Shown here: positions 1-64,000 of the stretch, one piece after another | Layout: each line of letters opens with the position of its first letter | Position numbering within the stretch: position 1 is the stretch's first letter | From: Candidatus Polarisedimenticolaceae bacterium | GTDB lineage: Bacteria > Acidobacteriota > Polarisedimenticolia > Polarisedimenticolales > DASRJG01 | Assembly: GCA_036275915.1 (NCBI GenBank) | Contig: DASUCV010000011.1 | Span: forward strand, 310,001 to 374,000 | Length of the DNA stretch: 64,000 nt | Direction of reading: 5' to 3' | Notes under the pieces: model-generated | Databases searched by the model: none | What the model was told of the DNA's origin: nothing | Seen by the model: only the letters and a program-made list of their open reading frames with translations | Position numbers and translations under genes: made by a program

Positions 1-109
1 CGGGGGCGCTGCTCGCGCCCGCAGGCTTCGGCGCGGGGGCGGGATCCGCGGCGGCGACCCATCCGGCGGCGAGCCCCGCGAGGACGAACGGCACGACGAG
101 GCGTCTCAT
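1..109 (-). CDS. N-terminus of a secreted protein (truncated by window edge)
   Basis: Only the first 36 or so residues are visible. The start ATG (109-107) follows a good Shine-Dalgarno (AAGGAG, about 5 nt upstream). The peptide begins MRRLVVPFVLAGLAAGWVAA and continues with an Ala/Pro-rich stretch (ADPAPAPKPAGASS), a typical Sec signal peptide followed by a low-complexity linker. The gene is oriented away from apaG and lies 27 nt beyond its stop, so the two could be cotranscribed. Function cannot be told from this fragment. Confidence 0.6.
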   Translation of the reverse strand, partial: MRRLVVPFVLAGLAAGWVAAADPAPAPKPAGASSAP

Positions 110-136
110 GCTGTCTCCTTGAAGTCGTGACACGAG

Positions 137-541
137 CTAGTTGATGGCGTAGGGCTCGTGCAGGGAAAACGGTGCGATCGTGATGTCGAAGTGATCGCCT
201 CCGGGTGTGACCATCTGGTAGCTGCCCTGCATGACCCCGAACGGCGTTTGCAGCGGACATGCGGAGGTGTACTCGAACGATTGCCCCGGGTTCAAGATCG
301 GCTGCTGGCCGACGACGCCCGGACCGCGAACCTCTTCGACCTTCCCGTCGCCGTCGGTGATGATCCAGTGGCGGCTCAGGAGCTGGATCGTCTTGTCGCT
401 CTCGTTCGCGATCTTGATCGTGTAGGCGAAGAACCACTCGCCGTCGCCCGGGTTCGAGCGCTCCGGGATGAAACGCGCGCGCACCGCGACACGGACGCCG
501 CTCGTGATCGCCTCGGAAGTCGATTCGGACCCGTTGCTCAT
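137..541 (-). CDS. apaG: ApaG-like protein (Co2+/Mg2+ efflux-associated, ApaG fold)
   Basis: 134-residue protein matching the usual ApaG length (about 125 residues) and pattern. It has a beta-sandwich with the stretch EWFFAYTIKIANES, then LLSRHWIITDGDGKVEEVRG and GVVGQQPILNPGQSFEY, and a conserved end (GVMQGSYQMV ... DITIAPFSL). The fibronectin-III-like ApaG domain fills the whole chain. The family is conserved but its biochemical role is not settled; knockouts in enteric bacteria affect Co2+ resistance and Mg2+ efflux. The ATG at 541 is chosen because the reading frame upstream of it has no family similarity. It stands downstream of the DUF1571 gene on the same strand with a 35-nt gap. Confidence 0.9.
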   Translation of the reverse strand: MSNGSESTSEAITSGVRVAVRARFIPERSNPGDGEWFFAYTIKIANESDKTIQLLSRHWIITDGDGKVEEVRGPGVVGQQPILNPGQSFEYTSACPLQTPFGVMQGSYQMVTPGGDHFDITIAPFSLHEPYAIN

Positions 542-576
542 GTAGGCCGATTGTAGCCGGATTCCCGTGGGAAGTC

Positions 577-1428
577 TCAGAAGTGGTAGGCGGGGTTCTT
601 CGGATCGAAATCGGCCGGAGTGAGCCCGACGTTCACCGCGAGATCGCGATGCTCGTAGTGCTCGTAGAGTTGGCCCTCCTGGTCGTAGAGGTCGGCCTGG
701 AGCGGCAGGTGGAGCGCGTCGTCGACCCACAGGACGAGCCGGCCCGCGTAGAACTCTGGGACGATGACGGCGTCTCCCGGGTTCGGATGATCGGCCTGGC
801 GCCACTGGCGCGCGCGGTTCGCGTGGAGGATGACGTACATGTCCTGACCCGTCGCGCGCGCGACGTCCCAGAGCGTCTCACCCTTCTTGAGCGTCGGGCT
901 CGTGCCGGTTGGCGGCGTCGTCAGCTCGAGCTTCGTAGCCGGGCGTCCCCATAGCGTTTCGTGCGCGACCACCGCCCCGGTGCCGACGTTCTTCGCTTGC
1001 GCGCGGTGCGCGTTGTCGAGGACGAGGTCGACGAAGCGGACGAGGCTGACCTCCGGCACCGCGTGGTGCGCGTGCGCCATCGCGAGGGTCCCGTACGGGT
1101 CGAGGTTGAGGTTGATCGCCGGGAACGATCCGCGGTGGACCTTGATCCGGTTCTTGTTCCAGCCGGTGGCGTAGAGGACCTCCTGGCCTTCGCGCGGCCC
1201 TTCGAGCTCGCGCAGGTAAATCCGCTGCGGCCGCTGCCACTTCACGAGGAGCGTCTCTTCGGGGTCCAGCTCGGTCCCGCGCAGCTCGCGCTTGACGAGC
1301 ATCATTGTGTAGTCGTTCACGTGCGCCGCGGCGGTGCCCATCGACGCGAGCACTTCGAGCGCTTCGGGCTGCCAGCGGATCTCGGGAGCTTGCGCGGCGA
1401 GCGCGGCGGCGAGGAGGAGCGCCGTCAT
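577..1428 (-). CDS. DUF1571 family secreted protein with inserted LysM domain
   Basis: 283 residues. A short hydrophobic N-terminus (MTALLLAAALAAQA) looks like a signal peptide. Residues about 25-170 and 225-283 match the DUF1571 pattern: an early YTMMLVKRE region, a middle KVHRGSF..INLNLDPYG region, and a conserved ending VGLTPADFDPKNPAYHF. Between them, at about 179-224, lies a LysM module (LKKGETLWDVARATGQDMYV ... NPGDAVIVP), a peptidoglycan-binding fold. The protein is therefore probably periplasmic and cell-wall associated; the function of DUF1571 is unknown. Its start codon overlaps the stop of the upstream tesA-like gene (ATGA), so the two are likely translated together. Confidence 0.75.
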   Translation of the reverse strand: MTALLLAAALAAQAPEIRWQPEALEVLASMGTAAAHVNDYTMMLVKRELRGTELDPEETLLVKWQRPQRIYLRELEGPREGQEVLYATGWNKNRIKVHRGSFPAINLNLDPYGTLAMAHAHHAVPEVSLVRFVDLVLDNAHRAQAKNVGTGAVVAHETLWGRPATKLELTTPPTGTSPTLKKGETLWDVARATGQDMYVILHANRARQWRQADHPNPGDAVIVPEFYAGRLVLWVDDALHLPLQADLYDQEGQLYEHYEHRDLAVNVGLTPADFDPKNPAYHF

Positions 1429-2054
1429 CGAGCGGCTCCCAGGACGCGCTCGACGTAGGCGACGACGTGGTCGGCCACGATCTTCTCGCCGGCGTCGTTG
1501 GGGTGGATTCCGTCGCCTTGGTTGAGGTCGGCGTGCCCGCCGACCCCGTCGAGGAGGAACGGCATCAGCTCCACGTGCTGGTCCTTGGCGACGCGTACGT
1601 AGAGGGCGGCGAACGCATCGGCGTACTCCGGTCCGTAGTTCGTCGGAATCCTCATGCCGAGGAGGAGGACGCGCGCGCCGGCCGCCTTGCCCCGGCGGAC
1701 GATCTCACGGATGTTCGCTTCGATCCGCTCGACCGGCTGTCCGCGGAACGCGTCGTTCGCGCCGAGCTCGACGACCAGGACGTCGGGCCGCTGCTTGAGG
1801 AGCCAATCGAGGCGCTCGAGGGCGCCGGTCGTCGTGTCGCCGCTGACGCCCGCGTTGACGGCGCGAATCGGCTTGCCGCGCGCCCGGAGCGCCTCCGCGA
1901 CCAGGGTCGGGAAGGCGTGATCGCCGGGGAGCCCGTACCCCGCCGTCAGGCTGTCGCCGAGGAAGATCACGAGCGGGGCATCGGTCGCGGTGGTGGCGGC
2001 ATGGGCTACGCTGAAGGAGATGAGCGCCAGCGCGACGCCGAGGATCGAGCTCAA
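1425..2054 (-). CDS. tesA: SGNH/GDSL arylesterase / lysophospholipase (TesA-like)
   Basis: About 209 residues. After a signal peptide (SSILGVALALISFSVAHA) the SGNH hydrolase blocks appear in order: block I FLGDSLTAGYGL with the catalytic Ser, block II NAGVSGDTTTG with Gly, block III VELGANDAFRG with Asn, and block V DGIHPNDAG with the Asp/His pair. The family hydrolyses acyl-thioesters, lysophospholipids and aryl esters in the periplasm. The start is uncertain. No ATG is in frame before the signal peptide, so TTG at 2054 is proposed, which overlaps the 5' end of the divergent ABC ATPase gene. The arrangement tesA / ybbA-ybbP is conserved in proteobacteria. Confidence 0.88.
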   Translation of the reverse strand: MSSILGVALALISFSVAHAATTATDAPLVIFLGDSLTAGYGLPGDHAFPTLVAEALRARGKPIRAVNAGVSGDTTTGALERLDWLLKQRPDVLVVELGANDAFRGQPVERIEANIREIVRRGKAAGARVLLLGMRIPTNYGPEYADAFAALYVRVAKDQHVELMPFLLDGVGGHADLNQGDGIHPNDAGEKIVADHVVAYVERVLGAAR

Positions 2055-2730
2055 AGGACTGACGCGGCGCCTGCCCTCGGGCGGACGCGTGCTCACCGTC
2101 GTCGACCGCATCGATCTCACGATCGGCGCGGGAGAGTTCGTGGCGATCCTAGGTCCGTCGGGGAGCGGGAAGTCCACGCTGCTCGGGCTCATCGCGGGGC
2201 TCGACCGGCCCTCGGAGGGGCAGGTTCTGCTCGATGGGACGCCGATCCAGGGCCTGAGCGAGGATGCGCTCGCGATCCTGAGGCGCCGCGCGATCGGCTT
2301 CGTGTTCCAGTCGTTTCTATTGCTCGGCAATCTCACGGCCCTCGAAAACGTCCTGCTCCCGCTCGAGCTGGCGGAGATCCCGGGGGCGAAGGATCGGGCC
2401 GCGTCGCTCCTGGCCGCCGTCGGTCTCGCCGCGCGCGGCCATCACTACCCGTCGCAGCTCTCCGGCGGAGAGCAGCAGCGCGTCGCTCTGGCACGTGCGT
2501 TCGGCCCGCGACCTCGCATCCTACTGGCCGACGAACCGACGGGCAACCTCGATCGCGAGACCGGCCGCGCCGTCCTCGAGACGATGGAGAGCCTCAGGAG
2601 CGAGGGCGGCACGACGCTCGTCCTCGTCACCCACGACGTCGAGGTCGCGTCGCGCGCCGACCGCCGCATCCACCTCTCGGACGGTCGCATCGATCGCGAC
2701 GAGAGGCGCACCGCGGAGACGGCGGTTTGA
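2020..2730 (+). CDS. ybbA: ABC transporter ATP-binding protein (YbbA/LolD family)
   Basis: 236 residues from ATG 2020 (a GTG at 1990 in the same frame is an alternative). All nucleotide-binding motifs are present: Walker A GPSGSGKST, Q-loop FVFQSFLLL, signature LSGGEQQRVALARA, Walker B ILLADEPTGNLD and H-loop VTHDV. The family energises MacB/LolCDE/FtsX-type permeases that do mechanical work on the periplasmic side rather than transporting a solute through the membrane. It overlaps the permease gene that follows by 4 nt and so is its obvious partner. The 5' end overlaps the divergent tesA start region. Confidence 0.92.
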   Translation: MSASATPRIELKGLTRRLPSGGRVLTVVDRIDLTIGAGEFVAILGPSGSGKSTLLGLIAGLDRPSEGQVLLDGTPIQGLSEDALAILRRRAIGFVFQSFLLLGNLTALENVLLPLELAEIPGAKDRAASLLAAVGLAARGHHYPSQLSGGEQQRVALARAFGPRPRILLADEPTGNLDRETGRAVLETMESLRSEGGTTLVLVTHDVEVASRADRRIHLSDGRIDRDERRTAETAV

Positions 2731-5261
2731 AGCTCTCGCTGGCATTCCGCCTCATGGCGCGCGAGGCGCGGGGCTCGGCGATCCGGGTGACGTTCTTCAT
2801 CGCGTGCCTCTCGGTCGGCGTCGCCGCGATCGTCGCCGTCTCGGGGATGTCGTCGGGGATCGACCGCGCGATCCGCGCGGAGGCCAAGCCTCTCCTCGCG
2901 GCGGACATCGCCGTGTCGTCGGAGTCGCCGCTCCCCGCGCCGGTGCTCGAGAGCGTGGCGGCGCTCGCGCAGGGACGGACGGACGTCACCGTCTCCGGAT
3001 TGCGCGAGCTGGCGACGGTCGTCTCGGTTCCGGGAGAAGGCGGCGGACCGGGACCGTCGGCGCTCGTCCTCCTCAAAGCGTTCGAGGCCGGCTACCCGCT
3101 CTACGGCGATCTCGTCGTGGATCCGCCGCGGCCCGCGGGCGCGTCGCTCGATGCCGACGGCACGCTCGTCGCGCCCGAGCTTGCGTCGAAGCTCCACCTC
3201 TCCGTCGGCAGCGTTCTTCGCATCGGCGGACAGCCGTTCACCGTCCGCGGTGTGATCGTGAAGGAGCCCGACAAGGTCAACGTGTCGTTCTCGCTCGGAC
3301 CGCGGGTCATGGTCTCCCTCGACGGCCTGGGGCGAACGTCGCTCGAGGGGTTCGGCAGCCGCGTCGACCGGCGGATCCTCCTCCGGCTCCCCGAGCGCGA
3401 CGTCGAGAAGGAAGCGGAGCGCCTCCGCGCCGCGGTGCCTGCGGCGAGCGGCGTACGCGTCCAGACGTACACCGACGCGCAGCCCGCGCTCCGCGACGGC
3501 ATCCGGCGGGTCGCACGGTTCCTCGGTCTCGTGGCGCTCGTGTCGCTCGTCCTCGGGGGGATCGGCGTCGCGCAGACGGTGCGAGCGTGGCTCGCGACGA
3601 GGCTCGACGCCATCGCGATCTTGCGCTGCCTCGGGATTCGTCCTCGGGAGATCGTCGTGCTCTACGCCGGCGAGACGCTCATCCTCGGGCTCGCGGGCAG
3701 TATCGCCGGGGTTGCGCTCGGAACGGCCCTCCTCGCGGCGGCGCCACGATTCCTCGCCGGGCTACTTCCCGCCCTCAGCGTGTCGATGTGGCAGCCGGCC
3801 GCCGCCGCCCGCGGGATCGTCCTCGGGACCGGCGTCGCGGCGCTCTTCAGCGCGCCGGCGCTCTCCTCCGCGCGGCGCGTGCCGCCGCTTCGCGTTCTCA
3901 GGCGCGATGCGGATCCGCTGGTCCCCGGCGCCGTGGCGCGCCTCGGCGTCGGCGTCGCAATTGCCGGCGGCGTCTTCGCCACGGCCTACGCGCAAGCGCA
4001 ATCGCTCAAGATGGCCACGGTCTTCGTCGTCGGGATGGCCGCGGCGGCCGCCGTCCTCGCCGGTGCTTCGCGCCTTCTCTCGGCGGCGGTCGTTCGCGCG
4101 TCGAAGGCGCGCGTGCGCGTCGTGGTCCGTCACGGCCTCGCCTCCCTCGGGAGGCCCGGCGCCGGCACGCTCCCGGCGCTCACCGCGCTCGGCCTCGGCG
4201 TGCTCGTCGTCGTCGCGATCGCTCTCGTTCAGCGGGGGCTCGCCGAGCGTCTTCGGGCGGATCTGCCGAAGGACGCGCCGAACGTCTTCCTCGTCGACCT
4301 GAAGGGCGCCCAGTGGCCGCAGGTGCGATCGATCCTGGAGGCGCACGGCGCCACCAGCGTGAACAGCGTGCCGATCATCGGCGCACGCTTGAGCTCGGTC
4401 GACGGCATTCCCGCCGCCGATCTCGCCAAGCGCGCGAAGGACGACGGGCGGAGGCGCTGGATCTTCACGCGCGAGCAGAACCTCACGTCGCTCCAGGCGC
4501 TGCCGAAGGACAACGTCGTGGTCGCGGGCAAGCTCTGGAGCGACCCGCGTCCCGAGATCTCGATCGAGCGAGATTTCGCGCGGGACATGGGGGCGAAGCT
4601 CGGCTCGAAGGTCGTCTTCGACGTCCAGGGCGTGCCGGTGGAGCTCGTCGTGACGAGCCTGCGCACCGTCGAGTGGAAGAGCTTCGGCATCAACTTCTTC
4701 CTCGTCGTCGAGCCCGGCGTCCTCGACGACGCGCCGCAGCTCAGGGTCGCGGCGGCGCGATTGCCCGCGGACGCCGAGCAGGCGGTGCAGGACGCGCTCG
4801 CGGCGGCGACGCCGAACGTCACGATGCTACGCGTGCGCGAGATCGTGGAGAAGGTCGCGGCCGTCCTCGAGCGGCTCGGCCTCGGGATCCGCCTCCTCGG
4901 CGGGTTCGCGGTCGCGGCGGGCGTCGCAATCCTGGCCGGCGCGATCGGCGCGAACGCGCACCTCCGCGGACGCGAGGTCGCGGTGCTGAAGACGCTCGGG
5001 GCGACGCGGAAGGGCGTCGTCGGGATCTTTGCGATCGAGTTCGCGCTCATCGGGCTCGTCGCGGGGATCGTCGGCACCGCCGCCGGCACCGTCCTCGCCT
5101 GGGCGGTCCTCACGCGCGTCATGGAGCTCGAATGGGCGTGGCACCCCGTGGTCCTCGCCGTCGCCCCCCCGGCGACGGCGCTCCTCGCGATCGGCGCGGG
5201 AATCGCCGCGAGCGCGGGCGCCCTCAGGAAGCGGCCGATCGAGGTGCTGCGCGCCGAGTGA
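2727..5261 (+). CDS. ybbP: ABC transporter permease, YbbP-like (two FtsX modules)
   Basis: 844 residues from a TTG start (2727) overlapping the ybbA stop; an ATG at 2754 is the alternative. An N-terminal membrane segment (VTFFIACLSVGVAAIVAVSG) precedes a periplasmic region. Two FtsX-type membrane modules follow, at about 255-400 (LGLVALVSLVLGGIGVAQTV) and 710-844 (LLGGFAVAAGVAILAGAIGA, then ALIGLVAGIVGTAAGTVLAW). Duplication of the module and the length near 800 residues match E. coli YbbP. With YbbA it probably acts on periplasmic or outer-membrane lipids or lipoproteins; the linkage to a secreted esterase fits that, but the exact substrate is unknown. Confidence 0.85.
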   Translation: MKLSLAFRLMAREARGSAIRVTFFIACLSVGVAAIVAVSGMSSGIDRAIRAEAKPLLAADIAVSSESPLPAPVLESVAALAQGRTDVTVSGLRELATVVSVPGEGGGPGPSALVLLKAFEAGYPLYGDLVVDPPRPAGASLDADGTLVAPELASKLHLSVGSVLRIGGQPFTVRGVIVKEPDKVNVSFSLGPRVMVSLDGLGRTSLEGFGSRVDRRILLRLPERDVEKEAERLRAAVPAASGVRVQTYTDAQPALRDGIRRVARFLGLVALVSLVLGGIGVAQTVRAWLATRLDAIAILRCLGIRPREIVVLYAGETLILGLAGSIAGVALGTALLAAAPRFLAGLLPALSVSMWQPAAAARGIVLGTGVAALFSAPALSSARRVPPLRVLRRDADPLVPGAVARLGVGVAIAGGVFATAYAQAQSLKMATVFVVGMAAAAAVLAGASRLLSAAVVRASKARVRVVVRHGLASLGRPGAGTLPALTALGLGVLVVVAIALVQRGLAERLRADLPKDAPNVFLVDLKGAQWPQVRSILEAHGATSVNSVPIIGARLSSVDGIPAADLAKRAKDDGRRRWIFTREQNLTSLQALPKDNVVVAGKLWSDPRPEISIERDFARDMGAKLGSKVVFDVQGVPVELVVTSLRTVEWKSFGINFFLVVEPGVLDDAPQLRVAAARLPADAEQAVQDALAAATPNVTMLRVREIVEKVAAVLERLGLGIRLLGGFAVAAGVAILAGAIGANAHLRGREVAVLKTLGATRKGVVGIFAIEFALIGLVAGIVGTAAGTVLAWAVLTRVMELEWAWHPVVLAVAPPATALLAIGAGIAASAGALRKRPIEVLRAE

Positions 5262-5264
5262 GCG

Positions 5265-5918
5265 TCAGTACGCGGCGACCGGCTGGAGCTTGCGCGCGCC
5301 ATCGAGCCAGCTTGCGACGGCCGGCTCCCGCATGAGCGCGTCCATGTACGCACGCGCGAGCGGATGCCGATCGGTGGGAATCTTGAACGCCAGCAGGCGT
5401 ACCGCCATCGTGGCGTACATGACATCGGCGCCGCTGAAGGCTCCGCAGAGGAACGGGCCTCCGCGGACGAGGTGCGACTCCCAAAGATCGAGGACCTCGA
5501 CCGACTCCTGCCGCGCGGCCGCCGACGCCTCGGGTACGGGATCGAGGAAGCAGAGGTTGAACGACATGCCCTCGCGGATCTTCATGAAGCCCGAATGCAT
5601 CGCCGCGGAGAGCCACCGCGAGCGAGCGCGCTCGGCCGTGTCGGCGGGCCAGAGCGACCGGTAGGCGGGCGGAGCAAACGCTTCCTCGAAGTATTCGAAG
5701 ATCGCGAGCGAGTCGGGGATGACGATTCCGCGATGGTGGAGGACCGGCAGTTTCCCCGTCGGGGAGACCTCGCGCCGCCTCTTCCGGTCCTTGTCGGCCG
5801 CCAGGCTGATCGTCCGCTCTTCGAAGGGAATTCCCTTCCAGGTCGCAGCAACCCACGCCCGCATGGACCACGTGGAGATGTTCTTCTCGCCTACATAAAG
5901 GATCGGTGTGTCGGTCAT
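5265..5918 (-). CDS. Glutathione S-transferase family protein
   Basis: 217 residues. The N-terminal thioredoxin-like domain (1-80) begins ILYVGEKNISTWSMRAW with a candidate catalytic Ser at the end of strand 1. It contains the cis-Pro motif GKLPVLHHRG and the glutathione-contact segment IPDSLAIFEYF. The all-helical C-terminal domain (90-217) carries FLCGAFSGADVMYA, the N-capping region of GST C-terminal domains. The predicted reaction is conjugation of glutathione or a glutathione-dependent isomerase/reductase step in the cytoplasm; the substrate is not evident. The gene converges on ybbP (3 nt between stops) and is divergent from the MacA-like gene. Confidence 0.85.
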   Translation of the reverse strand: MTDTPILYVGEKNISTWSMRAWVAATWKGIPFEERTISLAADKDRKRRREVSPTGKLPVLHHRGIVIPDSLAIFEYFEEAFAPPAYRSLWPADTAERARSRWLSAAMHSGFMKIREGMSFNLCFLDPVPEASAAARQESVEVLDLWESHLVRGGPFLCGAFSGADVMYATMAVRLLAFKIPTDRHPLARAYMDALMREPAVASWLDGARKLQPVAAY

Positions 5919-6006
5919 GGCGCCAGGCTACACCGATCCCCTGAAACCGTGGCCGTGCTTCGGCCGTACCTAGTGGAGCGGGCGAGAGGCCGGCGAGGGT
6001 GTCGTT

Positions 6007-7242
6007 GTGACGAAACGGCGAAAAGTGGTCTGGGTCGGTGTCCTCCTGGCGGTCGTCGTCGTCGCGGCGGTGATCGTCGGCGCCGCCATGTCGCGCGGAC
6101 CGAAGGCGAAGCCGGTCCAGATGTCGAAGATCGATCGGCAGGACCTCCAGGCGAAGGTCAGTGCGAACGGGAAGATCCAGGCGACGAAGAAGGTCGACAT
6201 CTCCGCGACCGTTCCCGGGCAAGTCGTTCAGCTCGCGGTGAAGGAAGGCGACGTCGTCAAGAAGGGGCAGTTCCTCCTCCAGCTCGATCCCGCGAACTAT
6301 CGCGCCAGCGCTCGCGGCTCGCAGTCGTCCATGGAGGCTCTCCAGAAGGAGCTGGATGCCGCGGTCGCGAACCTCGAGCAGGCGAAGGCCGATTTCACCC
6401 GCGCCGAGAGGAACCACGCGGCCGGGATCCTCGCCGACGCCGACCTTCAGCGGGCGAAGACCGCGGTGACGAGCGGCGAAGCGTCGATCCTGGCGACTCA
6501 GCACCGCATCGAGCAGGCGCACGCGGCGGTCGACGGAAGCACCGACACGCTGTCGAAGACGACGATCCGCGCCCCGATGGACGGTGTCGTCACCGCCAAG
6601 CGCATCGAGGAGGGCGAGGTTGCGGTCATCGGCGTGCAGAACCAGCCGGGCACCGTCCTCCTCACGATCTCGGACATGTCGGTCGTCGAGGCCGAGATGG
6701 AGATTGACGAGACCTCGATTCCCTCGGTGGCGCTCGGCCAGGCGGCGCGCATCCACATCGACGCCTACCCGAACCAGACGTTCGACGGCGCCGTCACGGA
6801 GGTTGGCAACTCGCCGATCACCACCGCGGTCGGCGCCGCCGAGGCGATCAAGTTCAAGGTGAAGGTCCAGCTCAAGAATCCGCCGCCGGGGATCAAGCCC
6901 GGCCTGTCGGTCCAGGCCGACATCCTCACCGGCTTCCGCTCGAAGGTGTTGACCGTGCCGCTCCAGGCGATGGTCGTCCGCGACGCGCCGGCGACGGCCG
7001 GCGAGCCGAAGGCCGCGGGCCCGCCCAAGGAAGAAGAAGGCGTCTACGTCGTCGAGAGCGGCAAGGTCGTCTTCAAGGCGATCAAGACCGGCCTCCTGGG
7101 CGAGCTGTCGATCGAGGTCGTCGACGGTATCAAGGAGGGCGAGACGCTCGTCACCGGACCGTTCCGGGTCCTCCGCGACCTGAAAGCCGGCGATCTCGTC
7201 CGCGCGGAGAAGCCCGACGAATCGGGGCCGCCGCGAGGCTGA
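6007..7242 (+). CDS. macA: Periplasmic adaptor subunit, MacA/HlyD (RND-type MFP) family
   Basis: 411 residues from GTG 6007. One N-terminal membrane anchor (VVWVGVLLAVVVVAAVIVGA) is followed by a first half-lipoyl segment (ISATVPGQVVQLAVKEGDVV) and an alpha-hairpin coiled coil (about 100-165). A second half-lipoyl segment (TIRAPMDGVVTAKRIEEGEV) and beta-barrel and membrane-proximal domains (230-400) complete it. This is the adaptor that links an inner-membrane MacB-type permease to an outer-membrane TolC-type channel. The two permease genes that follow are its likely partners; no TolC homologue is nearby. Confidence 0.9.
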   Translation: MTKRRKVVWVGVLLAVVVVAAVIVGAAMSRGPKAKPVQMSKIDRQDLQAKVSANGKIQATKKVDISATVPGQVVQLAVKEGDVVKKGQFLLQLDPANYRASARGSQSSMEALQKELDAAVANLEQAKADFTRAERNHAAGILADADLQRAKTAVTSGEASILATQHRIEQAHAAVDGSTDTLSKTTIRAPMDGVVTAKRIEEGEVAVIGVQNQPGTVLLTISDMSVVEAEMEIDETSIPSVALGQAARIHIDAYPNQTFDGAVTEVGNSPITTAVGAAEAIKFKVKVQLKNPPPGIKPGLSVQADILTGFRSKVLTVPLQAMVVRDAPATAGEPKAAGPPKEEEGVYVVESGKVVFKAIKTGLLGELSIEVVDGIKEGETLVTGPFRVLRDLKAGDLVRAEKPDESGPPRG

Positions 7243-7243
7243 C

Positions 7244-8463
<1,220 letters not shown>

Positions 8464-8467
<4 letters not shown>

Positions 8468-9735
8468 CCCGCGGCATCGTCCGGCGGTCGACCTGGGAGA
8501 ACGTGCGCTTCGCGCTCGGCGCGATGGCTTCGCAGAAGCTCAGGTCTTTCTTGACGCTTCTCGGCGTCATGGCCGGCGTGGCGACGGTCATCATGATGGT
8601 GAGCTTCGTCGTGGGGTTCAACAATCAGGTGACGGCGTCGTTCACGGCGTTCGGGACGCATCTCGTCCAATTCCAGAAGTTCGAGCCCCGCTTCAACGGA
8701 GGGCCCGACGGACGGCCCGAGGAGGAGCGCAGGCGTCGCGACCTCACGATCGACGACGCCTTGGCCCTGAAGCACCTCTCGAAGCTCGTCAAGGCGGTCT
8801 CGCCGGAGCGTTATCTCTTCGGCGATCCGCCGACGGTCAAGGCGAGCCGCCGGGAGGCGAACGGGCCGCTCGTGTTCGGGGCGTCGCCCGACTACCCGGA
8901 AGCCAACGTCCACTTCGTCGACGACGGCCGCTTCATCTCGGAGGCCGACCTCACGCACGCGTCGCACGTCTGTGTCGTCGGGCCCGACGTGGTCACCGCC
9001 CTCTGGCCGCTCCAGGATCCGATCGACGAGACGCTGACGATCAACGGGCAGACCTACCGGGTCATCGGGGTCTTCGAGCACCAGGGGACGAGCTTCTTCG
9101 GCTCCAGCGACAACTACATCGCCATCCCGATCACCGCGTTCGACGAGCAGTTCCCTCAAGTCAAGAACGGCGGCGGTGACACGATCCACATCGCGACCGT
9201 CCCCCGGCGCGCGGAAGACTTTGGCGCGCTCATCGAGGAGGAGACGGCGATCCTGAGGGCGCGGCGGGGGCTGAAGCCGAACCAGCCGAACGACTTCGCA
9301 TTGATGACGAGCGTCGGACGGCTGAAGCAGTTCCAGCAGATCACCGGCACCGTCGCCGCGGCGATGATCGTGATCGCGGGGATCGCGCTCCTCGTCGGCG
9401 GCGTCGGGGTCATGAACATCATGCTGGTGAACGTGACCCAGCGAACGCGAGAGATCGGCCTCCGCAAGGCGCTCGGCGCCAGGCGGCGCGACATCGCGGC
9501 ACAGTTTCTCGTCGAGGCCGTCACGCTCACGGGCGTCGGTGGAGCGCTCGGCATCGCAGTCGGCCTTGGAACGGCCTTCATTGCTCGCGCTGCGTTCAAC
9601 TTCCAGGCCGCGGCCCCGCTGTGGTCGGTCGTCCTGGGGTTCGGAGTCTCCTCCGCGGTCGGGCTCGTGTTCGGCATGTGGCCGGCGCTCAAGGCGGCGC
9701 GTCAGGACCCGATCGAAGCGCTGCGGTATGAATAG
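8464..9735 (+). CDS. MacB-like ABC permease (second of pair)
   Basis: 423 residues from GTG 8464, overlapping the previous stop by 4 nt. Same layout as its neighbour: helix 1 (KLRSFLTLLGVMAGVATVIM), MacB core domain, then FtsX helices with GGVGVMNIMLVNVTQRTREI and GLRKALGARRRDIAAQFLVE. The core domain is divergent, with a charged insert (GPDGRPEEERRRRDLTID). The two permeases probably form a heterodimer with the MacA-like adaptor. No ATPase gene is found between the adaptor and the end of this operon; the nearest is ybbA, 3.3 kb upstream of the adaptor. Confidence 0.88.
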
Positions 9736-9756
9736 TGAACTGTTAACCTTCCACGA

Positions 9757-10530
9757 GTGATCGACACCCACTGCCATCTCACGCACGCGAAATTCGCGGG
9801 CGACGCCGAAGCGGTCGTCGCGCGTGCGCGCGAGGCCGGGCTCGACGCCTGCGTCACGATCGGGACCGGGGTGGACGACGCGCGGCGGGCGGCGGAGCTC
9901 GCCAAGAGACACGAAGGTTTCATCTTCGCCACCGCGGGGCTCGACCCTTTCTCGGCGCACGCCGCGGGGGAGCGCTTCGACGAGGCGCTCGCGTCGCTCG
10001 CCGAGCTTCTTGCGAGCGGCGCCTTCCGCGGCGTCGGCGAAATCGGCCTCGACTACCACTACGACCTCGATCCTCGCCCCATCCAGGCGGACCGGTTGGA
10101 GCGCCAGCTCGATCTCGCCGCGCGCCTCGACCTGCCGGTCGTGATCCACGTGCGGGAGGCCCACGACGACATGGCGTCGATCCTCAAGGGCCATCCGAGG
10201 AACCGCGGCATCATCCACAGCTTCACCGGGACGCCGGAGGAGGCGGCTCCCTACCTCGAGTGCGGCTGGTCGCTCGCGTTCAACGGCGTGCTCACGTTCA
10301 AGAACGCCGACGACGTGCGCGACGCCGCGCGAAGCACCCCCTCCGAGCGCCTGCTCGTCGAGACCGACAGCCCCTATCTCGCGCCGGTCCCCCATCGCGG
10401 AGCGCGGTGCGAGCCCGCGTTCGTCCGGCACACGCTCGCGGCGCTCGCGGAGACGAGAGGCGAGCCGTGGGAGCAGCTCGAGGCGACCACGACGCGGAAC
10501 GCAGCGGCGATCTTCCGCCTGCACGAGTGA
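9757..10530 (+). CDS. tatD: TatD family metal-dependent DNase
   Basis: 257 residues from GTG 9757. The metal-binding residues of the TatD TIM barrel are present: the HxH of IDTHCHL near the N-terminus, the Glu of GVGEIGLDYHY, His in VVIHVREAHDD, His in GIIHSFTGT, and the Asp of LLVETDSPYLAP. The protein also keeps the family-typical C-terminal helix region (RHTLAALAETRGEPWEQLEA). TatD proteins are cytoplasmic 3'-5' DNases implicated in DNA repair and degradation. It begins 21 nt after the permease operon and is followed by a GNAT gene with a 4-nt gap. Confidence 0.93.
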   Translation: MIDTHCHLTHAKFAGDAEAVVARAREAGLDACVTIGTGVDDARRAAELAKRHEGFIFATAGLDPFSAHAAGERFDEALASLAELLASGAFRGVGEIGLDYHYDLDPRPIQADRLERQLDLAARLDLPVVIHVREAHDDMASILKGHPRNRGIIHSFTGTPEEAAPYLECGWSLAFNGVLTFKNADDVRDAARSTPSERLLVETDSPYLAPVPHRGARCEPAFVRHTLAALAETRGEPWEQLEATTTRNAAAIFRLHE

Positions 10531-10534
10531 CGGC

Positions 10535-10969
10535 ATGGAGTGGACGAGGCCTCCCTATCGGATCAGCGACCGGCCGGATGAGCTGGACCTCGATCGAGTT
10601 CACGCGTTTCTCGCGACGTCATACTGGGCGCGAGGCATCCCGCGCGACACGATCGAGCGGTCGGTGCGGCACTCGCTCGCCTTCGGACTCTTCGACGGTC
10701 ACCGCCAGATCGGCTTCGCGCGCGTGATCTCGGATCGTGCGACCTTCGCGTACCTCGCCGACGTCTACGTCGCGGAGGAGGCGCGCGGCCGGGGCCTCGG
10801 CCTCTGGCTCGTCGAGACGGCGCTCGCACACCCCGATCTACGAGGGCTCCGCCGGTGGCTTCTCGCGACCCGGGACGCGCATGACCTCTACCTCAAGGTA
10901 GGCTTCACGCCGTTGGCCGATCCGTCGATTCTCATGACGATTCACGACCCGGACATCTACCTACGCTAG
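10535..10969 (+). CDS. GNAT family N-acetyltransferase
   Basis: 144 residues, the length of a single GNAT domain. The acetyl-CoA pyrophosphate-binding motif is visible as VAEEARGRGLGLWLVETAL (Q/RxxGxG/A type), preceded by the beta4 strand FAYLADVYV and followed by the beta5/alpha4 region LLATRDAHDLYLKVGF. The N-terminus (RISDRPDELDLDRVHAFLAT) matches the subgroup of small cytoplasmic GNATs close to YncA-like sensor-histidine-kinase-associated annotations. The acceptor cannot be predicted. It lies 4 nt after tatD and overlaps the next start (TAGTG), so tatD, this gene and the CBM9-like gene are probably one operon. Confidence 0.88.
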   Translation: MEWTRPPYRISDRPDELDLDRVHAFLATSYWARGIPRDTIERSVRHSLAFGLFDGHRQIGFARVISDRATFAYLADVYVAEEARGRGLGLWLVETALAHPDLRGLRRWLLATRDAHDLYLKVGFTPLADPSILMTIHDPDIYLR

Positions 10970-11634
10970 TGCGGAACGTGCCGCTTCCGCGCCTCGCGAT
11001 TCCACGGCTGCCTCGTGTCGAGGGTGGCTTTCCGGACCCAGGCGCGTGGGAGCGAGCCGCCTCGCTCGAACTGCGGCGCGCTCAGGACGGTGGGGCCGCG
11101 CTCGACCCGACGCGCGTGCGCGTGCTGGACGACGGCCGGCGGCTTTTCGTCCGCTTCGATTGCGTCGACACCGACGTGTGGGCGACGCACACGGAGCGCG
11201 ATGCGCCTCTCTGGGAGGAGGAGGTCGTCGAGATCTTCCTGGCCGGTGGCGGGTCGGTCCCAGTCCGGTACTTCGAGCTCGAGGTCAATCCGCTGGGAAC
11301 GCTTTTCGACGCCGTCGTCGATAACCCGGACGGCCGCCGGGCGACCATGCGCGTCGATACCACCTGGAACGCGCCCGGCCTCATCGCCCGGATCGCGCGC
11401 GACGTGCCGGGAGCTTGGAGCGCCGAGATCGCGCTCCCTTGGGCGGCTTGCTTCGAGGCGCCGCCGCCCTCGATTCTCAGAGCCAATTTCTTTCGTGTGG
11501 AGCGCCCCCGCGGACGGCCGGCGGAGTTCACCTGCTGGTCACCTACGCTCGCCGACCCGCCCGATTTTCACCGTCCCGAATACTTCGGAATTCTCGTGCG
11601 CGAGCCTGCGGACGGAGAGCCCGAAGATTCTTGA
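10969..11634 (+). CDS. CBM9-like carbohydrate-binding protein
   Basis: 221 residues from GTG 10969. The chain looks like a single family-9 carbohydrate-binding-like beta-sandwich: RVRVLDDGRRLFVRFDCVDT, then APLWEEEVVEIFLAGGG, FELEVNPLGTLFDAVVD, TWNAPGLIARIARDV, WSAEIALPWA, and an ending RANFFRVERPRG ... TCWSPTLADPPDFHRPEYFG. Proteins of this type are common in Acidobacteriota and Planctomycetota and are usually annotated carbohydrate-binding family 9-like; ligand and role are not known. No signal peptide is visible with this start. The promoter of the next gene overlaps its 3' end. Confidence 0.78.
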   Translation: MRNVPLPRLAIPRLPRVEGGFPDPGAWERAASLELRRAQDGGAALDPTRVRVLDDGRRLFVRFDCVDTDVWATHTERDAPLWEEEVVEIFLAGGGSVPVRYFELEVNPLGTLFDAVVDNPDGRRATMRVDTTWNAPGLIARIARDVPGAWSAEIALPWAACFEAPPPSILRANFFRVERPRGRPAEFTCWSPTLADPPDFHRPEYFGILVREPADGEPEDS

Positions 11635-11660
11635 CATGGGCGCATGAACGGGGTCATATT
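11631..11660 (+). promoter_or_regulatory. Sigma70-type promoter for HTH-receiver gene
   Basis: A perfect -35 box TTGACA (11631-11636) is followed after 18 nt by CATATT (11655-11660). It overlaps the stop codon of the CBM9-like gene and would give a leader of about 40 nt before the ATG at 11707. The intervening leader is AT-rich compared with the neighbourhood. Confidence 0.5.
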
Positions 11661-11706
11661 GTGCGCTGCTTAGTTTCAATAAATCAAAATCTTTAAGGTC
11701 GTCGTT

Positions 11707-12324
11707 ATGCGGGAAAAGTCGGTCTTCACTACCTTCGAGGCGGCGAAGCTCTGCCATGTCTCGCCCCTGTCGATCATCAATTGGGTCAACGCCGGCCGCC
11801 TTCCCGCATTCCGCACGCCGGGCGGGCACCGCCGCATCCGCCGTGACGACCTGGCGCGGTTCATGCGCGACAACGGCATCCCCCTTCCCGACGAGCTGCG
11901 CGACGGCTCGGGGCGCCCGCGGGTGCTGGTCGTCGACGACGAGGCCTCGATTCGCGAGGTCATTGCCGAAAGTCTCGCCAACCGTCCGAACGCATATGAA
12001 GTGACCACGGCCGCCGACGGCTTCGAAGCCGGGCGCCTCGTTGCGACGTTCCGCCCCGACGTCGTCCTCCTGGATCTCCGCATGCCGGGGCTCGACGGTT
12101 TTCACGTCTGCCGCACGATCAAGGGCGACCCCGACACCGCCTCGACCATCGTGATCGCGATGACCGGTTACCACACGCCGGAGACGGAGGCGCGGATCCT
12201 CGAGAGCGGAGCGGTGCGCTGTCTCGCGAAGCCGATCGAGCCGTCGGCCGTCGCCGTGTCGATCGATACCGTGCTCGAGCAGAGCGCGGCGGGCAAGCGC
12301 CGGCGGCGGCCGGTCCGCACCTGA
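11707..12324 (+). CDS. HTH (excisionase/MerR-type)-receiver fusion regulator
   Basis: 205 residues. The N-terminal winged HTH of excisionase/MerR type (about 6-58) includes FEAAKLCHVSPLSIINWVNA and the wing PAFRTPGGHRRIRRDDL. It is joined to a response-regulator receiver domain (about 71-192). Receiver residues are intact: acidic pair D77/D78, phosphoacceptor D123 (in VLLDLRMPG), T153 and K175. The domain order (DNA-binding first, receiver last) is the reverse of normal response regulators. No histidine kinase is adjacent, so it is an orphan. A paralogue of the same architecture is at 36692-37315. Target genes are unknown. Confidence 0.88.
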   Translation: MREKSVFTTFEAAKLCHVSPLSIINWVNAGRLPAFRTPGGHRRIRRDDLARFMRDNGIPLPDELRDGSGRPRVLVVDDEASIREVIAESLANRPNAYEVTTAADGFEAGRLVATFRPDVVLLDLRMPGLDGFHVCRTIKGDPDTASTIVIAMTGYHTPETEARILESGAVRCLAKPIEPSAVAVSIDTVLEQSAAGKRRRRPVRT

Positions 12325-12339
12325 GCCGCAGCCGGGCCC

Positions 12340-13245
12340 CTACTTTGGCAAACAGTCGAACGTCGAGGTCGATCCGACGAGCTCGAGCTTGAGCGCCGTC
12401 GTGTTAATCGAGCAGCCGGTGAACGCGGCATCGCACGTCAGCACGCCCGGTCGCCCGAAATCGAGGCGGAAGATCGAAACCGCGGACGGCTTCAGCTTGA
12501 ACGTTACCGTGCATTCCACCGTCAAACGGCCGCCGGGCAAGATGACCGGCGCGATCCGCTCGCACGCGTCCCCGATCCCGTCGCGGTTCTGATCGGGCTG
12601 CGTCGTCGCATCGCCGACGAGCGGGTTCGGATACCACAGACAGTTGTCGACGGCGTCCCGGACTCCGTCCATGTCCTCGTCGGGAATCGTCGGAGCGGGC
12701 GGCGTGGCGGTGTCGAGATCGGAGCAGGCGTCCCCGACGACCCCGATCTCGGTGGCCGCGTTCGTGTTCTTCTGGTCCGGATTGAAGATGATCGGGCAGT
12801 TGTCGGATTGAGTGGGGACGCCGTCCCCGTCGGGATCGCCGCCGGGACTGAGATCGGGCCGCGCCGCCGCGCGAAGCTCGAGGCTCGAGATCGAGATGCG
12901 GATCTTTCCCGTCGTGGTCGGCACCGGCAGAAGGGAGAGCCCCGACATCCGGCAGGCCGATGCCAGGGCGATCGGTGCCAACGCGTTGAGCTGATACGTG
13001 CACGGCGACGCACGGAGGAAATCGAACGCCCCGTTGAAATTCGTGAGGTCGTGGACCGACACCTCGTCGACGGCCCAAATCGCGATCTGCGGCTGAGGGA
13101 GCGGGAACCGCTGCGACGCGACGGCGGTGTCCGTGATGGTCACCGTGACGGCCGATTGGGGCGGGAAGGGATCGGCGACCGTCTGACAGGCGAGGGCCGA
13201 CGTGAGAGCGAGAACCAGGACGAGCGCCCGCGGCGCCTTCAGCAT
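12340..13245 (-). CDS. Lipoprotein with thrombospondin type-3 (Ca2+-binding) repeats
   Basis: 301 residues from ATG 13245. The N-terminus (APRALVLVLALTSALAC) carries a lipobox with the lipidated Cys at SALAC. A beta-rich region (about 25-130) is followed by TSP3-like calcium motifs (DPDGDGVPTQSDNCP and DEDMDGVRDAVDNC) and a C-terminal domain (about 225-301) with paired Cys. Probably anchored in the outer membrane and exposed on the surface. It is 11 nt downstream of the next lipoprotein gene, with which it shares a promoter at 13988-14016. No specific function is recognised; the convergent HTH-receiver gene ends 15 nt away. Confidence 0.75.
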   Translation of the reverse strand: MLKAPRALVLVLALTSALACQTVADPFPPQSAVTVTITDTAVASQRFPLPQPQIAIWAVDEVSVHDLTNFNGAFDFLRASPCTYQLNALAPIALASACRMSGLSLLPVPTTTGKIRISISSLELRAAARPDLSPGGDPDGDGVPTQSDNCPIIFNPDQKNTNAATEIGVVGDACSDLDTATPPAPTIPDEDMDGVRDAVDNCLWYPNPLVGDATTQPDQNRDGIGDACERIAPVILPGGRLTVECTVTFKLKPSAVSIFRLDFGRPGVLTCDAAFTGCSINTTALKLELVGSTSTFDCLPK

Positions 13246-13256
13246 CGGCCGTGCCG

Positions 13257-13916
13257 TTATTGCAGCGTGATGTGGGTCAGAAAGGCGGCGGTGAACGCGG
13301 CTTCGTCGAACTGGGTCAAGCACGGCGTGCCCGATCCGCAATCGCTGACGCATGTGAACGCGCTCTCATACGAGCTGATGATGGCCGGGATGTCGGCGGT
13401 GATCTTGAGAACGGTCTGACCCGGGTGAACGGTGAATGTCAGGCTGGCGGGGTTGTCGTAGGTGAAGATCTGCGGCACCTGGCCGGTGGCGGGGCCGCTC
13501 GGAATCGCCGCGATCCCGTCGATGCAATTGGGTCCTCCCGGCGGCGTGCCGGTGTCGACGAGCTGCGGACTGCCCAGCACGATCTGACGGACGTCGTACG
13601 TGCCGGCAGACAAGGCGACGTTCGAGTAGAACGTTGTGGCGGACTGTGTCATGTCCGCGGTGAAGCTCAAGAACCGAAGAGAGAGGTTCGTGTTGCCGTA
13701 CGCGGAGGCGGTGGCCGGGTCCGAAGGACGGATCCTGATGCTCCGGATGTCGAAGCTTCCCCGGTTGAACCGGCCGGACCCCGACGGATTGGGGACGAAG
13801 TTGACCGTCAGACCTTGGGTCCCCGAATCGAGCGTATCGTTCGAGCAGCTCACGACTCCCGCGCCGATGGCCAGCGCGATCGACACGACCGCCAATGCCC
13901 GTCCCGTCGTCTTCAT
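13257..13916 (-). CDS. Lipoprotein of unknown function
   Basis: 219 residues. A signal peptide with lipobox (LAIGAGVVSC, Cys 24) precedes a beta-rich secreted domain resembling the DUF4382-type immunoglobulin-like lipoproteins: RGSFDIRSIRIRPSDP, then LSAGTYDVRQIVLGSPQLVD and TFTVHPGQTVLKITADI. Four further Cys near the C-terminus (FTCVSDCGSGTPCL) could form disulfides. It precedes the TSP3 lipoprotein on the same strand. The DUF4382 resemblance is a weak impression, not an assignment. A strong promoter lies 72 nt upstream of the start. Confidence 0.7.
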   Translation of the reverse strand: MKTTGRALAVVSIALAIGAGVVSCSNDTLDSGTQGLTVNFVPNPSGSGRFNRGSFDIRSIRIRPSDPATASAYGNTNLSLRFLSFTADMTQSATTFYSNVALSAGTYDVRQIVLGSPQLVDTGTPPGGPNCIDGIAAIPSGPATGQVPQIFTYDNPASLTFTVHPGQTVLKITADIPAIISSYESAFTCVSDCGSGTPCLTQFDEAAFTAAFLTHITLQ

Positions 13917-13987
13917 GTCCCCTCTCCCTACCGTAGGCGCACCCGTACCCCGGACGAACAGTACCTTCGGCCGGAAAAGACCGCGGA

Positions 13988-14016
13988 ACTATAGACGAGA
14001 AGCCGCGGTGAGACAA
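13988..14016 (-). promoter_or_regulatory. Sigma70-type promoter for the two lipoprotein genes
   Basis: On the minus strand a TTGTCT -35 (14016-14011) and TATAGT -10 (13993-13988) are separated by exactly 17 nt. The leader to the ATG at 13916 is about 65 nt. It resembles the promoters at 16542, 20929 and 24176 in having a TATAG -10 and a similar leader length. The -35 lies just before the stop of the upstream TSP3 gene. Confidence 0.65.
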
Positions 14017-14035
14017 CCGCGCGACGGCCGTCCGT

Positions 14036-16468
14036 TCAGGGGCAGGGGGCCCCGGGCGTCCGGTCCACGCCGTTGCTGTCGGTGCCGTAGGTCGAGACCC
14101 CGCAAATGCTCGAAGCGCGGATGAGATAGTAAAAGCCGTCTTCGGGAGGGGGATCCGGCCTCGGATCGCTCCACGCGGGCACCCCGACGTCGTTGCCGAG
14201 ACATGTCGCATCCACCACGGATCGGCTCATTCGCATGAGCGAGATGGAGCCGCCGGCGATGTCGTAGGTCGAGGCGCCACCCTGCGGCACGCTCCAGGAG
14301 ACCGTGGTCTGGGCGCCTTGCGCGACGACGACTCCGAAAACTTCCCCGGGAGGCGCCGTCACGTTCGGGTCGGACGGCGCGCAGTCGCAAGCGTCGCCCA
14401 CGGTGTCGCCGTCGATGTCGGCCTGATCGACGTTGGCGAGGCTCGGGCAGTTGTCGCAGGCGTCGCCCACGGAGTCGGCGTCGACGTCGCCCTGGGTCGC
14501 GTTCGTCGTCGCCGGGCAGTTGTCGCCGAGGTCGCGCGGTGTGTCGCCGTCGCTGTTGCGGTTGGCGGTCGAGCAGGTCGGCGACGGCGTGTGATCGACG
14601 TCTTGACCGTTCGTGTCCGCCGCCGACTCCCCGCACACGTTCCGGCTCGAGACGATGTAGTAGAAGCCGTTTCCCGGCGCCGGCACCGCGCCGTCGGCGA
14701 TCGTGCGCGCGATGTTCTCCGTGTCGAAACAGGTCTCGTTGTAGGAGAACGGGACACCTCCGCCGAACGATCCTCGGTAGACGTTGTACGCCGGCGCTTG
14801 GAACGCGTGATGCCACTTCACCGTCGCGACGCTTCCCGATTTGCCGATGCGAAGACCATTGTCGACTTTCGCGGGCTGCTGAGAGATCGCCTTGTCGAGC
14901 GGCGCGCAATCGGAGACATCGGGTACGCCGTCGTTGTCGTCGTCCGGGTCGAGGTAATCGGGGATGCCGTCGCCGTCGAAATCAGGGTGAAACTCGAACG
15001 CACCCAAGTCGACCGTCGCGGTCCCGCTGTAGTCGGCGTCCTCGATGCGCGGTCCGCCGTCGAAGTCGAGCCATCCGGCTCCGATGACCGTGTTCGTTCC
15101 GGCCTCCAGGACGGGGCTCGCCGCTTGAAGATGCAGGTCGGGCGGCGTCGCCGCGCGGTTCACGTAGAGCGGATCGACCGAGACGTTGCCGTTGACGCCG
15201 ATGTAGTCGGCGTCGGTCTTCGCCCCTGCGATGTCCGTCGGCGTGTTCCCACGGAAGTCGTTGAACTTCACGACGGGAACGCCGGCGCTGTCGACGTAGA
15301 TCCCGCCGCCGAGACCGCTTCCGGTCGCCTGATTGTTGGTGATCAGATTGTTTTGAAAGTCGGCGACCTGCCCGGCATTGGAGACCGGCGAAAAATACAC
15401 GCCGCCGCCATGGAGCGAGGCGTTGTTGTTCTCGATCGTGTTGTTGTAGAACTTGACGAACGACGTCGTGAACCCGGCGGCGCCGCCGTCCACCCCTCCG
15501 TTAATGAAGAAGAGGTTGCTGTCGACCGTCCCTCGCGATCCGGCGACCGGTGAGACGCCGTCGTACTCGCCGAAGGCGATCCCCGCACCGTAGTCCGCGG
15601 CGTTGTTGTCGCTGATCGAATTACGGTTGATCCGCGTGTCCTGAACCGTGACGCGGCTGTACATCGCGATTCCGCCGCCGGCGCCGTACTGGTTGAGGGT
15701 CGCCGGGTTTCCCGCCTTGTTCGTCTTGATCGTATTCGCGGTGATGATCGGCGCCGAGTTGAACCCTACGTAGATGCCGCCGCCGTCCCCTTCCGACATC
15801 GCGTGGCTCGTGCCCGCCGGGGGGTCGGCCGCGTTTCCTTGGATGAGATTGCTCGTGATGGTCGGCCGCGGCGGAGCGTTGGGATCGTTGCCGTTGATGT
15901 AGATGCCGCCGCCGTAGAACATGTTGTAGGTCGGACTGCTGATCGTGTTGCCGACGATCTCGTTGCGCGTGATCGTCGGAGAGGAGCCGTAGACGAGGAT
16001 GCCGCCGCCGATCTTCGACGCGCAGGTTCCGCTGCAGGTCTGATCGACGCCGCCACCACCCTGGATATGGATGCCTTCGATCCGGCTGGTCGAACCCGCC
16101 GCGGACGGGAAGTAGACCGCGGCGTAAGGGATTTCCGTCCCGATCGTGCAGAAGTCAGTGCTGACCCCGGCCTTGCCCGACGCGTCGAGGACGGTGACGG
16201 CCGGGCCGTCGGTGGAGATGACCGAGACGTTGGCAGGAAACCTCAGGCACTCGTGATACGTGCCCGGCATGACGTTGATCGTGCCGCCGGTCGCCTTGAT
16301 CGCGCAGATCGCCGTCTGAATCTTGCAGTACGGGTTTCCTTGGGTCCCGGTGCCGTTCCCGGCGCAATCATCGACCCAGACCGTGACTTGTCCCCATGCC
16401 GGAATAGCGGCGGCCATGATGCAAGAGATGGCCACCAGTGGGTAAGCGATGCGCGTCCAGGCTGCCAC
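14036..16468 (-). CDS. Secreted parallel beta-helix protein with TSP3 repeats (short paralogue)
   Basis: 810 residues from GTG 16468 (GAGGG ribosome site upstream). A signal peptide ([17 protein letters not shown]) is followed by a right-handed beta-helix of the choice-of-anchor Q type (about 40-490), with repeated NTI-, NLI- and GGGIYV-type coils such as [17 protein letters not shown]. Then come a calcium motif [20 protein letters not shown], a beta-sandwich linker, two TSP3 repeats ([11 protein letters not shown]... and [11 protein letters not shown]...) and a C-terminal Cys-containing domain ending in GAPCP. Probably an exported adhesive or wall-associated protein. It is a tandem duplicate of the next gene, with near-identical N-terminal 500 residues but only two TSP3 repeats. 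Confidence 0.85.
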
Positions 16469-16541
16469 GGGCCACCCTCGAATCCCTGCGCCCGGCCAAC
16501 CCCAAGCGGTATTTTGAAAACGCCCACAGCCCGACCGCAGT

Positions 16542-16570
16542 CCTATACCGCCAAGGTGCTGCGGAGACAA
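16542..16570 (-). promoter_or_regulatory. Sigma70-type promoter for short TSP3 paralogue
   Basis: Minus-strand TTGTCT (16570-16565), 17-nt spacer, TATAGG (16547-16542). The leader to the GTG at 16468 is about 70 nt. Sequence around it (TATA box, CGCCAAG-like spacer, TTGTC) is related to the promoter of the upstream paralogue at 20929-20957, showing that promoter and gene were duplicated together. Confidence 0.65.
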
Positions 16571-16589
16571 GGACCGCTTGGGGGTCGAC

Positions 16590-19500
16590 TCAGGGGCAAG
16601 GCGTCCCGGGCGCCCGGCTCACGCCATTGCTGTCGGCGCCGTAGGTCGAGACTCCGCAGATGCTCGAGGCGCGGATGAGATAATAGAAGCCGTCGCCCGG
16701 GTCCGGATCCTGGCGGTTGTCGTTCCAGTCCGGCCCCGAAAGATCGTTCGCCAGGCAGGCTGCGTCGTTCACCGAGCCGCCGGTCCGCATGAGCGACAGC
16801 AGGCCTGCGACGATGTCGTAGGTCGAAGCGCCCCCTTGCGGCGTTCCCCACGAGAGTGTGGTTGACGCGCCCCTCGCGACGACCAGGCCGAGGACCTCGC
16901 CCGGAGCGGTCGTCAGGGCGGGATCGGACGGGGCGCAGTCGCACGCGTCGCCGACCGAGTCCTGATCGAGGTCCGACTGGTCCGCGTTGGCCACAGTCGG
17001 GCAGTTGTCGCAGACATCGCCGTCGCCGTCCCCGTCGCTGTCGAGCTGGTTCACGTTGGCGATCGCCGGGCAGTTGTCGCAGGCATCGCCGCGTCCATCG
17101 CCGTCGGCGTCGACCTGGCTCACGTTCGCGACGGTGGGGCAGTTGTCGCAGACGTCGCCGTGGCCGTCGCCATCCGCATCGAGCTGACCCGCGTTTGCGA
17201 TCGTCGGACAGTTGTCACAGGCATCACCGGCGCCATCGGCGTCACCGTCCGTCTGGGTTGCATTTGCGACCGCCGGACAGTTGTCGCAGAGATCGCCCTT
17301 GCCGTCACCGTCGCCGTCGGCCTGATTGGCGTTGGCGACCGTCGGACAGTTGTCACAGAGATCGCCCTTGCCGTCGGAGTCGCCGTCGGCTTGGTTCGCG
17401 TTGGCGACCGTCGGGCAGTTGTCGCAGAGGTCGCCCTTGCCGTCGGAGTCTCCATCAGCCTGGTTCTGGTTCGTGACCGTCGGGCAGTTGTCGCAGGCGT
17501 CGCCGAGGGTGTCGCCGTCCCCGTTGGCCTGGTTCGCGTTGGCGACCGTCGGGCAGTTGTCGCAGAGGTCGCCCTTGCCGTCTGAATCGCCGTCCGCCTG
17601 ATTCGCATTCGCGACAGTGGGGCAGTTGTCGCAGAGGTCGCCCTTGCCGTCGGCGTCGGCGTCGGCCTGGTCCTGATTCGTAACCGTGGGGCAGTTGTCG
17701 CAGGCGTCGCCGAGCGTATCGCCGTCCCCGTTAGCCTGGTTCTGATTCGTGACTGTGGGGCAGTTGTCGCAGGCGTCACCGAGGGTGTCGCCGTCGCTGT
17801 TGGCCTGATTGGCGTTCGACACGGTCGGGCAGTTGTCGCAGAGATCGCCCTTGCCGTCCGCGTCGGCGTCGGCTTGGTTCGCGTTCGCGACTGCCGGGCA
17901 GTTGTCGCAGAGGTCGCCCTTGCCGTCGGCGTCGGCATCGGCCTGATTGGCGTTCGCGACCGTCGGGCAGTTGTCGCAGAGGTCGCCCTTGCCGTCGCCG
18001 TCGGCGTCGGCCTGATTCACGTTCCCGACGGTGGGGCAGTTGTCGCAGAGATCGCCCTTGCCGTCGCCGTCGGTGTCGGCCTGGTTCGGGTTGGCGACCG
18101 TGGGACAGTTGTCGCAGAGGTCGCCCTTGCCGTCGCCGTCGGTGTCGGCCTGATTCTGGTTCGTCACCGTCGGGCAGTTGTCGCAGGCGTCGCCCAGGGT
18201 GTCGCCGTCGTTGTTCGCCTGGCTCGGGTTCGACACGGTGGGACAGTTGTCGCAGAGGTCTCCACGACCGTCGAAGTCGGCGTCGGCCTGGTTCTGGTTC
18301 GCGACCGTCGGGCAATTGTCGCAGGCGTCGCCGAGCGTGTCGCCATCGCTGTTGATCTGGTTCGCGTTGGAGACGCCGGGGCAGTTGTCGCACGCATCGC
18401 CGCGGCCGTCGCCGTCGGTGTCGGCCTGGCCGACGTTCGGAACGCCAGGGCAGTTGTCGCAGGCGTCGCCGGCGCCGTCGCCGTCGGAGTCCGCCTGGTT
18501 GGCGTTCGTCACGGTCGGGCAGTTGTCGCAGGCGTCGCCGAGACTGTCACCGTCGCTGTTCGCCTGGCTCGGGTTGGGGGTCAACGGGCAGTTGTCGCTG
18601 ACGTCGGGGACGCCGTCGTTGTCGTCGTCCGGATCACAGGCGTCACCCAGCCCATCGTGGTCGTTATCGGCCTGAGTTGGGTTGGGAACTGAAATGCAAT
18701 TGTCACAGGCATCGCCCAAGCCGTCGCCGTCGGTGTCGGTCTGGGTCGGATTGGCGACGTTGATGCAGTTGTCGCAGGCATCGCCGCGGCCGTCACCGTC
18801 GGTGTCGGCCTGATCGACGTTCGCGAGGCTCGGGCAATTGTCGCAGGCGTCGCCCACGGAGTCGGCGTCGACGTCGCCTTGGGTCGCGTTCGTCGTCGCC
18901 GGGCAGTTGTCCCCCAGGTCGCGTGGCGTGTCCGCGTCGCTGTTGCGGTTGGCGGTCGAGCAGGTCAGGGACGGCGTGTGATCGACGTTTTGACCGTTCG
19001 TGTCCGCCGCCGATTCCCCGCACGTGTTCCGGCTCGAGATGATGTAGTAGAAGCCGTTGCCCGGCGTCGGCACCGCACCGTCCGTGATCGTGCGCGCGAT
19101 GTTCTCGGTGTCGAAGCAGGTCTCGTTGTAGGCGAACGGGAATCCACCCCCGAAGGTGCCGCGGTAGACGTTGTAGGTCGGCGCTTGAAACGCGTGATGC
19201 CATTTCAGGGTCGCCGTGTTCCCGGATTTGTCGATCCGCAGGCCGTTGTCGACCTTCGCCGGCGGCTGCGAGATCCCCTTGTCGAGCGGCGCGCAGTCCG
19301 AGACGTCCGGCACGCCGTCGTTGTCGTCGTCGGGATCGAGGTAATCCGGGATACCGTCGCCGTCGAAGTCAGGCTGGAACTCGAAGGCGCCCATGTCGAC
19401 GGTCGCCGTCCCGTTGTAGTCCGCATCCTGGATTCGGGGAGCCCCGTCGTAGTCGAGCCATCCTGCTCCGATGACGGTATTCGTTCCGGCCTCGATGACC

Positions 19501-20864
19501 GGGCTCGTAGACTGCAAGTGCAGGTCCGGCGGGGTCGCCGACCGGTTGACGTAGAGCGGATCGACCGAGACGTTTCCGTTGACGCCGATGTAGTCGGCGT
19601 CGGTCTTCGCCCCCGCGATGTTCGTCGGCGTGTTCCCGCGGAAGTCGTTGAACTTCGCGGCGGGGACATCGGCGCTGTCGACGTAGATCCCGCCGCCGAG
19701 ACCGCTTCCGGTCGCCTGATTGTTCGTGATCAGATTGTTTTGAAAGTCGGCGACCTGCCCGGCATTGGAGACCGGCGAGAAGTACACGCCGCCGCCGTGG
19801 AGCGAGGCGTTGTTGTTCTCGATCGTATTGTTGTAGAACTTGACGAAAGACGTCGTGAATCCGACGGCGCCACCGTCGACCCCACCGTTGATGTAGAAGA
19901 TGTTGCTGTCGACCGTACCGCGAGTCCCTTGAACCGGCGTGACGCCGTCGTACTCGCCGAACGCGATACCGGCGCCGTAGTCGGCGGCGTTGTTGTCGCT
20001 GATCGTGTTCCGATTGATGCGCGTGTCTTGAGCCGTCACGCGGCTGTACATCGAGATGCCACCGCCCGAGCCGTACTGGTTGAGGGTCGCCGGGTTCCCG
20101 GCCTTGTTCGTCTTGATCGTGTTCGCGGTGATGATCGGCGCCGAGTTGAACCCCACGTAGATGCCGCCGCCGTCCCCTTCGGACATGGAATGGCTCGTAC
20201 CGGCCGGCGGGTCGGCGGCGTTCCCTTGGATGAGATTGCTCGTGATGGTCGGCCGCGGCGGAGCGTTGGGATCGTTGCCGTTGATGTAGATGCCGCCGCC
20301 GTAGTACGTCTTGTAGCTTGAGCTGCTGATCGTGTTCCCGACGATCTCGTTGCGGGTGATCGTCGGCGAGGAGCCGTAGACGAGGATGCCACCGCCGATC
20401 TTCGAGGCACACGTACCGCTGCAGGTCTGGTCGACGCCGCCACCGCCCTGGATGTGGATGCCTTCGATCCGGCTCGTCGAGCCGGCCGCCGACGGAAAGT
20501 AGACCGCAGCGTACGGGATTTCCGTCCCGATCGTGCAGAAGTCCGTACTGACCCCCGCTTTACCCGATGCGTCGAGGATCGTGACGGCAGGGCCGTCGGT
20601 AGAGATCACCGAGACGTTGGCCGGGAACCTCAGGCACTCGTGATAGGTGCCCGGCATGACGTTGACGGTGCCGCCGGTTGCCTTGATCGCGCAGATCGCC
20701 GTCTGGATCTTGCAGTACGGATTGGCCTGCGTCCCGGTGCCGGTTCCGGCGCAATCGTCGGCCCACACCGTGACCTGCGCGGCCGCAGGAGTTGCCGCGA
20801 TCAGAAGAGCGGCCAGGATCAGGAGTAGATGAGATACACGTGTCCAGGCCGACACCGCCCGCAT
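16590..20864 (-). CDS. Giant secreted beta-helix protein with 28 TSP3 repeats
   Basis: 1424 residues from ATG 20864, chosen to align with the start of the downstream paralogue; an in-frame ATG at 20894 is possible. A signal peptide ([18 protein letters not shown]) precedes the same beta-helix, calcium motif and linker as the gene at 14036-16468. Residues about 650-1305 are then 28 copies of a 23-residue TSP3 unit of the form DNCPxxxNxxQxDxDGDGxGDxC, interrupted once by [14 protein letters not shown] Cys-containing domain ends the chain (PGTPCP). The acidic repeats should bind many Ca2+ ions and form a stiff extended rod. Probably a cell-surface or released adhesin/stalk protein; its anchor is not seen. 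Confidence 0.85.
16945..18912 (-). repeat. Tandem array of 28 TSP3 units (69-nt period)
   Basis: In-gene tandem repeat with a 69-nt (23-codon) period coding DNCP...GDxC. 28 units are counted by the DNC motif, with one 13-residue interruption after unit 4. Units 11-23 are the most alike, with the KGDLC and TLGDAC forms alternating in blocks; this points to recent expansion by unequal crossing-over. Edge units (1-4 and 24-28) are more divergent. Confidence 0.9.
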
Positions 20865-20928
20865 TCGAATACCCCCGCCCGGGCCATTCACCAAGCCGCA
20901 AACCCGAAACTTTCCCCGCCAGCGGGGT

Positions 20929-20957
20929 TCTATACGGCGAAGATGCTATGCGGACAA
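20929..20957 (-). promoter_or_regulatory. Sigma70-type promoter for giant TSP3 gene
   Basis: Minus-strand TTGTCC (20957-20952), 17-nt spacer, TATAGA (20934-20929). The leader to ATG 20864 is about 60 nt. A GC-rich inverted repeat (CCCGC TGG CGGGG) lies just downstream of the -10 and could be an initially transcribed hairpin. Confidence 0.65.
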
Positions 20958-20980
20958 GGAATCAGCAGGAAAGTTTCCGA

Positions 20981-23551
20981 TCATTGGGGCGGCACGGATG
21001 TGCCAGGCAGGAGAGCCTGAGCGCGCGCGACTGCGTCCGGAGCGTTGAGAAAAGAAATCGCCTTTTTCGCCCTATCCACGTCATCCCGCAGGATCCACCG
21101 GCGAATCAGCGCGAGCCGGAACGAGTCCTCGTCGCCGGTCGCGCGGACGAGCGGCCGGATCGTGTCGAAGGGATCGGGAGCGGTCCCTTGGAGCATTGCC
21201 AGATTCGCATCCTGACTATCGAGATACAGCGCTTTCGGCGCGGCGAACTCGACGTAGCCGTTGTCGTCGGTGTTGGTGTGAGCCCCCGTCAGGACCGATC
21301 GCAGCCCGTCTCCACCATTCTGAAGCATCCCGGCGAGATCATCCGTTGACGAGATTCCGACCCGGGCGAGATCGAGCCGCACGCGAAACTCGGAAATCCG
21401 GTCATCGAGTATCGCGGCGTCCAGAACGAGAGGCCGGTCCGATCCGACGAGCAGAAGGTCGACCCCGTGCAGTGTCTCGAAGACGAGCGTGTGGGGAAAG
21501 CTCCGCTGGAACGCACCGATGATCGACCGGAGCTGTTCGGGACCGAGGCAGTAGGCCTGGACCCACTGTCCGAAGACTCCGTCGGCGCGCAGGCGGTTCT
21601 TCGCGATTCGGAAAAAATCTTCGGTGAAGAGGTTCGCCGCGACCGTCATCCACGGATTGGACGGCTCCGAGACGATGACGTCGTAGGTCGACGCATCGAA
21701 CTGCAGCTCGTTCCTCGCGTCGTTGATCGAGACGGTGACGCGCGGGTCGTCGAGAACCTGACCGTTGTGTGGGCCGAACGCGCGCGCCGCTTCGATCATC
21801 GCCGACTCGACCTCGACGACTCGGATGTGCTCGACGGGGTGGCTCGCGACCGATCCGACGCTGATCCCGCTCGCCAGCCCGATGACGAGGACGTCCTTCG
21901 GTTGGGGATGCAGAAGGAGCGGGAGCTGGCCCGCCATGATCTGGGTCTCGAGGTCTTCGCGCGACGACGCATCGGTCTTGCCGTTGACCGTCAGGTACAG
22001 GTTCTTCGCTTTCGGCTGGTTGGCGACGACGACCGACGCGGTCAGGCCGTCCCGCGCCAGGACGAGCGTGTTGTCCTGGCGAACCTGGTTGAGGAAAGCC
22101 GTCCAACCGCCGCGGTCCGTAAAATTCTGGATGTTCATGTAGACGCCGCTGTTCATGAGCAGGACGTCCCACGACGGCCGCAAGAGCACGCAGCAGACGG
22201 CGCCCGATGCGAAGGCGGTCGCTACCCACGACCGGCCTCGGGCCGCGGTTCGCGGCGCCATCGCCGCCCCGAGAAGGAGCTGGGCCACCGCGACACCGAT
22301 GAGCGTGCGTCCGACTCCCAGGACCGGGATCAGGAGGAACCCGCCCGCCGCGGCGCCCACGATCGTTCCGAGCGTGTTCGCGGCGTAAACACGTCCTACC
22401 GCCGATGCCACCCCTCGACGGGATACTCCGGCTGCTTCGAGAACGAGCGGAAAGATCCAGCCCAGAGCGAACGTCGTAGGAAACATGATGAGAAGGGCCA
22501 GGCCGACCTGCACCGCCCACCAACCCTCCGGAGACGGGCTCCACCGGAAATAGATATCGCCGAAGAGGTGCGGGAGGGTCTGGATGCCGTAGGCCGTCCC
22601 GAAGGAGAGCAGGCCCGCGGCGCCGAGCGCGATCGAAAACGCCAGGGTCGCGTCAGCTCCCGGCCGCCTTTTGAGAAACGCTGTGGCGCAGGCGGCACCG
22701 GAGGCGAGGCCGATCAAGAAGGCGCCCAGCATGGAAGCGTAGGCGTAGACCGAGCTCCCGAACACGAGCGCCAGGCCGCGCGTCCAGGCGACTTCCAGGA
22801 CCATCGCTGCCGCGCCCGACGCCGCGAAGGTGCCGATCAACCAGCGCCCGGGCACTGTGCCGCTCTCCGAGGGTCGAGGGGACTCGGGAGTGGCCCGGCT
22901 CTGAGGCGCGGAGCCGGCGACCCAAGCGACGACCGCCACGAGCACATTGAGCGCGATCGTCAGCCCGAGCGTTCTCTTCATTCCGAGCGCAGGGAGCGCC
23001 GCGAACGCCGCCACGAACGTGCCGGCGACCGCGCCGCAGGTATTGACGGTGTAGAGAGCGCCGACGCCACTGCCGAGACCGCTCCGGTATTGAAGGGCCA
23101 CGCGCGAGAGGACGGGGAGCGTCGCGCCCATGAGAGTCGTGGCCGGAAGGATGAGGAGCGCGATCGCGACGAACTTGATCAGCGCGAGAACGACGAAATG
23201 CCGCCCCGCGCCGAGCTGCCACGCGGCGCCCAAGACGGGCGTGAGGAGCGATAGGAGCGCGGGGATGATCGCCGCGTAAGCGGATACGCCCAGCTCCAGC
23301 ACACCATAGGCGCGGAGCGGCCGGGGCCATGCGTCGCCCCGGTTCGACGCCCAGTACGAACCGAGCGCGAGGCCGCCCATGAACGTGGAGAGGACCGCGC
23401 TCGACGCGTAGGCCGTAGCGCCGAAGATCAGTGTGAGCTGACGGAGCCAGATGACCTGATAGACAAGACCCGTGACGCCGGACAGGAAGAAGAGCCCAAA
23501 GACGAGCCATCGGGGTGGGAGCGACGGACGCTCAGCGTTGGATTCGACCAC
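20981..23551 (-). CDS. Fused polytopic membrane / spermidine synthase-like protein
   Basis: 856 residues from GTG 23551. The N-terminal half (about 12-480) has a dozen or more hydrophobic helices of MFS type, beginning WLVFGLFFLSGVTGLVYQVI, a hallmark of this fused family. The C-terminal half (about 510-760) is a Rossmann-like aminopropyltransferase/SAM-binding fold: LVIGLASGISVGSVASHPV, then VVEVESAMIEAARAFG, DARNELQFDASTYDVIVSEP and NPWMTVAANLFTEDFF. Such proteins are widespread in Acidobacteriota and Planctomycetota; catalytic activity as spermidine synthase is unproven. A role in export or modification of a polyamine-like product is inference only. Confidence 0.85.
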   Translation of the reverse strand: MVESNAERPSLPPRWLVFGLFFLSGVTGLVYQVIWLRQLTLIFGATAYASSAVLSTFMGGLALGSYWASNRGDAWPRPLRAYGVLELGVSAYAAIIPALLSLLTPVLGAAWQLGAGRHFVVLALIKFVAIALLILPATTLMGATLPVLSRVALQYRSGLGSGVGALYTVNTCGAVAGTFVAAFAALPALGMKRTLGLTIALNVLVAVVAWVAGSAPQSRATPESPRPSESGTVPGRWLIGTFAASGAAAMVLEVAWTRGLALVFGSSVYAYASMLGAFLIGLASGAACATAFLKRRPGADATLAFSIALGAAGLLSFGTAYGIQTLPHLFGDIYFRWSPSPEGWWAVQVGLALLIMFPTTFALGWIFPLVLEAAGVSRRGVASAVGRVYAANTLGTIVGAAAGGFLLIPVLGVGRTLIGVAVAQLLLGAAMAPRTAARGRSWVATAFASGAVCCVLLRPSWDVLLMNSGVYMNIQNFTDRGGWTAFLNQVRQDNTLVLARDGLTASVVVANQPKAKNLYLTVNGKTDASSREDLETQIMAGQLPLLLHPQPKDVLVIGLASGISVGSVASHPVEHIRVVEVESAMIEAARAFGPHNGQVLDDPRVTVSINDARNELQFDASTYDVIVSEPSNPWMTVAANLFTEDFFRIAKNRLRADGVFGQWVQAYCLGPEQLRSIIGAFQRSFPHTLVFETLHGVDLLLVGSDRPLVLDAAILDDRISEFRVRLDLARVGISSTDDLAGMLQNGGDGLRSVLTGAHTNTDDNGYVEFAAPKALYLDSQDANLAMLQGTAPDPFDTIRPLVRATGDEDSFRLALIRRWILRDDVDRAKKAISFLNAPDAVARAQALLPGTSVPPQ

Positions 23552-23594
23552 CTCGACATCCTAGCGCCCGGCGAAAGCGCTCCGTCAAAAACAG

Positions 23595-23622
23595 AAACGC
23601 CATCGCGGATGCGATGGCGTTT
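23595..23622 (-). terminator. Rho-independent terminator
   Basis: A perfect 12-bp inverted repeat (AAACGCCATCGC / GCGATGGCGTTT) with a 4-nt loop. Read on the minus strand it lies 36 nt after the stop of the small secreted gene and is followed by CTGTTTTTGACGG, giving the U-run. It should insulate that gene from the downstream membrane/spermidine-synthase gene. Confidence 0.85.
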
Positions 23623-23657
23623 CGGCTGGATCTAGCTGAGTAAGCTGCGGTCTTGGA

Positions 23658-24110
23658 TCAGAGCGGCTCGGACGGGGACTTGTTGTGCCCCTTCTTCTTG
23701 CCCTTGCCGTTGCCGCTGTTGCCCGGATCGCCGCCCTGGCTCAGGATCTCGTAGGGAGAGCCGACCGCGGACTTGCCGAGCTGGTTGCTGAAACTCGAGA
23801 CGAACTGCGCCATCTGCGAATCGCTGACCGGCTGGGTCGGACGCGTGGTCGTCACGCGAAGGCCGAGAACGCCCGAGATCGACGAGACATCGCCTTCCGT
23901 CAACGTCTTTCCAAGGCCCAGAACCGGAAGCTGGTACCCCGCAGCACGGAGGCTCGCCTCGGCCGAAGGACCGTCGACCGCCGTCAACCGCTTCGCCTTG
24001 GCGATCTCAGTGTAGAAATTTCCCACGGTCACGCTGCCGGCGAACGCAGAGCCCGCCGCCATCGCACCCGCAAGAACAGCGATCAACCCGATCCGATTAA
24101 CTCTCCTCAT
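23658..24110 (-). CDS. Small secreted protein of unknown function
   Basis: 150 residues. A clear signal peptide (MRRVNRIGLIAVLAGAMAAG, cleavage after SAFA) precedes a mature domain of about 95 residues (SVTVGNFYTEIAKAKRLTAV, then SISGVLGLRVTTTRPTQPVS and QMAQFVSSFSNQLG). The tail is Gly/Lys/Ser-rich (NSGNGKGKKKGHNKSPSEPL). I recognise no family; no Cys and no membrane segment are present in the mature part. The Shine-Dalgarno GGAGGT lies 7 nt before the ATG. Two promoter candidates upstream and a perfect terminator downstream make it a well-defined single-gene unit, so it is probably well expressed. Confidence 0.8.
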   Translation of the reverse strand: MRRVNRIGLIAVLAGAMAAGSAFAGSVTVGNFYTEIAKAKRLTAVDGPSAEASLRAAGYQLPVLGLGKTLTEGDVSSISGVLGLRVTTTRPTQPVSDSQMAQFVSSFSNQLGKSAVGSPYEILSQGGDPGNSGNGKGKKKGHNKSPSEPL

Positions 24111-24175
24111 TGAAATGACCTCCCCGCTCCGGGATCTCCTGAAATTTCATCTTTTCGTGACAGCAAGGTTAGCTA

Positions 24176-24203
24176 CCTATACGGTCAACCAACAGATCGT
24201 CAA
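24176..24203 (-). promoter_or_regulatory. Proximal sigma70-type promoter of the small secreted gene
   Basis: Minus-strand TTGACG (24203-24198), 16-nt spacer, TATAGG (24181-24176). The leader to ATG 24110 is about 60 nt, the same length as for the TSP3 genes. Confidence 0.55.
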
Positions 24204-24300
24204 GCCCTTTCGCGCGCAAACGGCCAATCCGCCACCGTCTTTGCTCGGATTTCGCTGAACGTGCCCCCAAAAATCGACTGATTTTCCGTGCGCGACGCTT

Positions 24301-24329
24301 TCTATACGCTGAAGCCCGACGCGGGTCAA
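24301..24329 (-). promoter_or_regulatory. Distal sigma70-type promoter with flanking direct repeat
   Basis: Minus-strand TTGACC (24329-24324), 17-nt spacer, TATAGA (24306-24301). It points at the small secreted gene with a leader of about 185 nt, or serves an unseen short transcript. An 11-nt direct repeat (CTGATTTTCCG on the plus strand) flanks it at 24278-24288 and 24350-24360, which could be operator sites. Confidence 0.5.
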
Positions 24330-24376
24330 GGCGTCTCGCAGTTCAGAGGCTGATTTTCCGCGCCCGCTTCGTCATT

Positions 24377-25303
24377 TTAGTTCTCGATGACGGTCACGTG
24401 GACCGTATGGATCTCGGTCATGGGACGGAAATTCGGGCGGTCGGTGCTGGGCAGGTTCGAGATCTTCTTGACGACCTCGAGGCCATTGGTGACCTGGCCC
24501 AGGACGGTGAATTGCCCCGTCCATTTCGGCTCCGGACGGAGCGAAATGATGAATTGGGAGCTGTTCGCCGGAGGCGCCAGGCCCGCCGGCTTGAGGACGA
24601 CCGTGCCGGCGACGACCGGGATCGCGGAGAGCTCGGCCGGAAAGCGGATCGGGGCCTGACCACCGCCGGTTCCGGTCGGGTCCCCACCGGCGATCGCCTG
24701 GTCGCTGCGGATCTCGTGGATGAGCAGACCGTCGTAGAAGCCGGCGTTCGCCATGTCGACGAATGATTTCGTGGCGATCGGGGCTGTGGATTTCATCAGG
24801 TCGATGGTGAACGTCCCGGCCTCGGTCTCGACCTTGGCGCTGTAGTTCTTCCCCGGGTCGAACTTCGGGATGACCGTGACGATGATGCTGTCGGCGGCGA
24901 CCCCGTCGGCGGACCATCCGATCGTGTAGCGACCCTTGGTCGACAGCTGGGGATAGACCTTCGAAAGCTCGACGGCCACCCCGTAGAACTCCTTCGGCGC
25001 GAGCTTCGCTCGCCGAGCCGGCTCTTCGGCTGCCGACTTGCCCGTGGGCGCGATCTTGGCTCCGGACGCATCGGCAACGGTGAAGGCGCCGATCACCGGG
25101 CTCTTGACCGGGTTCGAGACCTCCGCCGCGCCCGGGTTCGACAGTGTGACGCGGATGTTGAGCGGCTCGCCGACGTAATAGAACTGCTGATTGAGCTCCA
25201 ACACCGCCTTCACGGGGGCCGCGGCCGGCTTCGCCGGCGTGGCCGCTCCAGCCGCCGTGGCCATCGACAGGAACACGAACCACGATCCGATCACGCGCCG
25301 CAT
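24377..25303 (-). CDS. Periplasmic cyclophilin-fold protein, probably lacking isomerase activity
   Basis: 308 residues from ATG 25303 (GAGGG upstream; a TTG at 25336 lies almost on the predicted transcription start and is unlikely). A signal peptide (MRRVIGSWFVFLSMATAAGA) is followed by a beta-sandwich region (about 30-150, with LELNQQFYYVGEPLNIRVTL) and a cyclophilin domain (155-308). The cyclophilin core is recognisable by GGDPTGTGGG, PPANSSQFIIS and WTGQFTVLGQV. The catalytic Arg of the FHR motif is replaced by Glu197 (IHEIR) and the active-site Gln of the QGGD motif by Ala205. It may therefore bind proline-containing segments as a chaperone rather than catalyse isomerisation. Confidence 0.82.
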   Translation of the reverse strand: MRRVIGSWFVFLSMATAAGAATPAKPAAAPVKAVLELNQQFYYVGEPLNIRVTLSNPGAAEVSNPVKSPVIGAFTVADASGAKIAPTGKSAAEEPARRAKLAPKEFYGVAVELSKVYPQLSTKGRYTIGWSADGVAADSIIVTVIPKFDPGKNYSAKVETEAGTFTIDLMKSTAPIATKSFVDMANAGFYDGLLIHEIRSDQAIAGGDPTGTGGGQAPIRFPAELSAIPVVAGTVVLKPAGLAPPANSSQFIISLRPEPKWTGQFTVLGQVTNGLEVVKKISNLPSTDRPNFRPMTEIHTVHVTVIEN

Positions 25304-25344
25304 CCGCGCCCTCGCTTTCTTCCGAGACCCGGCCAAAAGCGGCG

Positions 25345-25374
25345 ATTATAGGCGTCCCTCGGGACCCGGGTCAA
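25345..25374 (-). promoter_or_regulatory. Strong sigma70-type promoter for the cyclophilin gene
   Basis: Minus-strand TTGACC (25374-25369), 18-nt spacer and a perfect TATAAT (25350-25345). The leader to ATG 25303 is about 35 nt. The -10 overlaps the comF stop codon, so the cyclophilin gene can be expressed independently of the operon upstream. Confidence 0.7.
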
Positions 25375-26110
25375 AGCGTTCTTCCGGAACAGGCGTACGC
25401 GCCCACACCGCCGCCCTCACGGTGGCGGCTCCCGCCCGGCGCAGCGCCCGCGCGCACGCCGCCAGCGTGGCGCCGGTGGTCATCACGTCATCGACCAGCA
25501 GCACGTCGGCATCCGTGAAGCGCCCGCGTGCGCCGATCGCTCCTTCGGCACGCTTCCATCGCTCGGATGCGCCGAGCGCTTTGAACGCGGGAACCGACCC
25601 GCGGCGCCTCAGGCCGTGCGGCCGCCAGGAGAGCGAAGACGCGCGAGCGAGGGTGCGGGCGATTTCGTGACCTGGGCTGAATCCCCGACGGACGCGTGAG
25701 AGGAACGAGGAGGGAACCGGAACGATGACGTCGGCACGGGCCAGGATTCCGGAATCGGATGCCGCGACCAGCAGCTGATGCGCGAGCGGCTCGAGCAGCT
25801 CCGGCCGGGCACCCTGCTTCGCCCGCAGGAGGAAGCGCGCCGCGACACCGCGATAGGCGACCGCCGCCATCGCTTCGTCCAGCGGGAACGGGCGGATCGC
25901 GCAGCGAAGGCACAGTCCCCTCGGCGAGCCCGCAGGCCCGAGCGGGATCGCGCAGCGGACGCAGCACGATCCTCCGAGCGGCACGAGCGCCGACCAGCAC
26001 GAGGGACAGGCACCGAGATGGTGACGAACGAGGCGGCGGCTGCATACGAAGCAGTCGGCCGGAAGCAGATGGGTCGCGGCGAGCGTCCCCCATCGCGAGA
26101 GCCAACGCAT
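25346..26110 (-). CDS. comF: ComF family phosphoribosyltransferase-like protein
   Basis: 254 residues from ATG 26110. The N-terminal Cys-rich zinc-ribbon region (about 20-70) has four CxxC pairs (CFVC, CPSC, CVRC, CLRC). The C-terminal phosphoribosyltransferase domain has VIVPVPSSFLSRVRRGFSPG and the PRPP-binding loop VLLVDDVMTTGATL. ComF proteins act in natural transformation, probably helping ssDNA uptake or coupling to recombination; the substrate of the PRTase fold is not established. It lies 28 nt downstream of the lapAB fusion on the same strand. Confidence 0.9.
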   Translation of the reverse strand: MRWLSRWGTLAATHLLPADCFVCSRRLVRHHLGACPSCWSALVPLGGSCCVRCAIPLGPAGSPRGLCLRCAIRPFPLDEAMAAVAYRGVAARFLLRAKQGARPELLEPLAHQLLVAASDSGILARADVIVPVPSSFLSRVRRGFSPGHEIARTLARASSLSWRPHGLRRRGSVPAFKALGASERWKRAEGAIGARGRFTDADVLLVDDVMTTGATLAACARALRRAGAATVRAAVWARTPVPEERFDPGPEGRL

Positions 26111-26138
26111 CAGCAATCTCTGGGGAGGCCGGGACGGA

Positions 26139-27512
26139 TCAGCTTCGCGCGCTGTAGACGGGAGCCGGGGCGAGGCCGAGCTCCTCGAGGGAGATCTCCT
26201 CGCGGAAATCGACTTCGATCGTGTTCCATTCACCGCACTGTGTGCAGCGAGGAGCCCAGTCGGCGCGCGTGTCGCGGCACGCGCGGCAGCGGTACTCGAG
26301 CTGCACGAGCTCCATCTCCTTGATCACCCGCCGGTACTCCGACGACGCGTCGCGCCAGTTGCGACGACGCTCGTGAATGCGACCGAGGAGGTAGTGGAGC
26401 GTGGGAGCGTACGACGCGCGTCCGTCCAGAGCCTGGAGCACCGCGAGCGCGTCGTCGAGCATTTCCAGGCGGAAGAAGAGCTTCCCCAGGTAGAAGCGCG
26501 GCAGCGTGTCCTTCCGGGCCCTCGCGACACAACGCTTGAGCGCCTCGATCGCGGCCAGCGGCTGCTCCTGATCGAGGTAGTGCTCCTCGAGCACCGTGAG
26601 GAAGATCGGCGACCCCGTAGATTCGAACCCCTGGAACCACGACTCGACCGCCTCGTTCAAAAGGCCTTCGGCACGGAGCGCCTCTCCGATCCGCACGTGC
26701 GCGGGGATGAACTGCGGATCGTCCTTGATGAGCTTGCGCAGCGTCGCGGCGGCTTCCTTCGGCTTGCCCGCCGCCAGCTGCTCGGTCGCGATCTCGAACC
26801 GGATTCCGATGCCGAACCGGCGATCCGAGTCGTCGCGCGGATCCCGCGTTTTCGAGCGCTTCTCGGCGCGCTGGTGTGCGGCGAGCGCTTTCGTCCAGTT
26901 CCTCTCCTTCATGTGGAGCCAGCGGAGCTTCCGCCACGCCGAGATCGAGTCGCGTTTCAGGGCGATGATCCGGCCGAGCACCGTGCGGGCGCGCTCGAGG
27001 TCGCCCTTGGCTTCGTAGTCCTCGACGAGGGCGTAGAGCGGTCGCGTGTCGTCGTCCTTCAGGTGGTGGGCCTTCCGGTGGTACTCGATCGCCTCGTCGA
27101 ACCGCTCCTGTCCGCGGAGCACCTCGCCCAATTTCAAGAGCGTGTTGAAGTGACGGCTGTCGTGCTCGAGCACCGCGCGGAAATGCGAGAGTGCCTCGTC
27201 GTCCCGCCCTTCGAGGACCGCGGAGAGGCCCCGCGCGAATTCCTCCTCCACTTCCTCGGTCGTGCGGTTGGCTTTGCGGAGGCGCCACCCGTCCATCATC
27301 CTCGAGGCCTCGCGGGTGAGACCGGCGAGGAGGGTGATCACCACCCCGGCCACGAAGAAGACGATCATCGCCAAGCCGACGGGGAGGTCGATACCACCCC
27401 AGAAATGGAAGCGGTGATCCAGGAGCACCGCGCGGTTCGCGACGAACAAGGTGATGATCGCGAGAGCCGCGCCCATCGCGACGAGAATGTAGAGGAAGGT
27501 GCGAAGCTTCAT
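26139..27512 (-). CDS. lapB: LapA-LapB fusion: membrane-anchored TPR protein with rubredoxin-type Zn/Fe site
   Basis: 457 residues. The N-terminus (1-85) has two hydrophobic helices (FLYILVAMGAALAIITLFVA and GLAMIVFFVAGVVITLLAG), the layout of LapA (DUF1049). A long TPR array follows (about 95-395), with repeats such as LEHDSRHFNTLLKLGEVLRG. The C-terminus is the LapB rubredoxin-like knuckle with C409, C412, C423 and C426 (CRAC ... CTQCGEW). In E. coli LapA and LapB are separate and control LPS synthesis through LpxC turnover with FtsH. Here the two appear fused, so the same role is expected at the inner membrane. A weak promoter candidate lies upstream at 27530-27558. Confidence 0.87.
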   Translation of the reverse strand: MKLRTFLYILVAMGAALAIITLFVANRAVLLDHRFHFWGGIDLPVGLAMIVFFVAGVVITLLAGLTREASRMMDGWRLRKANRTTEEVEEEFARGLSAVLEGRDDEALSHFRAVLEHDSRHFNTLLKLGEVLRGQERFDEAIEYHRKAHHLKDDDTRPLYALVEDYEAKGDLERARTVLGRIIALKRDSISAWRKLRWLHMKERNWTKALAAHQRAEKRSKTRDPRDDSDRRFGIGIRFEIATEQLAAGKPKEAAATLRKLIKDDPQFIPAHVRIGEALRAEGLLNEAVESWFQGFESTGSPIFLTVLEEHYLDQEQPLAAIEALKRCVARARKDTLPRFYLGKLFFRLEMLDDALAVLQALDGRASYAPTLHYLLGRIHERRRNWRDASSEYRRVIKEMELVQLEYRCRACRDTRADWAPRCTQCGEWNTIEVDFREEISLEELGLAPAPVYSARS

Positions 27513-27529
27513 GCGCGCCGCCGCAGGGG

Positions 27530-27558
27530 AGGTTAGTTCAGCGTCCCGGGAGCGTCAA
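27530..27558 (-). promoter_or_regulatory. Candidate promoter for lapAB
   Basis: Minus-strand TTGACG (27558-27553), 17-nt spacer, TAACCT (27535-27530). The -35 is good, the -10 poor (3 of 6). It falls in the 53-nt gap between rlmH and the lapAB start. Confidence 0.3.
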
Positions 27559-27565
27559 GGCGCGC

Positions 27566-28030
27566 TCACTTGTGGTACGGCACGTGCCGAAGGATCGTCA
27601 CCGCACGGTAGAGCTGCTCGACGAGCACGACGCGCGCGAGCTCGTGCGGAAGCGTCATCGCCGACAGCGAGAGCGTGGCCTCGGATGCGCGCACGAACGC
27701 CGGGTCGAGCCCCGTGGGGCCTCCGATGACGAACGCCGCCAGCGGCGAGGCCCACCGTTCGAGCTTCCGGGCGAGCTGCTCGCTCGTGGTCGTCGCCGGG
27801 CCGGGCGCGAGGGCGATCCTGTTGGCGTCCTCCGCAAGGGCCTCCGTCAGCGCACGCGCCTCCCGCTCGCGACGGTGCGCGTCGGTGAACCGGCCGGAAG
27901 GCCGCACCTCCTTGACGAAGCGGAGGTCGAGCGAGATGCCGAACCGCCGGATGCGGGAGACGTAATCCTCCACCAGCTCCGCGGCGGGGCCGCGCGGAGG
28001 CTGCCCGACGCTCAGGACGATGAGCCTCAC
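27566..28030 (-). CDS. rlmH: 23S rRNA pseudouridine-1915 N3-methyltransferase RlmH (SPOUT family)
   Basis: 154 residues from GTG 28030, the usual RlmH length. The chain begins RLIVLSVGQPPRGPAAELVE and shows the SPOUT knot motifs AAFVIGGPTGLDP and LSLSAMTLPHELARVVLVEQ, ending with the invariant RAVTILRHVPYHK. RlmH methylates pseudouridine 1915 in helix 69 of 23S rRNA on the assembled 70S ribosome, using S-adenosylmethionine. Its start overlaps the stop of the sigma54 activator gene (GTGA). rlmH next to rsfS and nadD is a widespread arrangement; here one regulator gene is inserted between them. Confidence 0.95.
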   Translation of the reverse strand: MRLIVLSVGQPPRGPAAELVEDYVSRIRRFGISLDLRFVKEVRPSGRFTDAHRREREARALTEALAEDANRIALAPGPATTTSEQLARKLERWASPLAAFVIGGPTGLDPAFVRASEATLSLSAMTLPHELARVVLVEQLYRAVTILRHVPYHK

Positions 28031-28947
28031 GCGCGCAGCTTCTCGTGCAGCGTCTTCCGGTGGATCCCGAGGATGCGCGCCGCGGCGGACTTGTTCCCGC
28101 GGGTCTTGCGGAGAACCTCGTCGATGTACGCGCGTTCGAGGTCCGCGAGCGTGATCTCGCGCTCGGCGGCGTCGAGGATCATCGACGATGCGGCGACGGA
28201 GAAGGCGTCGGAGAGGTCGGAAGGCATGAGCAGCTCGGCCGCCGACAGGATGACCCCGCGCTCGATCGCATGCCGGAGCTCCCGGACGTTGCCGGGCCAC
28301 GGATGGGCGACGAGGTGCTCGATCGTCTCCGGCGCCAAGCGCTTCGGCCCGCCGCCGTGGCGTTCCGCCAGCTCTTCGAGGAGGCGCTCCGCGAGCGCGG
28401 GGATGTCGGCCGGCCTGCGGCGCAAGGGGACCATCTCGATGCGCAAGACGTCGAGACGGTAGAGGAGGTCTTCGCGCAGGCGGCCGGCTGCGATGAGGCG
28501 TTGCGGATCGCCGCGCGCGGACGAGAGGACACGGATGTCGACTTCGAGCGTGCTGCGTCCGCCGATCCGCTCGAAGCGACGCTCCTCGATCGCGCGCAGC
28601 AGCTTCGCCTGCGCCGCGAGATCGAGCTCCTGAAGATCGTCGAGGAAGAGCGTTCCGCGGTCGGCCCGCTCGAGGCGGCCGGCCCGCGCCTCACGGGCAT
28701 CGGTGAAAGCGCCGGCCTCGTGACCGAACATCTCGCTCTCGAAGAGCTCGGGGGGGACGTTCGCGCACGCCACCTCCACGAGCGGTGCCTCCGAGCGCGC
28801 GCCATGAGCGTGGATCCACCGCGCCATGCGGCTCTTCCCGGTTCCCGACTCGCCGACGATGAGAACGTTCGAGGAAGCGGCGGCGGCGCGCTCCGCGATG
28901 CGGAGAGACTCGAGGAAGACAGGGTCGCGCGAGAGAAAGTCCGGCAT
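28027..28947 (-). CDS. Sigma54-dependent transcriptional activator without sensor domain
   Basis: 306 residues from ATG 28947. The AAA+ domain begins at once (residues 1-230): Walker A VLIVGESGTGKS, sigma54-contact loop GAFTDA, Walker B GTLFLDDLQEL, arginine-finger region REDLLYRLDVLRIEMVPLRR and sensor II PWPGNVRELRHAIERG. A Fis-type HTH closes the chain (about 262-306, NKSAAARILGIHRKTLHEKL). There is no receiver, PAS or GAF domain, so activity must be set by expression or a partner. The GAFTGA loop has Asp for the second Gly, a variant seen in other activators. It sits between rsfS and rlmH; its target promoters are unknown. Confidence 0.88.
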   Translation of the reverse strand: MPDFLSRDPVFLESLRIAERAAAASSNVLIVGESGTGKSRMARWIHAHGARSEAPLVEVACANVPPELFESEMFGHEAGAFTDAREARAGRLERADRGTLFLDDLQELDLAAQAKLLRAIEERRFERIGGRSTLEVDIRVLSSARGDPQRLIAAGRLREDLLYRLDVLRIEMVPLRRRPADIPALAERLLEELAERHGGGPKRLAPETIEHLVAHPWPGNVRELRHAIERGVILSAAELLMPSDLSDAFSVAASSMILDAAEREITLADLERAYIDEVLRKTRGNKSAAARILGIHRKTLHEKLRA

Positions 28948-28960
28948 CGGCCGGGTGCGG

Positions 28961-29349
28961 TCAGCTCGAAATGCCGGGGCGCCTTCGTCCCGCGCGAGGG
29001 ATCGTCGCGGTGGTGCCGGGAAGCGCCACGCGCCGCGCATCTCCCCAGAGCCGCTCGAGCCCGAAGAACGCCCGTTTCTCGTCCTGGAAGACATGAACGA
29101 CGACGTCGATGAAATCCAAGAGCACCCAGTCGCCTGTCCGGCGGCCCTCGACGTGCTTCGGCTTGAGGGTGGCCTCTTCGCGCAGGCGCTCCTCGACCGC
29201 GTCCGCGATCGCGAGAACTTGCCGGGAGTTCGAGCCGTGGCAGATGACGAAGTAATCGGTGAAGTCGCAGAGTCCTCTGAGATCGAGAACCAGGATGTCT
29301 TCCGCCTTCTTGTCGCGGGCGGCTTCCACGATGTGCTTCAGGACGGCTC

Positions 29350-29353
<4 letters not shown>
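28961..29353 (-). CDS. rsfS: Ribosomal silencing factor RsfS
   Basis: About 130 residues. The family core is plain: HIVEAARDKKAEDILVLDLR, then DFTDYFVICHGSNSRQVLAI and VEGRRTGDWVLLDFIDVVVH, ending VFQDEKRAFFGLERLWGDA. RsfS binds uL14 and blocks joining of ribosomal subunits under starvation. No ATG, GTG or TTG is found before helix 1. CTG at 29353, overlapping the nadD stop as CTGA and preceded by GAGGAGGAGG at 7 nt, is the best start; GTG 29329 would cut helix 1. It is 13 nt upstream of the sigma54 activator gene. Confidence 0.9.
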
Positions 29354-31313
<1,960 letters not shown>

Positions 31314-31628
31314 TTACGACTCGATCGCTTCGATCTTGACCGCGGTGTAGTCCTGGCGGTGTCCGCCGCGCCGGCGGCTCGCGTTCTGCCGCGGGCGATA
31401 CCGGAAGATCAGAACCTTCTTGGAGCGGCCCTGCTCGATCACGGTTCCGCGCACCGACGCTCCGGACACCGTCGGCGAGCCGAAGCGCAATCCTTCGCCT
31501 TCGCCCAGCGCGAGCACACGCTCGAAGACGACCGCCGCCCCTTCTTCGAGATCGAGACGCTCGACGCGCACGACCTCACCCACCTGGACGCGGTGCTGCT
31601 TCCCGCCCGTCTCGATCACAGCGTACAT
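31314..31628 (-). CDS. rplU: Ribosomal protein bL21
   Basis: 104 residues: [20 protein letters not shown] at the start and the conserved [23 protein letters not shown]-binding region near the end. First gene of the rplU-rpmA-obg-nadD-rsfS run, with a good promoter and a short leader of about 20 nt. Confidence 0.97.
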
Positions 31629-31654
31629 GGCCTGACTCCCGTGGAAACCCCGGG

Positions 31655-31683
31655 ACTCTAGACGACCGAGGGAGGGGTGTCAA
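31655..31683 (-). promoter_or_regulatory. Sigma70-type promoter of the rplU-rpmA-obg operon
   Basis: Minus-strand perfect TTGACA (31683-31678), 17-nt spacer, TAGAGT (31660-31655). Transcription would start about 20 nt before rplU. It lies in the 79-nt gap after mglA. Confidence 0.6.
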
Positions 31684-31707
31684 GGATCGGGCCGGAAGAC
31701 GACCGAA

Positions 31708-32292
<585 letters not shown>

Positions 32293-32306
32293 GGCGAGGT
32301 CGCGGG

Positions 32307-32798
32307 TCAGCTGAAGAGGGCGTCGATGTCGTCGTCCGTGATCTCCGCGAACGGGGCGAGGCTGCCGACGGCGGCGCGCTGAGCCTGCGAGCGAGTCGTG
32401 ATGTCGTGGACGATGCCGGCGAGCTCCGCGGTCGCCTTCTTGACGCGCAGACGCACGAGCCCGAGCGACGAGCGCTCGTCGAAGATGACGAGCAGGATCG
32501 TCTTGCCGCCGACGACGTTGATGTGGAGATTGTCGTGCTCCCCTTCGTGGAAGAGGATCGAGAACTCGCGCTCGCCGAGGAGCTTCGCGAGGCCGTCGGT
32601 GGCCGCGACGTTGCCTGCCGCGAGCGAGGCGAGCGACGTCGGATCGAGCGCGCTCACGTCACCGGCGGAGGCGAGCTGCTGCCCGTTCTTGTCGATGAGG
32701 AAGACGAACCGCGCGTTGGCGTCCTTGCAAAGGCGCTGAAGGACGGTGGTGAACCGCGCGTGGTCGGCCTCGAGTAAGACGAGATCGGAGACTGCCAT
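32307..32798 (-). CDS. mglB: MglB-like Roadblock/LC7 domain protein
   Basis: 163 residues from ATG 32798 (GGGAAAGGT ribosome site). The Roadblock/LC7 fold covers about 10-125, with [20 protein letters not shown], then [20 protein letters not shown] and [22 protein letters not shown]-terminal tail ends in an acidic helix ([13 protein letters not shown]). MglB homodimers act as GTPase-activating protein for MglA at the lagging pole. Placement directly before mglA supports the pairing. Confidence 0.9.
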
Positions 32799-32889
32799 AC
32801 CTTTCCCGTGAACCTCCCCGACTTCCCCAAGGAGCGAGCGCGGCCAATCTAACGCCCGCCACCCGTTCGGGGCAAGCACGGCGGGAAGG

Positions 32890-33492
32890 TCAATAATCGC
32901 GCCGGTTCTCGAGCGCCCTCTGGAGGGTGAGATCGTCCGTGAACTCGAGATCGGCACCCGCGGGAAGCCCTTGGGCGAGCCGCGTCGTCGCCACGTCGAG
33001 AGGCTTCAACAGGCGGGACAGGTAAACCGCCGTCGCTTCACCTTCGACGTTCGGGCTCGTCGCGAGGATGACCTCGCGGACCCCGGAGGCGCGGACACGC
33101 TCGAGGAGCTCGGCGATGCGTAGGTCTTCCGGTCCGACGTCCTTGAGGGGCGACAGCGCGCCGCCGAGGACGTGGTAAAGACCCCGGAACGCGTTCGTCC
33201 GCTCGAGTGCGAGAACGTTCACCGCCTCCTCCACGACGCAGACGACCGTGCGCTCGCGGCGCGGGTCGGCGCAAACGACGCAAAGATCGCCCTCGGCGAA
33301 GTTGAAGCAGACGGTGCAGAGCCGGATCTTCTCGCGGACCTCGGAGAGCGCGCGGGTCAACGCTTCGACGTCGGACGCGGGCGCCTTGAGCACATGCAAG
33401 GCGAACCGCTGCGCGGTCTTTCGACCGACGCCCGGGAGCTTGGCCAGCTCCGCCATGAGCCGCTCGAGAGGTGCCGCGAGACCGGTCGCCAC
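32890..33492 (-). CDS. recR: Recombination mediator RecR
   Basis: 200 residues from GTG 33492. The helix-hairpin-helix ELAKLPGVGRKTAQRFALHV, a Cys4 zinc finger (CTVC ... CVVC), and the Toprim motifs VCVVEEAVNVLALERT and VILATSPNVEGEATAVYLSR are in order, with the Walker-B-like C-terminal DLEFTDDLTLQRALENR. RecR works with RecO/RecF to load RecA on gapped DNA. It follows ebfC by 8 nt in the widespread dnaX-ebfC-recR order. Confidence 0.96.
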   Translation of the reverse strand: MATGLAAPLERLMAELAKLPGVGRKTAQRFALHVLKAPASDVEALTRALSEVREKIRLCTVCFNFAEGDLCVVCADPRRERTVVCVVEEAVNVLALERTNAFRGLYHVLGGALSPLKDVGPEDLRIAELLERVRASGVREVILATSPNVEGEATAVYLSRLLKPLDVATTRLAQGLPAGADLEFTDDLTLQRALENRRDY

Positions 33493-33500
33493 CGCGTGAT

Positions 33501-33800
33501 CTACGTCAGGCCCGGGATCTTCAACCCGCCGGCGAGGCCTTGGGTCTTCTTCTGGATCTCGGCGTCCACCATGCGCCCTGCCTCGTTCACGGCGGCAACG
33601 ACGAGGTCTTGAAGCATTCCCGGATCGTCCGGCGTGATCGCCTCGGGCTGCAGGGTGAGTGCGACCAGCTCCTTCTTCCCGTTCATCCGAGCGGTGACGA
33701 CCCCTCCCCCCGCGGTGGCCTCGATCTCCATGACCTCGATTTCGTCCTGCAGCTTGGACTGCATCTTCTGGAGATCTTTCATCATCTTTTGGATGTTCAT
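33501..33800 (-). CDS. ebfC: YbaB/EbfC nucleoid-associated protein
   Basis: 99 residues: MNIQKMMKDLQKMQSKLQDE, the long N-terminal helix, then EATAGGGVVTARMNGKKELV and LQPEAITPDDPGMLQDLVVA. EbfC dimers bind and bridge DNA. The start overlaps the dnaX stop (ATGA). Confidence 0.95.
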   Translation of the reverse strand: MNIQKMMKDLQKMQSKLQDEIEVMEIEATAGGGVVTARMNGKKELVALTLQPEAITPDDPGMLQDLVVAAVNEAGRMVDAEIQKKTQGLAGGLKIPGLT

Positions 33801-35482
33801 GTCGTCTCCTCGGTGGCGATTGTGGGGCCGTCCTCCTCGGCCGGCCCCACGCTCCGCGCGTCGACGATCTGCGCGCCGAAATCGCGGAGCAGGCGCCGGA
33901 CCTCCGGATCACGGCCCGCGCGCTCGATGAGCTGCTGGCGCGACTCGGACGGAACAGACGGGGCCGCCGTGCTCGGCTCCGGCGGCGCCGCGCCGTCTGC
34001 GGCCCCCGAGATTCGGAGGGTGAGGTTCCGGCCGAGCGTCTCCGTGGCGATCCGCTCGATGGCCCGGGTGTTCTCGTCGTTCGCCAGCATCCGGCGGAGA
34101 CCGTCGTCGCCGGCGCCGAACGCGATTCGCAGCGAGCCCCCGTCGACGACGACGGACGAGGCTTGGTCGAGCATCGCGCCGAGCATCGGCCGGGCGGCCG
34201 TCACCGCCGTGAGAAGCGCTCCGCGCAGATCGGCCTGAACGGGCGGGAACGAAGCCGCCGCCGGCTCATCAGTTTTTTTTTTTGGCGGCGGGGTCTGCGG
34301 CGCCGAAGGCAGCCGGGGCGGAACCTGCGTCGCCGGCTTGCCCGCCATCGGGGCTTTGCCCTCGAGCGACGCGAGGATCTCCTCGATCGGTCGTACCGAG
34401 CCGAGGCTCGCGATGCGGATCAGCGCGCCCTCGAAGAGGAATCGAGGCTGGCTCGAGCTCTTGAGCGGGTGCTCGAGCGCCGCGAGGATCTGGAAGATGC
34501 GCGTGAGGTCCTCGAGCGAAAGACCTTCCGCGGCGTCGCTCAGGATCGCGCTCTCTTCCGGCGCGCGCGCGAGGACGCCGCGGCCCTCGGGCCACGCCTG
34601 GACGAGCATGAGATCCCGCACCACGCCGATCAACTCGGCCCAGAAGTGAACGAAGTCGTGCCCCTCGTCGACGAGCGCGTCGAGCGCCTGGAGGAGCGCG
34701 CCCGGATCGTGACCGGCGAACCCACGGATGAACGTCGCGAGCAGATCCGTCCTGACCGAGCCCAGGACCTGCATGGCGTCGTCGTCACCCACCTCCGACC
34801 CGCAGAAGGCGAGCACCCGCTCGAGAACCGAAAGCGCATCGCGCATCGAGCCCTCACCGGCGCGCGCGACGCGGTCGAGGGTCCGGTCCGAGATCGTGAC
34901 GCCTTCCGCATCCGCGATGCGGCGAAGGTGCTGCGAGACGTCCCGTGTCGAGACACGATGGAACTCGAAGACTTGGCACCGGGAGAGGATCGTGGGTAGG
35001 AGCTTCTGCATCTCGGTGGTCGCGAGGACGAACACCACCTGCGGTGGAGGCTCTTCGAGGGTCTTGAGCAGCGCGTTGAACGCCGCCTTGCTGAGCATGT
35101 GCGCTTCGTCGATGATCAGCACGCGGTAGCGGTCGCGCACGGGGGCGTACGACACGACCTCCTGCAGCTCGCGAATGTTGTCGACGCCGGTCCGCGACGC
35201 CGCGTCGAGCTCCATGACATCGAGCGAGCGGCCTTCGGTGATCTCAGTGCAGGAGACGCAGCGGTTGCACGGTGTCGCGGTCGGTCCTTCGGCGCAGTTC
35301 AGGCTCTTCGCCAGGATGCGCGCGACCGTGGTCTTGCCGGTGCCTCGGACGCCGGCGAAGACGTACGCATGGGCAATGCGCCTCGCCGTGAGCGCGTTCC
35401 GCAGGGTCCGGGCGACGTGCGCCTGACCCACCAGGTCGTCGAGAGTCTGGGGCCGCCACTTGCGCGCGAGAACCTGATACAT
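33797..35482 (-). CDS. dnaX: DNA polymerase III subunit tau (and gamma by slippage)
   Basis: 561 residues in the full frame (tau). The clamp-loader ATPase (1-370) has MYQVLARKWRPQTLDDLVGQ, Walker A GVRGTGKTTVARI, a Cys4 zinc module (CAEGPTATPCNRCVSC), DEAHMLSKAAFNALLKTLEE and sensor SRCQVFEFHRV. A Pro-rich linker follows, then a tau-specific C-terminal part (about 420-561). At codons 400-404 an uninterrupted A11 run reads CCA AAA AAA AAA ACT; in the -1 frame it is followed immediately by AAC TGA TGA. Slippage would give a 404-residue gamma form, as in Thermus (transcriptional) or E. coli (ribosomal). Confidence 0.95.
   Translation of the reverse strand: MYQVLARKWRPQTLDDLVGQAHVARTLRNALTARRIAHAYVFAGVRGTGKTTVARILAKSLNCAEGPTATPCNRCVSCTEITEGRSLDVMELDAASRTGVDNIRELQEVVSYAPVRDRYRVLIIDEAHMLSKAAFNALLKTLEEPPPQVVFVLATTEMQKLLPTILSRCQVFEFHRVSTRDVSQHLRRIADAEGVTISDRTLDRVARAGEGSMRDALSVLERVLAFCGSEVGDDDAMQVLGSVRTDLLATFIRGFAGHDPGALLQALDALVDEGHDFVHFWAELIGVVRDLMLVQAWPEGRGVLARAPEESAILSDAAEGLSLEDLTRIFQILAALEHPLKSSSQPRFLFEGALIRIASLGSVRPIEEILASLEGKAPMAGKPATQVPPRLPSAPQTPPPKKKTDEPAAASFPPVQADLRGALLTAVTAARPMLGAMLDQASSVVVDGGSLRIAFGAGDDGLRRMLANDENTRAIERIATETLGRNLTLRISGAADGAAPPEPSTAAPSVPSESRQQLIERAGRDPEVRRLLRDFGAQIVDARSVGPAEEDGPTIATEETT
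34266..34283 (-). other. dnaX: Slippery A11 tract with tandem out-of-frame stops in dnaX
   Basis: Sense strand: eleven A (34283-34273), then C and TGATGA (34271-34266). Gain of one A in the transcript, or a -1 ribosomal shift, places the tandem TGA codons in frame after residue 404. The tract lies exactly where gamma ends in other species, at the end of the ATPase/collar part. Confidence 0.75.
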
Positions 35483-35499
35483 GACGACCTCGAACTGAT

Positions 35500-35602
35500 G
35501 GGGCCCAAGTTGTCCTGCGGCGCCTGCGCCGGTCCGCTTACCGTTGCTCCCTTCCGGGCCTGGCGGGGTTCGCGGTGACGCACCGCACAGGGCTCGGGCC
35601 CC
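35500..35602 (-). ncRNA. ffs: Signal recognition particle RNA, small bacterial type (4.5S)
   Basis: About 103 nt. The SRP domain IV core is unmistakable on the minus strand: GCCAGGCCCGGAAGGGAGCA with the GGAA tetraloop, followed by ACGGTAAGC. The 5' end GGGGCCC (35602-35596) pairs with the 3' end GGGCCCC (35506-35500), and CAGGGC/CACCGC-type helices stack between. The RNA binds Ffh and targets nascent membrane proteins. It lies 17 nt upstream of dnaX and downstream of two tRNA-Ser genes, a neighbourhood seen in many bacteria. Confidence 0.93.
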
Positions 35603-35634
35603 GCAACCTAGCTATCGCCGTGACACGCGCCGGG

Positions 35635-35724
35635 TGGCGGAGAGAGAGGGATTCGAACCCTCGGTACGGTTTCCCGTACACACGCTTTCCAAGCGTGCAC
35701 CTTCAGCCACTCGGTCATCTCTCC
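35635..35724 (-). tRNA. tRNA-Ser(GGA)
   Basis: 90 nt with encoded CCA (35637-35635). Acceptor GGAGAGA pairs with TCTCTCC; anticodon loop CTTGGAAAG gives GGA; long variable arm (TGTACGGGAAACCGTACC); T-loop GGTTCGAATCC. The discriminator is G. Confidence 0.96.
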
Positions 35725-36383
35725 ATGGCTCGGCGGCGAGCCTTACGTTCGATCGGGACCGGCCAACGCCGATCATGGACCGCCGACGATTCGGAACGAT
35801 GGCGGAGAGGGTGGGATTCGAACCCACGTGCCTGGTCACCCAGACAAAGCGCTTTCGAGGCGCCCCCGTTACGGCCACTTCGGTACCTCTCCGAAACGCT
35901 TTCACCTTCATCCGCTTGCGCACCGACACGTCGCTCGCGGAAGAACTCCAACAGGAGAGAGGACGCCTCTTCCGCGAGGACGCCCCCTTCCGACTCGACA
36001 CGATGATTGAACTCGGCTCCGAGCACACGCAACGTCTCGAGCCGGCCGACCGCCCCCACCTTGAAGTCCGTCGCTCCGTACACGAGCCTTCCGACCCGCG
36101 CGTGGATCGCCGTCCCGAGGCACATCAGGCACGGCTCGACCGTGCAGTAGAGCGTGGTCGCGACCAACCGGTAGTTGCCGAGGCGGTGCGCCGCATCGCG
36201 CATGGCGAGGACCTCGGCGTGAGCGGACGGGTCGTTGAGGGCGAGCGACGCGTTGTGACCCCGGCCGATGATCTCGCCGTCCGCCACGACGACCGCCCCG
36301 ACGGGGACCTCTCCGGCGACGCGCGCAAGCCAGGCCTCGTCCAAGGCCGCCCGCATGAACCGCTCGTGCTCGACCGCGTTCAT
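35715..36383 (-). CDS. tadA: tRNA-specific adenosine deaminase TadA (frame runs into tRNA genes)
   Basis: Start ATG 36383. The deaminase core is complete by about residue 152: H55 and E57 in HAEVLAM, the zinc pair C85/C88 in TVEPCLMC, and the C-terminal helix SSLLLEFFRERR. TadA converts A34 to inosine in tRNA-Arg(ACG). The open frame has no stop after this helix. It reads 11 more codons, then the whole tRNA-Ser(CGA), and ends at 35715 inside tRNA-Ser(GGA), giving 222 codons. Out-of-frame TGA codons lie just after residue 157, so a one-base shift, real or a sequencing error, would give a normal ending. Transcription follows tRNA-Arg(ACG) by 34 nt. Confidence 0.9.
   Translation of the reverse strand: MNAVEHERFMRAALDEAWLARVAGEVPVGAVVVADGEIIGRGHNASLALNDPSAHAEVLAMRDAAHRLGNYRLVATTLYCTVEPCLMCLGTAIHARVGRLVYGATDFKVGAVGRLETLRVLGAEFNHRVESEGGVLAEEASSLLLEFFRERRVGAQADEGESVSERYRSGRNGGASKALCLGDQARGFESHPLRHRSESSAVHDRRWPVPIERKARRRAMER
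35800..35892 (-). tRNA. tRNA-Ser(CGA)
   Basis: 93 nt with encoded CCA (35802-35800). Acceptor GGAGAGG / CCTCTCC; anticodon loop CCTCGAAAG gives CGA; long variable arm; T-loop GGTTCGAATCC. It overlaps the 3' part of the tadA reading frame on the same strand. Confidence 0.96.
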
Positions 36384-36417
36384 CCCGGTCTCCCCGACGA
36401 CACACTTCGCCGCGCCA

Positions 36418-36494
36418 TGGTCGGACCGGAGGGACTCGAACCCCCGACCTACTGGTTCGTAGCCAGTCGCTCTATCCAGCTGAGCTACGGTCCG
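36418..36494 (-). tRNA. tRNA-Arg(ACG)
   Basis: 77 nt with encoded CCA (36420-36418). Acceptor CGGACCG / CGGTCCG; D-arm TAGCTCAGCTGGATAGAGC; anticodon stem-loop ACTGG CTACGAA CCAGT gives ACG; T-loop GGTTCGAGTCC. It closely matches E. coli tRNA-Arg(ACG), the tRNA whose A34 is deaminated by TadA; tadA is the next gene downstream. Confidence 0.96.
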
Positions 36495-36550
36495 TGGGGA
36501 GCCAGGCTAAGCAAAAAGAGGTCGTCGACCCAACAAAAAAACGAGCGCGG

Positions 36551-36580
36551 ATCGTAGCACTCGGGTCTTTCCAAAGTCAA
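36551..36580 (-). promoter_or_regulatory. Promoter candidate for tRNA-Arg-tadA
   Basis: Minus-strand TTGACT (36580-36575), 18-nt spacer, TACGAT (36556-36551). The transcript would begin about 50 nt before the tRNA. It is back-to-back with the plus-strand promoter at 36603-36630. Confidence 0.45.
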
Positions 36581-36602
36581 CGCATCGCCTGCCCAGCCCA
36601 GG

Positions 36603-36630
36603 TTGCACCTCCAGCTTTCCTACCTATATT
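36603..36630 (+). promoter_or_regulatory. Promoter candidate for the second HTH-receiver gene
   Basis: TTGCAC (36603-36608), 16-nt spacer, TATATT (36625-36630). The leader to ATG 36692 is about 55 nt. Confidence 0.5.
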
Positions 36631-36691
36631 CGAGCCACGACAGGGCGGAAAAACAAGAAAGCTCCAAGGCTGCGCCAGTTTGGGGGTCGTC

Positions 36692-37315
36692 ATGACGGAT
36701 CAGACGGAAGGCAATCGCCGATTCTTCACGACGTCCGAGGTCGCGCGCTATTGCGCGGTGACCAACGACGGCGTGCTGAAGTGGATCAAGTCGGGAAAGC
36801 TCCGCGCGTTTTCGACCCCCGGCGGACACTACCGCGTCAGCGCAGAAGATTTTCGAGAATTCTTACAGAAATACGATATCCCGATCGACGAGGCGTTCTT
36901 CACGGGCTCGACGAAGGCGCGATCGGTTCTCGTCGTCGACGACGAGGCCGACATCCGGGAGATCGTGCGCCGCGTGCTCAAGGAGATGGAGCCGAACCTC
37001 CGCATCGAGGAGGCTTCCGACGGTTACGAAGCTGGAATCAAGATCGGCGCGATGCAGCCCGACCTCGTGATCATGGACGTGATGATGCCGCGGGTCGACG
37101 GTCTCTCGCTGTGCCGCTCGATTCGAGAGAACCCCGACACTCGCTCGATCAAGGTGCTCGCGATCACCGCCTTCCCCGAGCACGACGCCATTCGCAAGAT
37201 GTACGACGCCGGTGCCGACCTCTGCCTGATGAAGCCGATCCAGTTCGAGCACTTCCGCCTCGAGGTGCTCCGCCTCCTCAACGAGGCGTCGCGGGGTCAA
37301 GCCGCCAGCGCCTGA
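36692..37315 (+). CDS. HTH (excisionase/MerR-type)-receiver fusion regulator (paralogue)
   Basis: 207 residues from ATG 36692. The excisionase-type winged HTH (about 11-65) has FFTTSEVARYCAVTNDGVLK and the wing FSTPGGHYRVSAEDFREFL. The receiver domain (about 77-198) keeps D83/D84, phosphoacceptor D129 (in VIMDVMMPR), T159 and K181. Same architecture as the protein at 11707-12324; the HTH wings share the TPGGH(Y/R)R core. No kinase is adjacent. It stands directly before the exopolysaccharide locus, whose first promoter is 140 nt beyond its stop, so control of that locus is a reasonable guess. Confidence 0.88.
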   Translation: MTDQTEGNRRFFTTSEVARYCAVTNDGVLKWIKSGKLRAFSTPGGHYRVSAEDFREFLQKYDIPIDEAFFTGSTKARSVLVVDDEADIREIVRRVLKEMEPNLRIEEASDGYEAGIKIGAMQPDLVIMDVMMPRVDGLSLCRSIRENPDTRSIKVLAITAFPEHDAIRKMYDAGADLCLMKPIQFEHFRLEVLRLLNEASRGQAASA

Positions 37316-37455
37316 TCGGTCGCACCCAAAGATCGCTCGTCACGGCGGGCCGCCGACACCCCGCGCGGCGCCGCCCTTCCGTGTCGCGTCGGCGAAGTCG
37401 CTGAAATCGGCGCTCTCTTGACTTCATTCCTTTGCGATCTTGTTCGTTTCTCTTC

Positions 37456-37484
37456 TTGACACCGCAAAATACGCTGGGTATAAG
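37456..37484 (+). promoter_or_regulatory. Strong sigma70-type promoter of the polysaccharide export gene
   Basis: Perfect TTGACA (37456-37461), 17-nt spacer, TATAAG (37479-37484). Leader of about 80 nt to GTG 37570. It lies in the 254-nt gap after the HTH-receiver gene; the rest of that gap shows GC-rich sequence without a recognisable gene. Confidence 0.7.
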
Positions 37485-37569
37485 TTCAGCGGTCCGGCAC
37501 GGTTCATCACGACAGAAAAACGTTTCGCGACTCACTCGCTTCGCGCGCAGAACTCGATGAGGTTCAGAC

Positions 37570-38166
37570 GTGAAGAGTGCATTTCATTTTCGTACGCTCG
37601 TCCTGCCGGCGCTCGCCGGCGCCTGTCTCCTCCTCGGTCCTGCCCGAGCGGAAGAGGGTGGCGCCAACTCCAGCGAAGACTACGTCCTCGGCGTCGAGGA
37701 CCACCTTTCGATCTCGGTCTGGAATGAGCCCCAGCTCTCCAACGCCACCCGGGTGATCATCATCCGGCCCGACGGGAAGATCACCTTCCCGCTCGTCGGC
37801 GACATCCAGGCCGCCGGCCGCACCCCCAAACAGCTCACCGACGATCTGACGACGCAGCTCACCAAGAAGATCAAAGATCCCACCGTCACCGTGACGGTCG
37901 ACGAGATCAACAGCTTCAAAGTGGCGGTCGTCGGCGAAGTGACGACGCAGGGTGTCCTCACGCTACGACGCCGGACGCGCCTCCTCGAAGCGATCGCGCT
38001 CTCCGGTGGGCTGTCCCAGTACGCGGACAAGTCGAACGTCGTACTCGTGCGCTTCGACAACGGCAAAGAGAACCGGACGCGAGTCGACTACCGGAAGGTC
38101 CTCTCGGGCGAGCGGCCCGAGCTGAACATGTTTCTGAAGCCCGGAGACATCCTCATTGTCAATTGA
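37570..38166 (+). CDS. Polysaccharide export protein, Wza/XrtA-type (Poly_export + SLBB)
   Basis: 198 residues from GTG 37570 (GAGG upstream). A signal peptide (LVLPALAGACLLLGPARA) precedes a Poly_export domain (about 33-115: YVLGVEDHLSISVWNEPQLS, RPDGKITFPLVGDIQAAGRT). An SLBB domain follows (about 118-195: FKVAVVGEVTTQGVLTLRRR, ending LKPGDILIVN). The short length, without the C-terminal outer-membrane helix of E. coli Wza, fits the exosortase-associated export proteins. The outer-membrane pore could be completed by the barrel protein encoded next. First gene of the exopolysaccharide locus. Confidence 0.9.
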   Translation: MKSAFHFRTLVLPALAGACLLLGPARAEEGGANSSEDYVLGVEDHLSISVWNEPQLSNATRVIIIRPDGKITFPLVGDIQAAGRTPKQLTDDLTTQLTKKIKDPTVTVTVDEINSFKVAVVGEVTTQGVLTLRRRTRLLEAIALSGGLSQYADKSNVVLVRFDNGKENRTRVDYRKVLSGERPELNMFLKPGDILIVN

Positions 38167-39529
38167 CGAATGGTCCCAGCATGGGAGGCGCGGCCGGCTC
38201 CTGGTGCTGGCCTCCTTGATGTTCTCCATGTCCCGGGCGCGGGCGGCGGAGGTCGATTTCCGGCCGGTCTTGAGCTTCGGCCTGTTCCACGAGGGGAATG
38301 TCGCCGTGATCGGCGACACGTCCAGCGGCGATGACGCCGCAGCGATCTCAGTCGCGTTGCCGGTCGAGCGTCGCACGCCCAACTCGCAGCTTCGGTTCCG
38401 TTACGAGCCGACGTACGTCGCCTATCAGAACAACAGCGATCTCAATTATCTCGGCCAGCAGGCCCACCTGATGTACGGCCTCACCCCCTCGAAGACTTCG
38501 AGCTACTCGTTCGACCTCGACGCGGTGCGGACCGACCACCAGGGCGTCCGTTCGACGGACCCGCAGACGGCGGTCACGTTCGTCCCGCGGACGACGCAAA
38601 CCAACGCGTCGGCGGTGATCCGCGGCGACCACACCGGGCGGCGCAACCTGATCGGCTGGGAGGTCCGGGCCAGCATGGACCGATTCTCCGCACCGAATGC
38701 CGTCGGCCATACGACCGCCGTCTCATGTACGGTCAGTGCCGACTGCGACGACGGCGACGTCTGCACGATCGATTCCTGCGTCAACAACGTCTGCCAGCAC
38801 GGCTTGGATCAGAGCAACCCTGCCTGCCATCTCCAAGACAGCACGGGAGCGGGCGCCAGCGCCTCTTGGCGCTACGCCCTCACGGAGCGGAGCTCCCTTG
38901 GCCTCGGTCTCGATGCACAGGTGTATACGTTCGACGGCCTGCCGACGGCCTACGTGGAATCGCTCGGCGTCGTGGGTGCGCACACCTTCTCGCGCACCCT
39001 CTCGATGACGTACATCGCTGGGGCCGCCTTCGCCGGGTCCGGCAACGAAAGCGACACGGAGCCGGTGGGCGATGTCACATTGAGCCGCGCCACGAGTGAG
39101 ACCACAACGCTCTCGGCCGGCGCTCGCCGATGGGTTTCCCAAGGGTCCGGAATCGGCGGGGCCTCCCTGGACCAGGGCGCGTACGTGAACTACGCCTACA
39201 GCCCCCTTCACCGCGGGGCGAACGGCGGGGTCACGGCAGGCTACTGGAAGCGCGATCCGCTTTCGATCTCGGCTTCGGCGAACGCGGTCAGCACCGACAC
39301 GCTCAGCGCCAACCTCTACTTTGGTTGGAACTTCAACCAGTACCTTTCCCTGAACGCCAACTACGCCTATTCGGATCAAACATCCTCGCAGAACGCGCTC
39401 AACACCCAGTTCGGGAGCTACGGTGCCTATTTGCGTTGGTCGATTCTCGGCGACGTGCGCCGTACCTCCCACACGAAAGCGCAAGGGTCGCAGCAAGCGC
39501 CGCAGGGTGGAGAAAGGCCACAGCCATGA
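38156..39529 (+). CDS. Outer-membrane beta-barrel protein of polysaccharide locus, with Cys-rich insert
   Basis: 457 residues from TTG 38156 (GGAG 9 nt upstream), overlapping the export gene by 11 nt. A signal peptide (GRLLVLASLMFSMSRARA) is followed by alternating amphipathic strands typical of a barrel (QLRFRYEPTYVAYQNNSDLN, LSANLYFGWNFNQYLSLNAN). The layout and place match the outer-membrane proteins of XrtA/PEP-CTERM polysaccharide loci. An insert at about 187-226 has six Cys (191, 197, 203, 208, 213, 224) in the pattern CTVSADCDDGDVCTIDSC, like Cys-rich repeats of surface proteins. It is probably an extracellular loop. Polysaccharide secretion is inferred. Confidence 0.78.
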   Translation: MSIDEWSQHGRRGRLLVLASLMFSMSRARAAEVDFRPVLSFGLFHEGNVAVIGDTSSGDDAAAISVALPVERRTPNSQLRFRYEPTYVAYQNNSDLNYLGQQAHLMYGLTPSKTSSYSFDLDAVRTDHQGVRSTDPQTAVTFVPRTTQTNASAVIRGDHTGRRNLIGWEVRASMDRFSAPNAVGHTTAVSCTVSADCDDGDVCTIDSCVNNVCQHGLDQSNPACHLQDSTGAGASASWRYALTERSSLGLGLDAQVYTFDGLPTAYVESLGVVGAHTFSRTLSMTYIAGAAFAGSGNESDTEPVGDVTLSRATSETTTLSAGARRWVSQGSGIGGASLDQGAYVNYAYSPLHRGANGGVTAGYWKRDPLSISASANAVSTDTLSANLYFGWNFNQYLSLNANYAYSDQTSSQNALNTQFGSYGAYLRWSILGDVRRTSHTKAQGSQQAPQGGERPQP

Positions 39530-40554
39530 CCTCGACCAAGGCGCCGCTTCGGTGCGCGGTCTTGGGCGGAGGGAATGGGATTCCCTCGGCCCTTCAGGGG
39601 CTCGCGGATCTCGCGGGTCGCGGTCTCCCGCTTGCCATCACGGCCATCGTTGCGACCGCCGACGACGGCGGCAGCTCAGGCCGGATTCGCCGGGACCACG
39701 GCGGGTTGCCGCCGGGGGATCTGCGCCGGTGCCTTCTCGCGCTCTCGCAGGCGGCCGACGGCCCGTTCGCCCGCCTGTTTCGCCATCGCTACTCCGGAGA
39801 GGGAGACCTCGCCGGACATTCTCTCGGGAATCTGCTCCTCACGGCGCTGGCCGAGCAGCACGGATCCTACGTCGCCGCGGTTGCCGCGGCCGGACGGATG
39901 CTCCAAGCGCGCGGACGTGTGCTGCCGGTGACCGAAGAGGCGCCGCGACTCGAAGGGGAGACGATCACCGGCGACCGGTTGTCGGGCGAGTCGCGGATCG
40001 GTTCCGCACCGGCGGCGATCCGCCGGCTCTGGTGCGAGCCGCAGGGTGTTCGTCCCGCCGACGGCGTGCTCCAGGCTCTTCACGAGGCGGACCTCGTGGT
40101 CATCGGGCCGGGAAGCCACTTCACGAGCGTTCTCGCGGTCCTGCTCGTCGATGGCGTGGCCGACGCGGTTCGAGCTTCGCACGCCGTCCGGATCTTGGTG
40201 GGTAATCTCATGACCCAGCCGGGCGAAACGCTCGGCATGTCGATGGCCGACCACCTCGAGGCGCTCGATCGCCACGTGGGTGCCGGACTCGTCGACACGG
40301 TCCTGCTGAATTCCACGCCGATTTCCGAGGCGAGGCTCCGGCCCTATGCGGAGCAGTCGGTTGAGCTGGTCACGCGGGAGGGTCTGGCGGGCCGGCGAGA
40401 ACGGTTCATCGAGGCGCCGGTCGTGAACGATGACGGAAAGATCCGACACGATCCGGCGCGGTTGGCGGAGGCGCTCATCGGCATCGTGCTCGGCCGCGGC
40501 GAGCATCGCGGCAGGGTCGCAAGTGCTCGACCGCCCGACACTTGGGCCATTTGA
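39526..40554 (+). CDS. yvcK: YvcK/CofD-like protein (uridine diphosphate-sugar-binding family)
   Basis: 342 residues; ATG overlaps the previous stop (ATGA). The nucleotide-binding pattern is clear: AVLGGGNGIPSALQGLADLA, ATADDGGSSGRIRRDHGGLP, PPGDLRRCLLALSQ, AGHSLGNLLLTALAEQ, and DLVVIGPGSHFTSVLAVLLV. YvcK proteins bind UDP-sugars and are needed for normal cell-wall/central-carbon balance in Bacillus and mycobacteria. Their presence in a polysaccharide operon is unusual and suggests a link between UDP-sugar supply and polymer export. Confidence 0.88.
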   Translation: MTSTKAPLRCAVLGGGNGIPSALQGLADLAGRGLPLAITAIVATADDGGSSGRIRRDHGGLPPGDLRRCLLALSQAADGPFARLFRHRYSGEGDLAGHSLGNLLLTALAEQHGSYVAAVAAAGRMLQARGRVLPVTEEAPRLEGETITGDRLSGESRIGSAPAAIRRLWCEPQGVRPADGVLQALHEADLVVIGPGSHFTSVLAVLLVDGVADAVRASHAVRILVGNLMTQPGETLGMSMADHLEALDRHVGAGLVDTVLLNSTPISEARLRPYAEQSVELVTREGLAGRRERFIEAPVVNDDGKIRHDPARLAEALIGIVLGRGEHRGRVASARPPDTWAI

Positions 40555-40571
40555 GAAACGGGGGACGTCAC

Positions 40572-40820
40572 ATGGATTCGCGAGCCGAACGGCGATTCTT
40601 GGTCGGGGGAGACACAGACATGGAACAGAGCCGGGTGCGAGAAGACGAGATTCTCACGAGCGAGGAGGCGCGGCGCCTCCTGAAGATCGGAAGGACCAAG
40701 CTCTGGGATCTCACGAAGCGGAACATGATTCCGGCTTACCGCGTCGGGGAAGGCCGAACATCGGGACTCCGCTACAAGCGCTCCGAGATCCTCAGATGGC
40801 TGGATCAGAATCGGATTTGA
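40572..40820 (+). CDS. Small excisionase-type HTH DNA-binding protein
   Basis: 82 residues from ATG 40572 (GGGGGA upstream); ATG 40620 with a stronger GGGGGAG site is equally possible and would leave just the HTH. The domain is LTSEEARRLLKIGRTKLWDL with a wing containing RTSGLRYKRSEILRWLDQ, i.e. the helix_turn_helix_17/excisionase class, like the N-terminal parts of the two HTH-receiver proteins but without a receiver. It lies 17 nt after yvcK and could be a regulator of the locus or a relic of a mobile element, since a transposase follows. Confidence 0.8.
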   Translation: MDSRAERRFLVGGDTDMEQSRVREDEILTSEEARRLLKIGRTKLWDLTKRNMIPAYRVGEGRTSGLRYKRSEILRWLDQNRI

Positions 40821-41131
40821 CTGCCAACGTCCAAAACCCGGTGAGCATTGGCGGCTGGCGGCTGGTCGCCCCATAACGATCAACGCTCCCTCGTTCCGTT
40901 CGTATGGTCGGCTATGCAAGCGAAGTACGGTCACGGCAAGCGTCTGCGCTCAATCCGCCACGCTGGCTAACTCCCTACCCCCTGGCAAGAACGAATAACC
41001 GCCCCCACGGTGGCCGCGAGCTTGTTGTTTCACGCGGCCGCCTGAGCGGACGACGCGGACGGTCATCGGACACCAAAATAGCGGATTGACGCGCGATCAC
41101 GACTGGTATCGGCCGTGCTCTTCGTCGGTTC
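40821..41131 (+). other. Intergenic region between HTH gene and transposase
   Basis: 311 nt without a convincing gene. A TTGACG/TATCGG pair at about 41084-41110 has only a 15-nt spacer and is a weak promoter. I see no clear terminal inverted repeat of an insertion sequence and no target duplication. Confidence 0.4.
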
Positions 41132-42257
41132 GTGCGCTGGCCGAAACATCCCGCAGAATCGGTACGTCATTCGCGGTTCCGTCCGCCGTTCTGCCAGTGG
41201 CCTGATTGCTCCGCGCATCGGGGACCGTCGAAGGGATTTCCGAAGGCGGGGACGTACCGCCTGAAAGATGACCCGACGCGGATCCCGCGGTACACATGCA
41301 AAGCCTGCGGTCGCACGTGCTCTCGCAAGACGTTCTCGGCGACCTACTACTTGAAACGGCCGGAGCTCCTCGGCCGAGTCGCTTCGGGCCTCGTCGCCGG
41401 CTCGGGCCACCGCCAGATCTCTCGCTCGGAGAAGTGTGCGAAGACGACCGTCAGTCGGATGGCCGATCGGCTCGGACGCCACGCGATCTTGTTTCACGCG
41501 CGCTGTCTTAGTGAGCTCGATCGGATTTCCGAGTCGATCGTCCACGACCACTTCGAGACGTTCATCGGGAGGCAGGACCAGGCACTCGGCATCGGGACCG
41601 CAGTCGGAGCCGACTCGTGGTTCATCTACGACATCGACCCGGCTCTTCACCTCGGGAGTGGAAGGCGGCCCGACCGGAAGCCGGTGACGCTGCTACGCCC
41701 GAACCAGGCGTACGTTCGCAGCATCCGCCGCACGATTCAGTCGCTTCTTCCGAAGGTTTCCGCCTCGGAGCGACTTCATTGCCGCGTCGACGGACGGGTC
41801 GACTACCCGGCCGCCGTCATGGGAACTCTCGCTTCGAGAGTCCGCTTGAGCGTCTACCCGAACCCGAAGCTGGGACCGACGGGGTCACCGCGATCCGCCG
41901 AAGCCATGCTCCGCGACGGGGCCATGTTCCCCGTCGATCAGCTGCACCAGCTCATCCGTCACACCTGATCACAAGCGCGAGACGATCGCATTCGGACGGC
42001 GGCTGGAGTCGATCATCGGACGGGCGAATTTCGTCGCTGTGTGGAAGAACTTCATCAAGCGACGAACCGAGAGGCGACCGGACCGCTCGACGCCTGCCAT
42101 GCGCCTCGGACTCGCAAGTGAACGTTGGGAGTGGGACCGGATCCTCACCCCGCGGCTGTTCCCGGCGCGAGAGCAGCTCTCGAAGTCTGCCCGCGCGCTC
42201 TACTGGAGGCGCTGGACGCCCTCAATGCCGGCTCTCAGGCTCCGTCATGCCGCCTGA
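41132..42257 (+). pseudogene. DDE-type transposase (IS1/zinc-ribbon type), frameshifted
   Basis: First part 41132-41968 (278 codons). It has a Cys2-Cys2 ribbon (CQWPDC ... CKACGRTCSRKTF), an HTH-like region (RQISRSEKCAKTTVSRMADR), and an RNase-H-like core with candidate catalytic Asp in HDHFETF and in VDGRVDYPAAV. The frame ends at TGA 41966, but the +1 frame continues from 41967 to 42257 with a typical transposase C-terminus (RANFVAVWKNFIKRR, then STPAMRLGLASERWEWDRIL). One +1 shift at ACC TGA restores a protein of about 375 residues. No terminal repeats were found. Either a dead relic or a programmed frameshift; the former is likelier. Confidence 0.65.
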
Positions 42258-42385
42258 ACTTACAAGAACTCACTCGAGCACGATCAACGGATCGGAGCAG
42301 TCCGGTTCTTGCTGACCACAAGACCAACAAGCTCGGGGCCACCGTGGGCGGAAGGGTTCGCGTGACGCGGTTCTGTCGGTTGGCG

Positions 42386-43804
42386 CTACCGGGCCCCCGA
42401 CGTGAAGGTCACGACGCGGACCGTCTTGAGCACGATCCACAGGTCGAGCAACACGCTGGAGTTCTTGATGTAGAACAAGTCGTACTTCAGCTTCTCGAGG
42501 GCATCTTCCACCGTCGCGCCGTACTGGTAGCAGACCTGAGCCCATCCGGTGACGCCGGGGCGCACGACCATGCGCAGCGTGTAGTACGGGATCTGCTTCT
42601 CGAGCTGCTCCACGAAGTGCGCCCGTTCGGGGCGCGGTCCGACGAAGCTCATCTCTCCACGCAGGACGTTTATGAGCTGGGGCAGCTCGTCGAGACGCAG
42701 CTTGCGCAAGATTCGCCCGACGCGGCTGATACGGGAGTCGTTGTCGCCCGCCCAGGTCGGCCCGCTGTGCTTCTCGGCGTCCTCGGCCATCGACCGGAAC
42801 TTGAGGATGTCGAATTCGCGCCCGTTCAGGCCCATGCGGCGCTGCCGGTAGATGACGGGACCCCGCGAGTCGAGACGGATCGCAATCGCGATCAAGAGCA
42901 TCGCCGGAGCGGCAAGGAGCAACAGGAGGAGCGACAAGGTGATATCCATGGCCCGCTTCCGAAAACTGCGCCATGGCGATGTTTTGAAGCCGTCCGAGAA
43001 GATGAGCCACGACGGGAACATCCCCTCGATGTTGATCTTCCCGGTGGTGCGCTCGAAGAAGGAGGTGACGTCTTCGATCTCGACGCCGCGGAGGCGAAGC
43101 TCCATCAGCGTGCGGATCGGCAGCTTTCCGCGCTTCTCATCGAGAGCGACGAGGATCCGATCGACATGGGAGGCGCAATATTCGGACATGCCGTCGAAGC
43201 CGGTTTGAATCCGGGCGCCCATGACGACGACCTCGCCGACGCGGGCGCGGTCTTCGTCGGCGAACCCGACGAGCCGGTAGTCGCTGCGAAGATGCTCCGC
43301 GAGCCATCGGCCGGACTGCCGCGCGAGCTGTCCCGACCCGACGACGAGCACGCGCTCGCGGTACGCATCGAGAACCTCGAAATGCGTGGCGACATAGCGC
43401 CAGCCGGTCATCGTGATCGGGATCGCGAGTGCGCCCTGCACGAGCACCATGGGAAGGAGCGACCAACGGTACTGAGGGAATGCGGCCAGAGCGATGAGCA
43501 CGGCAATTCCGCCGAGGCAGAGCGAGAGAACGATCATCACACCGATCTCGCGGCGGAGGCTCGGCTCGCCCCCGAGTAGCACTCGGCGCATGCCGATCAC
43601 CGAGACGAGAAAGACGATGCCGACGCCAAGAAGGTACCCGCGGAGCTCCGCGTCGCCGCCGCCGCCCAAGAGCAGTTGTGAGTTGAGCGCGGCGAGCACC
43701 TGCGAGTTGAGAATCATGACCAACCACATCACGGCGGTCACAAGGAGGGCCTCGAACGCAAGAGACACCAGGATACGAGGCCTACCCAGCCTGATCAGAC
43801 TCAT
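42386..43804 (-). CDS. Priming polyprenyl-phosphate sugar-1-phosphate transferase (exopolysaccharide initiation)
   Basis: 472 residues. Four or more N-terminal membrane helices (LVSLAFEALLVTAVMWLVMI onward) are followed by a CoA-binding-like Rossmann domain (about 150-260, VLVVGSGQLARQSGRWLAEH). A fifth helix (MDITLSLLLLLLAAPAMLLI) and the catalytic domain (about 285-472) follow, with YRQRRMGLNGREFDILKFRS, KLRLDELPQLINVLRGEMSF and VGPRPERAHFVEQL. It starts the repeat unit by moving a sugar-phosphate to undecaprenyl phosphate. It resembles the sugar transferases of PEP-CTERM/XrtA loci. Divergent from the chain-length gene; promoter at 43895-43923. Confidence 0.92.
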   Translation of the reverse strand: MSLIRLGRPRILVSLAFEALLVTAVMWLVMILNSQVLAALNSQLLLGGGGDAELRGYLLGVGIVFLVSVIGMRRVLLGGEPSLRREIGVMIVLSLCLGGIAVLIALAAFPQYRWSLLPMVLVQGALAIPITMTGWRYVATHFEVLDAYRERVLVVGSGQLARQSGRWLAEHLRSDYRLVGFADEDRARVGEVVVMGARIQTGFDGMSEYCASHVDRILVALDEKRGKLPIRTLMELRLRGVEIEDVTSFFERTTGKINIEGMFPSWLIFSDGFKTSPWRSFRKRAMDITLSLLLLLLAAPAMLLIAIAIRLDSRGPVIYRQRRMGLNGREFDILKFRSMAEDAEKHSGPTWAGDNDSRISRVGRILRKLRLDELPQLINVLRGEMSFVGPRPERAHFVEQLEKQIPYYTLRMVVRPGVTGWAQVCYQYGATVEDALEKLKYDLFYIKNSSVLLDLWIVLKTVRVVTFTSGAR

Positions 43805-43894
43805 CGTCTTAGAACTCCACCCCGAGCCAAAGCGAACTGGCGCGTCTCAGACCAAGTACAAGCGCATTGCGGTTATGTTCGACCGTACGTTCAA

Positions 43895-43923
43895 AGTTTA
43901 CGAAGGTGACCGATCCAGGTCAA
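43895..43923 (-). promoter_or_regulatory. Promoter of the priming transferase, overlapping a GGTCA inverted repeat
   Basis: Minus-strand TTGACC (43923-43918), 17-nt spacer, TAAACT (43900-43895). The -35 is one arm of TGACC-N6-GGTCA (43907-43922), so a dimeric regulator bound there would cover the promoter. Confidence 0.55.
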
Positions 43924-44114
43924 CGAAATCTCCACGGCAAGGCGACGGTTAAGCTATTGTTATATTAATGACTTAGATGATGCTGTCGTGGTTGTCGGCA
44001 GCGCAGCCGATTACACGAATCATCGTTCGACCTGTCGTCACGCTACCCAAATCCCGCTTCGCCGTAGAGCGCCGAAATCAGCCGATCTCGTTCGTCGTTC
44101 GTCGTTCCTTCCGC

Positions 44115-44143
44115 TTGACCCGGTTCACGGTCAAAGGTATCAG
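44115..44143 (+). promoter_or_regulatory. Promoter of the chain-length/kinase operon, overlapping a GGTCAA inverted repeat
   Basis: TTGACC (44115-44120), 17-nt spacer, TATCAG (44138-44143). The -35 and the spacer form TTGACC-N8-GGTCAA (44115-44134). Leader to ATG 44320 is about 170 nt. Confidence 0.5.
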
Positions 44144-44319
44144 TTAGCATGCGTCGACGTCAGCGGGCACGGAGTCAGAATCGTCCACAATGAGACACGT
44201 CAGTGGCGCGTCGTGGGCAGGGCGGCAAGCGTCAAACCCCTGGTCACGATTCGATGGCGGCGACGCTGTGACGGCGAGAAGATCGATCGAGCGGGCGGCA
44301 CAGGCGCGAGGATGAATCG

Positions 44320-45807
44320 ATGAGCTCCGGATCGAACGCGACCATCGTCCTCGAGGTGGTCGACAGGCTACGGAAGTCGTGGTGGACCGTCGTGGCCGGA
44401 CTCTGCGTCGGGCTCGCGTGCTCTGTTGCGACCTTGCACTACCTTCCTCGCACGTTCAAGGCCAGCACGCTCATCTTCGTCGCCCCGCAATCGGTGCCGC
44501 AGGAATTCGTGCGCAGCACGGTCACCGACGACATGTCGATGCGTCTGCAGTCGCTCAAGGAGTCGGTGCTCAGCCGGCCGTACCTCGAACAGCTCGCCAA
44601 CGATTACCTGGGCCACACGGACGATCCGGTGAAGCTCGAGATGCGCGTCAACGACATCCGTTCGCGCGTCGAGGTCGACGTCATCGGGGTCGCGATGAGT
44701 GGCTCTGGGAAGACCGGCGGCACCTTCCGCTTGAGCTACTACGACAGCGATTCGAAGCGCGCCGCCGCGATGGTCAACGCGCTGGCGGATTCTTATATCG
44801 CGCAAAACCTCTCGTCGCGGACCGCGCAGGCGGAAGGCACGACGAAGACGGTCGAAGGATTGGCCGGCGACGTCTCTGCGAGGCTCGAGGCGCAGCAAAA
44901 GCTGATCACCGAGTTCCGGCGCGAGCACCTCTACGAGATCGCGGACCAGCAGAACTCCAACGTGTCGCAACTCCAAGGCCGCCAGCAGGATCTCAACACG
45001 AACGCCGTCGCGCTGGCCGCCGCTCAAGACCGGCTTTCTTCGCTCAAGGCTCAACAGTCCGTGCTCAGCCACTCGCCGGGGACTGCCTTGGAAGCGGATC
45101 CCCTGACGAAGGCCGAGGGCGAGCTGGTGAATCTCCGCAACAGGTACACGGATACCCATCCGGAAGTGATCGCGAAGCGCCATGAGATCGAGAACCTCAA
45201 GGCGCAGATGCCGGCGACCGGGACGACCCCCGGCGATGCGGCGGTGAGCCCGCTTCAGGCGGGAATTCGCTCTGCCGAGCGCGAGGTGCAGAGGCTGCAG
45301 GCCGACGAGCTTCAGATCAGAAAGGACATCGCGGAGTTCAAGCGTCGTCTCGAGGCGACGCCGAAGTACGAGGCGCAGCTCCAAGATCTGATGAAGGGGT
45401 ATTCCGTCCTCGTCGAGCAGTACAACCGTCGCGCAGGAAGCGTCGAGGAAGCGCGGGGCGCGCAGAAGATAGAGGAGACTCAGAAGGGCGAGCGGTTCGA
45501 GGTGATCGAGAGGGCCTTGCCGCCTGCGATTCCCGTGCGCCCCGTCCCGATGATGATTTACGCGGCCGGTGCGATCGGTGGCCTCGTGCTCTTCGTCGGA
45601 CCCCTCCTCGTCCTGGCACTTCTCGAGCCGCTCATCTCCTCCGAGACCGGGCTCCGCGAGGCCGCCGAGGTGCCGGTCTTGGTCGCCATTCCGCGCCTCA
45701 TGACCGATGACCTCGCGCGGTCCCTTCGTGCCGGCCTGACACGCAACATCGCCGCATCCGCGGTCTCGGTCGTCATCCTGATCATCGCGTCGATCATGTA
45801 CCGCTGA
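44320..45807 (+). CDS. Polysaccharide chain-length determinant (Wzz/XrtA type)
   Basis: 495 residues. An N-terminal Wzz domain with a membrane helix (WWTVVAGLCVGLACSVATLH) precedes a periplasmic coiled-coil region (about 180-390, with ARLEAQQKLITEFRREHLYE and REVQRLQADELQIRKDIAEF). A second helix (MMIYAAGAIGGLVLFVGPLL) and a last hydrophobic C-terminus (ASAVSVVILIIASIMYR) follow. No kinase domain is fused; the kinase is the next gene, as in Gram-positive and XrtA systems. It sets polymer length and couples to the Wza-like exporter at 37570. Confidence 0.9.
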   Translation: MSSGSNATIVLEVVDRLRKSWWTVVAGLCVGLACSVATLHYLPRTFKASTLIFVAPQSVPQEFVRSTVTDDMSMRLQSLKESVLSRPYLEQLANDYLGHTDDPVKLEMRVNDIRSRVEVDVIGVAMSGSGKTGGTFRLSYYDSDSKRAAAMVNALADSYIAQNLSSRTAQAEGTTKTVEGLAGDVSARLEAQQKLITEFRREHLYEIADQQNSNVSQLQGRQQDLNTNAVALAAAQDRLSSLKAQQSVLSHSPGTALEADPLTKAEGELVNLRNRYTDTHPEVIAKRHEIENLKAQMPATGTTPGDAAVSPLQAGIRSAEREVQRLQADELQIRKDIAEFKRRLEATPKYEAQLQDLMKGYSVLVEQYNRRAGSVEEARGAQKIEETQKGERFEVIERALPPAIPVRPVPMMIYAAGAIGGLVLFVGPLLVLALLEPLISSETGLREAAEVPVLVAIPRLMTDDLARSLRAGLTRNIAASAVSVVILIIASIMYR

Positions 45808-45826
45808 GTGCCGGAGGCCGCCGACG

Positions 45827-46636
45827 ATGAAATTCCGATGGACGAGCGCCGAGGGCCGCAAGACGCCAGAGAAGGCCGAACAGCCGGCGGAGAAGCTGGC
45901 CGTCGGCGTTCCGCTCGCGCGCATCGTGCCGCGTAAGCTCATCGAGACGCCGGATCTCCTCTTCCGCGGTAATGCCACGTCGCCGGCTGCCGAGCGCTTC
46001 CGCCGCCTGAGAACCGTCCTCACGACGGACGTCGCCGCCGCGCCGCAGGTCATCATCGTCACCAGCGCCATACCGGGCGACGGGAAATCGTTCGTCGCGA
46101 TGAACCTCGCGCTCGCATTCGCAGCCGACGGCGAAACCAGTACGCTGCTCATCGACGCCGACCTGCGGAGGCCCGCGCTCGACCGCTACATCACGCCCGA
46201 GCCCACGCTCGGCCTCTCGGACCTCCTGGAAGAGAAGGTCCCGCTCCAGCACACGGTCCTCCACCTCAAGGACACGTCGCTCGAAGTGCTGCCTGCCGGG
46301 AAGAGCGCGAAAGAGCCGGTCGAGCTTCTCGGCTCGCAGGTCTGCGCGAATCTTTTCGCGCAGCTCCGGACTCGCTACGAACGGATCATCGTGGACACCC
46401 CACCGGCGCTCCCGTTCACCGACGCGGACGTCATCGGACGGAACGCGGACGGCGCGCTCTTCGTCGTCCGGCAAGGCTCGACTCCGAAGAACCACTACCG
46501 TAGGGCCGTCGGGATGCTCACCTCGGTGCGTGTGCTCGGTTCCGTCCTCAACGATTCCACCTACTCCCTCGCCGATCGAGGCCATTACTACGACAAGTAC
46601 TATCAGGCCTATTACAACCGCGACGGGAAAAAGTGA
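45827..46636 (+). CDS. Tyrosine autokinase (CpsD/CapB, BY-kinase) of polysaccharide locus
   Basis: 269 residues. Walker A at about 79-88 (TSAIPGDGKSFVAMNLAL), Walker A' LLIDADLRRPALDRY, and Walker B-like IIVDTPPALPFTDADVIG identify the bacterial tyrosine kinase. The C-terminus has six tyrosines in ten residues (Y254, 255, 258, 259, 262, 263), the autophosphorylation cluster. Cycles of phosphorylation control assembly with the chain-length protein encoded 19 nt upstream. Confidence 0.92.
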   Translation: MKFRWTSAEGRKTPEKAEQPAEKLAVGVPLARIVPRKLIETPDLLFRGNATSPAAERFRRLRTVLTTDVAAAPQVIIVTSAIPGDGKSFVAMNLALAFAADGETSTLLIDADLRRPALDRYITPEPTLGLSDLLEEKVPLQHTVLHLKDTSLEVLPAGKSAKEPVELLGSQVCANLFAQLRTRYERIIVDTPPALPFTDADVIGRNADGALFVVRQGSTPKNHYRRAVGMLTSVRVLGSVLNDSTYSLADRGHYYDKYYQAYYNRDGKK

Positions 46637-46646
46637 GCGCGGGCCC

Positions 46647-48218
46647 ATGATGGGTCCGCTCGTCCATGACTTGCTCATCCGGTCGGCGGCCCACCATCCG
46701 GAGGCCCTTCTCGCCATCGACGGAACCGAGAGGGGGACGTACGGCGGGATCGACGACGCCTCCTCGCGCGTTGCGGCCGCGTTGGCCGAAGAAGGTGTCG
46801 CGCGCGGGGACCGCGTGGGCCTGGTGGCCGAGAATTCGATCGCGTACGTCGTCGCGTATTACGGGATTCTGAAAGCGGGCGCCATCGTGGTCGCGCTGAG
46901 CCCGGCGTCCGAGGGAGATACCCTTCGCGAGCCACTGAGCGATTGCGGCGCGAAGGTGGCGATCGTCGGACCGCGGCAACGGCGCGCCCTGGCCACGCTC
47001 GTCACGGCGCCGCACCTGGAGGCGATCTTCGCTCCCGGGGATCTTTGCGCCGCCGCCCGCTCCAGCGCGAGAGGGCCCAGACTGGTCGATCTCGATGCCG
47101 CGGTCGCGGTGTCGGAACCGCGACCGCCGCTGACCATCGGCGATCACGAGCGCGCCGCGATCGTCTACACCTCCGGTAGCACTCGGAAGCCACGGGGTGT
47201 CGTGCTTCGCCACGCGAACCTCGTCGCGAACATCAGGTCGATCGTCGCGTATCTCCGTCTGACCAAGGAGGATCGCGCTTTTGTCGTACTGCCCTTCCAC
47301 TACGTCTATGGGAAGTCGATCCTCAATACCCACGTGGCTGTCGGAGCGTCGGTCGTTCTCGAGAACCAATTCCTCTACCCGCAGCGGGCGCTCGATCGTC
47401 TCGAGAGCGAGCGCGCGACGGGGCTCTCCGGCGTTCCGTCGACGTTCGCCATTCTGCTCAACAAGTCGAACTTCGCGTCGCGGCCCTGGCCCGACCTGCG
47501 GTATGTGACGCAGGCCGGCGGGGCGATGGCGCCCGAGCTGACCCGCCGGCTGATGGCGGCGCTTCCCGGCAAGCAGATCTTCATCATGTACGGTGCGACC
47601 GAAGCTGCCGCCAGGCTCTCGTATCTCGATCCACAGGCGTTGCCCCGCAAGGTCGGCAGCATCGGCAAAGCGATTCCGGGGGTCGAGCTGAAGATCCTCC
47701 GCGAGGACGGCACCGAGACGGAAGTGGGCGAGGTCGGCGAGATCGTGGCGCGGGGACCGAACCTCATGGAGGGATACTGGAACGACCCGGTCGAGACCGC
47801 GGCCGTGCTCGATACGCACGGTTATCACACCGGCGATCTCGGACGGCGCGATGACGAAGGAGACCTCTACGTCGTCGGCCGCAAGCGGGAGATGATCAAG
47901 TCGGGCGCCCACCGCATCTCACCGAAGGAGATCGAAGAGACGCTCGTGGAGCATCCGGCGGTGGACGAGGCGGCCGTGTTGGGGGTGGAGGACGAGATCC
48001 TGGGTGAGGCGATCATGGCATTCGTGACGCCGAGGCCGGGGACCGTGGACGCTCGATCCGACGTCCTGACCGACTGGTGCCGGCGGAAGCTCCCGCTTCA
48101 CAAGGTCCCGGGGCGGATCGACATCGTCGCCGAGTTGCCCAGGAATGCTTCGGGCAAGATCGATAAGCTGGCCCTGGCCGTCGGGCTCTCGACCTCGGGA
48201 AGAGAGCGCGCGCGTTGA
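46647..48218 (+). CDS. AMP-forming acyl-CoA/acyl-ACP ligase (polysaccharide-locus type)
   Basis: About 523 residues from ATG 46647 (ATG 46650 equally possible). The adenylate-forming motifs are A3 AAIVYTSGSTRKPRGVVLRH, A5 IMYGATEAAARLSYLDPQ, A7/A8 YHTGDLGRRDDEGDLYVVGR, KREMIKSGAHRISPKEIEE, and the C-terminal catalytic Lys in NASGKIDK. It should adenylate a carboxylic acid and pass it to a thiol. The acyl carrier protein gene 31 nt downstream is the probable acceptor. Ligases of this kind are regular members of exosortase-A-associated loci. The acid is unknown. Confidence 0.9.
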   Translation: MMGPLVHDLLIRSAAHHPEALLAIDGTERGTYGGIDDASSRVAAALAEEGVARGDRVGLVAENSIAYVVAYYGILKAGAIVVALSPASEGDTLREPLSDCGAKVAIVGPRQRRALATLVTAPHLEAIFAPGDLCAAARSSARGPRLVDLDAAVAVSEPRPPLTIGDHERAAIVYTSGSTRKPRGVVLRHANLVANIRSIVAYLRLTKEDRAFVVLPFHYVYGKSILNTHVAVGASVVLENQFLYPQRALDRLESERATGLSGVPSTFAILLNKSNFASRPWPDLRYVTQAGGAMAPELTRRLMAALPGKQIFIMYGATEAAARLSYLDPQALPRKVGSIGKAIPGVELKILREDGTETEVGEVGEIVARGPNLMEGYWNDPVETAAVLDTHGYHTGDLGRRDDEGDLYVVGRKREMIKSGAHRISPKEIEETLVEHPAVDEAAVLGVEDEILGEAIMAFVTPRPGTVDARSDVLTDWCRRKLPLHKVPGRIDIVAELPRNASGKIDKLALAVGLSTSGRERAR

Positions 48219-48249
48219 ATTTCGATGGAACTGACTGCAGGAGGAGTGG

Positions 48250-48516
48250 ATGACCGAGGAAGAGATGGTGCGGGCGTTCATCACGAAGAACTTCTTGTTC
48301 TCCGACGACGGCCGTCTTGGCGACGAGGATTCGCTGATGGACAAGGGGGTCTTAGATTCGACCGGTGTCCTTGAATTCGTCGGTTTCCTGGAAAGCACAT
48401 ACGGCCTCAAAGTGCTGGATGAAGAGTTGGTCCCCGACAATCTCGACTCGATCCGCAGCGCGGCTGCGTTCGTGCGCCGGAAGCTCCAAGGCCGAGCGAC
48501 GGTGTCGGGAGCGTGA
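48250..48516 (+). CDS. Acyl carrier protein
   Basis: 88 residues, GGAGGAG 3 nt before ATG. The phosphopantetheine attachment site is in GVLDSTGVLEFVGFLESTYG (DSxx with Ser 37), and the acidic helical profile is right for an ACP. It lies between the AMP-forming ligase and the deacetylase, so it probably carries an acyl or aminoacyl group for decoration of the polymer rather than fatty-acid synthesis. Confidence 0.88.
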   Translation: MTEEEMVRAFITKNFLFSDDGRLGDEDSLMDKGVLDSTGVLEFVGFLESTYGLKVLDEELVPDNLDSIRSAAAFVRRKLQGRATVSGA

Positions 48517-48519
48517 TCC

Positions 48520-49452
48520 TTGACTGAGCGGAAGCTCAACGCATTCACCGTCGACGTCGAGGACTACTTCCAGGTCTCGGCGTTCGAAGCGCTGTTTCCG
48601 CGCGAGCAGTGGGGACAGGTGGAGTTGCGCGTCGACGCTGGCGTCAGGGCGCTGCTGGAGATCGCGGCCGAAGCCCAGGTCAAGGGAACCTTCTACATCT
48701 TGGGCTGGCTTGCGCGCCAGCGCCCGGACCTCGTGCGGGCCATCGCGGAGGCCGGACACGAAATCGGATGCCACAGTCTCGAGCATCGACTCGTCTACAC
48801 GATGACGCCCGAAGCGTTTCGCAATGATTTGAGAGCGGCGCTCTCCGCCATCCGTGACGCTTGCGGTGTCGCATCGACGTTGTACCGAGCTCCGAGCTAC
48901 TCGATCACCCCGGCGAGTCTCTGGGCGCTCGACATCCTGGCCGAGGAAGGGATCCTCATCGACAGCAGCATCTATCCGATCACGCACGATCGGTACGGGA
49001 TGTCCGGTGCCCCGCTCGGCCCGTACCGACCGTTACGACATCAACCTCAGTTCGTCGAGTTCCCACCTTCCGCGGTCCGATTGTTCGGGGCAAACCTGCC
49101 TTGCGCCGGGGGTGGCTATTTGCGCGCGCTGCCACTGGCCCTCACGCGTACGGCCATCCGTCGCATCAACGGTGTCGAAGGGCGCGCTGCTCTGGTCTAC
49201 GTGCACCCATGGGAGCTCGATCCCGGTCAACCTCGAGTTCCGGCGAAGACGCTCCAGAACCTGCGTCACCGACTGAACATCGGGAAGACAGCGGGCAGGT
49301 TGCGCCTTCTGCTTCGAGAGTTTCCCTTCGCTCCCCTGTCCACGGTGTTGTCGGGGCTGGGCGGCCCATCGGTCATCCCATTCCAGGACCTCGCGCCGTT
49401 CAAGGGTCTCGCGGGTGCCGGTAGCGCATTCGACCGGACGGAGAAGGCCTAG
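48520..49452 (+). CDS. Polysaccharide deacetylase (XrtA-locus type)
   Basis: 310 residues from TTG 48520, 3 nt after the ACP stop. The NodB-type carbohydrate esterase 4 motifs are FTVDVEDYFQVSAF with the first acidic metal ligand region, GTFYILGWLARQRP, GHEIGCHSLEHRLVY with two His, and YRAPSYSIT. The C-terminal part (about 200-280: FGANLPCAGGGYLRALPLAL, YVHPWELDPGQPRV) is typical of the exosortase-associated branch. It removes N- or O-acetyl groups from the polymer or its precursor. Confidence 0.92.
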   Translation: MTERKLNAFTVDVEDYFQVSAFEALFPREQWGQVELRVDAGVRALLEIAAEAQVKGTFYILGWLARQRPDLVRAIAEAGHEIGCHSLEHRLVYTMTPEAFRNDLRAALSAIRDACGVASTLYRAPSYSITPASLWALDILAEEGILIDSSIYPITHDRYGMSGAPLGPYRPLRHQPQFVEFPPSAVRLFGANLPCAGGGYLRALPLALTRTAIRRINGVEGRAALVYVHPWELDPGQPRVPAKTLQNLRHRLNIGKTAGRLRLLLREFPFAPLSTVLSGLGGPSVIPFQDLAPFKGLAGAGSAFDRTEKA

Positions 49453-49476
49453 CTTCGTCACGTCTTCGTCTCGCGG

Positions 49477-50652
49477 TCAGCGGCGACTCGGGCTCCAGGC
49501 GACGATGCGTTCACCTCGAAGGAACCGGGTCCATGCCACGACGATGGAGGCGTTGACTTCCACGAAGTACCTCAGAAGGCGGCCGGGGCCCGTCTCGCCG
49601 AGTAACGGCACGGCGGCCGCGACAACAGCCCCGGCGTAGGCCATGAGCTGAAGGCCGAGAAGCAGCGCCGCGCTGAGAGACACGGGAGTGGCGAGAGCGC
49701 TGCCCACGAGCGTGACGATCAGGGCGAGTGGGACGGTCCACCGCCCGACCTTGTGGGATAGGAGCTGCCACGCGAATATCCCGTGGCGCAAAGGGTTCAT
49801 GAGCTCGCGTTCGGCGAACAGGACCGTCAGGCCCCGGATGACGGTCCGCACCTTTCTATCGAATTCGCCGCCGCGGCGTGCCAGGTCCGTGTAGTACCCG
49901 TGGACGGCGTCGTCACTGACCGCTCGGTAGCCGAGGCGCACGGCGACGAGCGCGGTACGAAAGTCGCTCGCGAGCTGATCCGAGAAATCCACGCACACCG
50001 CGCGCCTTGCAGCGAACAACGAGCCGCTCAGGCCGACGAGAGACCCGACCCTCGATTCGAGGCTGCGGAGAGCCATCTCGTACCTGACGTAGAGCCCTTC
50101 TCCGGCGGGCGATCCGTCGTGTGTGACGAAGCGGTCGACCGAGCTCACCGCGCCCACCAGGGAATCCGAGAAAGGCCGAACGATCGCAGCGATGCCTCCT
50201 GGGTCGAGCAGGGTGCCGACGTCCGTGAAGACGAGGATCTCACCGCGGCTGCTCGAGACGGCCGCTTGCTGTGCGCGCTCCTTGCCGCCGCGTATCTCGA
50301 GGCGGACGAGGCGCACCCCTCGATTCCCATATTCGGTCTCGACGATCCGGTCCGTGCCATCCGTGGAAGCGTCGTCGGCCACGACGATCTCGAAGCGGTC
50401 ACGCGGGTAGTCCTGATCGATCAGGTTGTCGAGCTTGCGCCGGATTCCTGAAGACCCGTTGTGGACGGTGACGATCACCGTGACCTCGGGAGAGGGAACG
50501 GTCACCGTCCGCACCGGTCGTCCGCGGAGACGGGCGAGGAATAAGAGAAGAAGGGGATAGCCGGCATAGACATAGGCAGTCCAGAGAACCCCTGCCCACG
50601 CAAGCCCTTCTGCCAATCGAATCCCCAAGGTGGCCTCCGGTTTGGCGAACAT
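49477..50652 (-). CDS. Family 2 glycosyltransferase, membrane-bound
   Basis: 391 residues from ATG 50652. An N-terminal helix (GLAWAGVLWTAYVYAGYPLL) is followed by the GT-A domain: VTVIVTVHNGSSGIRRKLDN, EIVVADDASTDGTDRIVE, ILVFTDVGTLLDPGGIAAIV with DxD-like acidic positions, and a QxxRW-like region (RRGGEFDRKVRTVIRGLTVL). Three or more C-terminal helices follow. It resembles processive or polyprenyl-linked GT2 enzymes. It lies on the opposite strand to the operons on both sides, which suggests separate control or a later insertion. Confidence 0.88.
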   Translation of the reverse strand: MFAKPEATLGIRLAEGLAWAGVLWTAYVYAGYPLLLLFLARLRGRPVRTVTVPSPEVTVIVTVHNGSSGIRRKLDNLIDQDYPRDRFEIVVADDASTDGTDRIVETEYGNRGVRLVRLEIRGGKERAQQAAVSSSRGEILVFTDVGTLLDPGGIAAIVRPFSDSLVGAVSSVDRFVTHDGSPAGEGLYVRYEMALRSLESRVGSLVGLSGSLFAARRAVCVDFSDQLASDFRTALVAVRLGYRAVSDDAVHGYYTDLARRGGEFDRKVRTVIRGLTVLFAERELMNPLRHGIFAWQLLSHKVGRWTVPLALIVTLVGSALATPVSLSAALLLGLQLMAYAGAVVAAAVPLLGETGPGRLLRYFVEVNASIVVAWTRFLRGERIVAWSPSRR

Positions 50653-50782
50653 TACATTGATTGAGCGCCTTTCTGGGTGCTCCAAGGCTCGTGTGAGTGG
50701 CGAGGCGTGCCGAGGCACGTGTACAGCGGCTAAGCTCTTGCCGCGCAGACAGGCTCCGAGGCGAAGGACGGAGGTCGACGCC

Positions 50783-52003
50783 GTGCACGAGGTCATCCGG
50801 ATGGAGAACGAGACGGCGCCATCCGAGAGCGTCATCCACGTTCTTCATCTTCGTGACACCGTGAGGATCTGCGGCCCAGGCAAGACGATTCTCGAAACCA
50901 TCCGGAACAACCGGGACCCCGACATCCGTTACTCGGTCGGGGCGTTTGGCTCGTTCGATGGGAACTTGTTTCTTCAGGAGGCGTCGAATCTCTGTGAGAC
51001 GTTTCGCCTCCCGGGAAATCGGACTCTCATGCCGCTGGCGGCCCTCGAATTGGCCCGGTGGATCCACCGCCACGGGGTATCGATCGTTCACGCGCACGAT
51101 TTCAAGACCGATGCCGTGACGATCCTTGCCTCAGCGCTTTCGCACACGGTTCCCATCACGACGGTCCACGGATTCATCGTCCTGGGACCGAAATCGCGAA
51201 TCTACGCCAAGGCCCATCTCTCGCTCCTCCGAAGGATGAAGCGGGTCTTTGTCGTTTCCGACGCCACCCGGCAATTCCTGCTTCGCCAGTCCATCGATGA
51301 TCGAAACATCGATATTGTCCGGAACAGCATCGTCCTCGATGCTTATCCCTTTGGGTATCGCTCCGAGGCGCTCAAGGCGGGATCAGGCCTCCAGGCTTCC
51401 GACCTCGTGATCGGATGCATCGGACGACTCAGCGAAGAGAAGGGACAGCGAGTCCTTCTCGAGGCCTTTCCGAAAGTTCTCGAGCGCGTGCCGGCAGCGC
51501 GTCTCGCATTCGCAGGGGACGGCCCTGACGAGCGATACCTCCGCGATCGGGTGACGGCGCTCGGGCTCGAGCCCGTGGTCCATTTCTTGGGGCACCGCAA
51601 CGAAATCCGCGAGGTATTCGGCGGCCTCGATCTCCTGGTGCTCAGCTCCTTCACCGAAGGATTGCCGAACGTGGTGCTGGAGGCGATGGCTCTGGGAGTC
51701 CCCGTGGTGGCGACTGCCGTAGGCGGGACTCCCGAGTTGGTTCGCAATGGAGAGACAGGGTGGCTCGTGCCTTCGGGCGATGCCGAGGCACTCGCAACGG
51801 CGATCTCTGATGCGCTCAGGCGACGCGGCGACGCGAAGGACAGGGCGATGGCGGCCAGGCGGCACGTCGAAGCGAAGTTCGACATGTCGATGCTCATCCA
51901 TCGGACACATGCGATCTACCGCGACATGTTGGCAAGTCGGGCTCGGAAGACCGCCGAGGTGGAAACGGCCTCTCCCGGTGGCTCTGAGGGTCCGAGGGCA
52001 TGA
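50783..52003 (+). CDS. Family 4 glycosyltransferase (GT-B fold)
   Basis: 406 residues from GTG 50783 (GGAGGT 7 nt upstream; ATG 50801 is the alternative). The GT-B fold shows an N-terminal Rossmann part with HVLHLRDTVRICGPGKTILE and VSIVHAHDFKTDAVTILAS. The C-terminal GT4 domain has CIGRLSEEKGQRVLLEAFPK and the donor-binding EX7E motif (SSFTEGLPNVVLEAMALGVP), then GGTPELVRNGETGWLVPSGD. It transfers a sugar from an NDP-sugar to a lipid-linked precursor at the cytoplasmic face. The product linkage is unknown. Confidence 0.92.
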   Translation: MHEVIRMENETAPSESVIHVLHLRDTVRICGPGKTILETIRNNRDPDIRYSVGAFGSFDGNLFLQEASNLCETFRLPGNRTLMPLAALELARWIHRHGVSIVHAHDFKTDAVTILASALSHTVPITTVHGFIVLGPKSRIYAKAHLSLLRRMKRVFVVSDATRQFLLRQSIDDRNIDIVRNSIVLDAYPFGYRSEALKAGSGLQASDLVIGCIGRLSEEKGQRVLLEAFPKVLERVPAARLAFAGDGPDERYLRDRVTALGLEPVVHFLGHRNEIREVFGGLDLLVLSSFTEGLPNVVLEAMALGVPVVATAVGGTPELVRNGETGWLVPSGDAEALATAISDALRRRGDAKDRAMAARRHVEAKFDMSMLIHRTHAIYRDMLASRARKTAEVETASPGGSEGPRA

Positions 52004-53295
52004 GGGGTCCAAACACGACGGTGATGGGCTCGACTGCGTCGAAGCCGGCCGCGCGGGGAAACGGCGATGGAGCTCGACAAACGCCCACCGCTCGCGCGAC
52101 GGGCTATGGCGCCTGCCTGCTCTATCTGATCGTCGACTTCGGCAGGCCGATGGACTGGATCCCGGCCCTGGAGTATCTGCGACTCGGGATGGTCGCCGCG
52201 TTCTGGGGCTTCGCCGCGTCGATCAGCTCTCGTAAGCGACCGATTCCCAAACCCATGTGGTACATGATCGCATTCCTCCTGGCGATGGCCTGGGGCGTCC
52301 CCTGGGCGAAGAACAACGCGTGGGCATTCTGGGGATTCGAAGAACACGCCATTTTCATCCTCGGGTGTGTGCTGCCCCTCGCGGTGCTTCCGGGCAACGT
52401 CGACTCCGTGCGTAAGTTGATGACTTTCTATTTCTTCCTGCATGTCCCGATGGCGATCCACGGGCTCATGTATGAGGGCACCGGGGCAGGGGGATGGATC
52501 GCCGACGAAAACGACCTGGCCCTCGGATTGAATGCGGCCCTCGGGGTGGGGATGTATCTCGCGATGGAGGCTCAGAGCGCGGGACGCAGGTTCCTCATCC
52601 TCGCGTCCATGGCGGTCATGGTGACCGGCGTCGTTTCCACGATTTCCCGGGGGGGGTTCGTCGGACTCGCGACCATGGGCGCCTACCTTGTCGTGTTCAG
52701 TCCCAAACGTGGCGTCGCGCTCGCCGCGGTCGCCGGGTTCGCCATCGTGCTGGTCCTTTTCGCAGGGCCGACGTTCTGGCACGAGGTAGATTCCATCAAG
52801 ACTGCCGACCAGGTCGGTGATACGGGCGAGGAGCGGCTCTACTACTGGGGACTTGGCTGGAAGATGTTTCTCGATAATCCGGTCATCGGGGTTGGAACGC
52901 GAAACTTCCCGATCCAGGTATACATGTACGAAGACAAGCGCCGCGCTCAGAATGGCGACCATGCGTGGGGGCGCGCCGCCCATTCGTTTCCCATCACGCT
53001 TCTCGCGGAGCACGGCCTCGTCGGAACATCGTTGGTTCTTCTGATGCTCGGCTGGGTTGTCAAGGCCCATCGACGGCTGCTTCGAGCGTGGAAGGAAGCA
53101 CCGACGGATCCTCGCCGGCGATCCAGCGCGCTCTTGGGATCTGGAATCGTCGCAGGCCTGGTTGGGTTCATGGTGTCGAGTATTTTTCTGTCGTCCCTCT
53201 ATTACCCCATCGTCTGGGTCCTCGTAGCTCTATTCGCGTCACTGGACGCGGTTTCCGGAACCGAGCGGGAGAGCGAGCTTGCAGCGGCGTCGTGA
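52000..53295 (+). CDS. O-antigen ligase / polymerase family (Wzy/WaaL-like)
   Basis: 431 residues, overlapping the previous stop by 4 nt. About ten hydrophobic helices and the Wzy_C (PF04932-type) core are seen: FLILASMAVMVTGVVSTISR and GGFVGLATMGAYLVVFSPKR, then a periplasmic loop with conserved His (AHSFPITLLAEHGLVGTSLV). It polymerises or transfers the lipid-linked glycan in the periplasm. Since no other Wzy is in the window, polymerase is the more likely role. Confidence 0.85.
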   Translation: MRGPNTTVMGSTASKPAARGNGDGARQTPTARATGYGACLLYLIVDFGRPMDWIPALEYLRLGMVAAFWGFAASISSRKRPIPKPMWYMIAFLLAMAWGVPWAKNNAWAFWGFEEHAIFILGCVLPLAVLPGNVDSVRKLMTFYFFLHVPMAIHGLMYEGTGAGGWIADENDLALGLNAALGVGMYLAMEAQSAGRRFLILASMAVMVTGVVSTISRGGFVGLATMGAYLVVFSPKRGVALAAVAGFAIVLVLFAGPTFWHEVDSIKTADQVGDTGEERLYYWGLGWKMFLDNPVIGVGTRNFPIQVYMYEDKRRAQNGDHAWGRAAHSFPITLLAEHGLVGTSLVLLMLGWVVKAHRRLLRAWKEAPTDPRRRSSALLGSGIVAGLVGFMVSSIFLSSLYYPIVWVLVALFASLDAVSGTERESELAAAS

Positions 53296-53346
53296 GGAAG
53301 TTCCGTTCGGACGGTTGCTGTCTGCCTCGCGGTTTCGGGGACGACG

Positions 53347-54867
53347 ATGATCCGAATGAAATCCATCTTCAAGGAGGCCGTCGGGCACTCCGTCATTTAC
53401 GGTCTCGGCATCCTTCTCAACCGATTCGTCGGCTTTCTGATGGTCCCGGTCTACACGCATTACCTGAAGCCGTCGGAATACGGCACGATCGACATGGTCG
53501 TGCTCACGGCGGATCTGCTGGCCACGTTCTTTTCGATGCAGATGAGCGGCGCAATCTTGCGCTTCTACTACGACAAGGAAAGCAACAACGACGTCTCGAA
53601 GGTGATGGGTTCGGGCTTCGTGCTCTCCGCGGCGGCCAGCAGCGCTTTGCTCGCGGTCGGTTGGCTGCTCTCGCCGGCGCTGGCGATCGTTCTGTTGGGG
53701 GGATCCGAAAGCGCGGGGTATTTTCGAATCGTCTTCCTGACGACCGCGGCCTCCGGCATTGTCGAAGCGGCGCTGATCCGGTACAGGGCGGCGAAACAAC
53801 CAGCGCGATTCGTCGCTTGGACGCTCGTCTCGACGACGCTCGGTCTGAGCCTGAACATCTACCTCGTCGTCTTTCGGCATCTGGGCATCTACGGGGTTCT
53901 CTACAGTGGTGTCATCACCCAGTCGATCATGGCGGTGATGCTGACGGTCGTGACCTGGCGTTCGACGGGATTCGGCTACGACAAGGCACTCGCGAGAAGG
54001 ATGTTCGGCTACGCGTTCCCCCTCGCGTTCAATGGCTTGGGCAGTTTCGCCTTACAGTTCGGCGATCGTTATGTGCTGCGAATCTTCTCGGGACTGACCG
54101 AGATCGGAATCTACGGTCTCGCTTACAAACTGGCGCTCGGACTCGGTTCGATGCTGACGGGCCCCTTTTCGACGTATTGGGCGACGAAGGGCTTCGAGCT
54201 GCACGAGGATGGAGAGTACGGTCCCGTCAAGGATGTCTTCCGGTATTTCATGGTCGTTTGGTGCTGTGCCGGGACCTCGCTCGCTCTCTTCGCCGTCGAT
54301 ATCGTGAAGCTGATCGCCGCCCCCGAGTACGCCAGGGCCGGAGGGATGGTCCCGGTGCTCTTGCTCGGGATGTTCTGCTTGGCGATATCGCAGTTCGTCG
54401 TGCAGGTGCTGTTGAACGTCAAGCGCACCGGCCTCATCGCACGTAATCGGATCATCGCGGCCGTCACGAACGTTGCGGCGAATTTCGCGCTGATCCCGTT
54501 TCTCGGCGGGCACGGGGCTGCCATTGCCACCGCGTTGACCTATCTTCTCTCCGCTGTCCTCAATCTTGTCGATAGCAACAGGTTCGTGCGCGTCGGTTAC
54601 GAGTGGGGAAAGGTGATCCGAATGGTCGCGATGTCCTCGGCGATCGTGTGGGCCGGCGGCTGGGGATTGCCAATGGTGGGAGTGGATCACGTGGCCGTCC
54701 GCGTCGCGCTGATGCTGCTGTGGTTCCCGGGGCTCGTCGTCATCGGGACGCTGACACGGGAGGAGGCACGCGAAGCGGTTGCTCTCGTCGGTCGCCAGAT
54801 CGCCAGCGTCCGCGCGAGATTGGGAGGCGGCCGCGCCGAAGCCGACACAAGCGCGAGTGAATCATGA
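53347..54867 (+). CDS. Polysaccharide flippase, Wzx/RfbX-type (MOP superfamily)
   Basis: 506 residues with about 12-14 hydrophobic helices. The N-terminus matches MOP-type flippases (KEAVGHSVIYGLGILLNRFV, MVPVYTHYLKPSEYGTIDMV), and central segments such as FPLAFNGLGSFALQFGDRYV support this. It should flip lipid-linked repeat units to the periplasm. It overlaps the CapK-like gene by 4 nt. Confidence 0.92.
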   Translation: MIRMKSIFKEAVGHSVIYGLGILLNRFVGFLMVPVYTHYLKPSEYGTIDMVVLTADLLATFFSMQMSGAILRFYYDKESNNDVSKVMGSGFVLSAAASSALLAVGWLLSPALAIVLLGGSESAGYFRIVFLTTAASGIVEAALIRYRAAKQPARFVAWTLVSTTLGLSLNIYLVVFRHLGIYGVLYSGVITQSIMAVMLTVVTWRSTGFGYDKALARRMFGYAFPLAFNGLGSFALQFGDRYVLRIFSGLTEIGIYGLAYKLALGLGSMLTGPFSTYWATKGFELHEDGEYGPVKDVFRYFMVVWCCAGTSLALFAVDIVKLIAAPEYARAGGMVPVLLLGMFCLAISQFVVQVLLNVKRTGLIARNRIIAAVTNVAANFALIPFLGGHGAAIATALTYLLSAVLNLVDSNRFVRVGYEWGKVIRMVAMSSAIVWAGGWGLPMVGVDHVAVRVALMLLWFPGLVVIGTLTREEAREAVALVGRQIASVRARLGGGRAEADTSASES

Positions 54868-56264
54868 GCGACATCAAAGAAACCCTCTTTCTGGCGAGCC
54901 CGCACGCGGTCCGGACGGCCGCATTCAATGTGTACGCCTTCTACTTGCGATGGCTGCGCGAGGGGCGTGAGCTCGCCGAATGCCTGGAAGTTCTCGACCG
55001 GTTGGACCGGGCGGATCGGGCCTCGGTGGATGCCTTTCAGCTCACCAGGATCAACGACCTCTTGAAGTGGGCCAGGACGCGCGTTCCGTACGTCGCCGAA
55101 GAGGCCGAGACAGAACGAAAGCTGCCGGAGAGAATCGAATCCCTCTCGGATCTTGCCACGCTCCCCTCGTGCTCAAAGCCGTCCGTGCGGGCCGCAGGCA
55201 CTGCGATGTTCGCTCGCGGCATCCGGCTCTACCCCGGCCGAACGAGCGGAAGCACGGGAAGCCCGCTCCAGCTGCGGTACGACCGGCGACAGCGCGTGTG
55301 GAGCCGGGCCGCTGAGAAGCTCGTGCGGTTACGGGCGGGCCTGCGTCTCGATGAGCGAGTCGCCGTGATCTGGGGCAGGAGGCTCGCGCCGCGCGCTCGG
55401 ACGCGGCCACCATTCTGGATGGTGAACCTGCCCGACAGAGAGCTGTGGTTGTCTGCGTTCCACCTCTCACCCGCGACCGCCCAGCAGTATCTGGAGCGGA
55501 TCAGCGAGTTCGGAGCGGTTGCGCTGGAGACCTACCCGACGGTCGCCTACGTACTCGCTCTCCAGGCCAGACGTTTGAACCTGCCCGTACGTCTTCGGCG
55601 GGTGCTGACGACCACCGAGACCCTCTTCCCGTTCCAGCGGGACATCATCCAGGAGACGTTTCAGGCCGAAGTTTTCGACTACTACGGATGTGCCGAGCGT
55701 GTTGCCTTCGCGATGGAGTGTGGCAAACACGACGGGCTCCATCTCGTCGAGGGGTTCGGCTACGTCGAGCCGGATCGCGGCCAAGCGGGCGACGCCCCCA
55801 AGGGGATCGTGGCGACGGGCCTGACCAATCGTGGCATGCCCCTGTTCCGGTACCTGATCGCGGATGATACCCACGTGATCGATGCGCCTTGCGCGTGCGG
55901 CCTGACAAGCCGGCGATTGGCACCGGTGAGGAGCAAGTGCGAGGACATGTTGGTGACGCCGGAAGGCCGCTTCGTCAGCCCGGCGATCTTGACGCACCCT
56001 TTCAAGCCGCTGAAGGGCGTCATTCGCTCGCAGATCGTCCAGGAGACGATTTCGTCCGTCATCGTTCGCCTCGAGGCGAACGAAGCATTCGATGCCGAAC
56101 AAGAGCGTTCTCTTCTCGCCGCGCTACGGGAGAGGATGGGCGACTCGGTCTCGATCACACTCAAGAGGGAAGAGAGGATCGAGCACGAAGCGAGCGGTAA
56201 GTTCCGCTGGGTGATTTGTAGAGTGCGAGGCGACCATCAAGTCGGCGAGAAAGCGCTTCGATAG
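54864..56264 (+). CDS. CapK/PaaK-like AMP-forming ligase of polysaccharide loci
   Basis: 466 residues. It resembles phenylacetate-CoA ligase and capsule protein CapK: nucleotide loop YPGRTSGSTGSPLQLRYDRR, then EVFDYYGCAERVAFAMECGK (A5-like region) and RYLIADDTHVI / RSKCEDMLVTPEGRF in the C-terminal part. Cys and His residues near 335-345 (CACGLTSRRL) fit the zinc-binding-like insertion seen in this family. It probably activates an acid for attachment to the polymer. The window therefore has two different AMP-forming ligases in the same locus. Confidence 0.85.
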   Translation: MSDIKETLFLASPHAVRTAAFNVYAFYLRWLREGRELAECLEVLDRLDRADRASVDAFQLTRINDLLKWARTRVPYVAEEAETERKLPERIESLSDLATLPSCSKPSVRAAGTAMFARGIRLYPGRTSGSTGSPLQLRYDRRQRVWSRAAEKLVRLRAGLRLDERVAVIWGRRLAPRARTRPPFWMVNLPDRELWLSAFHLSPATAQQYLERISEFGAVALETYPTVAYVLALQARRLNLPVRLRRVLTTTETLFPFQRDIIQETFQAEVFDYYGCAERVAFAMECGKHDGLHLVEGFGYVEPDRGQAGDAPKGIVATGLTNRGMPLFRYLIADDTHVIDAPCACGLTSRRLAPVRSKCEDMLVTPEGRFVSPAILTHPFKPLKGVIRSQIVQETISSVIVRLEANEAFDAEQERSLLAALRERMGDSVSITLKREERIEHEASGKFRWVICRVRGDHQVGEKALR

Positions 56265-56288
56265 GATGACGACCTCAGGCGACATGCG

Positions 56289-57539
56289 GTGAGAATCCTC
56301 TGGATCGGTCATTTCGTTCCCTGGCCGCTTCGCGGCGGATCCCTCATTCGCAGCCACCACCTCGTGCGGGAAGCATGTCGCGGAAACGAATTGTCGTTCG
56401 TCGGCCTGAACCAGCGTGCACTGCTCGGTAGCCGGGAACAGATCGAGGAGGCGAGGCAAGAGCTGGCGAAGCACTGCTCCCGCGTCGCCATCCTGCCGAT
56501 GGAGAGTGAGCGCTGGCCGCTGGCACAGGAGCGCGCAGCGTTGAGAAGCCTGATTACGGGAAGCTACGACGAGGCGTGGATGGCCTCGAAAGGCATGCGC
56601 CGTACGATCCGTGAGGAACAGGGCACATTCCAGCCGGACGTCGTGCACTTCGATACGGTCGGGCTGGCGCAGTACTTGGACGAGATGAATCACGAGGGAC
56701 GGGTGCTGAACCACCACAACATCGAATCGCAGATGATGTCCCGTCGGGCGGACAACGAGTCATCGAGTCCGAAGCGGAGGGTTCTCGCGCTTCAGGCCCG
56801 GCGACTCCTCAACCTCGAGAGGCGGACCGCCTCGAGCTTCGACGCCCACCTCACGGTGTCGGATCTCGACGCGACGCGTCTCCGTGAGGTTGCTCCCGGG
56901 GCAAGCGTGGTGGTCGTGCCCAATGGGGTCGACGTCGATTACTTCGCGCCACGGCACGTCGATCGACAGAACCGCACGCCCTCGCTCGTGTTCGTTGGAG
57001 GGCTGAACTGGTATCCCAACAGCCGAGCGGTCCGATGGTTTCTGGACGAGATTTACCCGCGCATTCGCGCGCGGGTCCCTGCGTGCGTTCTCACGGTCGT
57101 GGGAAAGGATCCGCCGGCCGACATCGCTCGCGCAGCAGAAGCGATCGGCGCCGTTCGGCTCACCGGCGAGGTGGACGACATTCGTCCTTTCGTATCCGAG
57201 TCCGACGTCTACGTCTGCCCCATGCAAGATGGCGGCGGCACGCGCCTGAAGATTCTGGACGCGCTCGCGCAGGGGAAGCCGCTCGTCGCCACCCGGATGG
57301 CCGTGGAGGGCATTCCTCTGCAGGACGGCGTACACGCGCTCTTGGCGGACGAGCCGGTGGCGTTCGCAGAAGCGGTGGTGAAACTCCTCGAGGACCGGGA
57401 TCGAGCGCGGTCTCTGGCCGATGCAGGGCGTGACTTCGTCGTCCAGCGGTTCGGCTGGCCGCACATCGGGGAGCGTCTGAGGATGGCGTACGACGCGGCG
57501 CTCCGCGCGAGTCGTGATCGAGGCAGGGCGTTGCCGTAA
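56289..57539 (+). CDS. Family 4 glycosyltransferase
   Basis: 416 residues from GTG 56289. The start is RILWIGHFVPWPLRGGSLIR with the Gly-rich acceptor loop. The C-terminal domain shows LVFVGGLNWYPNSRAVRWFL, VVGKDPPADIARAAE, VRLTGEVDDIRPFVSESDVY and the donor site CPMQDGGGTRLKILDALAQG. This pattern is close to the PEP-CTERM/exosortase-A associated sugar transferase group of GT4 enzymes. Confidence 0.9.
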   Translation: MRILWIGHFVPWPLRGGSLIRSHHLVREACRGNELSFVGLNQRALLGSREQIEEARQELAKHCSRVAILPMESERWPLAQERAALRSLITGSYDEAWMASKGMRRTIREEQGTFQPDVVHFDTVGLAQYLDEMNHEGRVLNHHNIESQMMSRRADNESSSPKRRVLALQARRLLNLERRTASSFDAHLTVSDLDATRLREVAPGASVVVVPNGVDVDYFAPRHVDRQNRTPSLVFVGGLNWYPNSRAVRWFLDEIYPRIRARVPACVLTVVGKDPPADIARAAEAIGAVRLTGEVDDIRPFVSESDVYVCPMQDGGGTRLKILDALAQGKPLVATRMAVEGIPLQDGVHALLADEPVAFAEAVVKLLEDRDRARSLADAGRDFVVQRFGWPHIGERLRMAYDAALRASRDRGRALP

Positions 57540-57591
57540 TGGCTCGCGTCGGGCTACAGTCCACGCGCCAAATCATTCTCGAGACCCCGTC

Positions 57592-58407
57592 ATGACGATT
57601 CGCGCAAAGCACCTTGCGTTGTCATTGCTGCCGGAGCGATTGTTGCTCGGTATCAAGAAGCGGCATTACGCCCGCACGTTGAGGACGTTCTCACATCTCG
57701 AAGAAAGGGATCTCGAGATCGTTTCGAGGCTGGTCAAAGAAGGGGATCAGGTCGTCGACATCGGCGCGAACGTCGGGGCCTACACGAAGTGCCTTTCGGA
57801 ATTCGTCGGTGAGACGGGTCATGTGCTCAGCATCGAGCCGGTCCAGCCGACCTTCTTCATCTTGGAATACTGCGTGAAGGCGCTTCGTCTCCAAAACGTT
57901 CAGATTTGCAACCGAGCGATCTCGGATGCGGCGGCGACTCTGACGATGGAGGTTCCCCCCTACGACGAGGGCGGGGAGAACTTTTACCAGGCAAGGATCG
58001 TGACGGATGCACCGTCTTCTTCCCTCAGGCGAGTCCATGTGGAGGCGGTAACGCTGGATTCGCTCGTGTCCTCCCTCGGCCGTCCACCCTCGTTCGTGAA
58101 GTGCGACGTCGAGGGGCACGAGCTGAGCTGCATTCGAGGGGCGACCGAAACGATTGGACGCAGCAGGCCGGCATGGCTGATCGAAGTCTCGGGGGATCCC
58201 GATGCGCAGGATTCCGCGGCCGCCGCGCTGGTGGGTGTCTTGAAGGAGAGCGGTTATGAGATGTTCTGGTTCGATGGAACCGCCCTGCGGAAGCGCGGGC
58301 GCGGCGATCGGAGCGTGAACTACTTCTTCCTGACACCGCAACACTTACGGTCGCTCCGCGAAAAGAACACGGTGATACGGGATCCCCTTTCGGCGACCAA
58401 CTCTTAG
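57592..58407 (+). CDS. FkbM family S-adenosylmethionine-dependent methyltransferase
   Basis: 271 residues from ATG 57592. The FkbM pattern is present: VKEGDQVVDIGANVGAYTKC (SAM-binding motif I), LSIEPVQPTFFILEYCVKAL, NRAISDAAATLTM, VTLDSLVSSLG and FVKCDVEGHELSCIRGATET. It O-methylates a sugar or another hydroxyl on the polymer precursor. It lies between a glycosyltransferase and the amidotransferase gene. Confidence 0.9.
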   Translation: MTIRAKHLALSLLPERLLLGIKKRHYARTLRTFSHLEERDLEIVSRLVKEGDQVVDIGANVGAYTKCLSEFVGETGHVLSIEPVQPTFFILEYCVKALRLQNVQICNRAISDAAATLTMEVPPYDEGGENFYQARIVTDAPSSSLRRVHVEAVTLDSLVSSLGRPPSFVKCDVEGHELSCIRGATETIGRSRPAWLIEVSGDPDAQDSAAAALVGVLKESGYEMFWFDGTALRKRGRGDRSVNYFFLTPQHLRSLREKNTVIRDPLSATNS

Positions 58408-58518
58408 TGAGCGGCGGCCGTCGCGCGGTCTACGCGCAGCCTAGAATCGTCCCAGGAACTAAGTTGTCTCCCGACAAAATGTTGCGCGGCGGACGCCGTT
58501 CGGCGTAGAGGTTCCGAC

Positions 58519-60429
58519 ATGTGCGGGATTGTCGCTACGTTCAACAAGGATCGCGGGCGCCCCGTGGATCCGACCCGGCTTGCCGCGATGACGGAAATCC
58601 TGAGGCACCGCGGACCGGACCAGGGCGCGATCCTCGTGGACGGTCCGATAGGTCTCGGCCATCGCCGCCTTTCGGTTCTCGATCTTGAGCTCGGCCTTCA
58701 ACCGATGGCGGGGCCTTCGGGTGCGACCTGGATCGCCTACAACGGCGAGGTCTACAACTATAGAGAGATCCGAAAGGAGCTCGTCAGCAGGGGCGTTCGA
58801 TTCAAGACCACGTCCGATACCGAAGTCGTGCTTGCGAGCTACGAGGTGTTCGGCCTCGAGTTTGTCGACCGTCTGAATGGAATGTTCGCGTTCGCGATTC
58901 TCGACCAGCGCAACGGCTCTCTCGTTCTTGGGCGCGATCGCCTCGGGATCAAGCCGCTCTACGTCTGGGACGGTCCCGAAACGTTGATCGCAGCGTCGGA
59001 GATCAAGGCGATCCTCCTCCACCCAGGTGCGCCGAACCGACCGCGGGAGGAGGCGCTGGCCGAGTACGTCGCGTTCCGGCAGCTCAGTGGATATCGGACG
59101 ATGTTCGACGGGATCGAGGCGATGACGCCGGGGAGTCTCAGGGTGCTTGGGCCCGACGGGTCGAAGGTGATCCGATACTGGAGTCCCGGCGCGGTGGCCG
59201 ATCCGAGCGTTTCCACGACGCCGCAGCGTTCCGCGACCGACTTCCGCTCGCTGATCGAAAGCTCGGTCGAAATGCAGCTCGTTTCCGACGTGCCGCTCGG
59301 GACCTTCAACAGCGGCGGCCTCGACTCGAGCGTGGTGACCGCTCTCGCGAAGCGTCACGTGCCGGGGATCCTGCGCTCATTCTCGGTCGGGTTCGCGGAG
59401 GAATCCTACGACGAGCGTCCGCACGCCCGAAGGTTGGCGTCGCACGTCGGAGCGGTGCAGGAAGAGATCGTCGGAGACCCACAGGAGTTCGCACGCGATC
59501 TTCCGCTGTCGATCTGGCACCACGACGAGCCCCTGAATCACGCCAACTCCGTATTCATTGCACTGCTCAGTCGGTTCGCCAAGGAGAAGGTCACGGTCGT
59601 GCTGACCGGGGAAGGGTCCGACGAGCTGTTCGGTGGGTATCCGCGGTATCGCCTTGTGAGGGGTCTCGAGAAGATCCGGCGCTGGGGCACTGGCCTCGAG
59701 CGGCTGGTCGCACTGCCGCTCGTATTCTCCCGGGGGCGCAAAGCCGACCTGATTCGGTCGTCCCTCGGACGGTCCGACGCGCACCTCCTCGCCGACAACG
59801 CCCGGTACACCCCCGACCTCGACGTTCATGCGGTCTGCGGCGGGACCGCTCTCGGGGAGCGAATGTCGCGCGCGCCGAACGGCAGGGATCTCATGACCCG
59901 GCTCCGAGTTTTCGAGATCGAGACGTATCTTCACAACGTTCTCGAGCGCATGGACAAGATGACCATGTCGGCGGGCTTGGAGGCGAGAGTCCCATTCCTC
60001 GATCACCGAATCGTCGAGTTCGCGTTGAGGTTACCGACGCCGGTGTTGATGCCGTTCCTCAGAAACAAGGCCGTGGTTCGCGATGCCGCGGCGGCGCTCG
60101 TGCCGCCGACGAACGTGAGCCGCTCGAAGTCAGGGTTCGGTGTGCCGGTTGGCGAGTGGATGCGGGGAAACGGCTCGCTCTCCCACCTCTTGGAGATGCT
60201 CTGCGAGCCTCGAACACTCGAAAGGGGCTGGTGGGATCGGGCAGCGCTTCTGAGGATCGTTGAGGAGCATCGCTCGGGAGTGGATCATTCCGAGGTCCTT
60301 TGGTCGCTCGCCAATTGCGAGTTGTGGGCCAGGTTGATGCTCGAAGGGGAAGGAAGAGGCATCCGGCTGACTCGAGTGCCCGACGGGATCCCCGTGGCCG
60401 CCCACGGCGTCGTCGTCCCCCAGACCTGA
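58519..60429 (+). CDS. asnB: Asparagine synthase (glutamine-hydrolysing) family amidotransferase
   Basis: 636 residues. The N-terminal Ntn glutaminase begins with the catalytic Cys2 (MCGIVATFNKDRGRP) and has GHRRLSVLDL, YNGEVYNYREIRKEL and RDRLGIKPLY. The synthetase domain has the ATP pyrophosphatase loop FNSGGLDSSVVTALAK and EGSDELFGGYPRYRL. In exosortase-type loci such enzymes often amidate a uronic acid or other carboxylate on the polymer instead of aspartate; which one applies here is not clear. An upstream palindrome TTGTC-N4-GACAA (58464-58477) might be an operator. Confidence 0.92.
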   Translation: MCGIVATFNKDRGRPVDPTRLAAMTEILRHRGPDQGAILVDGPIGLGHRRLSVLDLELGLQPMAGPSGATWIAYNGEVYNYREIRKELVSRGVRFKTTSDTEVVLASYEVFGLEFVDRLNGMFAFAILDQRNGSLVLGRDRLGIKPLYVWDGPETLIAASEIKAILLHPGAPNRPREEALAEYVAFRQLSGYRTMFDGIEAMTPGSLRVLGPDGSKVIRYWSPGAVADPSVSTTPQRSATDFRSLIESSVEMQLVSDVPLGTFNSGGLDSSVVTALAKRHVPGILRSFSVGFAEESYDERPHARRLASHVGAVQEEIVGDPQEFARDLPLSIWHHDEPLNHANSVFIALLSRFAKEKVTVVLTGEGSDELFGGYPRYRLVRGLEKIRRWGTGLERLVALPLVFSRGRKADLIRSSLGRSDAHLLADNARYTPDLDVHAVCGGTALGERMSRAPNGRDLMTRLRVFEIETYLHNVLERMDKMTMSAGLEARVPFLDHRIVEFALRLPTPVLMPFLRNKAVVRDAAAALVPPTNVSRSKSGFGVPVGEWMRGNGSLSHLLEMLCEPRTLERGWWDRAALLRIVEEHRSGVDHSEVLWSLANCELWARLMLEGEGRGIRLTRVPDGIPVAAHGVVVPQT

Positions 60430-60433
60430 GACG

Positions 60434-61597
60434 ATGGCCTTTCGCCTCATTCCGCCAGTCGCCGTTCCGGCCGGGAGGATGGGCGTCTTGCGCCATCTGA
60501 TGCGCGCGGGCCCCGATTCATGCCGCGAATTGGCGGAGGCGATCGCGCGCTCGACGGATGCATCGCATGTCTCGCTCCACGGGAGCGGGAAGGCTGCTCT
60601 CGCGAGCGTTCTGCGGGACGTCGTTCGCGGCCGCGCGGGAGACGTCCTGGTTCCGGCCTACACGTGCTGGAGCGTCCCCGCGGCGGTTGTGAGCGCAGGC
60701 TTGAGGGTCCGGACGGTGGACGTTGACCCGGACTCTCTGGACTTCGACCAGGCGTCTCTCGATCGCGTGAATTCAGAAGGTCTCGTGGCGGTGGTCGGAG
60801 CGCATCTGTTCGCACGCTCGTGCGATATGCAGCGAGTCGTCGATCGCTTCGGCGGAAACGTGGCCGTCATCGAAGATGCCGCCCAGGCGTGGCCCGAACG
60901 CATCAATACCGGGGCCCACGCAACGGTGCTTTCGTTCGCGAGGGGAAAGCCTTTGCCGCTTGGGGGCGGTGGGGCGATCCTTCGCCGTGGCACGTCGATA
61001 CCGAGTGCGAGCACGACCCGGCCCGGTGGGTGGATTCGGGCGGCCGAGCTCGTTGCCACCGACATCATGGCGCGACCATTGTGGTATCGGATTCCCTCGG
61101 CGATCCCGTGGCTCGGCATCGGTACGACCGAGTACGATCCCGGGTTCGATCGCACGAGGAAGTTCCATGACTGGCAAGGGGCGCTTGGCACGGATCTCCT
61201 GGCGAGCTTGGGAGAATTGTCGCAGGCGAGGAGCCGAGCCGCTGCCCGAATCGGGCAGGCCGCGTCGTCGTGCCAAGGATGGCGCCTTCCCGCGCCGGCG
61301 CTGGGTGAGGGCCCCATCCGTTGTCCCGTACTCGCGCCATCGAGGCTGGAGCGTGACCGCGTCATCAAAGAGCTCCGACGGCTCGGTGTGTCGGCGAGTC
61401 CGATGTACCCCGGCACGATTCTCGACATCCCCGCGATCGCGCCACACCTGGCGAATCCCGCTGAACGAGCGCCGGGGGCACGAACGCTCGCCGATCGACT
61501 TCTGACGCTTCCCGTCTACCCGGGGCTCCGAGAGCAAGACCTGCAGAGGATCTGTTCCGCCTTCGTCGAAGCCGCGAATGCGCGGGCATCCGCCTAG
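60434..61597 (+). CDS. DegT/DnrJ/EryC1/StrS-type PLP aminotransferase-like protein
   Basis: 387 residues. The sugar-aminotransferase fold is recognised by LHGSGKAALASVLRDVVRGR, DVLVPAYTCWSVPAAVVSAG, TVDVDPDSLDFD, AVIEDAAQAW and the PLP-lysine region LSFARGKPLPLGGGGAI. The C-terminal half is less conserved than in WecE/ArnB enzymes. It should make an amino-sugar for the polymer or, if degenerate, a dehydrated derivative. It lies 4 nt after the asparagine synthase gene. Confidence 0.85.
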   Translation: MAFRLIPPVAVPAGRMGVLRHLMRAGPDSCRELAEAIARSTDASHVSLHGSGKAALASVLRDVVRGRAGDVLVPAYTCWSVPAAVVSAGLRVRTVDVDPDSLDFDQASLDRVNSEGLVAVVGAHLFARSCDMQRVVDRFGGNVAVIEDAAQAWPERINTGAHATVLSFARGKPLPLGGGGAILRRGTSIPSASTTRPGGWIRAAELVATDIMARPLWYRIPSAIPWLGIGTTEYDPGFDRTRKFHDWQGALGTDLLASLGELSQARSRAAARIGQAASSCQGWRLPAPALGEGPIRCPVLAPSRLERDRVIKELRRLGVSASPMYPGTILDIPAIAPHLANPAERAPGARTLADRLLTLPVYPGLREQDLQRICSAFVEAANARASA

Positions 61598-61610
61598 GGC
61601 TCGTTGCGAC

Positions 61611-62891
61611 ATGCGATCAGCCGACATTGAAGTCGCAGGTGCGCGTGGAAGCGGGAAGCCCGCGAAGCGGGTCATGATGATCTGTTACTACTTCCCGCCG
61701 CTGCGCGCCTCGGGCAGTAGCCGAAGCCTTCACTTCTCCTTGCGTCTCGCCGAGATGGGGTGGAGTCCGACGATCCTGACGGTCGAAGACTCCAAAGACT
61801 CATGGACGGAGACGGGCGAGGTGGTGCCCGAGGGCCTGACGATCGTCCGGACACCGGAGTGGAATCTCTCCCGGACGGTCGACGTTCTCCACGGCGCCAC
61901 CCGTCGTCTGCTCAAGGTTGCCGGTGTCGATCTGACCCGAAATTACTACAGGCAGATGCTGTGCATGCCCGATCCGCAGATCGCATGGTGGTCAACCGCA
62001 CGAGGATTGAGACTGGCGAGAGAATGTGACGCCGTGTACGCGAGTTGTTCGCCTTTCAGCTCGGCGGTCAGTGGCGCGTTGATCAAGAGGCTTACGGGCA
62101 AACCGCTCGTTCTCGACTTCCGCGACACGTGGTATCTCAACCCCAACAGTAACGATATTGCCCCCCGTGAATCGATGATCCGACGCCTCGAGCGCTTCGC
62201 GGTTTCCGCATGTGACCGGCTCGTGGTGAACACCCGCGGCGCGGAATCGTTGTACCGACGGCGTTACCCGGAGTGGGGGCAAAAGGTGGTAGCGATTCCC
62301 AACGGCTATGACCGCCTCGACGTGGCGCCCAAGCGCAGTCGCTCCGGTCGAGATCCCTTCGTGATCATGCACGTCGGGACGTTCTACGGTTCCCGCGGAC
62401 CAGACACCCTGCTCGAAGCGCTCGCCCAGCTGGACGACCCCACAATAGAATTCGTTCAGGTCGGAGCGCCCTTCGAGACGAAACACCTGTCCAACGTGAC
62501 GGTCAAGAATGCTGGGAACCTGCCGAGGGAAGAGGCGCTCGAGCTCATGAAGACCGCGTCACTCCTCTATCTCAAGCAAGGGTGGGAAGAAAAGGTCCGG
62601 GAGTACACGGCGGTTGCGGCGAAGACCTATGAGTACTTGGCGACCGGCCTGCCGATTCTCGCCGAGTGTCCGCCGGGTGACAATGCAGACATCGTTCGAG
62701 AGTACGCGGCGGATCCGTACGTCGTCACCTCCCGAAATGTCGCCGATGTGAAGGCCGCGATCGTGAAGGCCCGCGCGGAGAGCGAGGACGCCGCGCCCAA
62801 GATCACGGCTGCGTTCGTGCGTGATTTCGACCGAAGCCGATTGACCGCGAAACTCGCGGAAGTGCTCGACGAGGTCACACAGTCATGTTGA
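61611..62891 (+). CDS. Family 4 glycosyltransferase
   Basis: 426 residues from ATG 61611. The N-terminal GT-B half begins KRVMMICYYFPPLRASGSSR and has KPLVLDFRDTWYLNPNSND. The second half has VIMHVGTFYGSRGPDTLLEA, the sugar-binding LYLKQGWEEKVREYTAVAAK and AKTYEYLATGLPILAECPPG. These are traits of the glycosyltransferase family 4 subgroup of exopolysaccharide loci. Its stop overlaps the start of the deacetylase by 7 nt. Confidence 0.9.
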   Translation: MRSADIEVAGARGSGKPAKRVMMICYYFPPLRASGSSRSLHFSLRLAEMGWSPTILTVEDSKDSWTETGEVVPEGLTIVRTPEWNLSRTVDVLHGATRRLLKVAGVDLTRNYYRQMLCMPDPQIAWWSTARGLRLARECDAVYASCSPFSSAVSGALIKRLTGKPLVLDFRDTWYLNPNSNDIAPRESMIRRLERFAVSACDRLVVNTRGAESLYRRRYPEWGQKVVAIPNGYDRLDVAPKRSRSGRDPFVIMHVGTFYGSRGPDTLLEALAQLDDPTIEFVQVGAPFETKHLSNVTVKNAGNLPREEALELMKTASLLYLKQGWEEKVREYTAVAAKTYEYLATGLPILAECPPGDNADIVREYAADPYVVTSRNVADVKAAIVKARAESEDAAPKITAAFVRDFDRSRLTAKLAEVLDEVTQSC

Positions 62892-63688
62892 GCGAGCTAC
62901 GAGATCTGGCGGCGCTCACATTTCACCGCGCTCGCGCTGAGGCCCTCTTCGCGGGAGGGTGGACGACGCGTGAGTTGAATCGACGCCGTGGCCAGGTCGC
63001 CATCCTCATGTACCACCGCGTGCTCTCCGATCAGGAATCGGCCGCGGGCGTCCTGCCCGGAATGTATGTTCGGGCATCGACGTTTGCGCGACAGGTCGCA
63101 TGGGTCAAGGAGCGGTGGCCGATCCGGACCCTTGGCGAAGTCATCGCTCACCCGCCGGACCTCGATGCGTCGCCCGCGGTGGTCCTGACGTTCGACGATG
63201 GCTGGCGCGACAATCTCGTGCACGCGTGGCCGGTGCTGCGAGATCACGGCGTTCGCGCCACGATCTTCCTCGTCAAGGAATGGGTAGCCGCCGGTTCGAA
63301 CTCCCACGGCGAGTTTCTCGGCCCCAAGGATGTCAAGATGCTCGCCACCGAAGGGATGGAATTCGGCGCGCACACCGCGACACACGCGAAGCTCGACAGA
63401 GTGGACCTCGGCTCCGCGGAAGTCGAGATGAGATCATCCAAAGCAGCGGTCGAGGACTGGAGCGGGCGTCCGTGTGAACTCTTCGCTTACCCTCTCGGTC
63501 TTCACAATCTCGAGGCGGCTACCCTCGCGGGCAGCATCTTCCGTGCGAGCGTCATGGCGGGAGGAGGCTGGTGGTCTCCGGGGTCGGATCCCGCCCTTAC
63601 TCCGAGGATCAACGTGCATCAGAACATGTCGTCGACGACATCGATGTTCGCGGCCACTCTCGCGTTGGCCGAAAGGAAGCCGAAGTGA
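62885..63688 (+). CDS. Polysaccharide deacetylase (second in locus)
   Basis: 267 residues. The carbohydrate esterase 4 motifs are LMYHRVLSDQESAAG, LTFDDGWRDNLVHAWPVL with the DD pair, HTATHAKLDRVDL with HxxxH metal ligands, and AYPLGLHNLEAATL. It is shorter than the deacetylase at 48520 and differs in sequence, so the two probably act on different sites or sugars. No signal peptide is evident. Confidence 0.9.
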   Translation: MLSELRDLAALTFHRARAEALFAGGWTTRELNRRRGQVAILMYHRVLSDQESAAGVLPGMYVRASTFARQVAWVKERWPIRTLGEVIAHPPDLDASPAVVLTFDDGWRDNLVHAWPVLRDHGVRATIFLVKEWVAAGSNSHGEFLGPKDVKMLATEGMEFGAHTATHAKLDRVDLGSAEVEMRSSKAAVEDWSGRPCELFAYPLGLHNLEAATLAGSIFRASVMAGGGWWSPGSDPALTPRINVHQNMSSTTSMFAATLALAERKPK

Positions 63689-64000
63689 GCGGCTCGCCGT
63701 CTTCCGCGGCAGGGATCGCATCGGCGCGCCCGGTCCGCGTCGGCCACCTCGTCTACTGCCGAATTCTCGGTGGTTCCGAGGCGGTGGCGGCGGAGATCTG
63801 CAGGGGGCTCGATTCTCGCTCCTACGCGGCATCCGTGGTTTCGATGGTCGACGGCCCCGGGGTGCTGCCGAGGTACTTGGAGGAGAAGGGGGTTGCGTTC
63901 CATCGGCTGAGAAACTTCGGGTTCCGGAGGCGGCTGAATCCTCTCTATCTTGCCGCGAAGCTCAGGCGACTTCGCTTCGACGTTCTCCATGTGCACCACG
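63685..64000 (+). CDS. Family 4 glycosyltransferase, N-terminus (cut by window end)
   Basis: GTG 63685 overlaps the previous stop (GTGA). The visible 105 residues show the GT4 N-terminal pattern: RVGHLVYCRILGGSEAVAAE, then SVVSMVDGPGVLPRYLEEKG, GVAFHRLRNF and the conserved RFDVLHVHH. The remainder lies beyond the window. Another sugar-adding enzyme of the same locus. Confidence 0.85.
   Translation, partial: MSGSPSSAAGIASARPVRVGHLVYCRILGGSEAVAAEICRGLDSRSYAASVVSMVDGPGVLPRYLEEKGVAFHRLRNFGFRRRLNPLYLAAKLRRLRFDVLHVHH

Follow-up and report, generated by a model that had tools for sequence, protein, structure and literature searches.

The locus lies on the minus strand of the window, by which we mean the whole 64,000-nt stretch of DNA that was analysed, and consists of a run of genes in the order tRNA-Arg(ACG), tadA, tRNA-Ser(CGA), tRNA-Ser(GGA), SRP RNA, dnaX, ybaB and recR, the last of which was identified from its translation alone. 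Its features are as follows:

36551-36580, minus strand: sigma-70-like promoter, TTGACT-18-TACGAT, with TG before the second hexamer (consensus scan)
36418-36494, minus strand: tRNA-Arg(ACG), called by ARAGORN and Rfam (67.4 bits), with the CCA encoded
36384-36417, minus strand: 34-nt spacer between tRNA-Arg(ACG) and tadA, with a Shine-Dalgarno-like GGGGAG and without a promoter-like or terminator-like site
35715-36383, minus strand: tadA open reading frame of 222 codons, with its ATG at 36383 and the TadA domain conserved to about codon 157
35800-35892, minus strand: tRNA-Ser(CGA), called by ARAGORN and Rfam (51.8 bits), wholly within the tadA open frame
35635-35724, minus strand: tRNA-Ser(GGA), called by ARAGORN and Rfam
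35508-35594, minus strand: small bacterial SRP RNA (4.5S type), Rfam RF00169, 57.2 bits
33797-35482, minus strand: dnaX (DNA polymerase III gamma/tau), TIGR02397, 424 bits
33501-33800, minus strand: ybaB/ebfC, TIGR00103, 70.4 bits

Because the gene upstream of tRNA-Arg(ACG) is divergent (36692-37315, plus strand; a helix-turn-helix fused to a response-regulator receiver domain), the minus-strand unit begins with tRNA-Arg(ACG). The helix-turn-helix of this divergent gene is excisionase-like when read from the translation, and the gene shares its intergenic region with the tRNA-Arg promoter.

An earlier note on this DNA had placed tRNA-Arg(ACG) 34 nt before tadA on the same strand, and the ARAGORN and Rfam calls, together with the tadA ATG at 36383, bear this out. 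The Shine-Dalgarno-like GGGGAG stands 6 nt 5' of that ATG. The tadA product scores above the NCBIfam equivalog cut-off for TadA (NF008113, 175.4 bits against 150), and both zinc-site motifs, HAE (in HAEVLAM) and PCxxC (in EPCLMC), are present in its translation. These features point to a tRNA adenosine(34) deaminase, which is predicted to deaminate A34 of tRNA-Arg(ACG). TadA is usually essential, and its substrates compete for it. The note had described tRNA-Arg(ACG) as the one tRNA whose A34 most bacterial TadA proteins deaminate, and ACG is indeed the sole A34 anticodon found among the 43 tRNA genes of the 4.5-Mb assembly (a set taken from Rfam positions). In seven genes from the window, 64% of the codons for arginine are CGU, CGC or CGA. 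As a separate observation on the tRNA genes of this genome, ARAGORN calls a tRNA-Sec(TCA) at L158:1703-1799, adjoining a tRNA-Ala(GGC) on the opposite strand.

A consensus scan of positions 35000-38000 returned one sigma-70-like site, located upstream of tRNA-Arg(ACG). We compared this with the eight genomes of the order that had enough upstream sequence, and in all eight we found one such site per scanned stretch, 47-59 nt 5' of tRNA-Arg. No second sigma-70-like site occurred in tRNA-Arg, the spacer, tadA or between the tRNA-Ser genes in any of the eight, nor up to 300 nt past tRNA-Ser(GGA). A promoter candidate only before the tRNA, as first proposed, is thus a feature of all the genomes compared, at the same position in each. 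We also considered a promoter belonging to the tRNA-Ser genes themselves, and rejected it on the same sigma-70-like scan of the eight genomes, where none was found. In the window, no terminator-like site was found on the minus strand between tRNA-Arg and dnaX. Across the loci of the order, tRNA-Arg is separated from the tadA start by 9-53 nt, and the minimum of 9 nt, in locus L186, leaves no room for a separate tadA promoter there; a tadA promoter of its own, which together with the lack of a joint transcript had been named as refuting the proposal, was not found in the sigma-70-like scan. The features of a tRNA-mRNA operon are therefore present, namely a single upstream promoter and a short spacer without an internal promoter or terminator. 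Because one conserved promoter precedes the tRNA and none lies between it and tadA, and because the spacers are short and free of terminators, co-transcription of tRNA-Arg(ACG) and tadA is well supported at the level of sequence.

The survey of tadA neighbourhoods that had been proposed as a check was carried out by searching with TadA through genomes at the level of family, order, class and phylum; the loci were then fetched and counted as linked when tRNA-Arg(ACG) lay at most 400 nt upstream of tadA on the same strand. The linkage is order-wide (8/8), is found in about half of the class (15/30, the 8 order loci included) and is patchy beyond, with 4 linked loci among the 76 from other classes of Acidobacteriota. 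Wherever tRNA genes stand just upstream of tadA in Acidobacteriota, ACG is the one present (19/19 loci), never another. On a tree of TadA the linkage state changes 15 times, versus 24.6 in shuffles, and by these counts the linkage is not due to chance. We found no published description of it in the open-access literature. On the other side of the gene, tRNA-Ser(CGA), tRNA-Ser(GGA) and the SRP RNA lie 3' of tadA throughout the order (the SRP RNA in 7/7 other order genomes scanned), and of the tRNAs on the two sides it is the downstream tRNA-Ser(CGA), not a substrate of TadA, that is retained more widely.

The gene order seen here is part of an older block: serS, two tRNA-Ser genes, tRNA-Arg(ACG), tRNA-Arg(CCT), tadA, tRNA-Ser(CGA), tRNA-Ser(GGA), SRP RNA and dnaX. 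This block is partly kept, with serS at its head, in three other groups, the Ignavibacteria, Peptococcaceae and Desulfuromonadales, where the loci are drawn from the best 80 matches of one scan and form a biased sample. Specifically, an ignavibacterium (L052) and a peptococcacean (L060) carry serS, tRNA-Ser(TGA), tRNA-Ser(GCT), tRNA-Arg(ACG), tRNA-Arg(CCT), tadA and tRNA-Ser(CGA) in this order, two Desulfuromonadales (L042 and L045) carry the serS block without CCT, and in L020 tRNA-Arg(CCT) alone precedes tadA; the identity of serS was confirmed in six loci. The linkage of tRNA-Arg(ACG) to tadA is probably an inherited piece of this block. Among the loci retrieved, L016 (NZ_MKZS01000001.1, 8076773-8085216), titled Moorena bouillonii, has 3671 bases identical to the acidobacterial genome G006 that adjoin DNA of much lower G+C, and likely comes from a chimeric or contaminated assembly.

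The downstream side of tadA holds a more unusual feature than the upstream linkage. No stop codon separates the gene from tRNA-Ser(CGA): the reading frame passes into the tRNA at codon 164, crosses the whole tRNA and the spacer behind it, and meets its first stop, TGA at 35717-35715, at nt 8-10 of tRNA-Ser(GGA). The open frame thus encloses an entire tRNA gene, able to fold and encoded on the same strand. In a family relative from another genus (G001), an identical tRNA is crossed in the same frame, and the stop follows 16 nt past the tRNA. A sequencing error behind the missing stop is ruled out by this second genus, with its identical tRNA and same frame, and a conserved protein extension is likewise ruled out, since the two genera differ in the translated sequence beyond tRNA-Ser. 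Overlaps also occur elsewhere. The tadA stop lies at nt 22-24 of the tRNA in two genera of another family (f2), at nt 46-48 of tRNA-Ser(CGA) in seven genomes assigned to Pelotomaculum, Peptococcaceae or Bacillota (loci L039, L044, L047, L048, L064, L067 and L070), and four further single loci have overlaps of other forms. Altogether, tadA terminates within or past the tRNA in 15 of the 98 loci with a nearby tRNA-Ser, and another 15 leave a gap of 0-9 nt. On the TadA tree, which was built from a short protein and gives a rough count of changes, the overlap state changes 8 times against a mean of 14.2 and a minimum of 11 in shuffles, which suggests that the overlap arose several times and was kept within groups.

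We consider it reasonably probable, taking all parts together, that the unit in the window is a reduced form of the ancient serS/tRNA/tadA/SRP-RNA/dnaX block, transcribed jointly, with a tadA message bounded by tRNAs and, in the window's family, a cut that leaves this message without a stop. The gene order, its conservation, the promoter position and the lack of a stop are direct observations, from which we infer the joint transcript, its processing and the effect on TadA output. One unit, driven by the single promoter, would comprise tRNA-Arg(ACG), tadA, tRNA-Ser(CGA), tRNA-Ser(GGA) and the SRP RNA, and probably also dnaX-ybaB-recR. Once the tRNAs were cut out of this transcript, the tadA message would have a tRNA boundary on both sides. 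RNase P cleaves on the 5' side of a tRNA and in this way generates the start of mature tRNA-Arg; the earlier suggestion that it defines where the tadA mRNA begins is wrong. For the tadA message, processing at the 3' end of tRNA-Arg would create the 5' end, and RNase P, cutting before tRNA-Ser(CGA), the 3' end. As this cut would fall inside the tadA frame, after 163 codons and 2 nt, the processed message would be non-stop, while still covering the catalytic domain in full, since this extends to about codon 157. With maturation of tRNA-Ser(CGA), a ribosome on the non-stop message would be rescued and its product tagged; ribosome rescue usually tags a protein for destruction. If the ribosome came first, the tRNA would be unfolded before it was cut, and complete TadA would be made, extended by about 59 residues. 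Each transcript would then give either tRNA-Ser(CGA) or complete TadA.

The genes for trans-translation are present in the order, with smpB in 10/10 genomes and a full tmRNA in 9/10; the window's assembly has smpB and is without an intact tmRNA gene. In the same assembly we observed a tmRNA-like copy of 106 nt (G000:C22:451993-452098, equivalent to L168:1494-1599 on the minus strand; 39.3 bits, below the cut-off), in which both ends are kept and most of the middle is gone, the tmRNA of the nearest relative being 354 nt long. This copy may be the remnant of an integration site or of a gene that was deleted, the intact tmRNA having perhaps fallen into an assembly gap.

There is, by our estimate, slightly less than an even chance that the old block was simply passed on by descent, is co-transcribed and carries no regulatory meaning, and that the missing stop is drift, tolerated because few ribosomes reach the tRNA or those that do are rescued. 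The serS-headed block in distant phyla is consistent with such descent. Little selection is required to keep a frame open across the tRNA, because the genome is rich in G+C, the stretch is short (46-68 stop-free codons past the conserved TadA domain) and two of the three frames of the window's tRNA-Ser(CGA) are free of stops; an overlap of this length is easily reached by chance at such a G+C. Some families moreover have the overlap while their sister families lack it, and it is dispensable for function, since the related family f3 keeps its stop 3-29 nt before the tRNA. What drift accounts for less readily is that identical stop positions are kept, at nt 46-48 in seven genomes and at nt 22-24 in the two f2 genera, although conservation of the tRNA sequence itself may explain both.

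The note had also supposed that co-transcription would tie the levels of enzyme and substrate together. Of this, co-transcription is supported by the promoter in 8/8 genomes and the short spacers, while coupling is a possible reason for the linkage, which is probably a surviving piece of an older block where tadA has further tRNAs on its flanks. We think it unlikely that tRNA-Arg(ACG) stays beside tadA because a shared promoter holds the ratio of TadA to its substrate fixed. Such selection would fit the conserved promoter and the order-wide linkage, as well as the fact that ACG is the sole upstream tRNA kept in Acidobacteriota (19/19), with CCT and the others gone from there. It would also fit work in E. 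coli, where the level of tRNA-Arg2 limits the action of TadA on mRNAs and thereby controls their editing, and where the stoichiometry of TadA and tRNA-Arg2 matters (PMC13170351). This competition offers a reason why the enzyme-substrate ratio, and hence coupling, could matter; that work differs from our case in that it is reported to concern expression and editing, not gene linkage (PMC13170351). Against selected coupling, the linkage is dispensable, since half of the class lacks it, as do 72 of the 76 loci from other classes of Acidobacteriota; elsewhere the non-substrate tRNA-Arg(CCT) stands between ACG and tadA, or alone before tadA (L020); and shared descent of the old block gives the same pattern, with 15 changes on the tree and 24.6 in shuffles. 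The retention of ACG only in Acidobacteriota is compatible with selection for coupling and is no proof of it, because the loci share ancestry. Finally, we regard it as very unlikely that tadA or tRNA-Ser(CGA) is transcribed separately from a promoter of a non-consensus type, such that processing and translation never share an RNA: the scan was limited to sigma-70-like sites and a tRNA-Ser promoter of another type within tadA is conceivable, but the spacer, with 34 nt in the window and 9 nt in L186, already holds the tadA ribosome-binding site, the eight genomes have no conserved second site, and no terminator-like site follows tRNA-Arg.

The joint unit with its tRNA-bounded message admits a stronger claim, namely that complete TadA and mature tRNA-Ser(CGA) are mutually exclusive for each transcript, both in the window's family and independently in the relatives of Pelotomaculum, so that TadA output is set against its substrate. 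We consider this quite unlikely to hold in full.

The closest known arrangement is that of selC, the gene for tRNA-Sec, which is nested in or overlaps selB in Alphaproteobacteria, Gammaproteobacteria and Nitrospirae, and which was described as the first case of an entire tRNA lying within a reading frame of bacteria (Mukai, 2021, PMC8124441). Processing was proposed to yield a non-stop mRNA, with protein and tRNA as alternatives, which is a hypothesis there too (PMC8124441). The tadA case resembles it in that a tRNA gene lies wholly or partly in the 3' end of the upstream frame, in the proposed outcome of a non-stop mRNA with protein and tRNA as alternatives, and, for Pelotomaculum, in the position of the stop, which in Dyella selB also lies at tRNA nt 46-48 (PMC8124441). 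It differs in that the protein is TadA and the nested tRNA-Ser(CGA) is not its substrate, the substrate tRNA lying upstream of the gene without being overlapped, and in that the overlaps are found in Acidobacteriota and Bacillota, unlike those of selB/selC. The downstream overlap is a feature of a rare and recently described kind. The order tadA, SRP RNA, dnaX, ybaB, recR is known from B. subtilis and its relatives; the two arrangements share the run from tadA to dnaX-ybaB with the SRP RNA between, whereas here two tRNA-Ser genes stand between tadA and the SRP RNA, and tRNA-Arg(ACG) leads. In mitochondria, polycistronic transcripts are punctuated by tRNAs, and a message may be without a stop of its own. 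The likeness lies in the tRNAs at the message ends and in a stop that can be absent; here, however, the system is bacterial, and we saw no sign of a stop codon being completed by polyadenylation.

Overall, the locus is a conserved arrangement in which one promoter apparently drives both TadA and tRNA-Arg(ACG), and it bears on the question of how the level of TadA is set relative to this tRNA. In addition, tadA is a second, unrelated gene among the very few bacterial reading frames known to enclose an entire tRNA gene, and the overlaps in Pelotomaculum make tRNA excision in competition with translation testable in culturable organisms. If the exclusion of complete TadA by mature tRNA-Ser(CGA) were true, every transcript would yield the substrate tRNA-Arg(ACG), and the enzyme would be made only when the ribosome outruns RNase P.
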